Below are positions 1 to 64,000 of a stretch of 64,000 nucleotides of DNA, in pieces. The notes beneath the pieces were generated by a model. The model had not been told where the DNA came from. It did no database searches and worked only from the letters and a program-made list of their open reading frames with translations. The stretch is taken from NCBI GenBank assembly GCA_031002005.1, contig CM061919.1, forward strand, positions 221,772,739 through 221,836,738. Reading direction: 5' to 3'. Position numbers and translations under genes: made by a program. The DNA comes from Vandiemenella viatica. Its lineage: Eukaryota > Arthropoda > Insecta > Orthoptera > Morabidae. Position 1 is the first letter of the stretch, and every line of letters starts with the position of its first letter.

Positions 1-365
1 CATGATGAAGATTGGAGGGATATTGGTCAAAGAATTAGAAAGAGATGGAAGGGGTAAGGCAACCATGACCACAAGCTTGCGCTCGATTTCATGCATAATG
101 GAGTGGGAAAATTTTCATTTGTTGGATAGGGTGTCAGAAATTGGAACATATTACCAAGTGTAGTGATAATAATGTTCCAAAAACGCTTAAGGAATTTAGA
201 GTTAAAATTTATAAATCATAATGGTAAATGGGGCAGGAATTTAACATTCTAATTACAAAAGAATTTTTTTAAAAAATATGTATATATAAAAACGGGTAAA
301 TGGATGACTGGGGGAAATGCCAGCGCAGTGTTAGCTCCATCGCAATTAAATTAATAATAATAACT
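1..365 (+). mobile_element. LINE 3' end, cut by the window edge
   Basis: This is the last codons and 3' UTR of a non-LTR retrotransposon. The first ~200 bases decode, with breaks, to a tail that includes KLALDFMHNGVGKFSFVG and then a degraded WN-PS pattern, like the WNRLP motif that ends CR1/L2-like reverse transcriptase ORFs. A G-rich 3' UTR follows, ending in an AT-rich tail (aattaaattaataataataa). The same order of parts recurs at 5236-6162, which confirms a repeat family. In-frame stops show it is dead. The clade (L2/CR1-like) is inferred from the C-terminal motif only. Confidence 0.75.
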
Positions 366-1277
366 GTTGGATTTGCGTTTTATTTGGCCTATAATTTTAT
401 TATTCTGTCAGAGGTCGTAAATAATACGGCTTTAATACAGCGCTGTAGCTTTTAACAGAAGATGAGACGAGGTGGAGGCTTGCTCGGCGTGTCAACATCG
501 AGGTCGCGCGTTCAAGTACCTCGCGCCGCCGCGCAGGGGAAAGTGCAGCCGGCTTCCGCGCTGCGTTTGGACTTCAAACTTGATACGGATCAGCGGGAAC
601 TGATTTCTTTCTGCCAAGGGAAGAAAACTAAAAAAAATACCTCGCACGATTTAACCGTTGATGATTAGTAATGCATTTTGTTGGAATAGCTAGGTAGGAA
701 ACTGGAAAATCGTTATAGATTCCCAATCTCGGAAGGGAGATCCGCCGCCCGTGTGGACGATATCTTAGTTCCAACTCGTCGAAAGTACTATGTCTCCTTC
801 ACCGCCTCTTAGAGTTGAAAACCTTATTCCAACTCCACGTACTCAGTAAGTTTCCTCTAAGATGTCATTGTTAATACTGAGGAATAGGTATTTACCTTTT
901 CAATAATAAAATTGTGGCGTAAGGAGGGGAGGGGGTGCGTGGGAACGTGGTGAGAAAAACTTTGTGAATCTATAGATTTTAAACAATATCGCAGAAGATA
1001 TGCACTGCGCATATTTGAAACGAAAACAAGTATGGTTATGGCAGGGAGGTGTTCCGTAGAAAAAGTAAACTACTGTATCATCCGCTGAATGATACTATCG
1101 GAAAGGGGCTCATTAAATTGGTCTTGTCGCTTTGTATGGAGCCAAAATGTGGACTATAGCGAGAGGTCATTTTTAATGGAGATTTATGGTACGTGGACTA
1201 CGAGGTTATTAGAACCAGGCTAGTATTATTGACGAGAAACGTATAGGTAATTGCCATTACGAACGAATCATCCAAAT
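366..1277. other. Unassigned sequence
   Basis: No family recognised. A small GC-rich patch at about 470-570 contains a 68-codon open frame without coding character. A tRNA B-box-like string (gcgttcaagtacctcgc) near 508 could be the head of a very old SINE, but no body follows it. Confidence 0.4.
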
Positions 1278-1372
1278 ATCGTCCTAGAATGATTTAGGGA
1301 AACCATGGAAAACTGGAATGCAGATGGCGGGCCGGGATCGAACCTGTGACCTCCCGGATGCCAGACAGTCAG
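1278..1372 (-). mobile_element. tRNA-derived SINE fragment (family 1)
   Basis: On the minus strand the piece carries the family-1 head and body junction: the B-box region (GGTTCGATCCCGG-like), then the linker read on plus as 'gggaaaccatggaaaac'. The 3' body and tail are missing. It is much diverged from the copies at 48335-48550 and 53550-53790. Confidence 0.6.
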
Positions 1373-3245
1373 TGAAAAGGTAGGAACAAAGAGTGGAAGT
1401 ACTAGAGACGTGGATATGGGCTGATAGGTACTGGTGAAAATGATATGATCAAAGAGTAGAACTACAGTACTAGCGATGTGGGTATGAAGATTGATAATGT
1501 TGAAATGGTAGGATAGGATGTAGTGGTGCTGAGAAGAAAGTGGGAGAAACTAGTGTTGCTCTAGATCTAGAGCATAAAATAATGTTTACTGAAATAAGCA
1601 ATGAAATGGAAGGTGATGGAACAGGAAGTGGATGAATATTAGATAATATAAAGGTTTATAAAGATATTTGAAGATATCAGAGAAGCTGAAAAATAGGGCT
1701 CTTCTTTTTGCGTTTTCTTGCTTAGTGGTGTACTATATTCCTTTTCAATACCTTTTTAAGTTCATGCAAGCGCACAGCTAGAAGCGATAGAATGCGTATT
1801 TGCCAGCAGCCAACTATCCAACCAGTTTCACTGGCAATTCTCTACTTGTTTTTAAGGTGGCCAATACCGGAAACAGGGCATAAAGCGATAAAGTGATTGC
1901 CATCTTCATTAACATGTCAAGAAAAAACTAGCTGTGCAGGTACGTATTCGTGCCTCGAGGCGTGTTACGGTATGTCTGCAGCTACCTCGTTGCTGCCAAC
2001 TCCTTTCTCCTAACCTCCATTCTTCACATCGAAGGGGGTCGCTACAAATTTTTACGATTTTTATTTCATGGCTCTTTATTGTAAAAGTAAAAAAAGAACC
2101 TCTAGTTACTTGATGTTATTGATAGAATTAACACGATGTTTTTGGAAATCAAGAATCATTTGATGTATAAAGCGGTAGGACAAAGGCTTAGCTAGTTTGA
2201 GCCTTGTCTCTGGATTGCGGGTGTGTAGGTCTACCGATATTACAGCCTGGCTCAGTAAGGTTAAGCAGCGCCTGGTTAGCCTTGGTGAGTCACGTTCGTT
2301 TGCTGATTCTGACACGTATGTTTAACCAAGTTTTGCTCTTATCTCGTGTTTGGGTTGCTGAGCAGAATAAATGCACTAGCTGCAAGGCTTCGGACACCAT
2401 ATTGTACAGCGAGGATAAGCTCTTAAAAGTGGATATGGACCTCAATATGTTGTATTGGTGTCTTTTGTTAGTAACAAAATAATCTAGGAAGTAAAAGTAT
2501 AGGATACACGTAGTTGAACTGTTACATTTAGCGAAGGAATCATTTTAAGTCCGTGTTCTGATCCCATTTAGTCCAATAACATTAGTTTGAGAAAAGGGGT
2601 AACGTCGGAAAAAGATCCGTGGACCTAACGCAAAATTCGCGTTGTAGGTCTTTGAGGTAGTCACAGTGACTTCTTGTTGTTAAGTGCCATAACGTGTTTT
2701 TGTCGTTTTCACGAAACGGTGGAAAGCGTTTTTGGCATAATAAAGTATATAGTGTTCGACTCAGTTATTCAAGGTCAAATAACACTAAACGAATATCTCT
2801 CTTCTAATTGGTGGGACAACAGTTATGAAATAAATCGAACAATTCCCTACGAGGAAGGTCTTACACCATTTTTACATTTTTTCGTAAGTAACGTAGTCCC
2901 AAATTTTGCAGCAAGGCACATACACCGTATAGCACTATGGCCCCTAGGATATTCTTTTCTATGGCAGTAAATCCATGTCGCTTATAAAATCGGTAATATA
3001 CGTATATATTGTATTATGCATACATGCGTCTGTGAAGATTGAAGTATACTGGTTTTCCACTAAAAGTGGAAGTGGAAGTTAAAATCGGGTGGCATCTCCC
3101 ACGAATTCCATTGTCAAGTCATGGGTCGGTTCATGCTTGGTATTCCTCATTGTTTTTGTTTGATTTTGATTCGCACGTGTTTATGTGAAATTAATATTTT
3201 TATAATTGCTGTTTCTATTACGAATATTTGTTTCTTTTTGTTTTT
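1373..3245. other. Unassigned AT-rich sequence
   Basis: Open frames at 2204-2482 (92 codons) and 2674-2970 (98 codons) have no recognisable domain, no conserved motif and no plausible splice partners. I see no element termini here. Confidence 0.4.
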
Positions 3246-3286
3246 TTCCTTATGGTTTTACGCATCGTCGACGTCGAGGTTATTAG
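3246..3286 (-). mobile_element. SINE family 1, 3' part, split by the hAT
   Basis: This short block is the 3' end of a family-1 SINE in minus orientation (plus strand: ttttacgcatcgtcgacgtc, then gaggttattag). The rest of the same copy continues at 10911, on the far side of the hAT transposon. Compare the uninterrupted copy at 48335-48550, where the equivalent bases are contiguous (gaggtcattagaggcggg). The last 8 bases, GTTATTAG, are duplicated at 10911-10918. Confidence 0.85.
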
Positions 3287-3511
3287 CAGAGATGTGCAAG
3301 ATACCTCGAAAAAAGTATTTGAATACAAGATACAAGATACATTTAAATAATGTATCTTAGATATCAGATACAAGATACTTTTGGAAAAGGTATTTGAAAT
3401 ACAAGATACAAAATACATATTTTCCAGATACTTTTTTAAGATAAAATACTTTTTTACAAAATATATTACTTTTATTTAGAAACATATTTTACTACAATGT
3501 ACAAGTGTTGC

Positions 3512-3650
3512 TTAAGGTTTTAAATGAGACTTAAGTATAATAAGTTTTTCAAACATCTCATCACTCATTTTTCTTCGGTGGGGTCTCATTATTATCCCCC
3601 CGAAAGAGAAGAGTCGTTCCACAGGGGCGGAACTTGGCAAACAAGTGTTA
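3512..3650 (-). pseudogene. hAT transposase C-terminal dimerisation domain, remnant
   Basis: The minus strand reads [15 protein letters not shown], followed by a basic stretch (RPHRRKMS) and ends in a stop codon at 3512-3514. This matches the hAT dimerisation-domain signature, in which a serine/alanine-rich strand leads into VERLFS.(A/G)G and ends about 30 residues later. Only this last ~40-residue block is intact. Upstream on the minus strand the frame dissolves, and I could not find the catalytic aspartates or an N-terminal BED finger. Its distance from the left terminus (about 225 bp) is a usual 3' UTR length, so it belongs to the element spanning 3287-10910. Confidence 0.85.
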
Positions 3651-3879
3651 TATTTTAAAAATATTTTCTTGATTGTTGGATAAGTATTTAAACTTTTTAG
3701 GCAGATGTCCTTATTATTAAGGTATTGAAGTGTTTCTAAGTGCTGCCAGTAGATTCTGTACTGTCGCCACTAGTGGCACTACCAACAGAGGAATCAGAGT
3801 CATCAGATGTTGGTAAAATGTAAGAAGAGTCCTAACTTGCCTGCATTTATAAATCAAAGCTTTGCCAGAGGAGAAGGTC

Positions 3880-3976
3880 GCTTTTAAGGCGTGTAAAAAT
3901 ACAGCCGAGACCCGGATTTCAACCAAGGACTGTCCATACCCAAATCGCACGTAATAACCATATGTGTCACCAGACA
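3880..3976 (-). mobile_element. tRNA-like SINE head fragment
   Basis: On the minus strand an A-box-like stretch (ATGGTTATTACGTGCG) is followed after about 35 bases by a B-box-like GGTTGAAATCCGG. Spacing and order suit a tRNA-derived SINE promoter. No SINE body is recognisable, so this is a weak call. Confidence 0.4.
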
Positions 3977-4104
3977 GAACTACTGAAAAATATTTATTCA
4001 AAAATATAAAAGTACATTCGTATTTTGGGATTGCAAAAATAAATGCTTTATAAAAAGAGTTTGTATTTTGTTTGAATATTTATTTTTCAATACTTCTAGA
4101 TTTA

Positions 4105-4300
4105 TATGGTGACTCAGATGATTACGCCGAACCGTTGGGGCACTGAAGGTCCCCGATTCAAACCAGGTCTCAGCTGTAAAATCGACATTCACCTATGGCA
4201 TAGCTTGTAGGTATTTTTTTCGAGCTAGGTGGCGACTAATGGTGTTGCACTGCACAGCCGATACGATATCAAATGAAATTATTATTATTAATTATCTTTG
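4105..4300 (+). mobile_element. tRNA-like SINE (old, second type)
   Basis: An A-box-like TGGTGACTCAGATG is followed by GATTCAAACC in the B-box position. About 110 bases of unrelated body and an (ATT)n tail near 4279-4295 follow. The tail type matches the SINE at 25167-25472 rather than family 1. It is too diverged to identify target duplications. Confidence 0.5.
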
Positions 4301-5235
4301 CAATGTGTATTTATTTTAAAGCATACAATAATCTGAATATTTATTAATAAAAAGTATGGAGTGAATCGAAAGGAATTTGGAACAAAACAAACGCTTCAAG
4401 TGTGAAATGAGCGACGCTTACATTTCATTGGGACTGTGTTGAGATACACGAGAATCTTTCATTCCAGTACAATGTTAAGAGTGCGTTGGGATACTATTTT
4501 TGTATGTAATAGATAAACAAGTGAGGTTATACCCTAAGTCAGGTTTATAAAAGTATTTTAACGTAGTTTATAATTTTTGTAGATTACAAAGTACGACTAC
4601 GAAAAATACAGCACTCTTCCATAAATTATGGGCGATATCCCTGCTGCAATCCCCAACTCACTTTTATGGAAATTTTTGAACATTGATTCCATGAAACAGC
4701 TAGCTGAAAACGTTAAAGGAGACCGAAGACTGACGACGGCCAACTGTCAGTGCGGTGACAGTGAACCAACCGAACTTTACGTTTTAAAAAGAAAAAAAAA
4801 ATATCAACAAATAAACCTCAACAATGTCGTTTTGAAGCACCGGTTATTTCCAGTCGTTCTACTGTAATATTATTACCGACAGAACCTGACGAATCTGATT
4901 TGAAACATTAATCTCAGTGTTAAAAAAATATTAGAATCATTCTTGAAAATAATTATTAATCGCGATAATGAATATCGCAAATTGCGATTCGCAATATTCT
5001 TCAAGAAAGAATCAAAAGAACAACAGTGTTTTAAAAACGTAACATAATGAAAAAGGATAATCCGTTTTATCCATTCGTCTTGAATGTTGTGAAATCGTTT
5101 TTTAGCTCTACTGACTTCCGGACGCTTACAATTATGCAGGTGGGCGCGCGTGACTGACAATCGGGGCGCCGACAGTCGGGATAGCAACAATAGTGGCGGC
5201 AATATGAAGTTTTTGCCCCCGCCCCCCTCAGAAAA
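4301..5235. other. Interior of the hAT, no readable gene
   Basis: AT-rich DNA with a GC-rich island at about 5130-5210. By position it should hold 3' coding sequence of the hAT transposase on the minus strand. The minus-strand frames at 4873-5241 and 5067-5330 show no hAT motif. Either the coding part was lost or mutation has erased it. Confidence 0.4.
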
Positions 5236-6162
5236 TTCCACTGGAGAAGGTGGTGAAAGGATGTACCAGAGAAGGAAGGAAATTGGGTTACAAAACTTTG
5301 GTCAGACCATTGGTGCGGTTTGGGACCCACATTTTGGCTATTAGATACAGGAGCTGGAGGGTGTGCAGAGGCAGACAGCTAGATTTGTTTATGCAAATTA
5401 TCGCATGACCCAGTCGGTAACTGGTATGATAAAGGAGCTTAATTGGGAGTCATTCGAGGAAAGGAGAAGGATGAAGAGAATGCTGGGAATGTGCAAGGCA
5501 TATGCTGGTGACGGGGCTTGAGGGATATTGGTCAAAGAATTAGGAATAGTGAATGGAAGCCGCATGGGCGCCGGGAGGGGGGTGCACTTGCACCCCCCTG
5601 GCATCCCGGGTCGCCCGTAAATTTGGGCCGATAGGGGGTGGGGAGCACCAATTACGGCCCTGGTGCCCCCCTCTGGATCCCGGGTGGACCCCCCTGGATC
5701 CCGGGTGGACCCCCCTACACCCTACAGACCTAAAAAAAAAAAAAAAAAAAAGGTCGCCCGGAAATTTTTGGGGCGATAGGGGGGGGGGCACCAACGCAGC
5801 CCTGGTGCTGGTGCACCCCCCTAGAAGCAATCCTGCCTGCGCCCATGAATGGAAGGGGAAGGACGACCATGACCACAAGCTAGCTCTCGATTTCATACAT
5901 AAGGGAGTGGGGAAGTTTTATTTTGTTGGTAGGGGTGTCAGGGATTGGAACAGATTGCCGGGTGCAGTAATGAATAATTTGCCAAAAATTCTTAAGGAAT
6001 TTATAATTTGTAAATTGGAAAGTTAAATGGAGAGGAATTTTATATTCCAATTACAAAAGATGATTTAAAAAAAGGGGGGGGGGTGGAACTGGATGACAAG
6101 GAAGATTGTCACTGGAGTGTTAACTCAATTGGAATTAAATTAATAATAATAATAATTCCTAG
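5236..6162 (+). mobile_element. LINE 3' end (L2/CR1-like), interrupted
   Basis: The first part decodes to the C-terminal region of a reverse transcriptase ORF. It includes AVWDPHFGY, then IQELEGVQRQTARFVYANY and KELNWESFEERRRM, the usual post-palm pattern (VWDP..., LE.VQR.A.RF, L.W..LEERR) of CR1/L2-type LINEs. After the inserted element at 5560-5845 it resumes with KLALDFIHKGVGKFYFVG and VRDWNRLPGAVMNNLP. A 3' UTR with a poly-G run follows, then an (ATT/AAT)n tail at 6140-6162. An in-frame stop falls after HFGY, so the copy is dead. It is 5' truncated and lies inside the hAT at 3287-10910. The same family is at 1-365, 24815-25722 and 54758-54917. Confidence 0.85.
5560..5845. mobile_element. 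GC-rich foldback (MITE-like) element inside the LINE
   Basis: A 286-bp insertion flanked by a perfect 10-bp direct repeat, TGAATGGAAG, at 5550-5559 and 5846-5855. Its ends are short inverted repeats built on ATGGGCGCCGG and GCGCCCAT. Inside are a perfect hairpin (GGGGGGTGCA at 5577-5586, TGCACCCCCC at 5589-5598) and a tandem pair of 'ctggatcccgggtggacccc'. A poly-A run (5731-5749) separates two diverged copies of a ~60-bp module (starting near 5609 and 5752). It carries no coding capacity and its superfamily is unknown. The 118- and 157-codon frames across it are fusions of repeat DNA. Confidence 0.7.
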
Positions 6163-7075
6163 ATCCGCAATTGTATTAAGGACATTAAATTGCAACTAAC
6201 GGCCGAATCAGGAATGATTTTAATGGCAAACTAGCGAAAAGAGCCTTACCGAAGTGTGATTTAACTTTTTTAAAATTTCATTTGTTAGCGAGGATAACTT
6301 GGAAAAAGTTCGTATTTATTGTACGAAAGCACTAAAGATGGTATCGTTCGTACGCCAGAGCGTAAAAGAAACATCAAATCGTAAAATACACCAAGTTACA
6401 ATGAACTTTTACTTCTTATACATGTACGATGATATTAGCACCAGGTTTTATACTACTGTTTATTACTTCCAAGTTGTTATTTTATTTTTCAGAACCAATT
6501 AAATAACAAGTTGTTATATTCTAAACAGAACACAACATACTAAATTTGGTAATTAAGCAACCTAAACAATCGGAACTCAGGCACAGATTCAATTACATGC
6601 CATATTTAAGAAATTAGAATTGTTAAATAACTTATACCACAATGTTACCCTACACTAGAATTTTTAATAAAAGCTTTCGGCTATTTGTAAAGCGATACTG
6701 TATTTTGTGATAAAGAAAAGAGACTAGCTTACAACAATGGCACGAATTTGAAACTTATTTTTACAGGTAAATATAAATACTTCTTCTCGCTAACAATAAT
6801 CCTAAGAATTTAGTTTAAAATTTATAGATTTTAAATAAAAAAAAATAGTTTATAAAACATAGGTAATAATATAAATACTCGGAGTTGCGTGAGCAACCTT
6901 CACACACGCAACCAACGATCACGTAGTCGCTGTCAAGTGAAATCTAATCCGGTGTATACCTACTTAAATAAAATTAAAATGATTCGTTTATTTATTTACT
7001 TACATTTCGATGCCGTTGTCCTCGATTATGATTCACTAAAAATTCGATTTCGACATACCACACACGATTTGGCAC
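6163..7075. other. Interior of the hAT, AT-rich
   Basis: Bases between the nested LINE and the first P-like copy. AT-rich, without a recognisable transposase motif on either strand. It ends in GGTAAAAT, the target of the P-like insertion. Confidence 0.4.
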
Positions 7076-7262
7076 GGTAAAATCATGGAGGAAGGAATTA
7101 TATGGAGGAGAAGTGACGTTAAATCGGTGAAGCAAGCACTAAACTCTCCCGCATGGTGGCAGCACCGGCAGCGACCATATGGCGCTTCCCAACAATTAAG
7201 GTGTTCACATTGTGGTAGATGCAGTGATTATTTCATTTAGTATTGTGTATAAGTGTTTAAAA

Positions 7263-7349
7263 ATGCCAGCTTGTGTTGCGTACGGTTGCACAAATAGGCC
7301 AGACAGGAAAGAACCTGGAATATCATTTCATAAGGAAGTTGAATTGTAA
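7263..7349 (+). pseudogene. THAP zinc-finger first exon, fragment in copy A
   Basis: An ATG opens MPACVAYGCTNRPDRK and continues EPGISFHKEVEL to a stop. The pattern M-P-x-C-x-A-x-G-C-x-N-R with a following G-(I/L)-(S/A)-F is the start of the C2CH THAP DNA-binding domain, including its first two zinc-binding cysteines. The rest of the domain (the CxxH half and AVPTIF box) is absent. In THAP genes the first exon often ends just after this GxSFH segment, so the fragment corresponds to exon 1. The donor position aligned to copy B reads AT instead of GT here, so splicing from this copy is unlikely. Confidence 0.75.
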
Positions 7350-8265
7350 TTATCGTTGTTGAAGTGAGCGGTAGACACCGCAAACTTTGCAGCACGTCTA
7401 TAAATATTTAGTCATAGCTCTCAATGGGATGACTTTGTTCACAAATTTTTCTTGGTGTAGTGTAGAAAATCAGCAAACTTGCTATTTTGCACATAATAGA
7501 CTAGCATTATTTTTTAACGAGTGTTTAAAATGAGATTTAAAGGGGCGTGTTTTACTTCGCGATTCAGTGAATTTACTATTACGATTTCTTTCGTCACGTT
7601 GCTGATTATACTGTCAATGGATGATGAAATTAACTGTTATGTGAGAAGCTGTGAGTTTTATTAATTTTTTAAATAGCTATTTCAGGCCATTGACTTAGGT
7701 TATTTTTAAAGCTTCATATAAGACTTGTTTCTGTTTGTAAATAGGTCTATACCTATTTTACCGATTTTGAAATCTTTCTCATCTATTTATGTCGAAACAG
7801 GTTCATGCAGAAATAAAAATGGGCTTCATAAATAAAGAAGTTATTGGCCTTTGAACAAAATCAATTTGGGGAATGTGTTTCTAATTTAGTCTCTTTTTTT
7901 TGTACAACATTCTCCCCCCCCCCCCCCGTATCTAAATCTAATTGAGAGATAATTTTTTTACAATTGTCCTAATAAGTAGGGCTGTGAAATTAGACAACAC
8001 ATCTTGATCAAGAGAATGTTCATTAAGGTGACTGAATAAACATTTTATTTCTGGTACCAGCCTACAAAATGTCTGGGTTGCTCATCCCTAGAGTGGGTCC
8101 TCTTACTTTTTTTTCTGGTCTAGGACACATTTCAGACTAACCACAAGTGGTAGTAATAAAACTGAAATATCCATTCTGCATGTCAACCATGTAATCATTG
8201 TGGCTTTGACAGAATTAATTTTTGGTCCAGCCTGCATCCAAACCTAAACCCCTCAATTTAGATGT

Positions 8266-8640
8266 TGTATATCCCCCAAACTAAGCAAGATATCGAAAAC
8301 ATTTATTCTTTATTATCGAGTTTTTTCGTCGTGTTACATAAGAATCCATCATTAAATTTGACTTTTGCGAAATTTTTCTTCTGCATTTCAACTCAAGACA
8401 CCTCACTTTTGAGACAGTATATCTCGAGAACTAGGTGAAATATCGAAAAATTTTACTCTTTATTTTTTATTTGTCTCGTCTTTTTAAATAAAAATTCATC
8501 ATAAAATTTGACTTTGAATAATTTTTTCTTCTGAATTTCAACCAAAACCATTTCACATTTGAGACAGAATATCTCGAAAACTAAGCAGGATATCAAAAAA
8601 TTTTATTCTTCATTTTTTATTTGTCTCATCGAGTTACATA
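8266..8640 (-). repeat. Three ~150-bp tandem subrepeats in P-like copy A
   Basis: Each unit carries 'gagacagtatatctcgagaa', a 'gatatcgaaaa' box and an AT-rich string 'ttttattctttattttttat'. A 'gttacataa.aatccatcat' box and 'aaatttgactttg' follow. Units are spaced about 150 bases apart. The same array lies inverted at 9060-9480 in copy B and, with two clear units, at 62985-63215 in copy C, so it is an original part of the element. Confidence 0.75.
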
Positions 8641-8846
8641 ATAATCCATCACCAGATTGCGGCGTCACGTTTATCCTAGAGTCCCCTTGAGGTGTTTGTA
8701 CATATTCCCCGTGTTTGTTGGGAAGCGGTCAAGCCCCCACCACTCCGGCCATGCCCCCCCACTCCTCCGCCGGCCTGCTTCACTCCCATGCGTGGTAAAG
8801 GTCTCTTGCGTCGTCTCCATATTATTCCTTCCTCCATGGGTAAAAT

Positions 8847-8890
8847 ATGGCGCGGACCAAAGACAATAGACAGGCAGGTGTTCGTTTATG
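8847..8890. other. 44-bp host spacer between two P-like insertions
   Basis: Once both insertions and their duplications are accounted for, this is original hAT interior lying between two separate P-like insertion sites. Its left neighbour is the second GGTAAAAT and its right neighbour is the first GTTTTCAC. The two events were therefore independent insertions, not one inverted duplication. Confidence 0.7.
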
Positions 8891-9059
8891 GTTTTCACCA
8901 TGGAGGAAGGAATATATGGAGACGACGCAAGGGACCTTCGCCACATACTGGAGTGAAACCGGGCGGAGACAAGTGGGGAGGGGAGGCAGCCATATTGCTT
9001 GACCAGAGAAACACGGAAATATGCACAAAAACCTCAAGGGAATCATAAGACAACCGTGG

Positions 9060-9480
9060 CACCGCAATTTGATGACGGATTATGTAACTCGACGAGACAC
9101 ATCAAAAATGAAGAATAAAATTTTTTGATATCGTGCTTAGTTCTCGAGATATACTGTCTCAAAAGAGTGGAGTTTCTGGTTGAAATTCAGAAGAAACGTG
9201 TCCCCAAAGTCAAATTTGGTGATAGATTCTTATGTAACACGACGATACAAATCGAAAATAAAGAATAAAATTTTTCGATATCTCGCTTAGTTCGCGAGAT
9301 ATACTGTCTCAAAAGTGAGGTTGTTAGGTTATGAGGGGATTCAACGATAACCGTGGAGCCGCAATTTGATGACGAATTCTTATGTAACTCGATGAGGGAA
9401 ACTGAAAGTAAATAATAAAATTTTTTGATATCTCGCTTAGTTCTCGAGATATTGTACGTGGTTAGGATGAAATGCGGCCT
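9060..9480 (+). repeat. ~150-bp tandem subrepeats in P-like copy B
   Basis: Three units with the box 'gatatctcgcttagttctcg' (positions near 9127, 9277 and 9427) are spaced 150 bases apart. Each is preceded by an 'aaagaataaaattttt' string and 'atgtaac.cgacgaga'. They are the inverse complement of the array in copy A. Confidence 0.8.
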
Positions 9481-10379
9481 GGACCAGAAAAAAACTATCG
9501 CCATATCCATATTTGATGATGAATTCGGACGGAACTTAATGAGCAGGTAATTCTTTTTAACTTCAATAACAAAGTGTTATTTCTACAGTCCTTAAATTTT
9601 AGTTGATGTTCAAATAGGTTATATTTTCACATTGTATTTCAGTAATTGACAAGGAAGATTTCAAAATCTAGAAATATACTTGTAGACATATTTACAAACA
9701 GAAACAAGTCATATCTGAAATTTAAAAAAAAGCATAAGTCAATGTTTAGAGCTTTTTAAAAAAATAATACCTCATAAAACCTCATAGTTTCTGAGCTTAC
9801 TTAAAAGATATTGTACTGGTAGTGGCCTATATAATTTTGCTAGAAAAAACAGTACATTCAAAAATCAGAAGCTAACAGCTAATAATAAATAAATTGTTTG
9901 TTCTCTACTGGTATACACCGCATTTCAACCTTCCAACATTTCCATTAATATTGCCGCTACAAAACCAAACTATGTAGACACATCTAAACACAAGAAATGC
10001 ATCGCGAACTACATTTCCGTCAACAAAGTTTATTTCATCACGTTTAGTAGTTCGCACAGCACAAATTATCACGATTAATTTCATCGTGCAATTTCAGTGT
10101 AAACTTACAACGTGAGTAATGCATGCAGAATACCATATTCACTGTGTCGCGATGTAAACATGACCCGTTTAAATTAAATTTCCAACATTTGTCTACAATA
10201 AGGCTAGCTTTTCAGGTGCAAAATAGTAACATATGCTAATTGTCTACACTAAACAAACAAAAATTTGAGAATAATATGATCCTATTGAGAGAAATGAATA
10301 AATTTATAGCGAATGGCACTAATGTTGCGGTTGCCTGTCAGTTACTTCAAGAACGATAATTACAATGTGACTTACTTAC

Positions 10380-10446
10380 GAAACGCTATTCCAGGTTTTT
10401 TCCTATCTCGTCTGTTTGTGCAACCATATGCATCACAACTTGGCAT
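10380..10446 (-). pseudogene. THAP zinc-finger first exon with splice donor, copy B
   Basis: The minus strand opens MPSCDAYGCTNRRDRK and continues KPGIAF, then meets C|GTAAGT, a consensus insect 5' splice site, at plus positions 10374-10379. The start, the two cysteines and the N-R motif match the beginning of the THAP domain. Exon 1 would be 67 bases with a phase-1 junction. No acceptor or exon 2 encoding the second half of the finger lies within this element. It is either a relic of the autonomous parent or an exon that could be spliced onto sequence outside the element. Confidence 0.75.
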
Positions 10447-10910
10447 TATAGAAAACTTTAGAATATTAGAAAACGAAATATTCTCAGCAGCTGACACAGT
10501 GCAAACAGCCCAATGTTTTGGTACTCCTAGGATGTCCGTCGCGCAGGCACAGTTTTTTCACGTGGTTTCACGGATTTCGCGTTATCTCGTCTCCATATAT
10601 TCCTTCCTCCATGGTTTTCACAGTTCACAGGTATGAAGGAAGGCAAAGATAACTAGACCCTATAACCTTGTCTTTTGATATACGTTAATGAATTTTACGA
10701 ATGTATTCCGTTGTTTTTATGATGCCGTAACGTAAAAATGCGGAAATAGTATTTAGTATTTTCAAGATACAAAGATACAAAGAAAAAGTATCTAAATACA
10801 AGATACAAGATAAAGATTAAGAAAAGTATCTTAGATACTAGATAAAGATACGTATTTTGTATCTTGTATCTGTATTTCAAATACTTTTATCTAGATAAGT
10901 CACATCTCTG

Positions 10911-11047
10911 GTTATTAGAGGCGGGATAGGACTGGGTACAAGGAACGGAAAGGAATTAGGCCATGGCCTTTTGAAGGAAGCATCTCGGCATTCGCCTGGA
11001 GTGATTTGGTGAAACCATGGAAAACCCAAATCTGGATTGCCCGGACG
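10911..11047 (-). mobile_element. SINE family 1, body part, split by the hAT
   Basis: Continuation of the copy begun at 3246-3286. The plus strand reads GTTATTAG (target duplication), aggcgggataggactggg, a ggccatggccttttgaaggaagc-type body, then aaaacccaaatctgg and the B-box side 'cccggacggggatt'. The 5' tRNA head beyond the B box is missing, so the SINE was 5' truncated or its head was deleted. Confidence 0.88.
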
Positions 11048-11540
11048 GGGATTGTTTGATTTGTCATAAATCGCTCTCATAAACTGACTATTAGTGTCGA
11101 ACGTTACCTACAAACTTTTAGAGACGTTAGTGTTAACAGAGGCGATGAACACGTCCAACATTTAAAAATGTGAATTAGGAGATAATTTACCATCGTAAAC
11201 ACTAAATTTAGAAAAATTGCAGCGTTCAAAAGACGAAGATCTGATGCATTAGATTTCAGTCGAAAATGCTAAATTTGGAGATTTAATTACATCAGCTTTT
11301 ATCGAAGATACCGTTGTCGCAACAATTTGGTGTTGACGTATGAAAGCAAACTGCAGGGCTTCTTACGTCAGTCGTTACTCTTGTTCGTTAGACTTTTAAA
11401 TGCTGCAAATGTTGGTGAAAATCGAAGAAATTACAGTATCAAACTGGCAAGTAAGGTGACAGAATTGAAATATCAAAACCTATATCTAATCACACGTAGT
11501 GCTTATGTTGCTGAACCTTTATATTTAATTTTATACGAAT
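11048..11540. other. Unassigned sequence
   Basis: No element signature seen. The 78-codon frame at 11327-11563 runs into the next SINE and shows no domain. Confidence 0.35.
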
Positions 11541-11727
11541 CGATTCACCGAACTGGTGTGTAAGCGGTACGTTCTGGCCTGGAATTCGGAAGGACGCGGG
11601 TTCCAATTCCCGTCCAGACATACAAAATTCCTTCAAAACGCCATGGTATCTTCCCGATCCCTGCCTCTCATCTCCTGGTTCTATTGACCTTGACATCGAT
11701 GAGCAAATAATAATAATTATTATCAAT
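11541..11727 (+). mobile_element. tRNA-derived SINE, family 1 (short variant)
   Basis: The head has an A-box-like GTGTGTAAGCGGTACG, then 'ttctggcctggaattcggaa' and a B box GGTTCCAATTCCCG. The body lacks the 'atttgggttttccatgg' segment of other copies and jumps to 'ccttcaaaacgccatgg'. It ends in 'cgatgagcaaataataataa' with an (AAT)n tail. It is therefore an internally deleted member. Confidence 0.75.
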
Positions 11728-12324
11728 CATTCTTAGTATTTTGTAAAAATATTTCATAGAAGAGACCATAGAATTCGACATAAAACCTTTACGTCGGGAG
11801 CAGAATGTAAAGTAGATATTGGTTCCCCATCTGGTTCACATGTTAGTAATTTGATTTGGGCATAGAGTTTACAGATATTATGGACACCATTTCCTTTCAT
11901 TCTTTTGAGTTTGTTGTGGTATTGGTCCTTAAATTTATTTTTCGTTTACCTTTTACTTTTTTTCCGGCTCGTGCTTGAAAATCTGGCGGATACCTCAAAC
12001 TTTTGCCCGACGTCGCGTGCGGCGCTAGTTGCTGCCTTTGCGTAGGACTGGTATTTCACAGAGTAGCTGCGCATTCTTAACATAGCTTTGATGTTCAGAC
12101 AGTTTACAATTTGCTAAATAATGCAGTGAATACCTTCTGAATTTCGATGAGAATGAAACCGCCTAACGAAAAATACTCTGACGCTGGCAGTTTAGAGACT
12201 TCGCTTTGCGGGGATCGCTGGTTCAGTTCAGACCTCGCGTACGGTCAGTTTAATCAAGTGTCTCACGTCGTGTGTTGTCTATACTTGCTGGAAGCTAGCT
12301 GTTACTTTAGAAGTAAAAACCACT

Positions 12325-12561
12325 GAGCGTGGTGGGTGAGCTGTTAACTCTCTGGCCTCGCATTCGGGAGGACACCTGTTCGAATCCCCGTCCGGGCATC
12401 CAGATTTGGGTTTTCTGATTTCCCCAAATAACTCCAGGCGAATGCCGGGATGCTTCCTTCAAAAAGGCCATGGCACAATTCCTTCCCATTCCTTGTCCCC
12501 AGTCCCATCCCGCCTCTAATGACCTCGACGTCGACGAGGTGTAAAGCCACAAGGAAGAAAA
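12325..12561 (+). mobile_element. tRNA-derived SINE, family 1, near full length
   Basis: The head has an A-box region (GGTGGGTGAGCTGTTAACTC), 'ctggcctcgcattcgggagg' and a perfect B box GTTCGAATCC at 12378-12387. The conserved body follows (atttgggttttctgatttcc, aatgccgggatgcttccttc, ccatggcacaattccttccc), then the tail 'gacctcgacgtcgacgaggt' plus 'gtaaagcc'. The flanks share a gapped repeat (left AAGTAAAAACCAC, right AAGTAAACCAC) that looks like the target duplication. The tRNA-like head would act as a Pol III promoter. Confidence 0.88.
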
Positions 12562-13181
12562 AAGTAAACCACATAAATACAGTGCAGATGAGGTTCTGCG
12601 GTGATGGTATGACAGGCCGCCAGCTGAACGCAGTTGCGTAGAGCGCTATCAGAGACAGCCGGGACAACGGCACGGCTTATCTCGTGTTTGCATCCTGTGT
12701 GCTATATACGTCAGCTCTATTGTGTCGCCTCGTGGCGAGATTAGCGCAGCTGTAGACAGCTTCCAGCTGCGGATCCTTCCTTGCTGTTATCAGCTGGCTT
12801 CAGTCGAAACGCATGAAATTTCTTCTTGACAAGGTTCCGCCTTTGCTTGGTGCAACTATGCTTTCCGGGATGGAGCTTTGCACTGTCGAGGAGTTGAAAG
12901 CAAATCAGCCGTGGATAATTGAATCATGATTGACCAAATAGCTGTTTGAATCAAGGTCGGTTCCTGCCGAATAATAGACTGGAATCCCTTTGACTTAGTG
13001 GTAAGTAATTTATTTTTTAAAATCATTTCTATCGACATGTATATATCGCTAACTTAAACTGTATTGGCGCTCAGAACTTAACCAGAAACTTGGTGCTCTT
13101 TTTACTGTAATACTTTCAGATACACGTACCTTTAACAAATACTGCTGGTATAAATTTTGAACTTACTCGTACTAAAATAAA
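12562..13181. other. Unassigned, moderately GC-rich
   Basis: Several CAGCTG E-box strings (12619-12625, 12750-12775 area) occur in a CpG-richer stretch. No coding signal. Confidence 0.35.
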
Positions 13182-13369
13182 ATTACGTAATTACGTGAGA
13201 TTTTGGCGGGGGATCCCCCCCCCCCATGCTAATTGACCTCGTAACCCTCTTTTTTTTTTCTTTTTTTTTAAGCTTTACAATCCTACAAGAATATCAAAAC
13301 CTCGCGTGAGATTTCCGTTGGCCCCCTCTCCCTTCTCCCTTGTTGAGGTTTCTTGAGATTTCGCCTTAC

Positions 13370-13400
<31 letters not shown>

Positions 13401-13437
13401 ACCCCCTATTTCACCTCACGTAATTAATGGACGCCCC
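13182..13437. mobile_element. Foldback element, GGGGCGTCCATTAATTACG family
   Basis: The right end reads cctcacgtaattaatggacg followed by cccc, and the left end is a decayed inverted copy (attacgtgagattttgg). The interior has C-rich strands, including a 13-18-nt poly-C run joined to (CA)n near 13371-13405. A symmetric 'aacctcgcgtgagattt' block sits near the middle. Two further members are at 32202-32496 and 52543-52716. It is non-coding. Confidence 0.65.
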
Positions 13438-16371
13438 GTATGTGGATAGTAATGTAACCTAATATAAATCATTAAGTGACCAATGATGTGTGGGAATGTA
13501 TTAAAGAAGAAACTCATCATATCATAAAAGTAATTTTGTTCAATTGAAAGACGGTGCACCCATAACCTATCTCATATGTCTTCCTCTTGGTCGGATCGGA
13601 CTGGTTGGATTCAAATCCAAACGAAGCCGAGGATTGTTCGTGGAAACTGAACATTCAGAACAGCCCATGAGTACTGTTGACCAATGCATATCGGCGATAA
13701 AACCTTTTCGGAGTAAAAGCGGTTGGGTAGTGACATACGACCCCTTGTACTCAACGCTTAGGCCTCAGAAAGACGATACGGGACTCCGGCTTCCCGAATG
13801 CCAACATTCTCGGCAACGTCCATGAAGGTCCGTTAAGTATATTACTTTGTGTGGAGCTCAGTACGATATGGAAAACTGAAAGGAACTGAATTAAAAGCAT
13901 TTGGTTTTTAGTGACATAGGAGATTGTTAAAAATTAAACCGACCTTTGCAGTATTCAGTTTCAATGTTTTTGAAGGAAGAAGCAAACGTAAATCGTACAG
14001 AATTAAGATATACGATGGATGGCTTCATTTTATGAGGTACAGTTTGGTGATGTGGTTCAAGTTCCAGCGGAAGATGAGACAGAAATTTGAATCGGTTAAC
14101 TGAGGTCGAATAGATCGGCACGGCAAAGGAGTATATGAAGATATATAAAAGTTCCCGTCGAGTTGTTAGCTGTTAAATTTTTTCGTTGTTTAGTTAGGTC
14201 AGGGCTTTAGCATAACGAGCATTATCGTGGCAACCATAGAGGGGTTTATGTAATTGCTGTAGAATGCAGCGATTGAAGTGTCCGCTAATACGGATAGTTA
14301 TCTATCCTTATCGATCAGTTATGCAGTCGAGCGATGCAAATGTTCCCGGTTGACATTTCAGTCGTCCTCAGACCGAAAGTTCAAACAATATTTTACTGAG
14401 TAGCAGCTTACAAAAAACTAGAAGTACTTAACATATTTTCATTTCGATTCTAGGGACCAGTTTCATTTACTAGATTCCAAAATGTAAAGATTAACTTCTT
14501 TCATCTGTTGCTGGTTGATTTTTTTTTTTTTTTTTGGAAGAAAATAGTTAAATATAGTGACACAGCGTTTGCATGCGAACTTCCAGGCATAATTAGCGTG
14601 AATTATGTAAACAGCCTTCTGGTTGGTTCACTCGAGAAGTGGTTAACCAAGTGACTAACAATTTTTTTCTATGTGCCTTCATTGAAGTTTCCATCATGAG
14701 GTAACTGTGATAAAATTAAGCAGAAGCTTAATTTGAGCTTGTTGTATAATTTGGAAATATTTTGGTGCGTTATGTTCCAAGAAATACGCTAGTTTTCTGC
14801 CCACACGTTTAAGAAAGCACTGGCCTGAATGAGGGTAGATTTAAATTTTACAAACGCAGTAATGTTTTAAGATCAGTAGAGATGCTAAAAAAAATTTACT
14901 CCATTTTTGCCTCTTCGCCGTCTTTTAGAGGAAAAGCGAAAGATAAAAATTAAATAACGTAACTGATGTAAAATGGAGAAGAGGGACGCTGACTGTTACG
15001 ACATTCGGCTTGTCTCCTTGCGGCGTGGCGGCCGTTTTAGCAGTCTGGTGCGCCGCTTGATATTCAGTTCCGCCTCTCCTTACCTCCGAGTTAGTTCCGC
15101 CTAATTTCTGCCGCGATTAGGCGCAGGGAATCCGTAAGTAGGCTACGCTGTCGTCACTCGTTTATTCCGCCTTATTTAAACGGTCTACGTGAACGCCGTT
15201 GCGCCTTGGCAACCTCTCGTTGAGCCCACGCAGAGGGAAATTGGTTCCGAAATGTCTGCAGGAGAGGAATGAGCTGCTCGATGTATCGACCTAAACGATA
15301 TCGTATTCCGCATACATTATGAAGAAATCGGATGCCGCGTCGGACTTTTGCTTACTAAGTTTTGTGTTCGCGGAGCGCTTATTTCTTTAATCAGTGTTTT
15401 CGGAATTTGATATCTCTTCGTATCAGTCGTTTTGCCAAGCTGATTTAGAACAGTTCCGAAATGAATTTGGGTCATAAAATAATCGTTTTTTGATGCAAGT
15501 TGTCTCAAATGTCAGTTAAGTAAGAAGGAATATAGGTGTAAACATAAAAACGGTCGTTTGGCTACGGTACCGTAACGCGCTATTACTGTTGCAGTCACTG
15601 TCCATGTTAACTACGGTCCGGGCTGTTTTCCACATTCATTTAGACGCGTGTTGTCCAACAAACAGTGTTGCAGAATACTTGTTAAGTGTAACGCTTGCAC
15701 AATTCGCAGAGAGTCTGTGGTAGGACATTAATGACCACTGTGCGGTTGCTCCTGCGCGCCGCGGTAGGCTGCCCGCCCAACACTTCGCGAGTGCATTCGC
15801 TCGGCGCCGCGCGCGACTATTCTTGCCAAGGACAGCGAGCACGCCGCGTCTGAAAACTCGTTTCCGAAAGTGAACGAACTTTCGCTAGCGGGCGTCCCTG
15901 AACCTGAGAACCATGCGGCTAACGGACCAGCTTTGTTTCCTTAGCGTTATCAATAAATTAAAAATTAAATGTTTTGTCGACCGCAGATTCCCCCTCGGTC
16001 AAATAACTTTTAGGATTATTGATCAGCATGCTTTGTTGCGGGAAGATAGAACTGTTTTCCTGCGTTATTACCATTAAAATACAAGATGAAATGTGCCACT
16101 AGGTTCGTGATTAGTTTGTAACAATACCAAAAACTAGTCTGTCTGACATGTATGTGCAAGGATTTGGAAATACAGCAAGGTGGTGCATTGGCATTACACT
16201 GCGTTCGATCGGTAGCTACCAAAATTCAAATTCTCGTGTTTTATTGTGATTTAGGTTTCCCAATATATTTCCGGGGGAACTCGTGGGCGTCTGTGTAGTG
16301 TTAGACGATTTTTTTCACGACTCTTCGCACAAGTTAAAGTGAAATGCTGGTTCCAGATAGCATCTCGTCCA

Positions 16372-16374
<3 letters not shown>
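13438..16374. other. Unassigned, with a CpG-rich segment
   Basis: No coding exon or mobile element recognised. 15000-15260 and 15600-15900 are CpG-rich compared with the surroundings. The first has three repeats of a TTCCGCCT-like string (near 15067, 15092 and 15166). A TATA-like 'atatataaaag' occurs at about 14138, without a supporting transcript signal. The CpG-rich part could be regulatory, but the sequence alone does not establish that. Confidence 0.3.

Positions 16375-16444
<70 letters not shown>
16375..16444 (+). repeat. (GT)35 microsatellite
   Basis: Uninterrupted GT dinucleotides run for 70 bases, ending 46 bases before the mariner's left TA. The 82-codon frame over it encodes only alternating Cys-Val. 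Confidence 0.98.
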
Positions 16445-16446
<2 letters not shown>

Positions 16447-16491
16447 AGAAGTATTCGCGTATTAGGAACAGCGTCAGATATTCAGTGTGTA

Positions 16492-17777
16492 CGAGGGCGG
16501 TCCGATAAGTACTTAGCCTTCAAAAGAAAAAGAAAACGGAAATGTTGGAAAATGGGCGATTTATTTCTCAACATAGTCTCCTTTTAGCTCGATACACTTG
16601 ACCCAGCGATGTTCCAACTTTTTTAACCCGTCTGAAAAATACGTTTTCTGGAGATCTGCAAAGTAGGCCTCCGCGGCGGCGATAACCTCATTCGACTCAA
16701 AATTTCTGCTCGTCGAGTGTCGTCTTGAAGTTTGGAAACAAAAAGAAGTCGCACGGGTCCAAACCTGGAGAATATGGTGGATGGGGCAGCAGTTCGTATC
16801 CCAATTAGGCTGTGGCGACGGCAAAGGTATGAGCCGGTGCGTTGTCATGGTGGAAGAGCACTTTTTTTTCTCTCCAAATGGGACCATTTTTTTTCTGCAT
16901 TTCGACGTCGAATCGGCCCAATAATTCGGCTTAGTAAAGCCCTGTGATCGTTTTACCCTTCTCCAGGTAGTCGGTGTAGATCACACCTTGTGAATCTCAG
17001 AAAACGGTGCCATCACCTTTCCGGCCGATGGGACAGTCTTCGCCTTTTTCGGAGCACGTTCGCCGGGCAAAGTCCACTGTTTTGACTGTTCCTTGGTCTC
17101 TGGTGTGTACCAGTGGATCCATGTTTCGTCGACGGTCAAGTAACTACGCAGAAACTCCTTCGGGTTGCGCTTAAACAGCGTCATACACTGCTGTGAAGTG
17201 GTCTCACGGTTGCGCTTGTTGTGTGGAGTGAGCAAACGCGGCACCCATCGCGCTGACAGCTTTCCCATGCCCAAAATTTCACGCAAGATATGACCCACGC
17301 GGTCTTTTGAAATGCCTACTGTCCCAGCAATCTCGCGCACTTTCAATCGGCAGTCTGCCAATACGAAATCGTGGATTTTTGTCACGTTAGCCTCAGTGGT
17401 AACCGTTTTCGGGGCACCTGGGCGTGGCTTATCAAAAACCGACGTGCGTCCTCGTTGAAACTCGTTAAACCAATTTTTGACAGTCTCCATCGAAGGAAGA
17501 TTCCGCGTACACAGCATGGAAGCACTCTTTGATTTCGCTGTGCGATTTTCCTTCCAAAAACAAGAATCGAATAACCGACCGATATTACTCTTTTTCCATT
17601 TTTCTAAAATCGCGGACACGCCCACTTTCACACGCGATCAAAACAAAACTATGAGTCAGATTTGGCTGAAATTTTAACAATAGCCGTCTAAGATAATGTA
17701 CTACATGATAATAAATTTCTCTGGCGACAGTGGCGCCATCGGGAAGAGAGGCTAACTCCTTAACGGACCTACCTCGT
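16492..17777 (-). mobile_element. mariner transposon (irritans-like), full length, broken
   Basis: About 1.29 kb, the usual mariner size. The ends are imperfect inverted repeats (left CGAGGGCGGTCCGATAAGTA; the right end, reversed, CGAGGTAGGTCCGTTAAGG). TA lies immediately outside the left end at 16490-16491 and at 17778-17779 on the right. The transposase is on the minus strand. The left flank is the (GT)35 run. Confidence 0.92.
16561..17631 (-). pseudogene. mariner transposase, frameshifted
   Basis: The mariner transposase cuts and re-joins DNA at TA sites using a D,D34D catalytic triad. The first 216 codons from 17631 carry an N-terminal helix-turn-helix region and then WVPRLLTP, the mariner linker. 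After it comes TVDETWIHWYTPETK, which holds the first catalytic Asp. A frame change follows near 16980. The downstream part carries HHDNAPAH-like (second Asp) and YSPGLDPCDFFLF (third Asp) in another frame and ends LKGDYVEK at about 16561. Features such as VPRLLTP, DETWIH and YTPE.K match the irritans subfamily better than mauritiana or mellifera. With at least two frame breaks, no active enzyme is expected. Confidence 0.9.
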
Positions 17778-17779
17778 TA

Positions 17780-18129
17780 TAGTGCGTAAGATCTCACAAT
17801 AGCGAAGACTATGTGTACGCTGAAAGTGATCATTGTATGAAGCCTGTATTAAGTGTGACATTTTATTTTTTATTAAATTTGCTGTTCAAAAACATCAACG
17901 TATTTTATATCTGTCCTATGCAACCTGTTAGTTTATTTTATTGTATTTAATTTTTAAAAGAATTTAATCGTTGAATGTCTGGTTAATTTCGTAAATAAAA
18001 ACGTGTTGTAGGGTAAAAAAAAAAAAAAAAAGATTAAGAAAAATAACAATGATGGTACTAGTGTACCAGATCAGTGACGACTAAATGTGAAAACGGAGAA
18101 CATCAACTCGTTAAATGCAATATTCTCTG
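17780..18129. other. Unassigned, AT-rich
   Basis: Contains a 17-base poly-A run at about 18015-18031. No other signal. Confidence 0.4.
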
Positions 18130-18262
18130 TGAGAATGTGGATACATCCAGGCAAATGTAGATGGGTGCAGGAAAGCGGGAAGATGGGTGTGTAGGGAAAT
18201 TGATTGTCGCAGGTGCGAGCGCTCCATTACAATTTAATTAGATATTATTATTATTATAACTG
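18130..18262 (+). mobile_element. LINE 3' UTR fragment
   Basis: The 'gcaaatgtagatgggtgcag' and 'gaaagcgggaagatgggtgt' strings, 'gtgcgagcgctccattacaa' and the (ATT)n tail match the LINE 3' UTR at 54830-54917 almost base for base. No coding part is retained, so it is a strongly 5'-truncated insertion. Confidence 0.7.
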
Positions 18263-18868
18263 AATAGTGAACATAGACATTAAGAAGTTTGCTAAGGAAC
18301 ATTGTAATTGGTAGATGCTTCAGACACGAGTTTCCATGACAGTTACTAAAGTAGTTCAGATTTATATAGTAACCAGACTTAAGCGCCTACAAACAGATAC
18401 AAATGCCGAAGTTGGCAACACTGCTTGATGCGAGGGATCAAATGTTAACTAGTTTCAGCCGTACAGCCACCAGCGTAAGCGTTACTTTTTCGAGTCATAC
18501 TGAAGTGCTTACTATCACTGAACAACGCGTTATTCGTAAAGATAAGAATGAAGATCAGAAATTCGTAAAAGACTCTTGTGAGACTTGAGCTTCTGTAAAT
18601 GAAGTAAGTCTTTCGGAAATGGCCGAGAACGAGTTGAAAATGATTTACACACCATACATTCGAAAGCATTTGCAACAAAAAGAAAATTGTTTTTAAGTGG
18701 AATACATAAGCTACCTAAAAAGACGGCGCCATTTGAGCGGAAAGCACGGAGCCTATTGAATATTAATTCGTAAATTATTTTTTACCATCAGAAGAATGTC
18801 TTATAAAATTTACCCTCTGATTGTGTATATTTCTAAATCTTCGCTCTGGATGTAGACGACCGATGGAG
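18263..18868. other. Unassigned sequence
   Basis: Short open frames at 18403-18588 and 18445-18678 overlap on opposite strands and have no domain. Confidence 0.35.
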
Positions 18869-18878
18869 AGGTGTGTTA

Positions 18879-19115
18879 ACGAGAGCGGTGGTGTAACGGT
18901 TAGCGTTCTGGCCTCGCATTCGGGAAGACGGCGGTCAGATTTGGGTTTTCCATGGTTTCCCAAATCACTACAGGCAAATGCCGGGATGCTTCCTTCAAAA
19001 GGCCATGGCCGAATTCCTACCCATTCATTGCACACCCATCCTTCCCCCCCCCCCCCCCCTCCTTTCCCGTCTCTAAAGACCTCGCTGTTAGAGAGACGTA
19101 AAGCAGATTAAAAAA
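18879..19115 (+). mobile_element. tRNA-derived SINE, family 1b, B box deleted
   Basis: The A-box head (GTGGTGTAACGGTTAGCG) is present, but the sequence passes from 'ggaagacggcggt' directly to 'cagatttgggttttcc', so the B box is gone. The tail is the second type, 'gacctcgctgttagagagac' plus 'gtaaagcag' and poly-A. A perfect 10-bp target duplication, AGGTGTGTTA, lies at 18869-18878 and 19116-19125. Without a B box this copy cannot be an efficient Pol III template. Confidence 0.9.
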
Positions 19116-19574
19116 AGGTGTGTTAGTGTCTTAATGAGACTCAGCAGGCATGATCCTATAGGCTGTTGCCGAAAGCGTTGGGATTTATAACTAGATCGAG
19201 ATAACTCGCGAAGAAATTTTAAAAGCATGTTTTGGATGTAACAGTAGCGATGGACTGGTGTACTCTGCTTGGCCGTATTAACTTAACGTGACAGGGTATG
19301 CGGGTAGACAGCTGCCTGCCGCGTGTGCCCGCATACAGACACGTGGCTGCAGCAGTCGCTGGTCCAGGTAGTTAACTCACCACCACAGATTTTATAACTT
19401 CTGCGCCGCAGTAATTGCCATCAAGCATTCGACCGTCGCCATCACAGGTAACAATTTCTTGAGGTAAACTGTCGTACCATGTTGTCTTAAAGACTCTGAT
19501 TGTGTTGCGTTATCAGACCAATCCTCGAAAATGCTGTTAACAAGTAGCATTTTTCCTCCCTTTAAGAACTGTAA

Positions 19575-19765
19575 CTTGTGGGTGATCTTAAACGTTTAGG
19601 CCCCGCATTTGGGTTCTAATCATTGACTACTTATCCAGTTTTGTGTACACCATTCCCAAAATTCTGACAGATGCCTGGATGATCATTTGAGACCCTGTTC
19701 CCGTTCGTAACAGTTTTATTAGGTTCCAGAGACCGCGATGTTTAAGATCCCTAAAGACTCATTCG
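19575..19765 (+). mobile_element. Degenerate SINE, family 1
   Basis: A weak but collinear match to the family: 'gtgatcttaaacgtttaggc', 'cgcatttgggttctaatc' in the B-box place, then 'gatgcctggatgatcatttg'. The end is a 'gaccgcgatgtttaag'-like tail. It is very old. Confidence 0.4.
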
Positions 19766-19768
19766 AAA

Positions 19769-20128
19769 GGGAGCGTTCACAAACTACGAAGCTCTATTTT
19801 GGCTTCCTGTGTAGCCCTCCCCCCTTCCCCACGTAGCCTGGTGTGGCTTTTGCCTCTACCTTTCCCCTCACCCCCCGCGTTACACGCAACTTATTTCCCT
19901 TGATTCCAGAGGACATTTTCTACTGTATTCTCTTGTCTTGTACATACCGAGATACTTAAATGATGGAAATAAATATTCATATGCAGTTGTGTGTTCCATA
20001 CCTTATTTTAACTGTGGCAAATAATAAGAATGAGAAGTTTTGTGACTTGGTCCGGAAAGCCTCCTTTTCCCCACGTAGCCCAGAGTAGTTTTCTACCCGA
20101 CCGAGTCACGTAGTTTATTGACGCTCCC
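19769..20128. mobile_element. Foldback element, GGGAGCGTCC(A)TAAACTACG family
   Basis: A 360-bp element with inverted ends (gggagcgttcacaaactacg left; cgtagtttattgacgctccc right). The interior has paired C-rich blocks (cctccccccttccccacgta near 19816 and 'cccttgattccagaggac'). A close relative of similar size (384 bp) is at 57658-58041. It is non-coding and of unknown superfamily. Confidence 0.75.
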
Positions 20129-20633
20129 AAAGAGGGAATGCTTGTCTCAATCTGCTTCATGTTAGTCTTGTGGTCCTTTCTTTTAAAAATGGATAGTGTG
20201 AAGGTGGAAGCGGGGAACATGGCAAATTGCCAATGTTCTTCCAACAATTGTGATTAGGTTCGTTGATGAAACGTCTTTCCCTGATGCTTGGCTGAACACG
20301 AAAACTTTCATATATTTCAGGTCTGATTTAACCACGTTCTGCAGCTTAGAGCACAAGTTACATAAACTGATACATGCCCAGCATATAGCTGGCGACTGCA
20401 CGTAGTCACATTCCATGGATGTTTAGCTCCAATGTCATACACGCTGAACAACATTTAGGCACGGTGCGTTGTTGCTTTTCTCTTCTTAATTGGTAGTCTT
20501 AAAATTTCCGGAGATCATCTGTTTTTCTGTAGTAGGAATATCTGATAGGTTTACTGCCATTTCACGTTTCGTCGTCATTCTGAGACACAAATTACGCAAT
20601 TGTAGCATATTTGATATATTTCCCCTTTTCTTT
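20129..20633. other. Unassigned sequence
   Basis: No element ends or coding motifs seen. Confidence 0.35.
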
Positions 20634-20862
20634 CTTATGGTTTTACGCCTTATTTAAAGCGAGGTAATTAAAAGCGGAAAAACTGAGAGCGAGGAACGGT
20701 AATTAAATCTTCCATGACCCTTCGAAGGAAGCATCCCCGCATTCGCATAGTGATTTCAAGAAACCATGGAAAACCGTAATTTGGATGGTCGGCGGGGATT
20801 TGAACCCGAGTCCTCCCGAGTTCTCACCCGCCAGGATCGTGTTACAGCATCGCCATACTGGA
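20634..20862 (-). mobile_element. tRNA-derived SINE, family 1, diverged
   Basis: The minus strand reads the head (B box GGGTTCAAATCCCCGCC), the linker 'ttttccatggtttcttg', the body 'gaatgcggggatgcttcctt' and a decayed tail at 20634-20665. The 'ttatttaaagcgaggtaatt' stretch replaces the usual 'tcgtcgacgtcgaggtcatt'. Confidence 0.75.
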
Positions 20863-23800
20863 CACGTGGAGGTAGTACATACAAATATAGCAGCGCCAGT
20901 CCTGATTATGGATTTGCAGATGGTCTTCCGTAATCGCTCTAACGAGTGTTATTAATACGTTTTTCCCTTTCCGACTTAGAGACAAAATAACGCGACGCAC
21001 TGTTGCCCAAAGCTTAACAGACGCTCGCCACCATTGGCCTTCAGACTGTCCTTATACGCTGAAAGGTTAAATTCATTTCGCGAATTAGCTACGATCGAAG
21101 AATGAGGGTATTGTGTTGCTTCTTAAACTGTATTCATTACGGCTCAGCTGAATGGTGAAAGGATCAAGCAAGATGAATGATCTCATGATTTTATGAATCA
21201 GCATTCTGAATCATCGCTGTAATTACCTATTTCCTGTATTTTAGTAGTGGCATGAAAAGTAAACCAAGTTGACAGTGGCACTGTGTCCTAGATACCTCTG
21301 AGCTGACAAAATGGAAAGTGCTGTAAATTACGCACAAGAGTGTGAACACGGAGCAGGTTTTATCCAGAAGAGGATCTGCTGCAGTCGCTCCTTTGACGTC
21401 GCTCGTGACGAGAAAAACAGCAGGTAGCATCCGCTAATGACTGCAGACGTGACGGTTATTAGCAAATGTCAGACGCTGGCACAAAGGAAGGCGTGAGGAA
21501 TTTTCACGCCAACGCACTCACGGAAACTTGTTTAGTGTTCAGCGGGCGCGACGCTGTGTCGTGCTGGGATTCATCTGCTCTCAGTAAACATGAACGCATA
21601 ACATTATTCACGTACTGCGCATTCTGCTAGTAGATGTCAACAAAGTATTTTCTTGTCTTTGCTGCTACTACTCACCCTTTCATTTTAGTAGCTAGAAATC
21701 GGAAACCCATACACTGTTGTTATACATGAACAGACAAGTCTTATGCTACATCTACGAATATTCTTGGCTCTCGTCTACGGCTCTTGCTTTGTTCGTGTGA
21801 TGCTTAACGTTACTTGCATCACACTGCAGGAGTGTTATGCACGTTCTGTTAAGAGATACCGTGGCTATGTCTTTGAAACTTCACATATGGGCGACAACGA
21901 TTATGATGAGTACAAGCAAAGTTGAGAGCAAGGTGACACCTTACGTAGGGTTCCCTTCTGTCACAGAATCTGACGAATGTTTTGGAATTCCATGTGGGAA
22001 CATGTAAAGAATGATTCTCTTTCCAGAGATGCAGAGAGCATCATAGTCGTTTGGATGTCTAGAGAAACTGCGAGAAAAACTCCAGTTAACTTATTCTGCA
22101 CCATTGTAGGAAGAAATGACAAAAAAAACTGAAGAAACACTGAACTGTGTTGATAAAGACCTAATGTCGCATGTTAGAATACGGTGCAGTTAGAAATTCA
22201 GAAAAGAGTGCTTTTACAAAATATCTGAAGGAACCTGATTGCTTTTTCTGACCGTAATTTCTACTTTGGAGTTTAACCTCGAATTACAGAATTTTCTGTC
22301 TGTATCAATCCTTTATGTCATCAATGGAGAAACCTAGTGGAGAGCATTTCTTAAAGAAGAAATTATTCGTGATAATAATCACAGGTGGATTAACATTGCT
22401 GTTTCGGTTGAGACATTGGTTTGCCTGCTCGCAAAATATTTTCGTATATGAGGTTATTATCCATTTTTAAATTTTTTAGTAATTTTTGTCGTATAGTTTT
22501 GTGAATGTTTCACAACAGGATTTAGTGGCGAGTAGGTTTGGAGGCAGGGCTGTTGGCAGGTAGGCCGGGGTATCCGATATCGGCCGGAAGTGACCTCCGG
22601 AATGCCGGCCCACGCGCCGGGCCTCGCTACACAGGACCCGCCCTGGGATAACGGGACGCACAATGGCATTCCTCCTCTCCAGGGGGACACACGTATCAGC
22701 GAAACTGCTACACTTCCCTTATCGCTATTCTCAGAGCAGCGTAGCAACTCGTGTTACGATAGAAAGGAAAATGTCCGTAGCTAGGTAGTATTAAGAGCGG
22801 CTAATCACTTCACAACTTTACTTCTGGATGTAATTGAGTAATATTCGCAATTTACAGTGTTATTGACATCGCCACAGTACAGAGCCTCTGCCTCGCACGT
22901 GTGTACTTTCCGACAATCAGCACTCGACTCTCTTCACTCGCTCTCAACAACCAAAGATCTTAATACTAGTTACAGATTATAATTTATGCTTTCCCTAAAG
23001 ACTACACGCACTATTAACTGTGGAATCCTACAACACAATTACCTGCATCAGTACGTTCTTTTATAAATAGATTCAATTAATTACAGGAATGATAGATGGG
23101 ATGTCATTATTACAGAAGTATGTAAGGCAAAATAGAACCACATAATTTGGTTGCTTTAACGAATTTCAACGATGATACAAGTTCCTTTTCTTTCCTCAAA
23201 GTATATGGATACGGTATTCTCGGCTTTTGATTTCCTAAGCACGCAGAAGTAGACCCTCAGTTAAAAAGTTTCAGAAGTTACTTTCAGACGTTGATTACGA
23301 CTCGTCATACTTCCCGAATTACGTAAAAAGCAGCAGTGGTGCTGTTGACATTTGCAACAGGACTTAACTACTTTCTCGCGGGGAAAAGCAGTAGTCTAGC
23401 TGGGTGATTTCCTATGTTAATTAGCAGCAGGGCTTCCACAGAGTGACTAGCTGTTCGTGTGAACTCCTCACTCTTCTTTCGTTACCTAGAACGATTGAAT
23501 GTCAGTTTGCTAAATTAATTATATTGAATTACTAACCAGACAACAGTATTTTAAGGTTCGTTTCAGTAGCCTCTTGAACTACTACACAGATTCGAGGTGT
23601 TATCCGAAGTGATAAAAGCTTTTAATTGAAGTCCATTCCTCTTCAGTTAGTTTGGAATCATTTACACATGTTTTTTATACTCTTGAAATGGCATAATGAT
23701 TTTATAGTCTGTCCGGGAAAGGGTTCCAGATGTATAATACAAATGAGATGGGTGGACAAAATCAAACGAATCGCTGTGAAACCTCTTCTGGTTTCTTGAA

Positions 23801-24710
23801 GAGAAGCATATTAGCTCTAATAGATAACGATGCAGCATAAAGTGAACGAATTTGATTATTAGCAAGCAACTATAATCATAAATATACCGGTAGATTCCGG
23901 TAGATTTCACGTTCTCAAAATTAAAATTTTCTGGAAACTTTCAGCGTACATTTCTGCTAATGTAGTCTATTACAGTTTCTATATTATTGATTTCAAGAAA
24001 TGTTGGAAAGATTCCTTTTTTCGATGTTGGTTGACCTCACTTAATAACTGTGATTGATAACGAGATCTCTGTTATGTAGAGACAACACTGTGGGTGGGAG
24101 TAGAGTGGAGTAGCACGTACATTCCTTTGCACCAGTGCAGTGAGTAAAAATGGATAGAGACAAAAACCCAAATGGAGTTTTTTTCAGCCGTATGAGTCAC
24201 GTCATCCTATTCTTGAGGATGAAGTAAAAGCCGTGTTTTATTACACGCACGGAAAGTGGCCAGTAACATCAATCCCTTGTCTGTCAACCGTAGAATGTGT
24301 TAAATTATAATTGTAAGAAGTCGCAACTCGTAATTCAACAGCTAATACACGTCCATATTAACCGAAGGGAATGAGTGGATTGGACATACGTGCCAAACAG
24401 AATTGCTTTGGAATCGACAAAGAACTCGAAGTCGAAAAAAAACTGGAAACGAATTGTTCAAGGTGAAGGCACGGAAGCTGGGAAGATTTTGGCGTAAGTA
24501 AAAGAACTTCGCCGCTGATATGAAGTTACGGAAGTCATCCTTGGATGCCCCGTACTTCATAAGAAGCTAATAGAATTTGTCGTTGCGCCATGTTCCGAAA
24601 GTTAACAGAACACACTATTAAAAAAAGTGACAGTTAAAGTTACTTCCTTGCTTAGGTGTCCTTTTTTCAATCGCTCTTATCAGTTTAATTTCAGTCCAAT
24701 GGCGCGCGCA
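20863..24710. other. Unassigned, gene-poor 3.8 kb
   Basis: No convincing exon or element terminus. A GC-rich, CpG-containing patch at 22540-22690 stands out from AT-rich surroundings. At 24140-24300 a frame with the words ILEDEVKAVFYY appears across one frame change after an ATG. I do not recognise it and it may be chance. Minus-strand frames at 23662-23910 and 24342-24560 look random. Confidence 0.3.
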
Positions 24711-24728
24711 CACGCACACACACACACA

Positions 24729-24813
<85 letters not shown>
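24711..24813 (+). repeat. Compound (CA)n-(CT)n microsatellite
   Basis: About ten CA units (24711-24729) are followed by 41 CT units (24731-24813). It abuts the 3' end of the minus-strand LINE. Confidence 0.97.
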
Positions 24814-24814
<1 letters not shown>

Positions 24815-24817
<3 letters not shown>

Positions 24818-25722
24818 GTAATGTCTTTAGGCCATCACCTCTCCCATGTTATGAATCTTCACCACAACCTTCCCCGGCCATTTACGTATTCCAACTTTAA
24901 GTAGTTTCATTGTTTTTGGTAAACTGTCCATTATTTCCCTTGGTAATTTATTCAGTCATTGCACCATTACCTGCAAAAGAAATTTTCCCACTCCATTTCC
25001 CCAGCTTCTGATTATGGGCATCTCCTTTTCCATGCACGACTCTTGATCCTTCTACTAATATCCATCCATGTATTATAGCGATTGTAAGACTTGAACAATC
25101 CGAACACACTTCACCAGCCTTCTGTCTTCCAGTGACTACTAACCCAGCTCTTCGTCATATCAGTTTTGAGCGGTCTGGTGGCTCAGTGGTTAATGCGTCT
25201 GACTAAAGATCGAAAGGTCCCTGGTTCGAATCCCTGTCTCGTCGGGGATTTTCATAGTCACTTAACCCGACCTTCACCTCTAACACAGCTTGCTGTGTAA
25301 TGTGAAGTACCGTTAGAACGCTTCTGTCGTTTGGATTCCACGTTAAACTGTAGGTCCCCTGTACCCGGCAGGATTGCCGGGCTAGGTTAAGCCGGCTACG
25401 ACAGGGGCGGCAATGCGCAGCCAATTAGAAACTGTCACCAGGTCATTACGACCACACGAAATTATTATTTTATCATATCAGTTTACTGATTGCAGTCTGC
25501 GGTAATTTCCGCAAATACGTCTAGCTTCTCTCCTTTGTATCAGTTGAAACTCCTGAATTTGATAGCCCATCCCATCCACTCCACCATATTCAAGCAGTGG
25601 TGTGACCAAGGTTTTGTAACCCAAGATTCCTCACTTCATGTGGTACATTCCCTCATCACCCTCTCCAATATATGAAGGATTTTGAATTCTCTTTTTGCCA
25701 CCTACACAAAATGTCCTGAATC
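24815..25722 (-). mobile_element. LINE 3' end (same family), minus strand, interrupted
   Basis: Reading the minus strand from 25722, the sequence carries the 'gggttacaaaaccttggtca' stretch also present at 5286-5307. It then gives the VQR-type region (IQEFQLIQRREARRICGNY). After the SINE at 25167-25472 it reaches a tail with [20 protein letters not shown], the equivalent of NRLPGAVMNNLPKILKEF in the copy at 5236. Stops and frame breaks are frequent. This segment extends further upstream than the copy at 5236. Confidence 0.75.
25167..25472 (+). mobile_element. tRNA-derived SINE, family 2, full length
   Basis: The head is strongly tRNA-like: A box TGGCTCAGTGGTTAATGCG, then 'ctgactaaagatcgaaaggt', and B box GGTTCGAATCC. 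A 200-base body unrelated to family 1 follows, and the tail is 'attattattt'. A perfect 12-bp target duplication, TCATATCAGTTT, lies at 25155-25166 and 25473-25484. It was inserted into the LINE at 24815-25722. The well-preserved promoter boxes and perfect duplication make it one of the younger insertions here. Confidence 0.93.
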
Positions 25723-25734
25723 GAAATTGCCGAT

Positions 25735-25933
25735 GCATTCGGGAGAACGGCGGTTCGAATCCTCGTCCGGGCATCCAGATTTGGGTTTTCCATGGTCTCG
25801 CAAATCACTCCAGGCAAATGCCGGGATGCTTCCTTCAAAAGGCCATGACCGAATTCCTTCCTATTCCTTTGCCCCCCCCCCATCCTTACCCGTCTCTAAA
25901 GATCTCGCTGTTAAGAGACGTTAAGCAGTTAAA
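25735..25933 (+). mobile_element. tRNA-derived SINE, family 1b, 5' truncated
   Basis: It starts within the head at 'cattcgggagaacggcggtt', keeps the B box (GGTTCGAATCC) and the whole body, and ends 'gatctcgctgttaagagacg' plus 'ttaagcagtt'. A perfect 12-bp target duplication, GAAATTGCCGAT, lies at 25723-25734 and 25934-25945. Truncation upstream of the A box with an intact duplication shows it inserted as a truncated copy. Confidence 0.92.
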
Positions 25934-25945
25934 GAAATTGCCGAT

Positions 25946-28935
25946 CTTGGCAGTATTATTGTGTAGCACAACGAACAGCAACAAGTGTTGAGATCGACCA
26001 CTTTGTGGTGGGCTTTGTTCCAGCAGGTGGAGCATCTTGGTACTCATTCTATATATAACTGATGTAGATGATTTTTTTCATGTGCTAGTTAACCTCTGTT
26101 CGTTTTGGTTTCTTTATTTTTTATTAGTATTTGGAGTAGTCGTGAGGTGTCTCCCCTACTTCCTCCGGGCTGTCAGCGGGCCGCCGCGTCTGCTGTTTAT
26201 GTTCAACTTCCTCGGCCAGCGCAGCACGTGACGGGATTTATTTATTTTCTACTCGTTTGTTTCCTTAGAAGAGGGCGGAGTCGAAGGAGGGGATTTACAT
26301 ACATATGTAAAGCTTTCCCTCCGTTGCAGCAGCTGTAGGGCCTCGTAGAATCCACTTTCACACCGTGAAGACTGCTCTTTCACTGTTTTCTGCAAAAATC
26401 GATTAGGCATGACAGATTTAGATATCGAGCACTTTTCGATGCGATTTCTGCTCGAACCATCAGCCACCTGGCAGCCTTTTATTGCAGCATCGGAGGTATG
26501 TAGAGATTCTGATATGACTTGGTTTCCACTATCTACGCAAGTCGAGCGAAGTCCTAAATTTCTCACTCAAGGCTTAATATACCACACATCCGTACACTGT
26601 TTACATGATTCGTGAGCAAAGTGTCAGCAACTTCCCTTATCTGACCTTATCAATCCCAGAAAAAGGATCGGGTTGTGCATTATATGAAGCGATTGCTCTT
26701 TAACACCTAATTCTCCAAAATCATTTAAAGATATTTGATTTAGCTATTATACTGATAGAACGCTACAAATATGATTGTAGTTTCTTCGAGTTTTGGTGGC
26801 CAGAAAGGGTTGAAAAGGACAGATCTCTAAATACCGTTTGGAACATTAGAAAAATGAGGCAAAAAAATAAAAGGGTTGATATTGGGAAAAATAAGGGACT
26901 TGTCTCTTTCGTCTGAAAGAGTTGGTTTTTCTAAACAACTTTGTTTTCAAATAAAAGCAGACATGGAATACCGAGACACCAAAATCTGAGTGTTACATCT
27001 GAAAGGCTTTTTCTTATTTCTGTTTTGTTATGCACACCGCCGGGGCTTGTCAGTTGGCGTGTAGGAGTTACAGGCGGATGTATCATTCATGCTTGCCAGG
27101 TCCCGTTCGAAGACAGCCAGCCGCTTGCAGCTGATCCATCATTCACTGTTGTCTCTTTGTGTGAACAGTCGTTGGGCGGTCGTATTTGTTTTCACTTAAA
27201 CTATGACCCTCTTAAATCCATTCTCATGCTATTATTCTATTAAAAGTACATAAAATAATTCTTTCCAAGTGAGTACCCAAAAATTGTTTCAGATCTTCCT
27301 CGCACCCGTATCAATTCCTATTCACCTTTACTGTTTCAGAATCTGTAATAGAGATTAATGTTGTTACTTTAGAGTAGGGAAAACCCTTTTTTTTTGTTCG
27401 AAAAGTTTAGTAATGAAATCAAATTCATTGATGTAGAGTTCGTTTCTTATACACGCATCGAAGTTTCTGGTTAGTCGAGCGATGATTTAATAGGTTTTCT
27501 CTTGCGTATGCCTAAATTTTATTGCACTTTAGGTTAATATAAGTTTGTTTGTAACAGAATAAATCCAATTTTTAGTATTAGCAAATATAAGATTAACCTT
27601 ATAAACGAAGCAGGCACCACAAAAAATCTGTTTCCATTACAGAATTCCTTTTTCCCAGCTTTTACGTTACCTGCAGAAGTCTCGACTTATTCTGCTGCTA
27701 GCTGCTGTTGTATGATAAGAATTCGGTGCCCGTGTATTCTTCAGAACAGCGCTGGTAGTAATGTCAGGGACTTACTTGGCGGTTTTTTAGCTTTATTTGC
27801 CAGCCAATAGAAGTCACAGACAGGAAACTTCCATCCAAATTCACGGTAAAGTTTTTGATGAGATAGCAATGTGTTCATCCTGTGGAAGGAGGTTGATGCG
27901 AAGTTCCATTTGCTTTCTGACCGCGTCGCTTTACTTCCTCTCACGTCCCAACAAACACTTAAACCTCGCAGAGTGTAAGTGCCTTTGTGTAGTTATCTGT
28001 TGATGTTGAGAGAGGAGGGTTACTCCAGCCGAATCGACAACTCCCGGTGCAGCGGAACGGCTCGCGGATGTGACGTAACACTGTCGAAAGCTTTGTCCGG
28101 CCACTGCGCACGCGCCGGGTCACTGGGCTACCGAACCACTGTGCCAAAACGTCTGCTCCAAGCTACAGTTTGAGCGAATCTTTTTACAAATTCTATACGT
28201 ATGGACTTTTTTCTCCTCTCGCGCACTATGATTTTTTTGTACTACAGGACTATTACGAGGCAAAAAACTCGCTCTGTCTTTTATACCGTTATGTAAATTA
28301 CGGTTAGATGAAATGGCCTGAGCCAATCCTTTATTGTCCTTTGGAAGGAATAGGCTATTTGTATAAGCTTCCTCTTGTGTTTTCGGTACAATTCTTTTAG
28401 TGAAATGGATATTTCTTCAGGTGGAACTGCGTCGGGCCATATCTCGTCTTCCCCAATCCATTATTGCGCTCCTTTTACGTAACGAAGTAAATTCTTGGGC
28501 GTTATTTATAGGTTTCTGTATTTATTTTTATTTTTTTTTGTCGCTATTTTTTCCTCTCGTCCTCTGCGTCTTGAGTCTTATATATATGGATTTTCTGCTT
28601 TTACCTCTGCAGTGCTTCAGATTTCTTCGGCTTTGTATTGTATTATACGTGGATTGCTGTTCGTTTTATAAGATGCTCTAATTGTTTTTTGAAGCTTTGT
28701 CGGTCACAGGAAATTCGCATTCGGAGTTCATAAAAAGCAAAAACCCCAGATAGTTATAGTCTCATCTCACACTACTAAGCTCGGCGTGCTGAAGAGCCAA
28801 TTCAGATGGTGTTGCCATTTAATTCTGCTTCGTGCTCATTTCAGTGGATGGGGCCGTGTTATGTAGAGAAAGATAGTAGCTCCGGCTAAGTAAGGCTTCT
28901 TTGGAAAGGCCAGTGACCTTTGATGCACGCCTTCC
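25946..28935. other. Unassigned 3.0 kb
   Basis: A CpG-containing patch at 26150-26240 includes a CACGTG E box (26225-26230). At 27730-27980 and 28010-28160 lie two GC-richer blocks with overlapping short frames on both strands. The second has a weak tRNA A-box-like 'GGCACAGTGGTTCGG' on the minus strand but no good B box. I recognise no gene. Confidence 0.3.
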
Positions 28936-29065
28936 GTGTTAACTCATAGGTATGTAATAAATAACTCTCGGGTTTTCTGCCGGTTAATTGATTTATTTAG
29001 ATCTTTTAACAACGTTTCGGCAAATGCCATCGTTGCCTTCATCAGGTTAACTCTTACATACAAGC
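28936..29065 (-). mobile_element. Possible Penelope-like element 3' end
   Basis: On the minus strand the string 'cctgatgaaggcaacgatgg', then 'catttgccgaaacgttgtta', then 'ccggcagaaaacccgagag' resembles the 3' non-coding segment with a GCCGAAACGTT motif common downstream of Penelope-like retroelement ORFs. No reverse transcriptase or GIY-YIG coding is visible nearby. The call rests on a short motif and memory of the family. Confidence 0.35.
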
Positions 29066-29741
29066 ACTTTTTGATGTGGTGTCGTAGACCTCAATATCAG
29101 GTAGCCCCAGTATGGTTGCTTTGCATTTCGATAGTTGCACATTCAGGGGAACTGTACTACTTATCGAATTCGGTGTGTTATTCAAGTGACGTACGTTAAA
29201 CTCTAACACCTGAACGGAGTTTTCTGTTGAGTGTATTTATATTTGTGTCCATATTCTTGATGGGTAAACTAAAGGAATAATTTTTAAAAAAAGTTACGGG
29301 GAAACATGGCAAGAGGATAAAAGACCGAGAAGATCGAGGAAAAGATAGAATATAAATAACTGTGAAGGAACAGCTTTCAATCTTAGTGAAAATAATAGAA
29401 ATGAGAACGAGGATTTAATTCCTAAAATATTTGTAAGCGTGCCTAACACTTTTTATTCGCTTTTTGCTCTGAATTCAGTATTTGTTCACTTGAAAGGCGA
29501 AAAGTGTTTGGAAAGAAAGTAATACGCGAGGGTGATGAAACGCAATACAGTGCAAGGAAATCGCGAAACAAAAACGTTGGACGATAGCGCGTTCAAGGTT
29601 GTTCCTCGATTTGTTAAACTCTCTAATTTCCTTGCTGGTGAATGAACTGAAGTGTTCAAAACCTCGCAAGTCGAGGTACTTATAGATAGAACTCTTAATA
29701 AACTACAATGGTTAATTGCCCAGTAACTTTCATCAGGACTG

Positions 29742-29975
29742 GCTGGCAGGATAGGAGAGGCGGTGGTGCTAAATTCTTAATCACCAGGGTCAAATTCCAA
29801 ACTTCTTTGCCGTGAGGGCATATCACACTGTTGATGGTGATTAGTCGTCGTGTAGGGATGTTTAGTATGGCGTCCCCACTCAGGGTTCTTTCGGATGATT
29901 ATGCATGAATGTGCCTGCATCGGATTTCACCCTTTCTCTTCTGCTATCTTTTATTCATTCAGAACACAAACACCG
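29742..29975 (+). mobile_element. tRNA-like SINE, third type
   Basis: The A-box-like GGCGGTGGTGCTAAATTC is followed by GGGTCAAATTCC in the B-box position. A body with 'gatggtgattagtcgtcgtg' and 'atggcgtccccactcagggt' follows, then 'ggatttcaccctttctcttc'. The body differs from families 1 and 2. No clear target duplication. Confidence 0.5.
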
Positions 29976-31939
29976 ATCAATCATTTGCACAAAACAATAA
30001 ACACGTAAATAAACTTCTGTCCTTCGTTAAGGCAAGGAGAAACTATCACAATTTCAAAATTTCTGAAGAAAATTTATCCAACAACCTAACGTTTGAGGAG
30101 AAAATGATACTTTCGTTATTTCTGTGTACAGTTCTTATTAATTTCCATTTATGCCAATACTGCAGCTCTTCCCGTTCATATATCACTAGAAGAAACTGGC
30201 AGCTCTGTTTGTGTGTACAGAATTTTTATTCCTAAGATTTTACGCTTTTGGGTCACAAATAAAGTATATTAATAACAAACCTCGTTACAGTTCAATCTAT
30301 AAATTGAGTGCGTGTCATTTGGATCACTTCTCCTGATCTTCGGCAATTAATTATATTAACTTTCACACTGAACTGACACATTTTCGAAAACAATTCTTTC
30401 GTGAAGAGAGTTGCTGTACACTAGTACTGGATATCAAATGCAACGAAACTTCTTGGTCCCCTTGGGTCGTTTCGTTGCCATTTTTCTCCAAACAGCTTGT
30501 TCTGGTCGTGCCATTTTCGCGGAGATAAGTTCTTTAAATTTTTATGAGAGATTTTTGTCTTAGCTTTTTTTTATCAGGGCTTTGCGTCTTTTTACGTCGA
30601 ATTATTTAAATGTTACCATTATTCGATGTAGGGTCGGTGGTGTGATGCTGTGGTCGGAGACGGTTTTCCTTAATTCTGGAAGTTGTCGCGTCTCGTTACG
30701 GCGTCAACTATTACAGATGAGCCGAGTGTTTTTTGTGGTCGCCCGCTTAACGAAGTCTGGAATGCGGCTCTCGTCTCTGCGGACGCTATTCTGTAAGAGC
30801 TCCGTTTCGCAAACTCCGATTACGCCGTTGTCTTCGCTACAAATTAGAGTTCTGTGGCGTGAAGACTTATTCTGTTTAGCTTGAAAAAATTAGAAACGAA
30901 ATGTTAGTTACCAAACTCGTTACGTTTGTTCTGTAACATCTGCTAAATGTTTTGTTTCATAGCAAAAAATTAGACCATATCTGGTATATTCCTCTTAAGG
31001 CGTCGGGTAATGAGTAAGAAAATATGTTAAATGATGGAAGGTTAGCTTTGTATAATTGTTTAGACACATGGAAAATTCTCCTTTTTTTTATATTTTTATT
31101 TTTTTGACGTGGTTTCTCACCTTTTTACTCTTGAAGGAAGTTCCGTTGCGTCAGATTATAACCGTCTCTAATTGTTTATCCTCCAGTTATGGAGTGATGT
31201 ATTAGTGGTTTAAATACATCCTAAACTAACACATCGAACGGTGGTAGCAGAAATGTCACCTGTTCCAGCGTCACCTTAGAACAGAGAAAAAGAGCAGCTT
31301 CAGTTTTGTTCCAGTGTGGAATATAACTTCGACTGGCATTTCGGTGGAATTTTGGCAAATTTGCCGTAGACATTAATAATTTACTGTCCAGCCCAGATAT
31401 CATTCTTGCTAACTTTCGGTTAATTGAAGAAAAATACGAATTCTTGATATTTAATAGATTAATGTAATTTGCATAATTGGTTTCAGAATTGTCAGATGTT
31501 ATTTGAAGGCAACAATGGTTTCAAAGGCTAATCTTGTAACCTTTTGTCACAAAAATTTGTATATAAACACTGGATTTTAAACCGAATAACTTGTTTTCCC
31601 GGTTTTCAATTTATTAGTGAAGGATACTAGTGAAACAGTTAATTCCTGTTGCTCATCTCACTCCTGATTGAGTTTCGTCGTTGGTGCCAAGAATGTGCTA
31701 TAATTTCTATCCGAAAATTTTTTATACCTAACACGTAGGAAAACATGTACACTTATCTGAACATTGAACAATCATTAAGTTACGCTGTTCAGAGGGAATA
31801 AGTGTAAACAGGTTGGGGAATTTCTTCATGCACAGGGCGTGGACTTCATTCTGAATCAGTTACGCTGTCATCGTTCACATATTTCTTTTCTAATCTCAAT
31901 GGCTTCTGCTGACCAAACATTAGGCACGTGTTTTGAGAC
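29976..31939. other. Unassigned AT-rich sequence
   Basis: Open frames at 29909-30235 (108 codons) and 30582-30884 (100 codons) carry no recognisable domain and no codon-usage signature I would trust. Confidence 0.35.
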
Positions 31940-32162
31940 ATTTCTAGTATTGCATTATTGGCCGGGAAACCCCGAAGGATACCTTGGCTGCCGAGTTTTC
32001 CATTTGCCGCGAAAAGCACCCCTATCATGGGGACTCAGTTCGCCGCGTAACCCGAGCCACGAACGCAAAGCTCGTAAAAATTCCTCGAACCACCTGGATT
32101 CAATCCCGGGATCACGAGTGTGGCAGCAGAGTGTCTTAATCACTGAACTCTCACACCGGATA
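31940..32162 (-). mobile_element. tRNA-derived SINE (minus), another type
   Basis: On the minus strand an A-box-like GAGTTCAGTGATTAAGAC is followed by a B-box-like GGATTGAATCC, with the spacing of a tRNA head. The body runs to about 31940 with no poly-A. The 129- and 85-codon frames here lie inside this repeat. Confidence 0.6.
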
Positions 32163-32201
32163 CCATTTAGTGAACTGCTACTTATTTCTCTCTTTAATAA
32201 A

Positions 32202-32496
32202 GGGGCGTCCATTAATTACGTGAGGTGAAATTTAGGGGGGCGGCGAAAACTCACCAAGGGGAAGGGGGGAGGGTCAACGGAAATCTCACGAGGTTTTTAA
32301 ATTCTTGTAGAATGGTAGAGCTAAAAAAAGTCTCAAAAAGTTGCGAGGTCCATTCGTAGGGAGGGGGGGGGGGTCTCCGTGAAAATCTCACGTCTTTTAC
32401 AGTGGGGGAGGGGGTCCGACCAAATCTCACGAAGTCTCACCAGAGGGGGGGGTCCGGAATTCCGGAAAAATACCTCGCGTAATTAATGGACGCCCC
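32202..32496. mobile_element. Foldback element, GGGGCGTCCATTAATTACG family
   Basis: A 295-bp element with clean inverted ends (ggggcgtccattaattacg left; its complement, one mismatch in 'cctcgcgtaatt', right). The interior is strongly G-rich on this strand with repeated 'aaatctcacg' and 'aaaactcac' words. It is the best preserved of three family members here. Its immediate flanks are too short and AT-rich to fix the target duplication. Confidence 0.8.
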
Positions 32497-35054
32497 CTAA
32501 TCACACTAGCCATTGATATAATTTCAAGAGTTCCCAGTACACAGACATATAGCGTGCTTATTGTTTCAGCAACAGTGTCCACTGACTTGAAGCTGTCCTT
32601 TTTTTAAAACTAATTTGTGCTGTAAGACCCCCTACTAAGCGGATATTAAGTGAAGACAATTTGTTCCCGGCATGCACCAGACTAAGCCCAGATGTTATCG
32701 CTGCGCCGCTTACCTATCGCGTTGCCAATTGACCATTGTCTTTATCTATGGCCTTGGCATTTAGATAATAGTTGCGGATATCGGCTTTTATTGGCGCCGT
32801 GTTTTGTACCATTAGCAACGGCTAGACTCAATCACTTCTGCTAAACCATCTGCGCCTACTTAAAAATCGATTCCGGTTTTATACAAGATTGAAACTTCAA
32901 TTATATTTTCAGTAAGTTCGCTAATAGATGCTTGTATCCGCTACTTTTATTTTTAACGTAGAGCTCGAAAACAGTAAGTTTATAACCGTGAATAAGCGGC
33001 CCACTCGAATTTAACTTGCAATTGGATAAGGTATTTTCTTTTATTAAAACTCATTATTAATCGCTTATTAGTTTGCCTAAGTCTTTTGGTTTCTTTCAAA
33101 TATGTGTTTACAAATTGTAGCCTGTCTTTGAGACCATTGTAGATGGGTCAGGTTTTTTTTCTGTATTGACGGTTATATTTGGCGCTGTTACGTGAAACAG
33201 TAAGGGCTGCCTGCACATAGTGAGCACAATACGTAATTGAAAGTAGTAATGCACATGGCTGGCCTGGAACCGGTGACCATGACGTTTGTCCTATGCACAA
33301 TGCTACCGAAGGTGATCGATTTAGATTGTCTTCTCATCAAGAGTATTTTCTTTCTCTTAAAAGGAACTGCAGAAAAAAAGGGAAATATGTTCATATTTCA
33401 AACTATTTTTCTGTGCCTTGCTTTTATTTTATTTTTTTCCTGAGAACATGTCAACAAATTTTCATAGCTATCAACCTGACAATATTGCAGTTGACCACGA
33501 ATTTCGGCCGTTGAACGTTATACATATTCGATATTCAGCGCAACGTGGTTACTTAAGGTACCGAATTAATGATTCATGGTGATTATAGAAGGTGTTGGTG
33601 TGGTGACAGAAGACGCCCCACGTGTGTTGTGCGTGTCTATATTAAGAGAGCTCCGCTCCCCTCGTCAGCTGCCCCGCCACTAATTATAGCGAGGGTGGCA
33701 ACGCCATAATTGCCTTTTTTGAAACAGTCTCGCCGCTCTTCCGGCGTACGTTTAAGGCCGCCTTTTTCAGACTACTCGACTACTCGACAACTAGAGGAAA
33801 GGTGTGGTTCATTGCTACGGACACACATTACGTCTTTCTTACAACGCCAACACGATCGTTACAATTCCTTCACTGCAAACACTCCAAAATCTCAATTTTT
33901 GTGAGAGTTACTGCAGAAAACCAAGAGGTCTCTTAGGGGGACGGATTTCCGGCATTTCTCCAGTCTTGTAGCCAGGAGATAAAGAGCAGTTGTCGCTTTT
34001 TTGTCTTATCTCGGGTAGACTGGTGTACGTGCTGGTGAAACAGCTTTCTCAGAACTTTGCGTGTGGTCGGTCAGTTGTGGTATTCGGCCGACCATTTGAC
34101 TTCGTTCGTCGGAAAATTCCGCAGCCAGTTGCTCAGCGGGGACGCTAAGACCACCCGCACAATCCAAAAATTTCCCCGTCATATGGTATCATCGACTATG
34201 CCGGGGGAAACTTTATTACAGCTTGTTGCTTTCCCTTCAGATTCTTCCGTACAAGCATCTTTTCCCCCCTTCCCCTTCCCCCTGTGTAAACAAAAAGACC
34301 AGCGTTCCATAGAGACACTGTTTTTATATTAATCTGTGTAAGGTTCCTGATACTTGCCTAGTGAAAACAATGTTTGGATCAAGATGAGCTGTACGACGCA
34401 ACGTCTACAGCAAGCAATAAATATAAACAGCGTGGGGCTACCGCTGCGTACTAACAAACCAATTTGTGTCACTGTCGAGTTTCATTTCCACTGTTCATAC
34501 TCACCATGTACTGTGTAATATTTGAACCCTTGTTCTATGCATTGGCTGCCGCACCTCCCGCGATCGATGAATGCACAGTGAAGCCAGCTACTGTATTATT
34601 CTCGATCAATGTCCTTTGTTCATAGTTCTGTCCACCTTTTTGAGGCGCGCTAAATTCCCATCAACAGTTATGTTTTATGACACCTTGAACAGAACGATAA
34701 TGTATTATTTTGATCAGTTGTGTGAGAGAATGAATGACGATCGTCTTTCGGAGATGTGGTATTTACGAAAAAATTGTATACAATGCCAGTTTGAACACTG
34801 ATTTATCTACAGAATCTGACTTGTCTTTACAACTCTATATTCTTCTTCATCAAAAGATTTCTGATGTAAATCTTGAGGTGCTCGTAGACGCGCATGAGAG
34901 GGGGCTGTTAGTGATGAATAAGTAATAAAGAACTAAAGAAACTCTGCCATCTATTTGATGAAGTGAAGAAAGTGTTTCTCTGGAGTCATTTTAGAAAATT
35001 GTCGGGAACCTAACCTCCACGACACCACCGACAGACCTAAACGTCCATTTTATC
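32497..35054. other. Unassigned 2.5 kb
   Basis: No element or exon recognised. At 32690-32800 there is a cluster of possible factor sites: CCATTGT at 32732, AGATAA at 32763 and TTATCT. At 33655-33705 there are CAGCTG and TAATTATAG. These are motif matches only. Confidence 0.3.
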
Positions 35055-35256
35055 ATTTCGTCGACATGGAGTTGGATGAGACTGGGAACGACGAATGGGA
35101 ATGAATTCAGCCATGGCATTTTTGAAGTAACTATCCCGGTATTCGCATGCAGTGATTTTGGGAAACCATGGGAAAACGCAAATCTGCATGGCAGACGGGC
35201 ACTCGAACCCACGTCTTCCTGAAGAAGACCCGGGTGTTACCGCTCACCACCAAACT
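35055..35256 (-). mobile_element. tRNA-derived SINE, family 1
   Basis: The minus strand runs head ('ggtggtgagcggtaacaccc'), B box GGTTCGAGTGCCCG, linker, 'atgcgaataccgggatagtt', and a tail reaching 'ccatgtcgacgaaatg'. It is moderately diverged. Confidence 0.8.
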
Positions 35257-35633
35257 CGTTTTATCCTCGCTTTGATACGACTGACAATCCGTGCTACCAC
35301 TCGTTGATGCGTGGAATGAAAGCATTTCCATATGTGGCGTCGCTTTTGCCGATCAAAGGGCCTCCAGTGATTAAATCTGCGCTGGGTTCGGAAATTAAAT
35401 TCTCGGGTATTCGTTTTATAAGAGGTAGTTATAAATTTGCATAAAAGAATGGATCATCATTCTGTGTGGCGTGAATGAAGCATTTATGGACTGTAATTGC
35501 TGTTGTAGATTCGTTTGAGTTATGTGAGGCGAACAAAAGATGTGATGGGAGATTTAGATATGAGACTGTGTAGTTACATATAACACAGGGGGTCGTTCGC
35601 TGGCTAGGTAGGGCATTGTTTTATTGCCTGAAC

Positions 35634-36072
35634 CAGTGGTTTTCAACTTTTTGAATACACGACCCCTTTACAAGTAAAAAAACTTTGGCGACCCCCCAGG
35701 TTCGTTATAAAACTGTCAGTGATTTAAAAAACGAGGTGTTTAAATTTCTTTCTATTGAAACTATACCTACTGATCGAGTGCTCTGCGGGCAGTGATTTGC
35801 GGGAAGGTCGGGTCGGCAGCCACATAGTAACAGTTTTGTTTTTGTTCACTTTCGTAGACTTTGACAACAATTACATGAAATGTGGTAGAAAGAAGGGATA
35901 CAGGCTCCAATTAGAAAATGATTTGGTTATTTGCGTCTCAAAAATGCAACCACGATTCGACAATTTATTAAAAAGTAAACAGGCAGTCTTCTCACCGAAA
36001 ATTTTTTATTGTAAAACCTATAAGACTTGGCGACCCCCCTGGAGGTAAAGACCCACAGGTTGGAAAACACTG
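35634..36072 (+). mobile_element. Short hAT derivative with transposase tail
   Basis: A 439-bp element starting CAGTGGTTTTCAACTTTTTG and ending with its complement, GTTGGAAAACACTG. The ends include the 'gcgaccccc' boxes commonly seen in hAT MITEs. The flanks GCCTGAAC and GTCTAGAC agree at 5 of 8 positions, with the T and A of the usual nTnnnnAn consensus kept. That suggests an old 8-bp target duplication. It holds the last codons of the parental transposase (next entry). Confidence 0.82.
35881..35997 (+). pseudogene. hAT transposase C-terminal tail, remnant
   Basis: The frame reads RLQLENDLVICVSKMQPRF and continues DNLLKSKQAVFSP. It resembles the C-terminus of ZBED5-type hAT transposases, where LE.DLR..LS...PRI..L...KQAQ.SH closes the protein. 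Here the terminal SH is not present and the frame runs on. Only this tail remains, so the element is an internal-deletion derivative and not autonomous. Confidence 0.65.
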
Positions 36073-37139
36073 GTCTAGACTATTTTGTAGTCCATCCGGA
36101 CAGCGAATTTCTTCAGTTGGTTTGTGCGGGCATTCTTGAAAACTATATTATTGATGCCAAAACCTGGGCTATATAAAGTGGTGCTGAGATTTGGTACGAA
36201 TAATGGTAAATTTGATTCAGCACAGATGTATGGCTCCAAGTATGTTTACTAAGGACATTGTATTATGCCTCATAGTTAATCTGAGAAACGGACGGATATT
36301 TTAATCACAGAAATTTCGCCGATTGTGCCAATGAAAACTTTCTCAATACTTTTCCCACGAAATTTGAGCCAAGCTACGTCTGCAACGCGAGTTTCTTTGT
36401 GGTGGCAGTGGGACACGCCAGCTGCGAGATGATCGCATCAGTTACAGAATCTTCAGACAGCGCCGTTATCGCATTAACTTCTCCACTCTGGTGTTTTCGT
36501 GAAATCTATACAAGCATTCATCGAGCCTATTACAATATTAGAACTGGTTGGCCGTGAACAGCGATAAGACCGTAGACTGTTTTTCTCTGTTCACAGCAGT
36601 TCAGTAGGTCTTTTTTGAAGCTTTTTCCATTTCTTACTCTTGCCTCATTTTTTTTTTTAATTTTTACTCAAAAAAAGTAAACGTTTGGTGTTACAGCTGA
36701 TGTAATTGCAGTAAACTATATTAAAACGCAGTAAAAGTTTCTTTTACCGGTTGAACACATTACTGCAGATTAGCGTTATATACCGATAAAGTTTTTGCGT
36801 AAAACAGAAGTATTATGTCGTTCCTCCTAAGAGAAAATTATTATAACCGCTTAGGTGGCATGTATTCATCACTTTTGATTGGAAGGTGCAGTGGCGTTCG
36901 AGTATCCATCACCCCAATTCAGATCGTGGTCCGTATGACGCAAGGGTTCGTGACAATCACTGCTGTTCTCTGCTTGTTTCCAAACTCTTCGGAACTGCTA
37001 CAAATTTTTAAAACTCGTATAAATGGTTTTCGAGAGGACATCACCAATCAGATATGATAGCTTTTTCGACAGTCCTCCAAGGGATTTACTTTATCTTAAT
37101 TTACTTTTCTCCGGTGCAATAATTCCCCCACCTTCTCAA
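36073..37139. other. Unassigned sequence
   Basis: A TATA-like 'gctatataaagtgg' occurs at about 36168 with no supporting signal. The 80-codon frame at 36815-37057 has no domain. Confidence 0.3.
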
Positions 37140-37480
37140 GGCGTAGGAGCTGCTTTCCAGTGATCGCGGCAGTGGAAGGTGATCCGAAATGGTGTTTTCG
37201 CTCATTACGGTCGCTAGCGGGAAGCGTCCGTTGTAATTGAGGCTGGCAGCAAACAATTAAGACGGCTGGTGGCGTCTTAATTGGCACAACTCACGCTTCG
37301 CTCTCGAGATAGCATTGACCGCTCTACGGGACGGGAGGGGGCGAGCCGCCCGCACCCCGCTATTTACGGTATCAGTAAAATTAACTGGCGACAGTCTGAA
37401 GGCAACCATGTGTCGGGTGCGCCGGGGGAAGACGATCGCGCCAGCTGAACAAACCGCTCCCACATGTGCTGCGCTCCAGC
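37140..37480. promoter_or_regulatory. Candidate cis-regulatory block with inverted homeodomain-like sites
   Basis: A CpG-rich, apparently single-copy block. It contains a perfect inverted repeat, CAATTAAGACG (37254-37264) and CGTCTTAATTG (37273-37283), separated by GCTGGTGG. Each arm includes a TAATTG/CAATTA core, the type bound by homeodomains. Another TGTAATTGAGG lies at 37232. The arrangement would suit a dimeric or paired homeodomain site. This is inference from motif and composition, and no transcript or conservation evidence is available to me. Confidence 0.3.
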
Positions 37481-37518
37481 CGTCATCTGTAATATAATTT
37501 CACACAATGTCTCCCTCG

Positions 37519-37742
37519 TGAGTGGTAACGTTCGGGGATCGCGTTTGGGAAGCCGCTGGTTCACATCAGTGTTCGGCTACAAAGATTTCGGTTTTCCATG
37601 TTTTCCAAAATCATTCCAGGTGAATGTCAGAATAGTACCTTCAAAAGGCTTTGACAGAATACCTTCCCGTTCCTTGCCCCCCCCCCCCCACCAATTATTC
37701 TGCTGGCCTCTACTGAACTTGACTAGGTATAAAGCCTAAAGC
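37519..37742 (+). mobile_element. tRNA-derived SINE, family 1, diverged
   Basis: Head 'gagtggtaacgttcggggat', a decayed B box, 'gatttcggttttccatgttt', 'gaatgtcagaatagtacctt' and a C-run in the usual place (37677-37690). It ends 'cttgactaggtataaagcc'. Confidence 0.75.
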
Positions 37743-38864
37743 TGATTTCGAAGTATATATTGTGGACTGAAGTTTTATTTTCGTGTTCCGACACGTGCAC
37801 TGTATGTTTACAGAGTTACCGCGTGACGTAATTTGAGGAATTCTAGCGGGTAAGCTTAAATGTTACCATCTGCTGTGACGCTATAACTTACGTTCTCTAT
37901 GATAGGTGAATTGTGTAGCCCATATGGCAGAAACTGGGGACCGTCACAGCATCGGTCAGGATTCGTTCCTGGCGCCGTTGTACCTCCCAGGGGCATTAAC
38001 GCGCTAATAAGAAGCGAATCTTGGTAAAGAATGTTTGGTATCCAGCCTAAAAAGCCAATACTACAATCATAGTGAGATAATGGAGAACATTATCTAATAA
38101 CGTCGACATTTTTAATAGGTGTTATCAGCCGCAGTTGAAGTTGAAAAATTATTCTCGAGTGCGATTTTTAAATTCGTGCTTAAAATATTTTTGGGGTAAA
38201 ACCATGGCTTTTTTTCCCTCTGCTCTGTCTCTTCTTCCAAAAGTTCCTGTTTATCTTATCCGGTGGGCCCATGTAAATGAGTGGACGCCTGGACCCATGG
38301 AATACATCACAATCCCGTTCCTCTGATCACCTATAGATTTACTAACTTAATGCATGTACAGAGGCAAACAGTAGATAATAGGAAGGCCCCCGTGCTTGGA
38401 GGAGCGGGTTTTGGAGGCTCTCCAAAAAAAAAATTAAAAAAAAAATAAAAAAATTATGTGCTTGTTGTGGTAACCGATAAGTGTGTAATGATATGATTTT
38501 TGTAGACAAAAAAAGTTCAAAATATTTTTGTCCAACAACCCGTTGTGTGATAGATTCAGCTAAAACGGGTGTGCAATGTCTGAGGCAGCATCGTAACCTA
38601 ATACCTTAGTTTACTGCATCGCAAAGTAGCACCCTGTTGCACTAATATGGTTTTTGTCGTTTTTGATCCTGAACAACTTTCCCAATCTCTTTCAACGGCG
38701 GACCTCTTAAATACTAGCCATGAACCCCATAGTAATAAAAAATTATTATAATAATTGGAAATTGGCTATTCTAGAACTGTCGTTTGATAGCTGAACTCGC
38801 ATCTCAAAATGTGACCAGAGTTCGCGTGTTCTCCGTTGTTTTCCTATTTATTAATATTTTTATT
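37743..38864. other. Unassigned sequence
   Basis: Low-complexity A-rich run at 38423-38457. No coding signal. Confidence 0.35.
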
Positions 38865-38923
38865 TTGTCCGTGGACCCCTTAGGACTCCCGAGGGCCCGC
38901 AAACCACAGCTTTTGAAACACTG
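38865..38923 (-). mobile_element. Isolated hAT-type terminus
   Basis: Read on the minus strand this begins CAGTGTTTCAAAAGCTGTGG and continues with 'gggccctcgggagtcc', 'taaggggtccacgg', the classic hAT end with its dipole of GGACCCC boxes. I could not find the matching left end or an 8-bp duplicate of GTCTGTAA, so the element's other half is lost or unrecognised. Confidence 0.5.
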
Positions 38924-39508
38924 GTCTGTAACAATAGAACATATTTAGTTGAAACTGTTGTATCACATGTAACATTGCGCTATGTTAGAAAATCTGAAGA
39001 TTGTTTAAATAGTGGTTGAAGCTATGCAAGTAGTGCAGAAGATTAAGTTCGTTAACGCTAGAAGTCTTTAAAACCGCAGCGAACTTGCATGAAAAATTAA
39101 TAGTTGCAATATTTGTCTGGAAGGATAGACCAAACTGAGATAAATTGAAGTACAACGGCAGAACTGATCGTCTTCAACGTTTTGGGGTGCTCACTCTTAT
39201 AAACATTATGCTTTTATCTCTCGTAATCCGGAAAGTAAGAAAGTTTTCGGACAGTTATAGAACTGGATGCGAAAGAAAATAGCAAATATGTGAACTCTTT
39301 AATTTTTTCAGTTAGTTACTATTTTGTGACCGTTTTCAGACATTGCGTAAGACATCAGTAGTTGCAATAAAATTTAATACCATCTATTTCACCGTGTGCG
39401 AAAATTTGTAGAAGTGAAATACACATTTGAAATTTCGGCAGCTTCATACAACTGAAGTTGCCTTGTGATATGAATTCGCCTTGTTTCAGACGCTTCATTG
39501 ATGTAGAC

Positions 39509-39751
39509 AAGTGTTTCTCAAAGTGGGATACGGGAACCCTCTGGGGATTCGCCAGTTGATTGTAGGGAATTCGCTACAAGATTTACAAAATGGACTGGCT
39601 ATCTCAAGCGTATAACACACACAATGGTGAAAATCGCTCATTGTCGCCAGTAGTGGAACTAAAAAAAGTAGTCATTTTTTGTCAAGGGGGTTCGTCATTA
39701 GCCTGGGAAATTTTATAGGGATACGTGGAGCTAAAAATTTGAGAAACACTG
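39509..39751. mobile_element. Short hAT MITE with target duplication
   Basis: A 243-bp element with ends AAGTGTTTCTCAAA and TTTGAGAAACACTG; the first base of the left end is mutated from the expected C. Flanks ATGTAGAC (39501-39508) and ATGTAGAA (39752-39759) match at 7 of 8 positions. The length, ends and 8-bp duplication define a non-autonomous hAT. No coding. Confidence 0.88.
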
Positions 39752-39759
39752 ATGTAGAA

Positions 39760-40747
39760 CAATCGACTCTTTTCAGCTGGTCCATTTTGCTGTTCGGGGT
39801 CCTCCGACCTATTACTAAATGAAATTAGTTTTCTGTCTTATGATTTGATGTCATAATAGCCTGCTTAATTTCAGTACAAATATAGAAACAGCAATGAGAG
39901 GAATGAGTGTTGCGATATTGTTGTGTAGTGGTACCTGGCTGTCGTTTACGACCTCGGAAGTAGCGTCGCTCGGTTTGATGGCTTCCGGTCCCGCCGTGAT
40001 TAACTCCAATCATCCCCTTCCTGCAGCCCCGCTCCCACGCAACCACCTCACGCTCAGACAGCTTTTTGTCGTCTTTCTTCGTTAGTCATCTCGACCGGAA
40101 CAATAGCGAACTAGTATCAGATTTTAATCGACTCGTCTTTTTTTCTAATTTAGAAATAATTGACATTAGTTCATTTAATGTTGCAGGGTGTCCTTTTTCA
40201 AATTCGAACTATGTGTGTTTTGGACTATTTGTCACATACGGTGCTTGCTAAATTTGTTGAAAACCCATATTGCTCTGTGGACTTTAATTCAATGGCAGTT
40301 GAGAATATGCCGGTGTAGAAATTTCCCTATTCAGCTATTTAATATTTTTTTAATCCTTAAATTCTATGAGTGCAATTTCACCACTCACCTCTCTTAGTCC
40401 TTTAAGAATTATTATTTTAAATCCTTTCAATGTTTCTTGTTAATAGAACAGCGTTTATCCTGATCCCTGCTTCGCTCCCTCAAAATGTTTCCACTTTCTT
40501 ATGCCTAATTTCAAGTGCCAGCTTGTGGTTATGGTTTCCTTTTCCTTTCGAAGTACTACTGCTAATTCAGGCCCGATCGCCCTACACGCCGAGCATTCTG
40601 TTCACCCACCTCCTTTATCGTATCAGCTGCGTACCCACTCCAACTTTTATATTTCATACCAAAAATTTGTTATTCCGTTTTCAGCATTCTGCATTGCAGT
40701 ATATCAAATGTTTTTAAGCTTTGCTAATGGTTCTGATTTTTTTTAGT
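39760..40747. other. Unassigned sequence
   Basis: A CpG-richer block at 39940-40060 includes GATTAA and CCAATCA words. Open frames at 40430-40746 overlap in two frames and look random. Confidence 0.3.
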
Positions 40748-40955
40748 GATAGCTTACCGAGCATGGTGTTTGACCGTTAACGCTCGGCCTGCTATTCAGG
40801 TCGGCCTGTGTTCGCTATCGAGATTTCGGTTGTGCGTGTTTTCCTGAAAACACTACAGATAAATGCCGAGGTGATTCCTTGGCGTAGCTAATTTCGCTAT
40901 CGTATACCTGCTTCAAACGCCATGATGTGGACAAAAAGCGTTAAGTGCCAATATT
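40748..40955 (+). mobile_element. Degenerate SINE, family 1
   Basis: Collinear weak match: 'accgagcatggtgtttgacc', 'gttaacgctcggcctgctat', 'gagatttcggttgtgcgtgt', 'aaatgccgaggtgattcctt', 'cgccatgatgtgg' and 'aaaaagcgttaag'. It has substitutions and an insertion in the body. Confidence 0.6.
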
Positions 40956-41844
40956 TCTTAAAAAACTCAGAATTTCAGTAAATTTACTACTCTTACTGAT
41001 TACATTCAGTATATTGTAAGGTTTTGCTATGAATGTAGACAGTGCAAAATAATTTTCAGAGACATTATCGCATTTTACGAAATCTATTTGCAGATGGCCA
41101 TTTGTCGGTTTTGAATGTGTGAAACATTGCTAATTTTGTTTCGATTATCGCTAAGATCGAAGAAACGCAATCTTTGATTAGAAAGCTTTAACCAGATACT
41201 TAATATGGATGCCCCATTTATGAAGATTTGCGCTAGGTTGTTTCTTGTTGCCTTGCAAAAATATAACTACGTATGGGAATCGTTATGTCATGTGAAAAGA
41301 TACCAATACCTTAAATGTAAGTGCTGGTAATTTTTAATCCTGTTGCAACTGTTATGGAAATTTTCTTACGAGTTCTTTCGTGTTTGATAATCGACAGTAA
41401 TTTTTCAGTTAAATTTATAATTCACTTTGCCTATTCGGTACAAGCTACACTGTAGGATGAAGAGCACCTAGATCGTCCTTGTTTTCGGTCCTCGGTATCC
41501 TAAAATATTGATTTGACTAATTAACCTAGATACTATCAGTTAATGCAATGCGACAGGTCCAACCAAGATTTCAGTCTCTCAGAATCGAGAGGAACATCAT
41601 TTAATCGTTTGGCCACTCGAGTGTTGTTGCGATAAGCTGACTGCGTGGCTCCTGTACAAGCTATTACAGCAACCAGGCTGCATTGTTCTCGGCCTTGGAG
41701 CACACCACAGCCACTCTAGATAGAGAAACGGCAATTTTATGTCGATGGTAAGAATTCGGAGATAAAGCAATCAGCTTTTTTTTCTTATAAAAAAATCGAA
41801 ATCACACGTTTCGGTAAATTCACTTAATGAGAGTATGTCCCATA
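40956..41844. other. Unassigned sequence up to the second hAT
   Basis: No element signature. It ends in CCCATA, repeated after the transposon. Confidence 0.35.
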
Positions 41845-42232
41845 CAGGGTGTCCAGCGGACCTTGAAATCTTGAAAACCGGGAAAAAGCCTTGAATTTAC
41901 ACAATCGGGAAAAAAAACGGGAAAAGCCTTGAATTTTAGCCTACAACCTGGAATTTTAATCATTTTCAATATATTCATTTTATATTGTTAAAAATTTGTC
42001 ATTGTTTGTTTCAATTTAAATCGACGCAATATTACCATTCCAATTAAAATAGGCCTACCTAACCTATATACGAGTATGTGGAATAGTGAAATATATTATT
42101 TCATGTGGGAGTGTTTTTGTTTTCAAATAGTTACTTAAAGATAGAAAATTAAAGTACAAGACGGCCAAACTGCCATATTTACGAACACATGTTTGTATTT
42201 AACAGAGACAATATGGTATTTAATGTTGGCAG

Positions 42233-42998
42233 TAGGGTTGCCAACTTTTCACATTTCAACGACCGTACAAATGCCGAATATGCCGACTTTTCATATATCC
42301 ACGACCGGACATTTGCCCACCGGGGGGGGGGGGGGGGGGGAGGGGGGAGTGTTGTGTGTTGTAAAATTTATAGGACATTCTTATTTATTTTTTATAAATA
42401 ATTTTTACGACAATCGTGAACTAAAAAATAACAAAAACCTCTGCGGAAGAAATCGTGTTTCACTGCCTTTGTCATCAAATTTCACAGTAAAAGTTATTTT
42501 ACACATTTTACGATATGCGGTGTAATCGTTTCTCTTACGCAGCAAGTTGTAAGCCAGTCATTTGGCAACCACTTGTCCCTGAAGCGACAGGAACGTATCT
42601 GATTTTTTATGGAAGGCTACTCAATTATGTATTTGAAAAGTACAAATTAATAACACTAATCATTCTTTAATTCTCCACGAACAAAACGAGCACGACATTC
42701 CGTCTTCGACATAGTGTGGGTAACTGAAATAATAAACTAGTCGCTTCACAATAACCAGATATGCAACTAACTTCCATAAATGTTTAAACACAGAGCAAAA
42801 CAGTTGAATTATGTTTAACGAAAGGGGGAATAAGGAGCGAGGTGTGGCGATCCTGTTTACTTCCTATACATCTGAGAAACCATCAACTGGTAATTTTTAA
42901 AATTTCTTAATAACCGGACGTTTAGTGCCCGGTCGCATGTATTGAACCTGACAAGAACAGGAACAGGACGGTCGAAAACCGGACGGTTGGCTACCCTA
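42233..42998. mobile_element. Nested hAT-like MITE
   Basis: A 766-bp element with ends TAGGGTTGCCAAC and GTTGGCTACCCTA (one mismatch). A perfect 8-bp target duplication, GTTGGCAG, lies at 42225-42232 and 42999-43006. Near both ends it carries 'aaccggac'-type boxes, and near the left a ~20-nt poly-G run (42322-42347). It has no coding capacity. It lies just upstream of the host transposon's start codon, in its 5' leader, so it would have disturbed that gene's promoter or leader. Confidence 0.87.
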
Positions 42999-43085
42999 GT
43001 TGGCAGTAATGTATAAACGAAGTTGAATGAACGAGTCTGTACAAATTGTAACAAAAAGTTTATTTGAAACATTTTATTTAAAAAA

Positions 43086-45830
43086 ATGCCGAAATCGCAC
43101 CCAAGCACAACTAAATATCAAAAGGGATACGAGAATCTGTTTCCGTGGGTAGCACCTGATCCAAATGACAATACAAATGCTATTTGCATTTGGTGCAAAA
43201 AAACGATCAATGTTTCGAGCATGGGAAAAAGTGCTTTACAAAGTCACTCTGAGAGTAAAAAACATAAATGTTTTAGTGCAAATTCACAGAAGACGTTACC
43301 ATTGGATGCATTTATGAAGAAGTTTGAAACTTCAAAGATGAAATCGGACACGAATAACAATGGATCAGTTCAAGGTATTTTCTGATTTATCTGTACGCTA
43401 TTTTTAATGCTTTCAAGTTGTCCAGTTTTTATTCTGTCTCTAAGTGCCTATATCTCTGTGAAAAATATTTAATTAATTGTTTATAAAAAGAATGATATAA
43501 TTATTGTTTACAAAAACAGAATCAATCGACTTTCATTATCGGTACATTGTAACTGACGATACGAATATTAGTTCCGTTATATTTTCGCTCGAAATTCAAA
43601 ATTAGGATAAAAATAAACATAAATATAATTTAGATCGTATTTCAATTTTTCATTTTTTTATGAGAATTTTCATTATTACTGTTACCGGTATCATTATTCG
43701 GCATAGTAAACTTTTAAAACCCTTCAACAGAACAGTCACAACAGAGTCCCGAATCCGTACCGAGTGGAAGCCGAGTGTCTATTGTACTCAATTTTCAACC
43801 TAAAATGAACATTATTATTCTCTCATTGTATGTTGCATACTAGCTACTAAACGTCATTTATTGTTTTTATAGCGATTCCAGTACATAACGGAACAGTATC
43901 CTCTAAGCAACAGAACGAGCCGAAGAAGCAATCAGTAATGCAGTCATACCTACTCTCAGAACAGGTTACACGAGCTGAAATCCTGTGGTGTTTGCGCACC
44001 ATTAGGAGTCACATGTCAATTCGGAGTTTAGCGGATTGTACGGCGTTGTTTACTTCATTATTTCCGGACAGTCAAATTGCAAGTAACATGCAATTACAAA
44101 AATCGAAAATTTGTTACAGCATCGTCTATGGGATTGCTCCATACTTAAAGAGTAAACTTGTCGATTTAATTGAAAAATGTGATTTGGCTGTGTTAGAATT
44201 CGATGAAAGTATGAATACTGTTTCTAGAACGACTCAAATGGACGTGCATATCCGATTTTGGGACCACGAGAAATCATTAGTATCGACACGATATTACGAT
44301 TCCGTTTTTTTATAGCGCACAAGGGCAAATGACTTGCTTAAAAGTTTAACCAGTTCATTTGGTTTAGAAAATATTAACAAAATTGTGCAGCTGTCCATGG
44401 ATGGACCAAATGTAAATTTAAAACTTTTTAATGACTTTAACAAGGAACCTTCGATAGCTTACAGCTTTTGCAAGTTGGTAGCTGTAGTTTGCATATTGTC
44501 CACGGCGCATTCAAAACAGGCATATCTGAAACCAAGTGGGAAATTGTGTCATTTTTGAGAGCATCTCATAATTTATTTTATGACTCGCCTGCACGAAAGG
44601 CACAATACATGAAAATAACTAAATCTTCATCCTATCCGGAATCATTCTGTGGAACACGATGGGTGGAAAATGCCAGTGCTGCTGAGAAAGCCGTGGAAAT
44701 TCTGGAGAATATTCGAACATATATTACTGAAACACAGAAAGAAAAAAACATTTCTACATCACAGAGTTTTAAAATTGTTTCTGAAGCTGTCAGTGACAAA
44801 TTACTAGGTCCGAAATTGACTTTCTTTAGTTCAACAGCCCATTTGCTGGAACCTTTTTTACATGATTTTCAGAGTGACGTCCCGATGGCTCCACTTTTAT
44901 ATGACGAATTGAACAATCTTTTTAACACTTTAATGCAGCGGGTAATTAAACCGGATGTCCTTAAAAGCATGATGAAAATCGACTTACAGGATACAAAGAA
45001 TTTGATTTTTGCAAAAGATTTCGATTTGGACTTCGCTACAAGAAGTGCACTAAAGAAAGTCAAAGAAGTTTCTGAAAAGGAATTCTTGTATTTAAAAGAA
45101 AGCATGCGATCATGTATTATTGTTATAATTCAAATACTTCAAATAGAACTCGCCACTAAAATATAACTTAACACGTGCAATTTCCTGCTTGAATCCAGCG
45201 AATGCATTAATACACGAAACAGCGCAAAAAAGATTGACCTTATGTCTTGATATTTTGGTAACAAATGGAAGAATGTCAGGTTCCAAGGCAGACCGTGTGA
45301 AGTGTGAGTTTCTTGATCTTTGCAGGGACAAAAGAATTCAAGAACAGTTGAAATCCTTCAAGAGAAGCGAAGGTCGCCTAGATCAGTTTTGGGTTGATAT
45401 AATCAACATGTCTTTGAAGCCCTGTCCAAACTTCCGCGACTTTATGCAATTGATTTTTGATAATTTCACATGGAAACGCTTCTGTTGAACGAGGTTTTTC
45501 CATAAACTCCGAGTGTATTATTGAAAATCAAAGTAAAAAAAAAGCATTGTTGCTCAAAGGTACGTTTATGACGCAGTCCAGACGGCTGGTGGAGTTCACT
45601 CTTTTAACATCGATAAAAGTTTGATACAATAGTTTCGCAATGCTCATTCTTTGTACAAAGATGATATGAAGAATCAGAAAAATGAAATCTCAAAACAAAA
45701 TGAGGAACGATTGATGAACAAGCGAAAGCAGGATGAGATCAAAGAATTGGAAGCAAATTTTGGCTGAAGCGTCAAAAATCTCAGTAGAGATAGAACATTT
45801 AAAAAAATAACTTTTTCATTAATTTATATC
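43086..45830 (+). pseudogene. BED-finger hAT-type transposase, two exons, broken
   Basis: Exon 1 (43086-43374) begins MPKSHPSTTKYQKGYENLF and carries an N-terminal zinc finger, ICIWCKKT...HSESKKHK, of BED/C2H2 type. It ends at CAAG|GTATTT. An intron of about 498 bases ends TTTTTATAG|CG at 43872, and the junction restores the frame (NNGSVQ to AIPVHNG). Exon 2 has an in-frame stop at 44313-44315, a frameshift near 44460, more between 45100 and 45190, and another near 45480. Conserved blocks include LSMDGPNVN, HIVHGAFKTG, GTRWVENA and, close to the C-terminus, HGNASVERGFSINSE, which is the hAT dimerisation signature. A lysine/glutamate-rich coiled-coil-like tail follows to about 45815. At least four lesions make it non-functional. 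Confidence 0.85.
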
Positions 45831-46226
45831 AAATACAGTATAAATACATTATAATGTACTATGTAAATGAAATATTATTTCTTTTATCTTTAAAATAAAG
45901 ATAATATACGTTGTTACAGTGATGTATTATTTTTTTTCGTCACAATTACAGTTTTTAATGCAAAAAATTTATAAATTTGTTTCAGTTTCTGTGATTTACT
46001 GCGTTAAACGTTGTAGAACGTATATATTCTTGTAACGGTGTAATAAATATATTTTTGAAAAAATATTTAAAAAAAAATAAACCTGGAAAAAAAATTTAAA
46101 CCTTCAAAAACCGGATTTTTTTTAATTTTTAAAAACAATTAACCTTGAAAAAAAATTTTAAACCTTGAAAAACCGGGAAAGAGCCTTGAATTTTAAAATT
46201 ACTCTTCGCTGGACACCCTGCCCATA

Positions 46227-47358
46227 TAACTAACTAACTGTACGTTTAAGTCGTTCCTTAATTCCAGTTGGCTTCTCCAAAGTTCTTTGAGTATCTGACA
46301 ATACTGGTTTCTCACTCGAACATTCAGTTGCCTACCCAGATAGTGACACTAAATGCAAGGAACTCGCACATACGTGGTTTTAATCAAGTTTTCTGTTACT
46401 TGACGCAATGTTACATACGTTAGAAGAATCTGGCTGTGTGGCCTAGTTGCTTAATATCTGTTATTAAAACAGAGTTAATATCTTAAGTAATGAGTATATT
46501 TAGCGGAAGTTTTACGTATAGTGAAGGCCGTCTCTGGCAGATGTGATCCCCGCTACTAGTGCTGAGAGAGGGGAAACTCAATAAGCGATCCCGGCTGAGT
46601 GATAGGTGAATAGTGAGGGGGGGGGGGGGGTGCGCACCGTCACACAGCTGAAACGCTCCACAGTGGTCCACTACCTACCACCGCCATCCAGTATCTTTCG
46701 CACACAAAATACAATATTCTAGGCTACATAATACTTATTTCTAGGTAGATATTGATATATTTCTATTGTTCCTACGTATTACTGGTTTAGAAATTATACC
46801 GCCCTATCTTAATAACGCTCTTTTGATGTGATGTAATTTACTTTTTGGTTTGTAAGTCTTAACCTCCTTGCTCATTTTGAGAAAATAATGTATGACATCT
46901 TCCAAGTCTGCAACATTGCGACTGGACATGAAATGAAGTAGACTACTACTGACGATATCGTGGATAACACTTAGTTATTCGGCGCACTGGCTTTCATCTA
47001 CGGAGCGCGCTTAACTGAAATATTAATTGAATATTCGCGAAGCCTTTGGATTCACGGAGCAGTTGTGTGTGTTTTTTTTAAAAATCATATGGTAGTCACA
47101 TTTTGTTCGAAATTATAAGACTCTTTACACCACATGTCTGTAGAGACCGTTTCCCTGCTTTAGCTTGAATTAAATTTTTCGCTAAAGCTGTTACTGTGTT
47201 TCGTTCGGCAGTGGTTGGTTTCTTGTTGTATTCCGTTCGAGTTGATTGTTTCTTCAGGCAATACATTAATTCTGCGAGATATTACCATTGCAAATATGAC
47301 GGTAAGTGTTAGAAAAAGTGCCAAGAAGATTAGATTACATTTATAAACTGCAGTAACA
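46227..47358. other. Unassigned sequence
   Basis: A poly-G run at 46616-46630. Nothing else stands out. Confidence 0.35.
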
Positions 47359-47521
47359 CCACCGAGCGTGCCGGTATTCGGCAGGACGAAGCTTCGAATC
47401 CGCGTCCGGCCATTCCAATTTGATTTCCATAGTTTCCCCAGTTGAATGCCGGGATTGTTCCTTTAAAAGACCATGGTACAGTTCCGTTTCTTCATTGCTT
47501 CCACCTTGACGACTAAAAAGA
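47359..47521 (+). mobile_element. tRNA-derived SINE, family 1, diverged
   Basis: Head 'accgagcgtgccggtattcg', B box CTTCGAATCCGCGTCCGG, 'atttgatttccatagtttcc', 'gaatgccgggattgttcctt', 'ccatggtacagttccg' and 'ccttgacgac'. The A-box part is deleted. Confidence 0.75.
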
Positions 47522-48229
47522 ATTACAGTCCTACTAAAAAGCTAAGGGGATTAGTAAACATGTGACTGTTGTAGTGTGGGGACCTATCTTCCCTATCGGT
47601 CAAAGTCAGTTGAATGTCCAAATTTTCCGAAAAGGTACACACACTTTTCCACCTTAGAAATGTGTAGCTTTTTTTACCTTTAGGAGTGTGTTGTTCCCGA
47701 TGTTAGTGATTATGGGCGCTATAAATAGGAACGAATGTTTTTGTGTGCCGTTTGAGAACTGAGTAAAAGGGGATTGTGAAGTGTAGATAGAACTTTGTTC
47801 TCGTTTACCTTCTGACGCTGTAAAGCTGTGTGGGGAGACGGCCTTCTCCCGGGTTCGCGTGCGCGACACGCTCAACGGGCAAGAAAACGTGTGTGCTGTT
47901 ACACACACGCATCAGTCCAACCCATCGCTTAGGCCGGAAAAAATTTACGATTAGTTCTTCGACTTGTGGGTGGCCGTAAACAGCTTAGAAACTGAGTTAC
48001 CAACGTCTGACTTGCTTCTTATAATATTGCAAAAGTTTAAAGTTGTCTTTAACAATACAGCTTATGTATGAATAGTCAAGTCGCGAGATGTAATACATAT
48101 CCGCGATCATAACGGGAATTCAGACATAGAAAGTTCATAGTTTAAATTTATTGGAACAATTGCTAACATTAAGAAATGGCTTTAATTTTTTTTTAGAAAA
48201 ACCCTCTAAAAAAATATTCTTTTCCCCTT
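47522..48229. other. Unassigned sequence
   Basis: A minus-strand 84-codon frame at 47654-47908 has no domain. Confidence 0.35.
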
Positions 48230-48334
48230 CTGCCCTTACGCCTAGTCGACGTCGATGTAATTGGAGGTTGGAGTGGATTTGGGTGGAAAAGGGGGGGGGT
48301 CTAGTTACGGGAAGGAATCCGGATATGACTTTTG
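48230..48334 (-). mobile_element. Older SINE, family 1, left part (split by a younger SINE)
   Basis: The plus strand reads 'cttacgcctagtcgacgtcg', 'tgtaattggaggttgg' and a 'gggaaggaatccgg'-like body, matching family 1 in minus orientation. It continues at 48551-48650. ATGACTTTTG at its right edge (48325-48334) recurs as ATGACATTTTG at 48551-48561. Confidence 0.72.
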
Positions 48335-48550
48335 TTTTTATTACTTGTGGCTTTACGCCTCGTCGACGTCGAGGTCATTAGAGGCGGGATGGGACTGGGG
48401 ACAAGAAACGAGAAGGAATTGGGCCATTGCGTTTTGAAGGAAGCATCCCGGCATTCGCCTGGAGTGATTTGTGGAAACGATGGAAAACCCAAGTCTGGAT
48501 GCCCGGACGGGAATTCGAACCGCCTTTCTCCCGAATGCTCACCGCTCACC
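48335..48550 (-). mobile_element. tRNA-derived SINE, family 1, well preserved, nested
   Basis: The minus strand gives a full body. It runs from 'ggtgagcggtgagcattcgg' and a B box GGTTCGAATTCCCGTCC through 'gcgaatgccgggatgcttcc' to the tail 'gacctcgacgtcgacgaggc' plus 'gtaaagcc'. The target duplication (about 10-11 bp, one base of difference) lies at 48325-48334 and 48551-48561. It is inserted into an older member of its own family. Confidence 0.88.
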
Positions 48551-48655
48551 ATGACATTTTGCAAGAACCATTCCACCATTTGTTTGGAGCAATTTAAGAA
48601 ATAATAGAAAATGGAAATCTGGATGGCCGGAGGGTTATTTGAACCATTCCTCTTT
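48551..48655 (-). mobile_element. Older SINE, family 1, right part
   Basis: The plus strand continues 'catgacattttgcaagaacc', 'tttggagcaatttaag', 'aaatggaaatctggatggcc' and 'ggttatttgaacc' (decayed B box). The order is as in family 1, so it is the other half of the copy at 48230. Confidence 0.7.
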
Positions 48656-49369
48656 GGAGTAATAAGTCAAATTAACGCTTTGTGGTATTCTTCCATATCG
48701 TATGAACCTTAAGAAATATTGTACAATTTTTATCTTAGCCATGAAGACTGGGTGTTTTTGTAGATTTGAGAACCACAGGCCTCTGCAGCCCAACTTCAGT
48801 ACGTATTACGAGATTGAATACAAATTTTTCTCTAGTTTCTATCTAAAAGTTGAGTAAAATGTGGTTGGAGGCTTCAAATGATGAAACGAAGGACTATTTT
48901 CAGCATACATACATACATTACATTTTCGCAAAAAAATGTATTATTGCCAGATGAGAAAGGAAAGGAAAGATAGTGTTATGTGCGCTATATACGTCGTACT
49001 ACTTACCTTGTACACTGTTCTGCCTGAGATATTACTTTTATAAACCTTTCATCATATCACAGGTGTATTTCATTAGCATGTTTGACGCAAGCGTGCTTCT
49101 GAAACGGTAGCAAGCTTGTTGCCGTAACTGAATTTATCAGTGTAGTGTAAACAGTTTCAAGTTCAATGACGTAGATAACGGTGAAGCACCTCTCGAAAGT
49201 GTAGTTAGGTAAGCTTTACAAGTACCGCTCTGGACGAGAGGACTGTGCAGTCCAATTCCCTGTTGCTGCTATTTACATTTTCAGTTTTTAATGCATTACC
49301 AGAGTTTTTACCTATAATTATAGGAGCATAATATTCAGAGTATTTTGAAAAGCTTTTAGATTTCGCTGA
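48656..49369. other. Unassigned sequence
   Basis: A tRNA-like scrap 'gctctggacgagaggactgt', 'gcagtccaattccc' near 49229-49262 may be the head of a lost SINE. Otherwise nothing. Confidence 0.3.
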
Positions 49370-50350
49370 ACAAACACAACGATTCCCACCATAAGAACCA
49401 AATCATAACCACTAGATGAAAATGAAATCGCCAGGGAGAAAAAAAGACTAAAGAACAACAATGCAGTCGGTGATGGAATCATGACAGAACTTCTAAAATA
49501 AGCAGGACCAAAAACTATTAATGAGATCACAAAAATTATCCAACACATTTGGGAAACAGAACGAAATCCGGAAGATTGAAAAAATCTATTCCACTCTTTA
49601 CACAAAAATGTTGACGGAGAAAATATTAGAACAGGCTAATCTCACTGCAGTCAGTGCTATACAACATTTTCTCCCAATGTCTCCTTGACAGGGCACAACA
49701 CGAACAAAAAATCGGAGAAAATCGAGCAGGATTTAGACCAGGCAGATTTCGCACAGAACAGATCTTCATCCTAAAGCTTGTACTCAAAGATTAAAGAATT
49801 TGTAGCAACAGTTTATTCTTCACATTTGTCGATTTTAGAAAAGCATACGACTTGGTTGAACGTGAGTCACTATTCCACAAATTGAAAGAACAAGGTTAGG
49901 CCCAAAAATTCTTGCTTTGATAAAACAAACATTAACAGATACAAAGTTCGAAATAAAATTCTTAATGGATATACCAGAACCTGTCATTAAAACAGAAGTG
50001 AGACAAGGAGATGGTCTCTCCATAAATATTTATCTGCATACTCGAAAAAGTAATACAAGAATGGCGGAAGCAAAAAATAAATCCTTAAAATTAACCAACC
50101 AATCAATTAGGCAGAGGAAAATTAGACAGATTGCATTTTCAAGAAAGACCTCAGGTTAGCAGGAATCACTTCCAAGGACATTCGGAACAGGAAGGCATTT
50201 AGATCCAAAATCCACAAGTGGCAAAATGACCGTGAGGAAAGAACTGGAACACATAGTCTGATGAGAGAAAAGACCACAGCAAGTGTATGAAGAAAATAGT
50301 CTCAAAGGAAAGCAAACAAATGCTTCTAATAATAAAAATAATAATACAGG
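49370..50350 (+). pseudogene. LINE reverse transcriptase, heavily decayed
   Basis: Reverse transcriptase of a non-LTR retrotransposon in plus orientation. In broken frames the sequence gives EIAREKKRLKNNNAVG and then a TELLK-type block. RAGFRPGRF.TEQIF (fingers/palm motif) and FVDFRKAYD (the Asp-bearing motif A) come next, and VRQGDGLS follows later. The catalytic FADD box is missing. Between about 50030 and 50140 the sequence jumps to a C-terminal block (LAGITSKDIRNRKAFRSKI) and ends at an (AAT)n tail near 50328-50350. Roughly a third of the RT is therefore deleted. Multiple stops (for example near 49500, 49578 and 49900) confirm a dead copy. The motif style recalls RTE/Jockey-type elements, but I cannot fix the clade. 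It is a different family from the LINE at 5236. Confidence 0.78.
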
Positions 50351-52542
50351 AATCTGGATCTACAAGGATTCTTTTTCATGTGACAACAGTTTGCGTAGAA
50401 ATTACAGTTTATAATTCTGCGAATAGTCTAATTCCTGATTAAGTTAATCCTTAGTCCAGCAGAATTCTTCGACGTCAATTGCATTATAAATGCTCATGAT
50501 TGGCTCTCTTCCTTCGTGCAGCTAATGCCGTGTGGTCTGTAGAGTGTGGAAGGAATGGATCTTGAGACTGGTGAGTGGCCTCTAATTGTGGATGCGGGGG
50601 CCGTCTGCTGGCTTCCGATGGCGCTTCTTCCGGCGGGCCGGCGCGGCGCCGCGGGAAGCCAAGGTCAAATGAATTTAATACTTGAAAAGGTCTATAGAAA
50701 TGAGTTATTGGTTGATTAAACTTTTATATTTCATTGCTTCAACTTGTTAGGTGAGTTTAGTTACAGAAACATCGTTGGTAAGCATATAATTGCACAATAC
50801 ACGCGAATAATAGTATGTAGGTAAAAATGATTGAAGCTGAATGTGTTGTTTGCTTCTATATCCAATATGTTTTAGTGGTAAAGTTTTGAATCCTTGGGTA
50901 ATGCGATTCGTTTGATGAAATTCCGCATTTATCATTTTCCCCAATTTCTTTTTAAACTGTTTTTTGCCAAATTTCCTTTATGGATATAATTTTTAACAGG
51001 ATCCGAATACACTTAAAAAATGCGCACATGGAAGCAGACAAATGATTTCCGTGACGACACTTAACAGATTCCGTGTCAGTTCCATTTTTCTGCATCATAC
51101 TTGGTATATGTATTGAAAGTCGTACAATCCCAACACTGCAGTTCGTGCTTGTTGGTGTGCCCTCGTATTCATCCTCTAGCACTCTCTTCGCCAGTTCCCT
51201 GCTTAGAGCAGCAACCTGAAACTCAGTACAACCAATCACGCTGCACTAATTTACGTTGCTTTTCCCTCAGATCGTATATCTGACATAATTACCACATAAA
51301 AAAGTATAATGTAAATTTTTGTTCATGTTGATTCTGCGTTTATTTCAAAGTTTTTTTTTTTTCCAAATAACAGGGGCATAGAAGAATAATTAGGCTTATT
51401 TTCCGCAAACAATGAAGGTAATTCACTGGGTACTTTATCAGCCGAGAATCACGCACCTTCACCAGTGCCCAACAGATAGCAGAGCTAAATTTACGTTGGG
51501 CCAAGCGTTTCGATTACACTAATGTTTTGACTGTCCTCAGTCTTTTGGCAGTAACCACGCTTTTACGCTTAATATGTGATCCTTCTCGGTAGTCATGTCG
51601 ATGACACCCTCCGTACTGTCAGAGGTCGTTGGTCTGTTTCTTGTTGGTCACTCGTCCAGCGATTCCGCACAATCGGGGAAATTTCCTAAGAGCTCGCAGA
51701 ACGCTTTCTTAAACTTCCTCTGCGTGCTATAATATAACGTCTCTTTCATCTTAAATAACATAGCTAAGGCTCAGGTGAAAGATCTCTTAATAAACACTTT
51801 ATTTATATTACTTTTAAACACTTTAATAAGAACAATAAATTTGCGATTCCATTTAGGGTTAGCAGTGTTATTCTGTATGGTATGTTATCATTGAAAGCAT
51901 TTTAAGTCAATTATATGGTCTGTTTTTAATCAAACGGTGATACCAAGAGAGACAACTATATGATGTATGTGGAACACCTTGGAGAAAGTTTTTATTTCTT
52001 CAGACAAAAAATATTGCTCGCAATTTTTACTATGGCTGTTTTGCTAAACGCCACAAATCCGTTCACCGCTGTATCAAATAAAAATGACACAGAAAAAGAG
52101 TTTTGTAACAGGGATTAATAAACATCCAGAAGCTCGGTCACGAAAATGTTTGGAAATCTGGTGGTCCTTATTCTTCTACAAAGTATATTACAGTTTCTAT
52201 CATGGGTATGCTGTTTCGGGGTAGAGTATTTGAAAACTAACGTCTTTAAATGCAAAAGATTATAATATCGAGGTCATCACATTTTGTCGCGCCTTGTAAA
52301 CGATTTTAAGATTGGCGCGCTTTCATGAGTAGATAAAACCGGTGACCAAGTGATTCTTGTTCTAGCCGGCAGATGGCAGGAGCGCCTAGGAATAGCTGTG
52401 AGGTGAGCGTATTTCTTGTTGGCTGCGTTCGGCCACTTTACAATTTCTCAAACTTGAAATCATCATCACAAAGCTGGAGCACTCTTTGAATTTCGCTCTG
52501 CTGTTTAGTTGTATGCGCGTTATAGAACAGTGAATGAAGTAA
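50351..52542. other. Unassigned 2.2 kb including a GC-rich block
   Basis: 50560-50670 is strongly GC-rich (gccggcgcggcgccgcggga) amid AT-rich DNA and contains TAATTG (50583) and CCAAGGTCA (50659-50667). The latter is an extended nuclear-receptor half-site of the FTZ-F1/ERR type. Near 51510-51550 'aagcgtttcgattac' and 'ctgtcctcagtc' recall a repeat motif that also appears weakly at 14370. No gene seen. Confidence 0.3.
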
Positions 52543-52716
52543 GGGGGCATCCATTAATTACGTGAGGTCAAAGTAGGTGTGGGGGGGGGGGGAGATCCGG
52601 CAAAATCTCACCGAATCTCATTTGAAGGGAGAGGGGGTCAAGAGTAGCAGAGCTAAAAAAAAAGTCTCAAAATTAAGAGGTCGATCTAACGTATTTACGT
52701 GTTTATTGGACGCCGC
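52543..52716. mobile_element. Foldback element, GGGGCGTCCATTAATTACG family, short
   Basis: A 174-bp member. Left end gggggcatccattaattacg, right end a more decayed 'acgtgtttattggacgcc'. A G-run (52579-52591) and 'aaatctcaccgaatctcatt' follow the left end as in the 295-bp copy at 32202. Confidence 0.72.
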
Positions 52717-53142
52717 TCAACTAGCGTTATCGGCATTAACGAGCAGGTGAAAGTAAAACCCTCCTTTCCGAATTTATGAACAAGCTACCATATGTCCGCG
52801 TACACTTTGATGTGTGGAAGAATGCGCGTGTACGGGTTATTCGATCGCCAGGAATAGCATAGTCTGGGGTTATATGGAAATGCAGCCTGGAATATATTTT
52901 CTAATAAGACATGTGAATTTACCTTTTCAAAGTTTGTTGCCTTCACGAGTACCGTGTTATCTTTTCCTGCATTATTAACCCTGAATAGTAAAAAAATAAG
53001 TATCATGTACCAAGATTCCTCTGACATAGCTATTTTCATATATCGGGGATTCATCCAGCTCTCTGAAAGGATGGATTTACGTTTTCCATGTATTTTAACG
53101 GACTGTATTTCATAAAACTGAAAAAATAAATAATGAACGATA

Positions 53143-53345
53143 CCGCACTCCAGCCTGGCGTTTAAGAGGTTGGAGGGTCAAATCCCAGCTCGGGTATCCT
53201 CGGTTTTCACTCGTCGCGAATGTCGGGATAGTTCGTCTAAAACACCTTGTATGAATTAATTTAGGTCGGCTCAAGAGTGTCCCTGAGAACCTACAGGATT
53301 CACCTGGGATTCGTAGTCAGCATTAATAGTAACAAAATTCAAAAA
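53143..53345 (+). mobile_element. Old SINE-like repeat
   Basis: A 'gcctggcgtttaagaggttg' head, 'gagggtcaaatcccagctcg' in the B-box position, 'cggttttcactcgtcgcgaa' and 'tgtcgggatagttcgtctaa'. It matches the order of family 1, but weakly. Confidence 0.45.
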
Positions 53346-53549
53346 GTTTAGTGGTTATCTTTGATTGTACTATGATCTTTGACGCCTATCTGCTCGGGCT
53401 ACATAAAGGATGTCATGTATTGCTCCGTCCGCCGTACTCGTAGTCGTGCAGATTTTAAGTTAGCCCCTAAGCTTTTAGACTGTAAAAACCACATCCGAAT
53501 CGGTTTGCTAGTTTTAGATGATACATTAACAAAGAAATCCCGACAATCG

Positions 53550-53790
53550 CTTTTTACCCCCCTACGGCTTTACGCCTAAGCGACGCCGATGACATTAGAG
53601 ACGGGAAAGCACTGGGGGCAATGAACGGGAAGGAATTCGGCCATGGCCTTTTAAAGGAAGCATCCCCGTATTCGCCTGGAGTGACTTGGGGAAACCATGG
53701 AAAACCCAAATCTGGATGGCCGGACGGAGATTCGAAGCAGCGTCATCCCGAATGCGAGGGCAGACGTTACCACTCGCCCAACACGCTCAG
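53550..53790 (-). mobile_element. tRNA-derived SINE, family 1, near full length
   Basis: The minus strand runs head ('gggcgagtggtaacgtctgc'), B box CTTCGAATCTCCGTCCGG, 'catccagatttgggttttcc', 'gcgaatacggggatgcttcc' and 'ggccatggccgaattccttc', and the tail ends 'cgcttaggcgtaaagccg'. Confidence 0.87.
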
Positions 53791-54534
53791 GTCCTAACAG
53801 ATTTATTTATGTAGTCAATACTATGCGCATGCAAGAAGTGTTTGTTGAGTGTTCCGTGTTCTAAACGCTTTTTAGTGTTTACGTTTGTTTATTTATTTGT
53901 CCTACAACAATCACAAGCAGTGTGACAGCCATTCGAAATAAAAACCTCGTTTTTCGATAAGTCCTAATGGCTGCTAGCGTCTCTCCCGGCTATAAGTGCA
54001 GAACAGCTCAACGTCCCAATGCAGTCTTCACGGAGACGCTGTTCAGTCTAGTCAGAAGCCATGGTCCAGAGCGAAAAACCACAGCCTCAGTCATAGCACA
54101 AACACAGAAAAGAACCCTTACTTTTCTGTACAATCATTATAGCAACGAGTTTCCCTTCTTGCATATTTTACATAAGTTTATTTTATTGCTTAAAAAGTTT
54201 TCGATGCTCGGTTCATTTCTCAGAATGTTTACTTGGGCTGTCGACGTTACCTGGCATCCCCAAATCTTTGCTTCCGCACCCACATCTGTCTGCTTAGTGT
54301 TTTCATGTCGCGCGTTACCTTCTTAATCTCGTAAATTTATTTCCATCCACGTTGTTTACAGCTTTTGTCGGCAGTCCAACCGCGGAAGTGACCCGCTGCG
54401 CGCAAGCTCAATAGAGAGCCCTTGTCTTCTGTCAGGGTCAACCACCCTGGTGTCCATGCTCTCACTTCACACACATTTCACTGCCCAGTGTCTTCGTTCT
54501 TAGGAATACTTTTCATTACAAAAATATTCAAATG
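53791..54534. other. Unassigned sequence
   Basis: The 119-codon frame at 53967-54326 starts MAASVSPGYKCRT. It is the longest plus-strand frame here not explained by a repeat. I find no domain, splice context or codon bias to support it. It sits just outside the Helitron's 3' end. Confidence 0.3.
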
Positions 54535-54611
54535 CTATCTGTAACCCGGCCACGCGTTGCTGTGGTTCAATCTGGTTAAATGGAAAAGGTAAAAAAGAGC
54601 ACACATTTCTA

Positions 54612-55465
54612 ACACGTTTAATTTCACAGTGCTTGTGCGTATGCAATATTTTTTGTTTTTCCATTGTCTGTGCAAATATAGAGATCGACTGGTTTGCCGG
54701 TCCTAGAGCAACATGTAATTGTCCGTGTGAAGCAATCCGTGTCTAGATCTAAACCGCACAATTCTAACGATGAATAATTTACCGAAAACGTTGTAAGAAT
54801 TTAAAGTTGAAATTTGTAAGGGGCAAATGTAGGTGGGTGCAGGAAAGGGGGAAAATGGATGTGTATGGAAATTACCACCGGAACGTGCGCTCCGTTGCAA
54901 TTAAATTAAATTAAATCTTCATCTTTGAAAGATCCTGTCTACAACTTTGGCCAGTAATTTTTTTACTGCGAGCCGCGTGCCGTTACAAAGCTTTGGCTGA
55001 TTGACATTTTGCAACATGATAGTTGGCACGCCGATTTTCAAGTGCAGTACGTGCGGTGGAGTCCCTGCCAGATCGAATGATTCAAAATTCTGTTGAATAA
55101 TAATAGCTTCATCTGCTTCTAGACTGTCTCGCTTTAAATGTATGACTGAATAATATTCCTAAGTTCGTGGACGTATTTGCTCTTACTCTAGCTCGTTCAC
55201 GAAGACAAGAATGATCCTTACAATTAATTTGAATTTTGGGAAATATTTTTTCAACGAATTCTTTATTTGACATTACTAAATTGCAGAAGTAATGAGACAA
55301 TGAAGATCGTCCTGAGTTCGGATCAACCGGCAACTTCCCGTTTCCAGTTTCCAGCAGTTGATGTGAGAATATCTCAAATAAATCATTTTGCTGCTGAACA
55401 CGCATATCTGTAGTTAATTTCAAGGTCTTTCCGTAAGTACAGTAATAAAATATTTCAGGCAATAT
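54612..55465 (-). pseudogene. Helitron PIF1-type helicase, C-terminal half, broken
   Basis: From 55462 the minus strand gives LKLTTDMRVQQQNDLFEIFS, then LLETGNGKLPVDPNSG and CNLVMSNKEFVEKIFP. After a frame break come FESFDLAGTPPHVLHLKIGV and LCNGTRLAVKKLLAKVVD, and past the LINE insertion GLDLDTDCFT and DLYICTDNGKTKNIAYA. In order these match the late PIF1/RecD-like helicase motifs of Helitron RepHel proteins. Those motifs are LTTNMRV, the GNG/IPxD region, the PP..L.LK.G.P..LLRN / CNGTR box, and a C-terminal CFTHGQLYVA..R. The Rep nuclease and the Walker A motif lie further upstream and are absent. Two or more frameshifts and the LINE insertion make it inactive. Confidence 0.88.
54758..54917 (+). 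mobile_element. LINE 3' tail inserted in the Helitron
   Basis: 'gatgaataatttaccgaaaa' encodes the MNNLPK-type end of the LINE ORF found at 5236. The 3' UTR ('ggcaaatgtaggtgggtgca', 'ggaacgtgcgctccgttgca') and an (ATTAA)n tail follow. It separates two collinear blocks of the helicase and is therefore younger than the Helitron. Confidence 0.8.
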
Positions 55466-55600
55466 TTATTTCATCCGCTGGTGTCTATCAAGAAGATACT
55501 AACAAAATAATTTACTTGTGTATATAAAATCACGCGCGAATTCGAATGCAACGATGTGTCAAAATTTCAAAACTATCGGTGAAGAACTTTCTGAGGTGTT

Positions 55601-55721
55601 AGATTTCCCAAATGACTCCAGGCAAGGCCATGGCCGAATTCCTTCCCATTCCTTGTCCTCCATCCTTTCCCGTCTCTAAAGACCTCGCTGTTAGAGAGAC
55701 GTTAAGCAGATAAAAAAAAAG
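55601..55721 (+). mobile_element. tRNA-derived SINE, family 1b, 5' truncated
   Basis: It begins inside the body ('agatttcccaaatgactcca'), lacks the whole tRNA head, and ends with the 1b tail ('gacctcgctgttagagagac', 'gttaagcagat', poly-A). TAGATT occurs at both edges as a possible short target duplication. Confidence 0.82.
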
Positions 55722-57657
55722 GATAGATTACCAGTGTTAACCATTCAGATATATTTCTCCGTCGCACATTAATATTACGGCCATGTAATGCGTCAAAATG
55801 ACAATTACAAGTAACTTCTCAGTATCTTCAATCTATCGCTTACTTTATCGAAATAGTAATATTTTAGTGAAAGTATTACTACCTGTAGGTCACTCTCCGC
55901 AGATTGTGATTCCTCGCTTCCTCTAATAACCAATTTGAAAACTACACGCGTAGAAAACCGACGTATGCAATTGTGATAGCTTTGTATTATTATTCTGTCC
56001 GTCATCACCGTGTCTATGCTATAGAAAGAATATGGAGAAACTCAGATTCCAACATTCTTATCGCTCTGAGTGTTGTCGATGTAAAGTCTGGAATTTTCCC
56101 ATAACAAGTAGCGATTCTAGTAGTATATATGTAGAACCGTCCATTTTCTAACCTGGTCTCGAAGCGGTGACCCTAGTTTAAAACATATTTTGGTGTGGTG
56201 CGATAGACGTCACAGAGTGTGGAAATCTCGATACAAATTGGCTGAACGTATCTCGTGGTTTGATACAGTTTAGCGGCGAAACAGAATTGGAAAAGCAATT
56301 CGGTTTTGATACACTTCAGAGTGAAAGCTCAAATGTTATTGGATGATAGTATTATGTAGAAATTTATAGTATATCAGAGTTGAATGACTTTTTTCACCCT
56401 AACTTCTAAAGAGATTTATACATAATACATATTAGAGTCGCTATTAAAAAATCAACGTAAAACAGGCCATTTCATCCATTTGCAGTGTACGTGCTCCGTA
56501 CATTTGTGTTACGTATTTCTGGCCGCCTTATATAATATTCGAGGAGAAAGTTGGTTCTTCTGTCGAGGCATTCGGACATGGTGTGGGGTTCGTTTTCGAG
56601 ACGAGTAGGCGTGTATTGAAAGTTTTGTTTTATTGACTCTAATGACTGAAAAAATTTTCACTGTGTTTTAAATATTTCCCAAATTTCCGTTGGTTTCACC
56701 ATTTTTTTATTCTAGTACGAGTTGATTGTGTTTTAGCATGGTGGTAGCTTGGTGACCCAAACCGATTTATACTTATTGCCGCGAATCTGGCATTGTTATC
56801 ATCTTAGGGCTTGGTTTATTTTATTAGGCTCTTAATTTAAACTACACTACCTTCGTATTTTCACTGTCATGTGTGGCAAGAAAGTTCTTGCAAACCAGAT
56901 TAGTTTTGTTGGTGAGAGCGCAGCATGCAACATATTTTGCTGTTGAATATTTTTTTTGCGGATGTTGTCAGACGGGAAGGTGTGACACTGTGTTGCTTGT
57001 TTGCGTTTCCCTGGCAGAACCTTCTACCTGTTGTGTTTGGCAGTCGGTTTCAGTTGTTGATCCGACGTGTTTAACGTGCGTGGACGTCGTGTAGAAAGCA
57101 CGAATCGGGTTGAATCTGATCGTATTATGATTTTTTGAGGGTGGTATCGGTGTGTTTCTGACGCAGCGCAGACTAAAAGGTGATGTTGGAGGGGAGAGGC
57201 CCTCGGGGAGACGAGGTGTCTGAGAACAGCTCTCGACTGACGAGAGGATCCACGTCGCGTCGCGCTGCATATAATGGAGCCAGCGCGATCGATCACTGTA
57301 TCATACCCTCCCCATCTCGTTTCCTCTCACCACTACTACAAACTAGGTAATTACGATTCATGATGTATTATTTAAAGTACTAATAAATATCCCAGGCCTA
57401 TCAGTAGAAAGTATATGCAGAGTGAATGAAAGCTGGTTTCAAATAATGACGTTACTTTTGTTCTAATCCTACACTTAAAACTATATTTGGAAAGAACAAC
57501 TTGAAAAAGATGCATTTGTTAAATTGTATCGGATTTTCCTGTTTTTGCGATACTTTTTTTTTGAGTGGCTTTAGGATCACGAAAGTTAAAAAAAGCTTGG
57601 TGTGGTCTCTGTAGAAATAGACTACCACAAATTTATTTTCCTCACTTTTACTGTTGC
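55722..57657. other. Unassigned sequence
   Basis: A GC-richer block at 57150-57310 has a CATATAA at about 57268 followed about 27 bases later by TCACTG. It could be a TATA/initiator pair, but the match is poor and no downstream frame is convincing. Confidence 0.3.
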
Positions 57658-58041
57658 GGGAGCGTCCATAAACTACGTAGCTCCATTTTGGCCGCCGTGA
57701 AGCCCCGTCCCCCCAAGTAGCCCGACATTGCTTTTGGCTCTATCTTACCCCCTCCCACGCAGCTTTTTCCCCCTATTGATTCCAGAAGACATTTTGTTCC
57801 GTTTTCTCTTGTCAGACTATCATAAATTACATACTGAGATAATTAAATGGCGGAAATAATTATTCACACGCTGTTGTGTGTTCTGTACCTCATTTTAACT
57901 GTAACAAATATGAATGGAAAGCTATGTGGCCAGGCTCGGAACCCCCTCCCTCCAAGTAGCCGAGCGTAACTTTCCAGAAAATCCTCCCCCCTTTTTTTTC
58001 CCCCTCATCTAGACCAAACCACGTAGTTTATGGACGCTCCC
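57658..58041. mobile_element. Foldback element, GGGAGCGTCC(A)TAAACTACG family
   Basis: A 384-bp element with near-perfect inverted ends (gggagcgtccataaactacg and its complement). The internal C-rich blocks 'cccccaagtagcccgacatt' and 'cctccaagtagccgagcg' are direct repeats. It is closely related to the copy at 19769-20128. Confidence 0.85.
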
Positions 58042-59369
58042 TACTGAACGATTCGAGTAAAAAGTAAGAAGTGCAAGTAAGTTTCTATTTTTTGCGATAA
58101 CTGCGAGGCTTCATAACAAATTTTTTGTTATTGATTGCGATCAATATATCAGCGCCCAAGTTGATACTTCCTGGTGTAATCAATGTCGACAAATAAATGA
58201 CACACTACTGTGATCTGCGGCTTCACCATCAATCTTAAAAGCTTGAGAAAACTGTATCCATTTCTATAAATCCGTGATGTGTTAAATATTGGGACATTCG
58301 TAATATGAAAGTAACAGTAATCGAGGGTGCCCCTGCCGACAACAGAGTTGAAAACTGGGCACCTACATTTAAGCTAGGGACAACCAGCACTGAAGATGAG
58401 GAGACAACGCGGACAAGAATACTCATAATTTTTTGTTTTCTTTTCATTGCCTATAAAATTATTTGCAGTGTCAGACACTATGCGGTGTCGTCAGCTGTGT
58501 TGAGTAAACAGTAACCCTTGATTTTCAGTCGTAAGTGACTCTGACCAGCCGATAATGTGGAGTATGCTTTCGTGGAGAGATGAAGTGGCTTCGAGTTGGA
58601 ATATGCTGTGTTGATTGTTTTGGAGAAGGTGCAATCTTACAGGCTGGTGGGAAACTACCTGACCATTACTTCCATGAGACAGATACGTCAGTGAGTGCGT
58701 ACGGCCAAGGTGGCCTAAAATAATGTAAAGTAACAAGGGCTTAAGGGCGCGAGTCATTTGAACAAAAGGCTTAAACATAAATATTTCAAGTCATTTATCT
58801 TACCCCAAGCCGCTTAATCGATTGACATGGCTGCGCATGTAAAGGCTGGTCCAAGGGGCATACTACTTTAAAGTTAAGCTGACGCTCAAAATTAGATAAT
58901 TTACAGACTCCTGGCGGGACTAGAATGAGATCCTAAAGTAAAACGCCCTAATATCCGTTCGGCATATTGAGGAGATATGTATGAACAGTAGTTCGCATTA
59001 TGACGAAGTACTAGCAAATGGGAAAGGTTCCCGCACTTTGGCTGACGATAGCAGATCAGACGGCAGTGAGAAGGCAGGGTCTGAAAAATCTAGCCCTCTT
59101 TGAAGCCAGCACAGTGATTAGACGAAATCTCAGCCTATCACTTCAGCTTAGAATTAAACCAACAGTGAATGCAGTGGTGGAAGTTCTCCAGTTCTCGCGA
59201 TCCAAAAAAGGTGGGTGTGTTTTCTGAAAGGGAAAGTTCCTGTGGTGTTTTTCTTTTCTTTTATTGTTCTGAAAGTGTGCTGCTTGTAGATAAACTGAAA
59301 AACTGTGAAACGGTCACGGAGGCATGTCACGCTAAACGTGTTAAGCAACTGGGAGGAGCTATAAGATAG
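58042..59369. other. Unassigned sequence
   Basis: The 69- and 70-codon frames at 58235-58514 overlap on opposite strands. No motif. Confidence 0.35.
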
Positions 59370-59575
59370 CAAACCTGGTGGGAGAATGGTAACGCTCTGG
59401 AGGACGCAGGTTCGAATCCCCGTCCGGCCAGCCAGGTTTCGTTTTATCATGGTTTCCCGAAATCGCGCCAGCTGAATACCGAGATGGTTTCTTGAAAATT
59501 CCTTCCTGTTAATTGCTTCCAGTCTTCCTTCTTTAATAACGTCGACGAGGTGCAAAGCCCGAAGAAAAAGAAGCA
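59370..59575 (+). mobile_element. tRNA-derived SINE, family 1
   Basis: Shortened head ('ggtgggagaatggtaacgct' then directly 'ctggaggacgcagg'), B box GGTTCGAATCCCCG at 59409-59422, 'tcgttttatcatggtttccc', 'gctgaataccgagatggttt' and tail 'aataacgtcgacgaggtgca' plus 'aagccc'. Confidence 0.85.
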
Positions 59576-60364
59576 GTAAGGGAAAAGAGAAGAGGCAAGT
59601 TGTGACTGACTTTGTCCTGTCTTTATAAGTCTCTGATGAAACAGATCTCAAATCCCCAATCATGAATTACATGCATCAAGTCGGATAATGTCATGGTGAC
59701 TTCGTATATACTTAATATTTTTATTTTTTTTGTATTTTTTAAGAAACTTTTTACTGTTGGTATAAAATCGCCATCGGAAGTGTGTGGAGCTCAGTGTTGA
59801 AAACAAGCAACCTACCTTTAATTCAATTACAGATGATGTAATGAGTGAAAGATCATGATTTTACCATACGATCCTCATACCATTATTAGTGACTTCAGTT
59901 TGTAATATACTTCTAAGTTTTTATACACTTAGACAAATGTTTTCTCTAAAACTTGAAGCAAAAATAGAATTAATAGTATTGAGTTGTAGCAGGAAAAAAG
60001 GAAAGGTCATTGTCTGTCAGTGCATGTTCTGTTGCATTAACTTGATCTACCTGACATTCTTTTCAAAACTACAGCCGAACGTATCTCTCGTAGCAAGAAA
60101 TCCAGTAGGTTGGTCTTCCAAACAAAATGCCTCTCGTATATGGTCCGAAAATGACTGTGGAGACGATTGCAAGAAGCACACAGTTTACGGCACCGATGAC
60201 AGGTATTTCCGGGAGGGACTGCTGAGCTGAGGTGCTGCCATTTTTCCTCAACTGTTCATTTTCTTTCTTGCGCTGCCTCTTAGTCCCTGATTGACGGCGA
60301 TTTTGTTTTTTGTTTTTTTTGTTTTTCAAAACTTTATATATATATATATGTGTACATACATACA
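59576..60364. other. Unassigned, with a (TA)n run
   Basis: A (TA)n tract lies at 60335-60349 next to GT/CATA repeats. No coding signal. Confidence 0.35.
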
Positions 60365-61170
60365 CGTGTTTGTCCCTATGTTTCCCTTTTCAGCCACCAA
60401 TACCTAGCACGGATCACTGGTGATTGTATGTGGTAGTAGCATGGAGTTTCCTACTGTGAGGATGTGGGAGATAAGGTAGTTGAAAGTTGTTGATCAAGGA
60501 CATTTTCATATTTCGACCAAAGACATGCGTGTCCGTATATTTCACTTTGCTGCCACAACTACATAGCGCAGATCACTGGTGTTTGTGTGTGATAGTAGCA
60601 TCGAGTCTCCCATCGTGCGCTATGGTGGTTGAAAATGGTCGACCCGGGGCACTTTCATATTCCGACCAAAGACGTGTGTGTCACTATGATACACTTTTTA
60701 GGCAAAACTATCTAGCACAGATCACTGGTGTTCGTGTGTGGTAGTTGCGATACATTCACCGATCGTCCACAACGTTGGCCGAATTTCGGTAACTGTGGTA
60801 GTGTGGGAGATATTGTGGTTGAAAGAGGCCGACCAAGGGTATTTTCGTATTTCGACCAAAGACATGTGTCTCCGTATGTGTCACTCTGCTGCCACAACTA
60901 CATAGCATAGATCATTGGTGTTTGTGTATCGTAGTGGTATCGCATCTCCTATCGTGTACTATAGTGGTTAGATGTCGGTAGCTATGGGGATTTGGGAGAT
61001 ATGGTGGTTGATAGTGGTCGACCTGGGCCACTTTCATATTTCAACCGAAGACGTGTGTGTCCCTATATTTCACTTTGCACCAATAAATACCCTGCGCAGA
61101 TCACTGATGTGTGCGGTATTAGCCTCGAGTCTCCTAACGTGCACTATGGTGGTTGCATGTCGGTAGTTGT
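60365..61170 (+). repeat. Tandem array, about five units of 150-190 bp
   Basis: The marker 'agatcactggtgtttgtgtg' (with variants) recurs at 60411, 60570, 60719, 60909 and 61098, giving spacings of 159, 149, 190 and 189. Each unit also has 'catatttcgaccaaagac', 'gtgtgtccctatatttcact', a 'gtggttgaaagtggtcgacc'-type string and 'ctcctatcgtgtgctat'. Short units lack about 40 bases of the 190-bp form. The units are diverged, so it is an old minisatellite or satellite fragment. Apparent open frames follow the repeat. Confidence 0.85.
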
Positions 61171-62447
61171 CAATCAAAATTCTTGCTCCGTCATTTCTAT
61201 TTTGTTCCTTACACCGAATTTTGGAGTTCCTAAGTGTATTTAAAGTTGTTTTAGCAACAGTTTCTATGCTTACGATGAATAATTCTGCACCTAAATAAAA
61301 AAATTGAATTTCGTTTTAACGTTAAAGAAGCGAAAGCTGGAAAACGTGTTTAAACAGTCCGATTGATTTCAGCGCATAGCATCAATTTCGCAAGTTACGG
61401 TACATTTAACATTGTTAATAATCTAATTTAAGGCAAATCTCAGATTTAGATAAAAAGTTTAAAATAATTCTTATCTATTCATAACTAAGACCTGATAGTT
61501 TATTCTTTTTCTACATTGAAATGTATTCGTATTTTCGCTTACATTTTAATTAGCTGGGTGGGGTAGTGACTCCAGGGGATCTTCTGTTCTAGTTCTTTCT
61601 GGATCACCGCTGTTTTTTATTAAATGTGGTATTTATTGTGTTGTTCTTTGCGCATATCACAATATTATAAGTGTAGCTGGTTGAAAGTCTTTAAAAATGT
61701 CTTTAGTACAGAATAATATTATAAAAGTGCTGATGTCTCCCTTCTGGGGTCCATATTTGATAGGCTAGAGTGAGGTGTAAGTCCTCAGACGGGGCCCCAC
61801 GCCCGTAGCCGGGAGCTAGGCCATACGAAAGCGCTCTGGTGTTTACTTGATGTTTTGCTTGCATTTCTGGCGTAACTCGGCCCGCACATGTCGACCATAT
61901 GTGATACAGCGCCTCGATATTGCCCACACGGAGCCAGCCCAGTGTTATCCTTTTAAAAATCTGTGTCTTGTTTTATAGAGGTACCTATGCTGACCTAAAT
62001 TCTCATGGGATTGAATGCGTCGCTAGGAGCAGTCGTGATGTTTCGGAGCAGTGGACGTAATAGTGCACCTGCCCGACACTAATTAGAGTTACGCTCATTA
62101 GCGAGAGATAAGCTCGCACGGGTTTGGGATAATGGCGGCATTAGAGAAGCTCCAGGAAACTGGCGCCGGAGTTGTAAATTTGTTGAGAGCAAGTTCTCCG
62201 TTTCACCGGGTCCCACGCGCTTAACAAGGTTCAGCCCTACCTGGAGTAATGGTTTAATATGGTACATACGGCCTTTTGAATGTTTTAGTGTAATTTTTGT
62301 AAATCCCCGGAAAACAATCGTGCTTTCTTCTCATGTAAATTTGTGTTGCAAAAGGTGGTGGGGACAGTCATGTTTTCAATTAAGTGGGAAAACTGCAGAC
62401 GAATCAAATCTATACAAAAGCTAGATCGTACGTGTACTTCCCTCATA
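61171..62447. other. Unassigned sequence
   Basis: A GC-richer block at 61770-61930 and another at 62050-62240. The minus-strand frame 61703-61927 (IWSTCAGRVTPEMQ and more) is unrecognised. They could be a decayed retroelement, but no diagnostic motif is present. Confidence 0.3.
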
Positions 62448-62777
62448 TGAGGGTTATTTTTTAAATAAGGTCCATTTTTAATAAGAAGCAAAGTTCTGTA
62501 AATATCGTTAAAATATATTTATTCCCATATTTACATCTATTTTCCTACGTAATTTCCATTTTTGTTCAAACATTTGTCATACCGTTCAACGAAATTTTTG
62601 AATTCCGATGTCAAAGAAACCTGCCGACATGACTGAGGATTCTTATTTCTTCGTCGTCGTTGAACCGTTGACCGTTAAGAAAATCCTTTAAATATAAGTG
62701 AAAATCACTGCGTGCAAGGTCTGGACCGTAAGGTGGACGTTCCAGTTGTTCCCATCACGTCACGTACTAAACCCTCA
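62448..62777 (-). mobile_element. Internally deleted mariner
   Basis: A 330-bp element beginning TGAGGGTTATTTTTTAAAT and ending AAACCCTCA, with TA dinucleotides at 62446-62447 and 62778-62779. Only the 3' part of the transposase remains (next entry). The left flank CCCTCA next to TA makes a CCCTCATATGAGGG palindrome at the junction. It is a different mariner lineage from the copy at 16492. It lies 34 bp left of the third P-like copy. Confidence 0.8.
62540..62752 (-). pseudogene. mariner transposase C-terminus, broken
   Basis: The minus strand reads PPYGPDLARSDFHLYLKDFL, which contains the third catalytic Asp region (YSPDLAPSDFHLF in intact mariners). LNGQRFNDDEE and, after a stop and a frame change, FVERYDKCLNKNGNYVGK follow, the normal mariner C-terminus. 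The N-terminal DNA-binding domain and the first two catalytic Asp residues are deleted, so no activity is possible. Motifs such as YDKCLN..G.YV differ from the irritans-like copy (EHRWVKCIELKGDYVEK). Confidence 0.85.
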
Positions 62778-62811
62778 TAAATTGAGGTGGTCTGCCTGGT
62801 CATTGCTCATC

Positions 62812-63963
62812 CGTGGAGGAAAGAAAAGTGTGAAGGCGACCCAAAAGACTTTCACCACGCACTGTAGTGAAGTAGGGTGGGGAGGTCGCCATATTTGGAT
62901 TTCCCTAGAAAAACGGGGAATATGCACACACCTCAAGAGGATGATATGATAACCGTGGCACCGCAATTTGATGATGGATTATTATGTAACTCTACGAGAC
63001 AAATCAAAACTGAAGAATAATTTTTTATATATATCCTGCTTAATTCTCGATATATACTATCTCAAAAGTTAAGTGTTTTGGGTTTAAATTCAGAAGAAAA
63101 ATTTTCCCAAAGTGAAATTTGATTATATGTAACATGACGAGACAAATCGAAAGTAAATAACATTTTTCGATATCTCGCTTAGTTCTCGAGATATACTGTC
63201 TCCAAATTGAGGTGGTTAGGTTGGGATGCGGCATGGTCCAAAAAATAATTTTGCCAAAGCTACTACGAACTACATGCTGCATATGCAGAGTGGGTGTTAT
63301 ATATTTTTTTTTTTTTTACTACACCTTTTGGTTAGGTTGAAACGCGGCCTGGACCAGAATAAAAACGTCACCAAAGCCACAAGGAACTATAGCTACGAGA
63401 GGAACTAAGGAAGATATTAAAAAAATTTACTCTTGATTATCGATTGGTTTCGTCGATTTACATGAGAATTACCAAATTCCTTCGCCACAGTTATGATAGC
63501 GCTGCCCACCTCAACACACAAAATTTATTGCGAACTACAGACTTTCAATACTTGTTTACAATTAGGCTAGCCTATTATGTGGAGAATAGTAAGTCTACAC
63601 TACACCAACAAATATTTGAGAAAAACGTCATCCTATTGAAAGCAATAAATAAATCTATCATGATAGGCCCTAATCTTGCAGATACCTATTAAACACTTCA
63701 AAAACAATAATTACAATGTGACTAAATTATAAAACGGTATTCCAGGTTATTTCCTATCTGGTCTGTTTGTACAACCGTAAACAACACAAGCTGGCATTAT
63801 AAAAAACTTTGAAATATTAGAAAATGAAATAATTACAGCAGCAAACAGTGCAAAATAGCGCAATCTATTATGGCCGCCGCGCATGCGCAATAGGAGCAGA
63901 ATGCTTACAGGAGGCTTCACAGATTTAGCGGTATTTCGCCTCCTCTCTTTTCCTTCCTCCATT
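62812..63963 (-). mobile_element. P-superfamily-like non-autonomous element, copy C
   Basis: A 1,152-bp, more diverged member of the 7084/8899 family, in the orientation of copy B. Ends CGTGGAGGAAAG and CCTTCCTCCATT. Flanks TGCTCATC and GGCTCATT share 6 of 8 bases, a decayed 8-bp target duplication. It keeps the GC-rich left end (with 'cctcaagaggatgatatgat' and 'aaccgtggcaccgcaatttg', shared with copy B), two clear ~150-bp subrepeats and the THAP exon near the right end. It lost about 560 bp of the AT-rich middle compared with copy B. Confidence 0.78.
63726..63797 (-). pseudogene. THAP first exon, copy C, with premature stop
   Basis: The minus strand opens MPACVVYGCTNRPDRK at 63797 and then meets TAA, where copies A and B have a Glu or Lys codon. 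The sequence continues PGIPFYNLV. The donor site aligned to GTAAGT in copy B reads ATAATT here. With the same first cysteine pair and N-R motif it is clearly homologous to the THAP exons in copies A and B, but it is dead twice over. Confidence 0.78.
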
Positions 63964-64000
63964 GGCTCATTTAACCCCACCGTCATGGGAATATTCTCAC

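Follow-up and report, generated by a model that had tools for sequence, protein, structure and literature searches.

How two P-like transposable elements came to lie side by side in opposite orientation is the question raised by positions 7076 to 10621 of the window (the whole 64,000-bp stretch of Vandiemenella viatica DNA analyzed here). The preliminary description had placed both elements, their termini and their duplications correctly to the base, with a gap of 44 bp between the insertions. Overall, our analysis indicates that these elements, A and B, were very probably inserted separately, each with its own 8-bp duplication, and represent two subfamilies of a P-superfamily system whose insertions cluster.

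Element A (7084 to 8838, plus strand; 1755 bp), identified from its sequence and its relatives as an internal-deletion derivative of the P superfamily, is flanked by GGTAAAAT at 7076 to 7083 and 8839 to 8846. Its 5′ terminal inverted repeat (TIR; 7084 to 7107, plus strand) was found to match the 3′ TIR (8815 to 8838, minus strand) at 23 of 24 positions. Two further inverted repeats were detected toward the interior: (i) GTGAAGCA, positioned 44 bp from the 5′ end (7127 to 7134, plus strand) and, with a 12-bp offset, 56 bp from the 3′ end (8776 to 8783, minus strand); and (ii) the 13-bp CGCTTCCCAACAA, located at element positions 100 to 112 (7183 to 7195, plus strand) and at positions 112 to 124 from the other end (8715 to 8727, minus strand), which displays the same 12-bp offset and for which a shared word of at least that length arose in 1 of 2000 shuffles. 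A 71-nt exon 1 remnant (7263 to 7333, plus strand) encodes MPACVAYGCTNRPDRKEPGISFH-K, the first half of a THAP domain, and is followed by an intron 1 splice donor that reads GGAAGT in this copy (7334 to 7339, plus strand) and GTAAGT in all 21 of the other A copies readable at this position (of 22). Three tandem subrepeats of 150 bp occupy 8239 to 8688 (plus strand).

Element B (8899 to 10613, minus strand; 1715 bp) was assigned to a second P-superfamily subfamily and lies tail to tail with A between two copies of GTTTTCAC (8891 to 8898 and 10614 to 10621). The 3′ TIR (8899 to 8925, plus strand) and 5′ TIR (10587 to 10613, minus strand) match at 27 of 27 positions, and GTGAAACC is found 55 bp from the 3′ end (8953 to 8960, plus strand) and 43 bp from the 5′ end (10564 to 10571, minus strand). 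Exon 1 of B (71 nt; 10376 to 10446, minus strand) encodes MPSCDAYGCTNRRDRKKPGIAFR-K and adjoins an intact GTAAGT donor of intron 1 (10370 to 10375, minus strand), while subrepeats with a 150-bp period are represented by three copies of a 91-nt core whose starts are 150 bp apart (9080 to 9470, minus strand). The two insertions are separated by a 44-bp host spacer (8847 to 8890), which together with the duplications sets the A and B ends 60 bp apart. An older third copy, element C (62812 to 63963, minus strand; 1152 bp), has decayed termini, a duplication matching at 6 of 8 positions (TGCTCATC/GGCTCATT), a stop in exon 1 and no remaining donor. In a global alignment of A with reversed B, 77.6% of aligned columns were identical and the longest uninterrupted match measured 29 bp; a BLAST match was absent across much of the middle region of the two. 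Judged from their sequences, A and B are members of two different subfamilies of the P-element superfamily. Both are young, non-autonomous, internally deleted elements that retain exon 1 of a THAP-domain transposase; at ~1.7 kb, they are long for a MITE.

The P-like identity that had been proposed for the pair was borne out by a longer related element elsewhere in the genome (L094), in which the following order was observed: DNA matching A positions 1 to 700 (98%), exon 1, the second THAP half, a 944-aa open frame, and DNA matching A positions 682 to 957 (95%). The open frame carries PF12017, PF21787, PF21788, PF21789, and PF22824, and its best match among solved structures was the P transposase (6p5a, E-value 5 × 10−30). 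Duplications of 8 bp are made by hAT elements as well; the domains of this relative are of P type. Splicing of L094 is predicted from its sequence, and no 3′ end of the element could be located within the 6.7 kb that were read. When A is compared with this relative, ~3.95 kb including the transposase frame is absent at a junction where ATC (7781 to 7783, plus strand) is common to both arms; A thus looks like an internal-deletion derivative of L094. Domains of a P-type transposase (HTH, split RNase H, GTP-binding insertion) are a feature of the relative and were absent from the sense frames of A and B. A transposase-bearing partner for B was not found, as a second type that was fetched (L097 and L098) shares only parts with B; such a relative presumably exists for the B subfamily. 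Exon 1 ends where intron 1 interrupts THAP1, with its length of 71 nt corresponding to the c.71 reported for that intron (PMC4049367), and exon 1 of B matched human THAP1 at an E-value of 7.8 × 10−4. On its own, exon 1 of A scored 13.2 bits against the Pfam THAP model, below the cut-off of 23.9. The exon 1 peptides of B and C gave no Pfam match, scanning of nine sense read-through frames across the three elements gave a single sub-threshold match to an unrelated family, and a protein search with exon 1 returned no candidate.

The ends of the elements were also found to be of P type. GTGAA is located at 44, 43, and 44 bp and at 56, 55, and 56 bp in A, B, and C, respectively, such that the 12-bp offset is present in three of three window copies. 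In shuffles, the B 8-mer was equaled in 359 of 2000 and the longest C word in 968 of 2000, neither of which is significant. By their arrangement, the subterminal motifs are putative sites with the asymmetric spacing of P elements. The TIRs of 24 and 27 bp, with subrepeats on the 3′ side only, are not the long TIRs of Galileo or foldback elements. Identity among A, B, and C was 82 to 86% in exon 1, 56 to 63% in the preceding region, and 70 to 77% in intron 1. The idea that exon 1 is conserved as a selected gene was rejected, with 19 of 30 codon changes in the three A/B/C comparisons being non-synonymous; within each family, the copies are just young. Searches of the window with Rfam and for tRNAs returned no hit, nor did a search of viral contigs for two motifs.

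We also investigated the relatives of A and B elsewhere in the genome, where a first look yielded 398 candidate copies of A and 3224 of B. The relatives that were scored lie on other contigs and are 96 to 99% (A) and 95 to 98% (B) identical to the window copies. Copies differed pairwise by a mean of 1.3% in the A family (23 copies) and 2.0% in the B family (20 copies), with some B copies at separate loci displaying zero substitutions between them. Thus, the A and B families are a young, high-copy transposon system. Consistent with the expectation that relatives would carry their own 8-bp duplications, these were found in 20 of 22 scorable A copies and, for B, were perfect in 29 of 40 copies and had one mismatch in 4 more (window copies included in both families).

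The adjacency of A and B was next set against the distribution of element ends across the genome, which is very large and in which 23,227 exact 12-mer ends were counted (668 for the reversed-word control). Ends facing each other at a distance of 31 bp or less were observed at 424 places (control 0), where 11606 and 11621 ends would predict 1.12; the A-B pair, at 60 bp, falls outside this range. Facing pairs at 62 bp or less numbered 3 in the first 15 Mb listed, compared with 0.01 expected. Outside 19 B copies, end density dropped from 5.3 per kb at 0 to 25 bp to 0.05 per kb at 400 to 1500 bp. Clustering was weaker around A copies than B copies, with an end within 100 bp at 2 of 21 A loci and 8 of 19 B loci (two of the latter being one pair). 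Among the matches listed, the spacing was exactly 8 bp at 20 of 50 facing-end places. At two neighboring places an identical 12-bp spacer was repeated, which suggests recombination rather than transposition.

Fused ends provided a second line of evidence. Stubs of 25 to 36 bp were detected at 593 sites (control 0), and among the matches listed all 50 of 50 measured 27 to 34 bp. A further 53 stubs were 35 to 65 bp long, several of which are double stubs. The 34-bp ceiling is not absolute: a length of 36 bp was recorded for at least six stubs, and among the longer ones some retain over 17 nt of an end. P transposase is reported to leave 17-nt 3′ extensions (PMC7776569), and the prevalence of stubs of 34 bp or less fits twice this stagger. 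In this indirect manner, the stubs are consistent with excision scars left by 17-nt staggered cleavage. Based on the genome-wide excess of adjacent ends and the fused-end stubs, the A-B pair is thus probably one case of a common clustering that often involves serial use of one target; because A and B have no duplication in common, the pair does not itself represent serial insertion at one 8-bp site.

Among the alternatives, the one that survives best, though it is unlikely, is that a regional hot spot such as open chromatin, rather than the ends or the 8-bp target, brought A and B together. P elements are known to favor promoters and replication origins (PMC7776569); however, the excess of ends declines within about 100 to 400 bp, and the 8-bp spacing at 20 of the 50 places among the matches listed is on a finer scale than a chromatin domain would produce. 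Hot spot and end or target effects may act in combination. Somewhat less probable still is that A and B are chance neighbors, given how many such elements the genome holds. The abundance of the family and the choice of this pair for its adjacency are in keeping with chance, but the facing pairs at both distances exceed expectation by far, and end density falls steeply with distance from the 19 B copies. We infer that target reuse or attraction, and not chance, placed the two elements side by side.

Explanations in which A and B share an origin at this locus fared worse. Two random 8-mers of the window agree with a probability of 4.7 × 10−5, and the duplications of A and B are each perfect and differ from one another (GGTAAAAT compared with GTTTTCAC). 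These two different duplications, together with the closer relatives elsewhere, support the earlier conclusion of two independent insertions and indicate that B was not copied from A locally. A single foldback element and an inverted duplication, both of which had been discounted at the outset, are ruled out by the divergence, the separate duplications and the end type. With arms that are 77.6% identical and set 60 bp apart, a stable cruciform appears unlikely. The suggestion of local re-insertion, by which B would have arisen from A (or the reverse) after one had landed here, is very improbable: P elements do hop locally, over about 50 to 150 kb (PMC7776569), and the termini of A and B are shared, but the two belong to different subfamilies, and each has copies on other contigs that are far closer than A and B are to each other. 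Furthermore, had 20 to 25% divergence accumulated in place, the probability of one mismatch or fewer in the 66 duplication and TIR sites would be 7 × 10−6 to 1 × 10−7. Co-mobilization of A and B by one transposase from nearby donors may have occurred.

Least probable of all is the idea, also proposed earlier, that A and B together move as one composite element by way of their two outermost ends. The first 15 bp of these ends are identical. However, the outer 8-mers share 3 of 8 positions, A and B are each flanked by a duplication of their own, and both outer ends are of the 5′ type, a pairing that would be unfavorable if the end asymmetry of the P element holds here. Among the loci examined, none came to light with just the two outer ends as its boundaries. 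Other tail-to-tail pairs were found (L011, L014/L026, L022 with L091, and an A-B pair in L029); however, their end-to-end distances are 11, 70, 85, and 44 bp, respectively, and L011 is without clean duplications for either element and has mismatched outer 8-mers (GTCCAGAC compared with CGATTAAC). When orientation was typed at 19 places, 4 had a stub on one side and 3 were unclear; the remaining 12, spaced 9 to 31 bp with both ends typed, comprised 2 tail-to-tail, 4 head-to-head (1 weakly typed), and 6 tandem arrangements. The tail-to-tail preference that the four loci had suggested was thus dropped, and this split indicates that no inverted unit is favored.

Returning to separate insertion within a clustering system, a P-type THAP transposase supplied by relatives elsewhere in the genome most likely inserted A and B, and their adjacency probably reflects the tendency of insertions to lie in the 8-bp site of an earlier copy, inside or adjacent to an element end, or alongside an excision stub. 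Such clustering could stem from (i) reuse of preferred GT-N4-AC targets, which the Drosophila P target consensus GTCCGGAC resembles; or (ii) attraction to element ends. We tentatively suggest, at somewhat less than even likelihood, that the system steers itself: each insertion or excision stub would recreate a GT-N4-AC target beside an end, later copies would return to those 8 bp or to sequence close by and build chains of the form target-B-target-A-target-stub-target-stub-target (L020 with L090), the ends would act as attractors, and the A-B pair would be a product. End attraction, if true, would partly relieve other regions of the genome of these insertions.

Within this genome, the A-B pair itself is unremarkable. 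The genome is useful in that it preserves a history of P-type transposition in nature, with many near-identical copies, open transposase frames in relatives, single 8-bp sites used repeatedly, and hundreds of excision scars from whose length the cleavage stagger can be read. The system lets one ask why cut-and-paste elements cluster, whether their own ends attract transposase, and whether piling limits gene damage. Clustering of MITEs is already known. Serial insertion at 8 bp for the P superfamily was absent from the open-access titles and abstract openings on clustering, insertion at the same site, stubs, and re-insertion of P elements or MITEs, and on P-superfamily non-autonomous elements.

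The closest known system is perhaps best approached through the TIR of the Drosophila P element, which starts with CATG; this start is shared by the elements described here, as are its short TIR, the 8-bp duplications, and the 12-bp difference in subterminal spacing. Older work on the P element gave its 9- and 21-bp spacers a 5′-3′ polarity opposite to that of the elements described here. The elements differ from Drosophila P in TIR length (24 to 27 bp compared with 31 bp), in the 150-bp tandem subrepeats near the 3′ end, and in the hundreds of stubs and same-site piles, and ends are far more numerous here than in Drosophila. Also shared is a THAP transposase with P-type Pfam domains, here in L094. 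The subterminal spacing of the P element is given as 9 and 21 bp, and the short spacing is on the exon-1 side here, as worded in the same source (PMC7776569). Deletion derivatives keeping the 5′ end, and stubs consistent with 17-nt extensions, are likewise common to both (PMC7776569). Plant DcSto MITEs are reported to land in or beside their own family, with independent insertions at the same spot (PMC3695323, citing Jiang and Wessler 2001); they differ in being of Stowaway or Tourist type with TA or TTA duplications, and P-type stubs and 8-bp stepping are unmentioned in the available part of that source (PMC3695323). Galileo is described as a P-superfamily element with THAP binding sites inside tandem repeats close to its ends (in some copies, units of ~140 to 210 bp), a palindromic target consensus (e.g., GTANTAC), and chimeric subfamilies, while Tetris TIRs contain internal tandem repeats of ~220 bp (PMC4168063, PMC3573991, PMC3688188, PMC4079207). 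In contrast to the short TIRs and one-sided repeats found here, both have long, foldback-like TIRs, and their duplications are mostly 7 bp (Galileo) and 8 to 10 bp (Tetris) compared with 8 bp here. The P elements of Anopheles gambiae share the 8-bp duplications and the presence of several diverged subfamilies in one genome, and the P-MITEs of that species are P-derived elements of 205 to 2450 bp that contain 5′ and 3′ portions of P (PMC1562414). The P-MITEs are reported at 5 to 310 copies per family, compared with the 398 (A) and 3224 (B) first-look candidates here, and have centers unrelated to P, whereas the center of A is a simple deletion junction (PMC1562414); a further difference is that the ends cluster in V. 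viatica.

Elements A (7084-8838, + strand) and B (8899-10613, - strand), whose coordinates in the preliminary description proved exact to the base on re-reading of the window, are each flanked on both sides by an 8-bp duplication of their own, GGTAAAAT and GTTTTCAC, respectively. The inner duplications are separated by 44 bp of host DNA, with the element ends 60 bp apart, and the elements are positioned tail to tail, such that both outer ends are 5′ ends (the side carrying THAP exon 1). As originally proposed, the two are independent insertions, here of two young P subfamilies. The third copy, C (62812-63963, - strand), is older, with a duplication agreeing at 6 of 8 positions and terminal inverted repeats (TIRs) agreeing at 21 of 27. 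AT-rich GATAC-type short repeats, probably unrelated, were detected directly to the right of B (10770-10910) and again at 3297-3473. Also present were an open frame with a partial match to a mariner-type transposase (PF01359; 16981-17637, - strand) and two open frames at 43851-45166 (+ strand), which yielded nothing in Pfam at E 0.1 and which we take to be reminiscent of a hAT-like or zinc-finger-type protein.

The 3.72-Gb assembly (8965 contigs) was searched with both elements. First-look candidates numbered at least 398 for A and at least 3224 for B; the 40 scored in each case were 96-99% identical to A (the window copy itself aside) and 95-98% identical to B (itself and some short fragments aside). 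Copies of A (n = 23) differed pairwise by 1.3% on average and copies of B (n = 20) by 2.0%, and some B copies at separate loci had no substitution between them. Most relatives also had an 8-bp duplication of their own: for B, perfect at 29 and with one mismatch at 4 of the 40 scored places, at all of which the ends were read; for A, perfect in 20 of 22 scorable copies from 25 loci read, excluding L007, L035, and L039, where copies were nested or abutting. The duplications tend to GT-N4-AC: after symmetrisation of 46 sites, position 1 is G in 54% and position 2 is T in 61%.

Ends of the family were found to cluster. With the window pair left out, the density of family ends outside 19 B copies was 5.3 per kb in the first 25 bp, 0 from 25 to 50 bp, and 1.6 from 50 to 100 bp, and had dropped to 0.05 per kb over 400-1500 bp, where 41.8 kb held 2 ends; a family end lay within 100 bp at 8 of 19 B loci (two being one pair) and at only 2 of 21 A loci. 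Genome-wide, 424 places had CCTTCCTCCATG facing CATGGAGGAAGG across a gap of 1-31 bp, and the control had none; given end counts of 11606 and 11621 (314 and 354 for the reversed 12-mer), 1.12 such places would be expected. The 60 bp of the window pair belongs to the 32-62 bp class. In the first 15 Mb listed, 3 facing pairs occurred within 62 bp versus 0.01 expected. Among the first 50 distinct places listed, on three contigs, the gap was exactly 8 bp at 20, while the next commonest, 7 bp, occurred at 4. At L020 with L090, a single 8-bp target was present five times, as GTTTGAAC or GTTTTAAC, surrounding one copy each of B and A, a 27-bp stub (two element ends fused), and a 17-bp partial stub. 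B was also located within an A TIR with an imperfect duplication (L024) and within another copy at GTTTGCAC (L021 and L061). The window pair is of a looser class, with separate duplications tens of bp apart, as are L022 with L091 and L014/L026, where one of the duplications, judged by eye, has a mismatch. On a 10-kb contig (L029, G000:C8411), five copies follow one another at gaps of 8, 6, 6, and 44 bp: four of A, of which two are incomplete, and a shortened one of B.

Twelve of the 19 places with a 9-31 bp gap could be typed at both ends, and because tail to tail accounts for 2 of these, head to head for 4 (one typed weakly), and tandem for 6, the orientation of neighboring copies looks random. 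One 12-bp spacer was repeated, with the same end types, at two neighboring places; thus, part of the clustering may represent tandem duplication by recombination. Each copy and each stub would keep a GT-N4-AC target on either side, and the same place could be hit again because this target survives; element ends may, in addition, attract new insertions.

Twelve distinct stubs of 20-31 bp, read as excision scars, were detected in 335 kb (loci plus window), with flanking 8-mers of no more than 2 mismatches at 10. Genome-wide, 593 stubs of 25-36 bp had both 12-bp ends exact (control 0), and the first 50 listed measured 27-34 bp, peaking at 30-31 bp. Only 53 were of 35-65 bp (at least 6 at 36 bp), several of these being two successive stubs, and a few retained more than 17 nt of one end. 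P transposase cleavage leaves 17-nt 3′ extensions, as stated in a passage of PMC7776569; therefore, 34 bp is the maximum kept by two simply joined ends. The commonest listed stub, CATGGAGGAAGGAATATTCCTTCCTCCATG (11 of 50), is identical to a pair of B ends of 17 nt each joined through annealing at ATAT. The stub lengths provide indirect evidence of P-type cleavage. Alternatively, the stubs could be independent palindromic mini-elements, but this leaves the 34-bp ceiling unexplained. L010 has an unrelated tandem repeat in which one unit holds a B copy and another close by a 23-bp stub bordered by GTTAAAAC/GTTCAAAC.

For the window pair, a cruciform had been considered, against which the A-B divergence and the 60-bp center would speak. 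The suggestion that A and B form a composite unit is countered by the mismatched outer 8-mers of the pair and by its two outer ends both being 5′-type. Because relatives are 95-99% identical and mostly have their own duplications, both window copies are young and the A-B divergence (77.6% identity) is older than the arrival of either at this site, ruling out local re-insertion of one element as the other.

A search of the same genome with PF21787 (P-transposase RNase H family) gave 671 candidates, with 150 of 150 scored above the cut-off, and none in 14 control genomes. The matches included several distinct P-type lineages with long open frames, one group having 796-aa frames of equal score at several places. 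L094, one of three loci fetched, has an A-type 5′ TIR and matches A positions 1-700 at 98%; it carries exon 1 with a GTAAGT donor, the second THAP half farther along, and an open frame that spans 944 aa from stop to stop and contains PF12017, PF21787, PF21788, PF21789, and PF22824. Among solved structures, the Drosophila P transposase matches best (6p5a, E 5e-30). On the far side of the frame, A positions 682-957 are matched at 95%. Based on these matches on either side, A appears to be an internally deleted form that lacks ~3.95 kb, with a 3-bp overlap at the joint (window 7781-7783). Beyond A position 957, only short stretches were matched in the 6.7 kb read, and the 3′ end was not found; by its sequence, L094 is a transposase-bearing relative of A's type, known without this end. 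L093 and L095 are other P-type lineages with no DNA similarity to A, B, or C, and L097 and L098 form a second type with related ends; a transposase-bearing partner of B itself was not found among the loci fetched.

A, B, and C each have a 71-nt exon ~170-180 bp in, coding the first half of a THAP domain and interrupted by a stop in C. By itself, the exon stays below the Pfam THAP cut-off. Its nearest solved structure is human THAP1 (E 7.8e-4 for B), and the phase-2 intron that follows is placed as THAP1 intron 1 (c.71, as given in a part of PMC4049367). B retains its splice donor, which A and C have lost; other A copies have it intact (21 of 21 readable, of 22). A and B each carry three 150-bp subrepeats close to the 3′ end and C carries two, and because the last monomers of all three elements group together (small tree; internal support mixed), the array seems to predate the subfamily split. 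ATATCTCG-N9-CGAGATAT, with exact arms in 2 of 3 B monomers (9043-9452) and 1 of 2 C monomers, is a candidate protein-binding site or satellite seed.

The TIRs of A, B, and C are short (24-27 bp). In A and C, a GTGAA motif lies 44 bp from the 5′ end and 56 bp from the 3′ end; in B, these distances are 43 and 55 bp. The two ends of A share the 8-mer that holds the motif (GTGAAGCA), as do the two ends of B (GTGAAACC); the ends of C are unlike. A also has a 13-bp repeat, which occupies 100-112 bp from one end and 112-124 bp from the other, the offset again being 12; a shared word this long arose in 1 of 2000 shuffles, and the longest shared words of B and C, each alone, were not significant (359 and 968 of 2000). 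In Drosophila P, the spacing from TIR to transposase site is 9 and 21 bp in the portion of PMC7776569 on these sites, such that the 12-bp subterminal offset is common to both systems. As MITE clustering is known from plants, according to a section of PMC3695323, the elements themselves are of a known kind, and it is their pile-up that is of interest.
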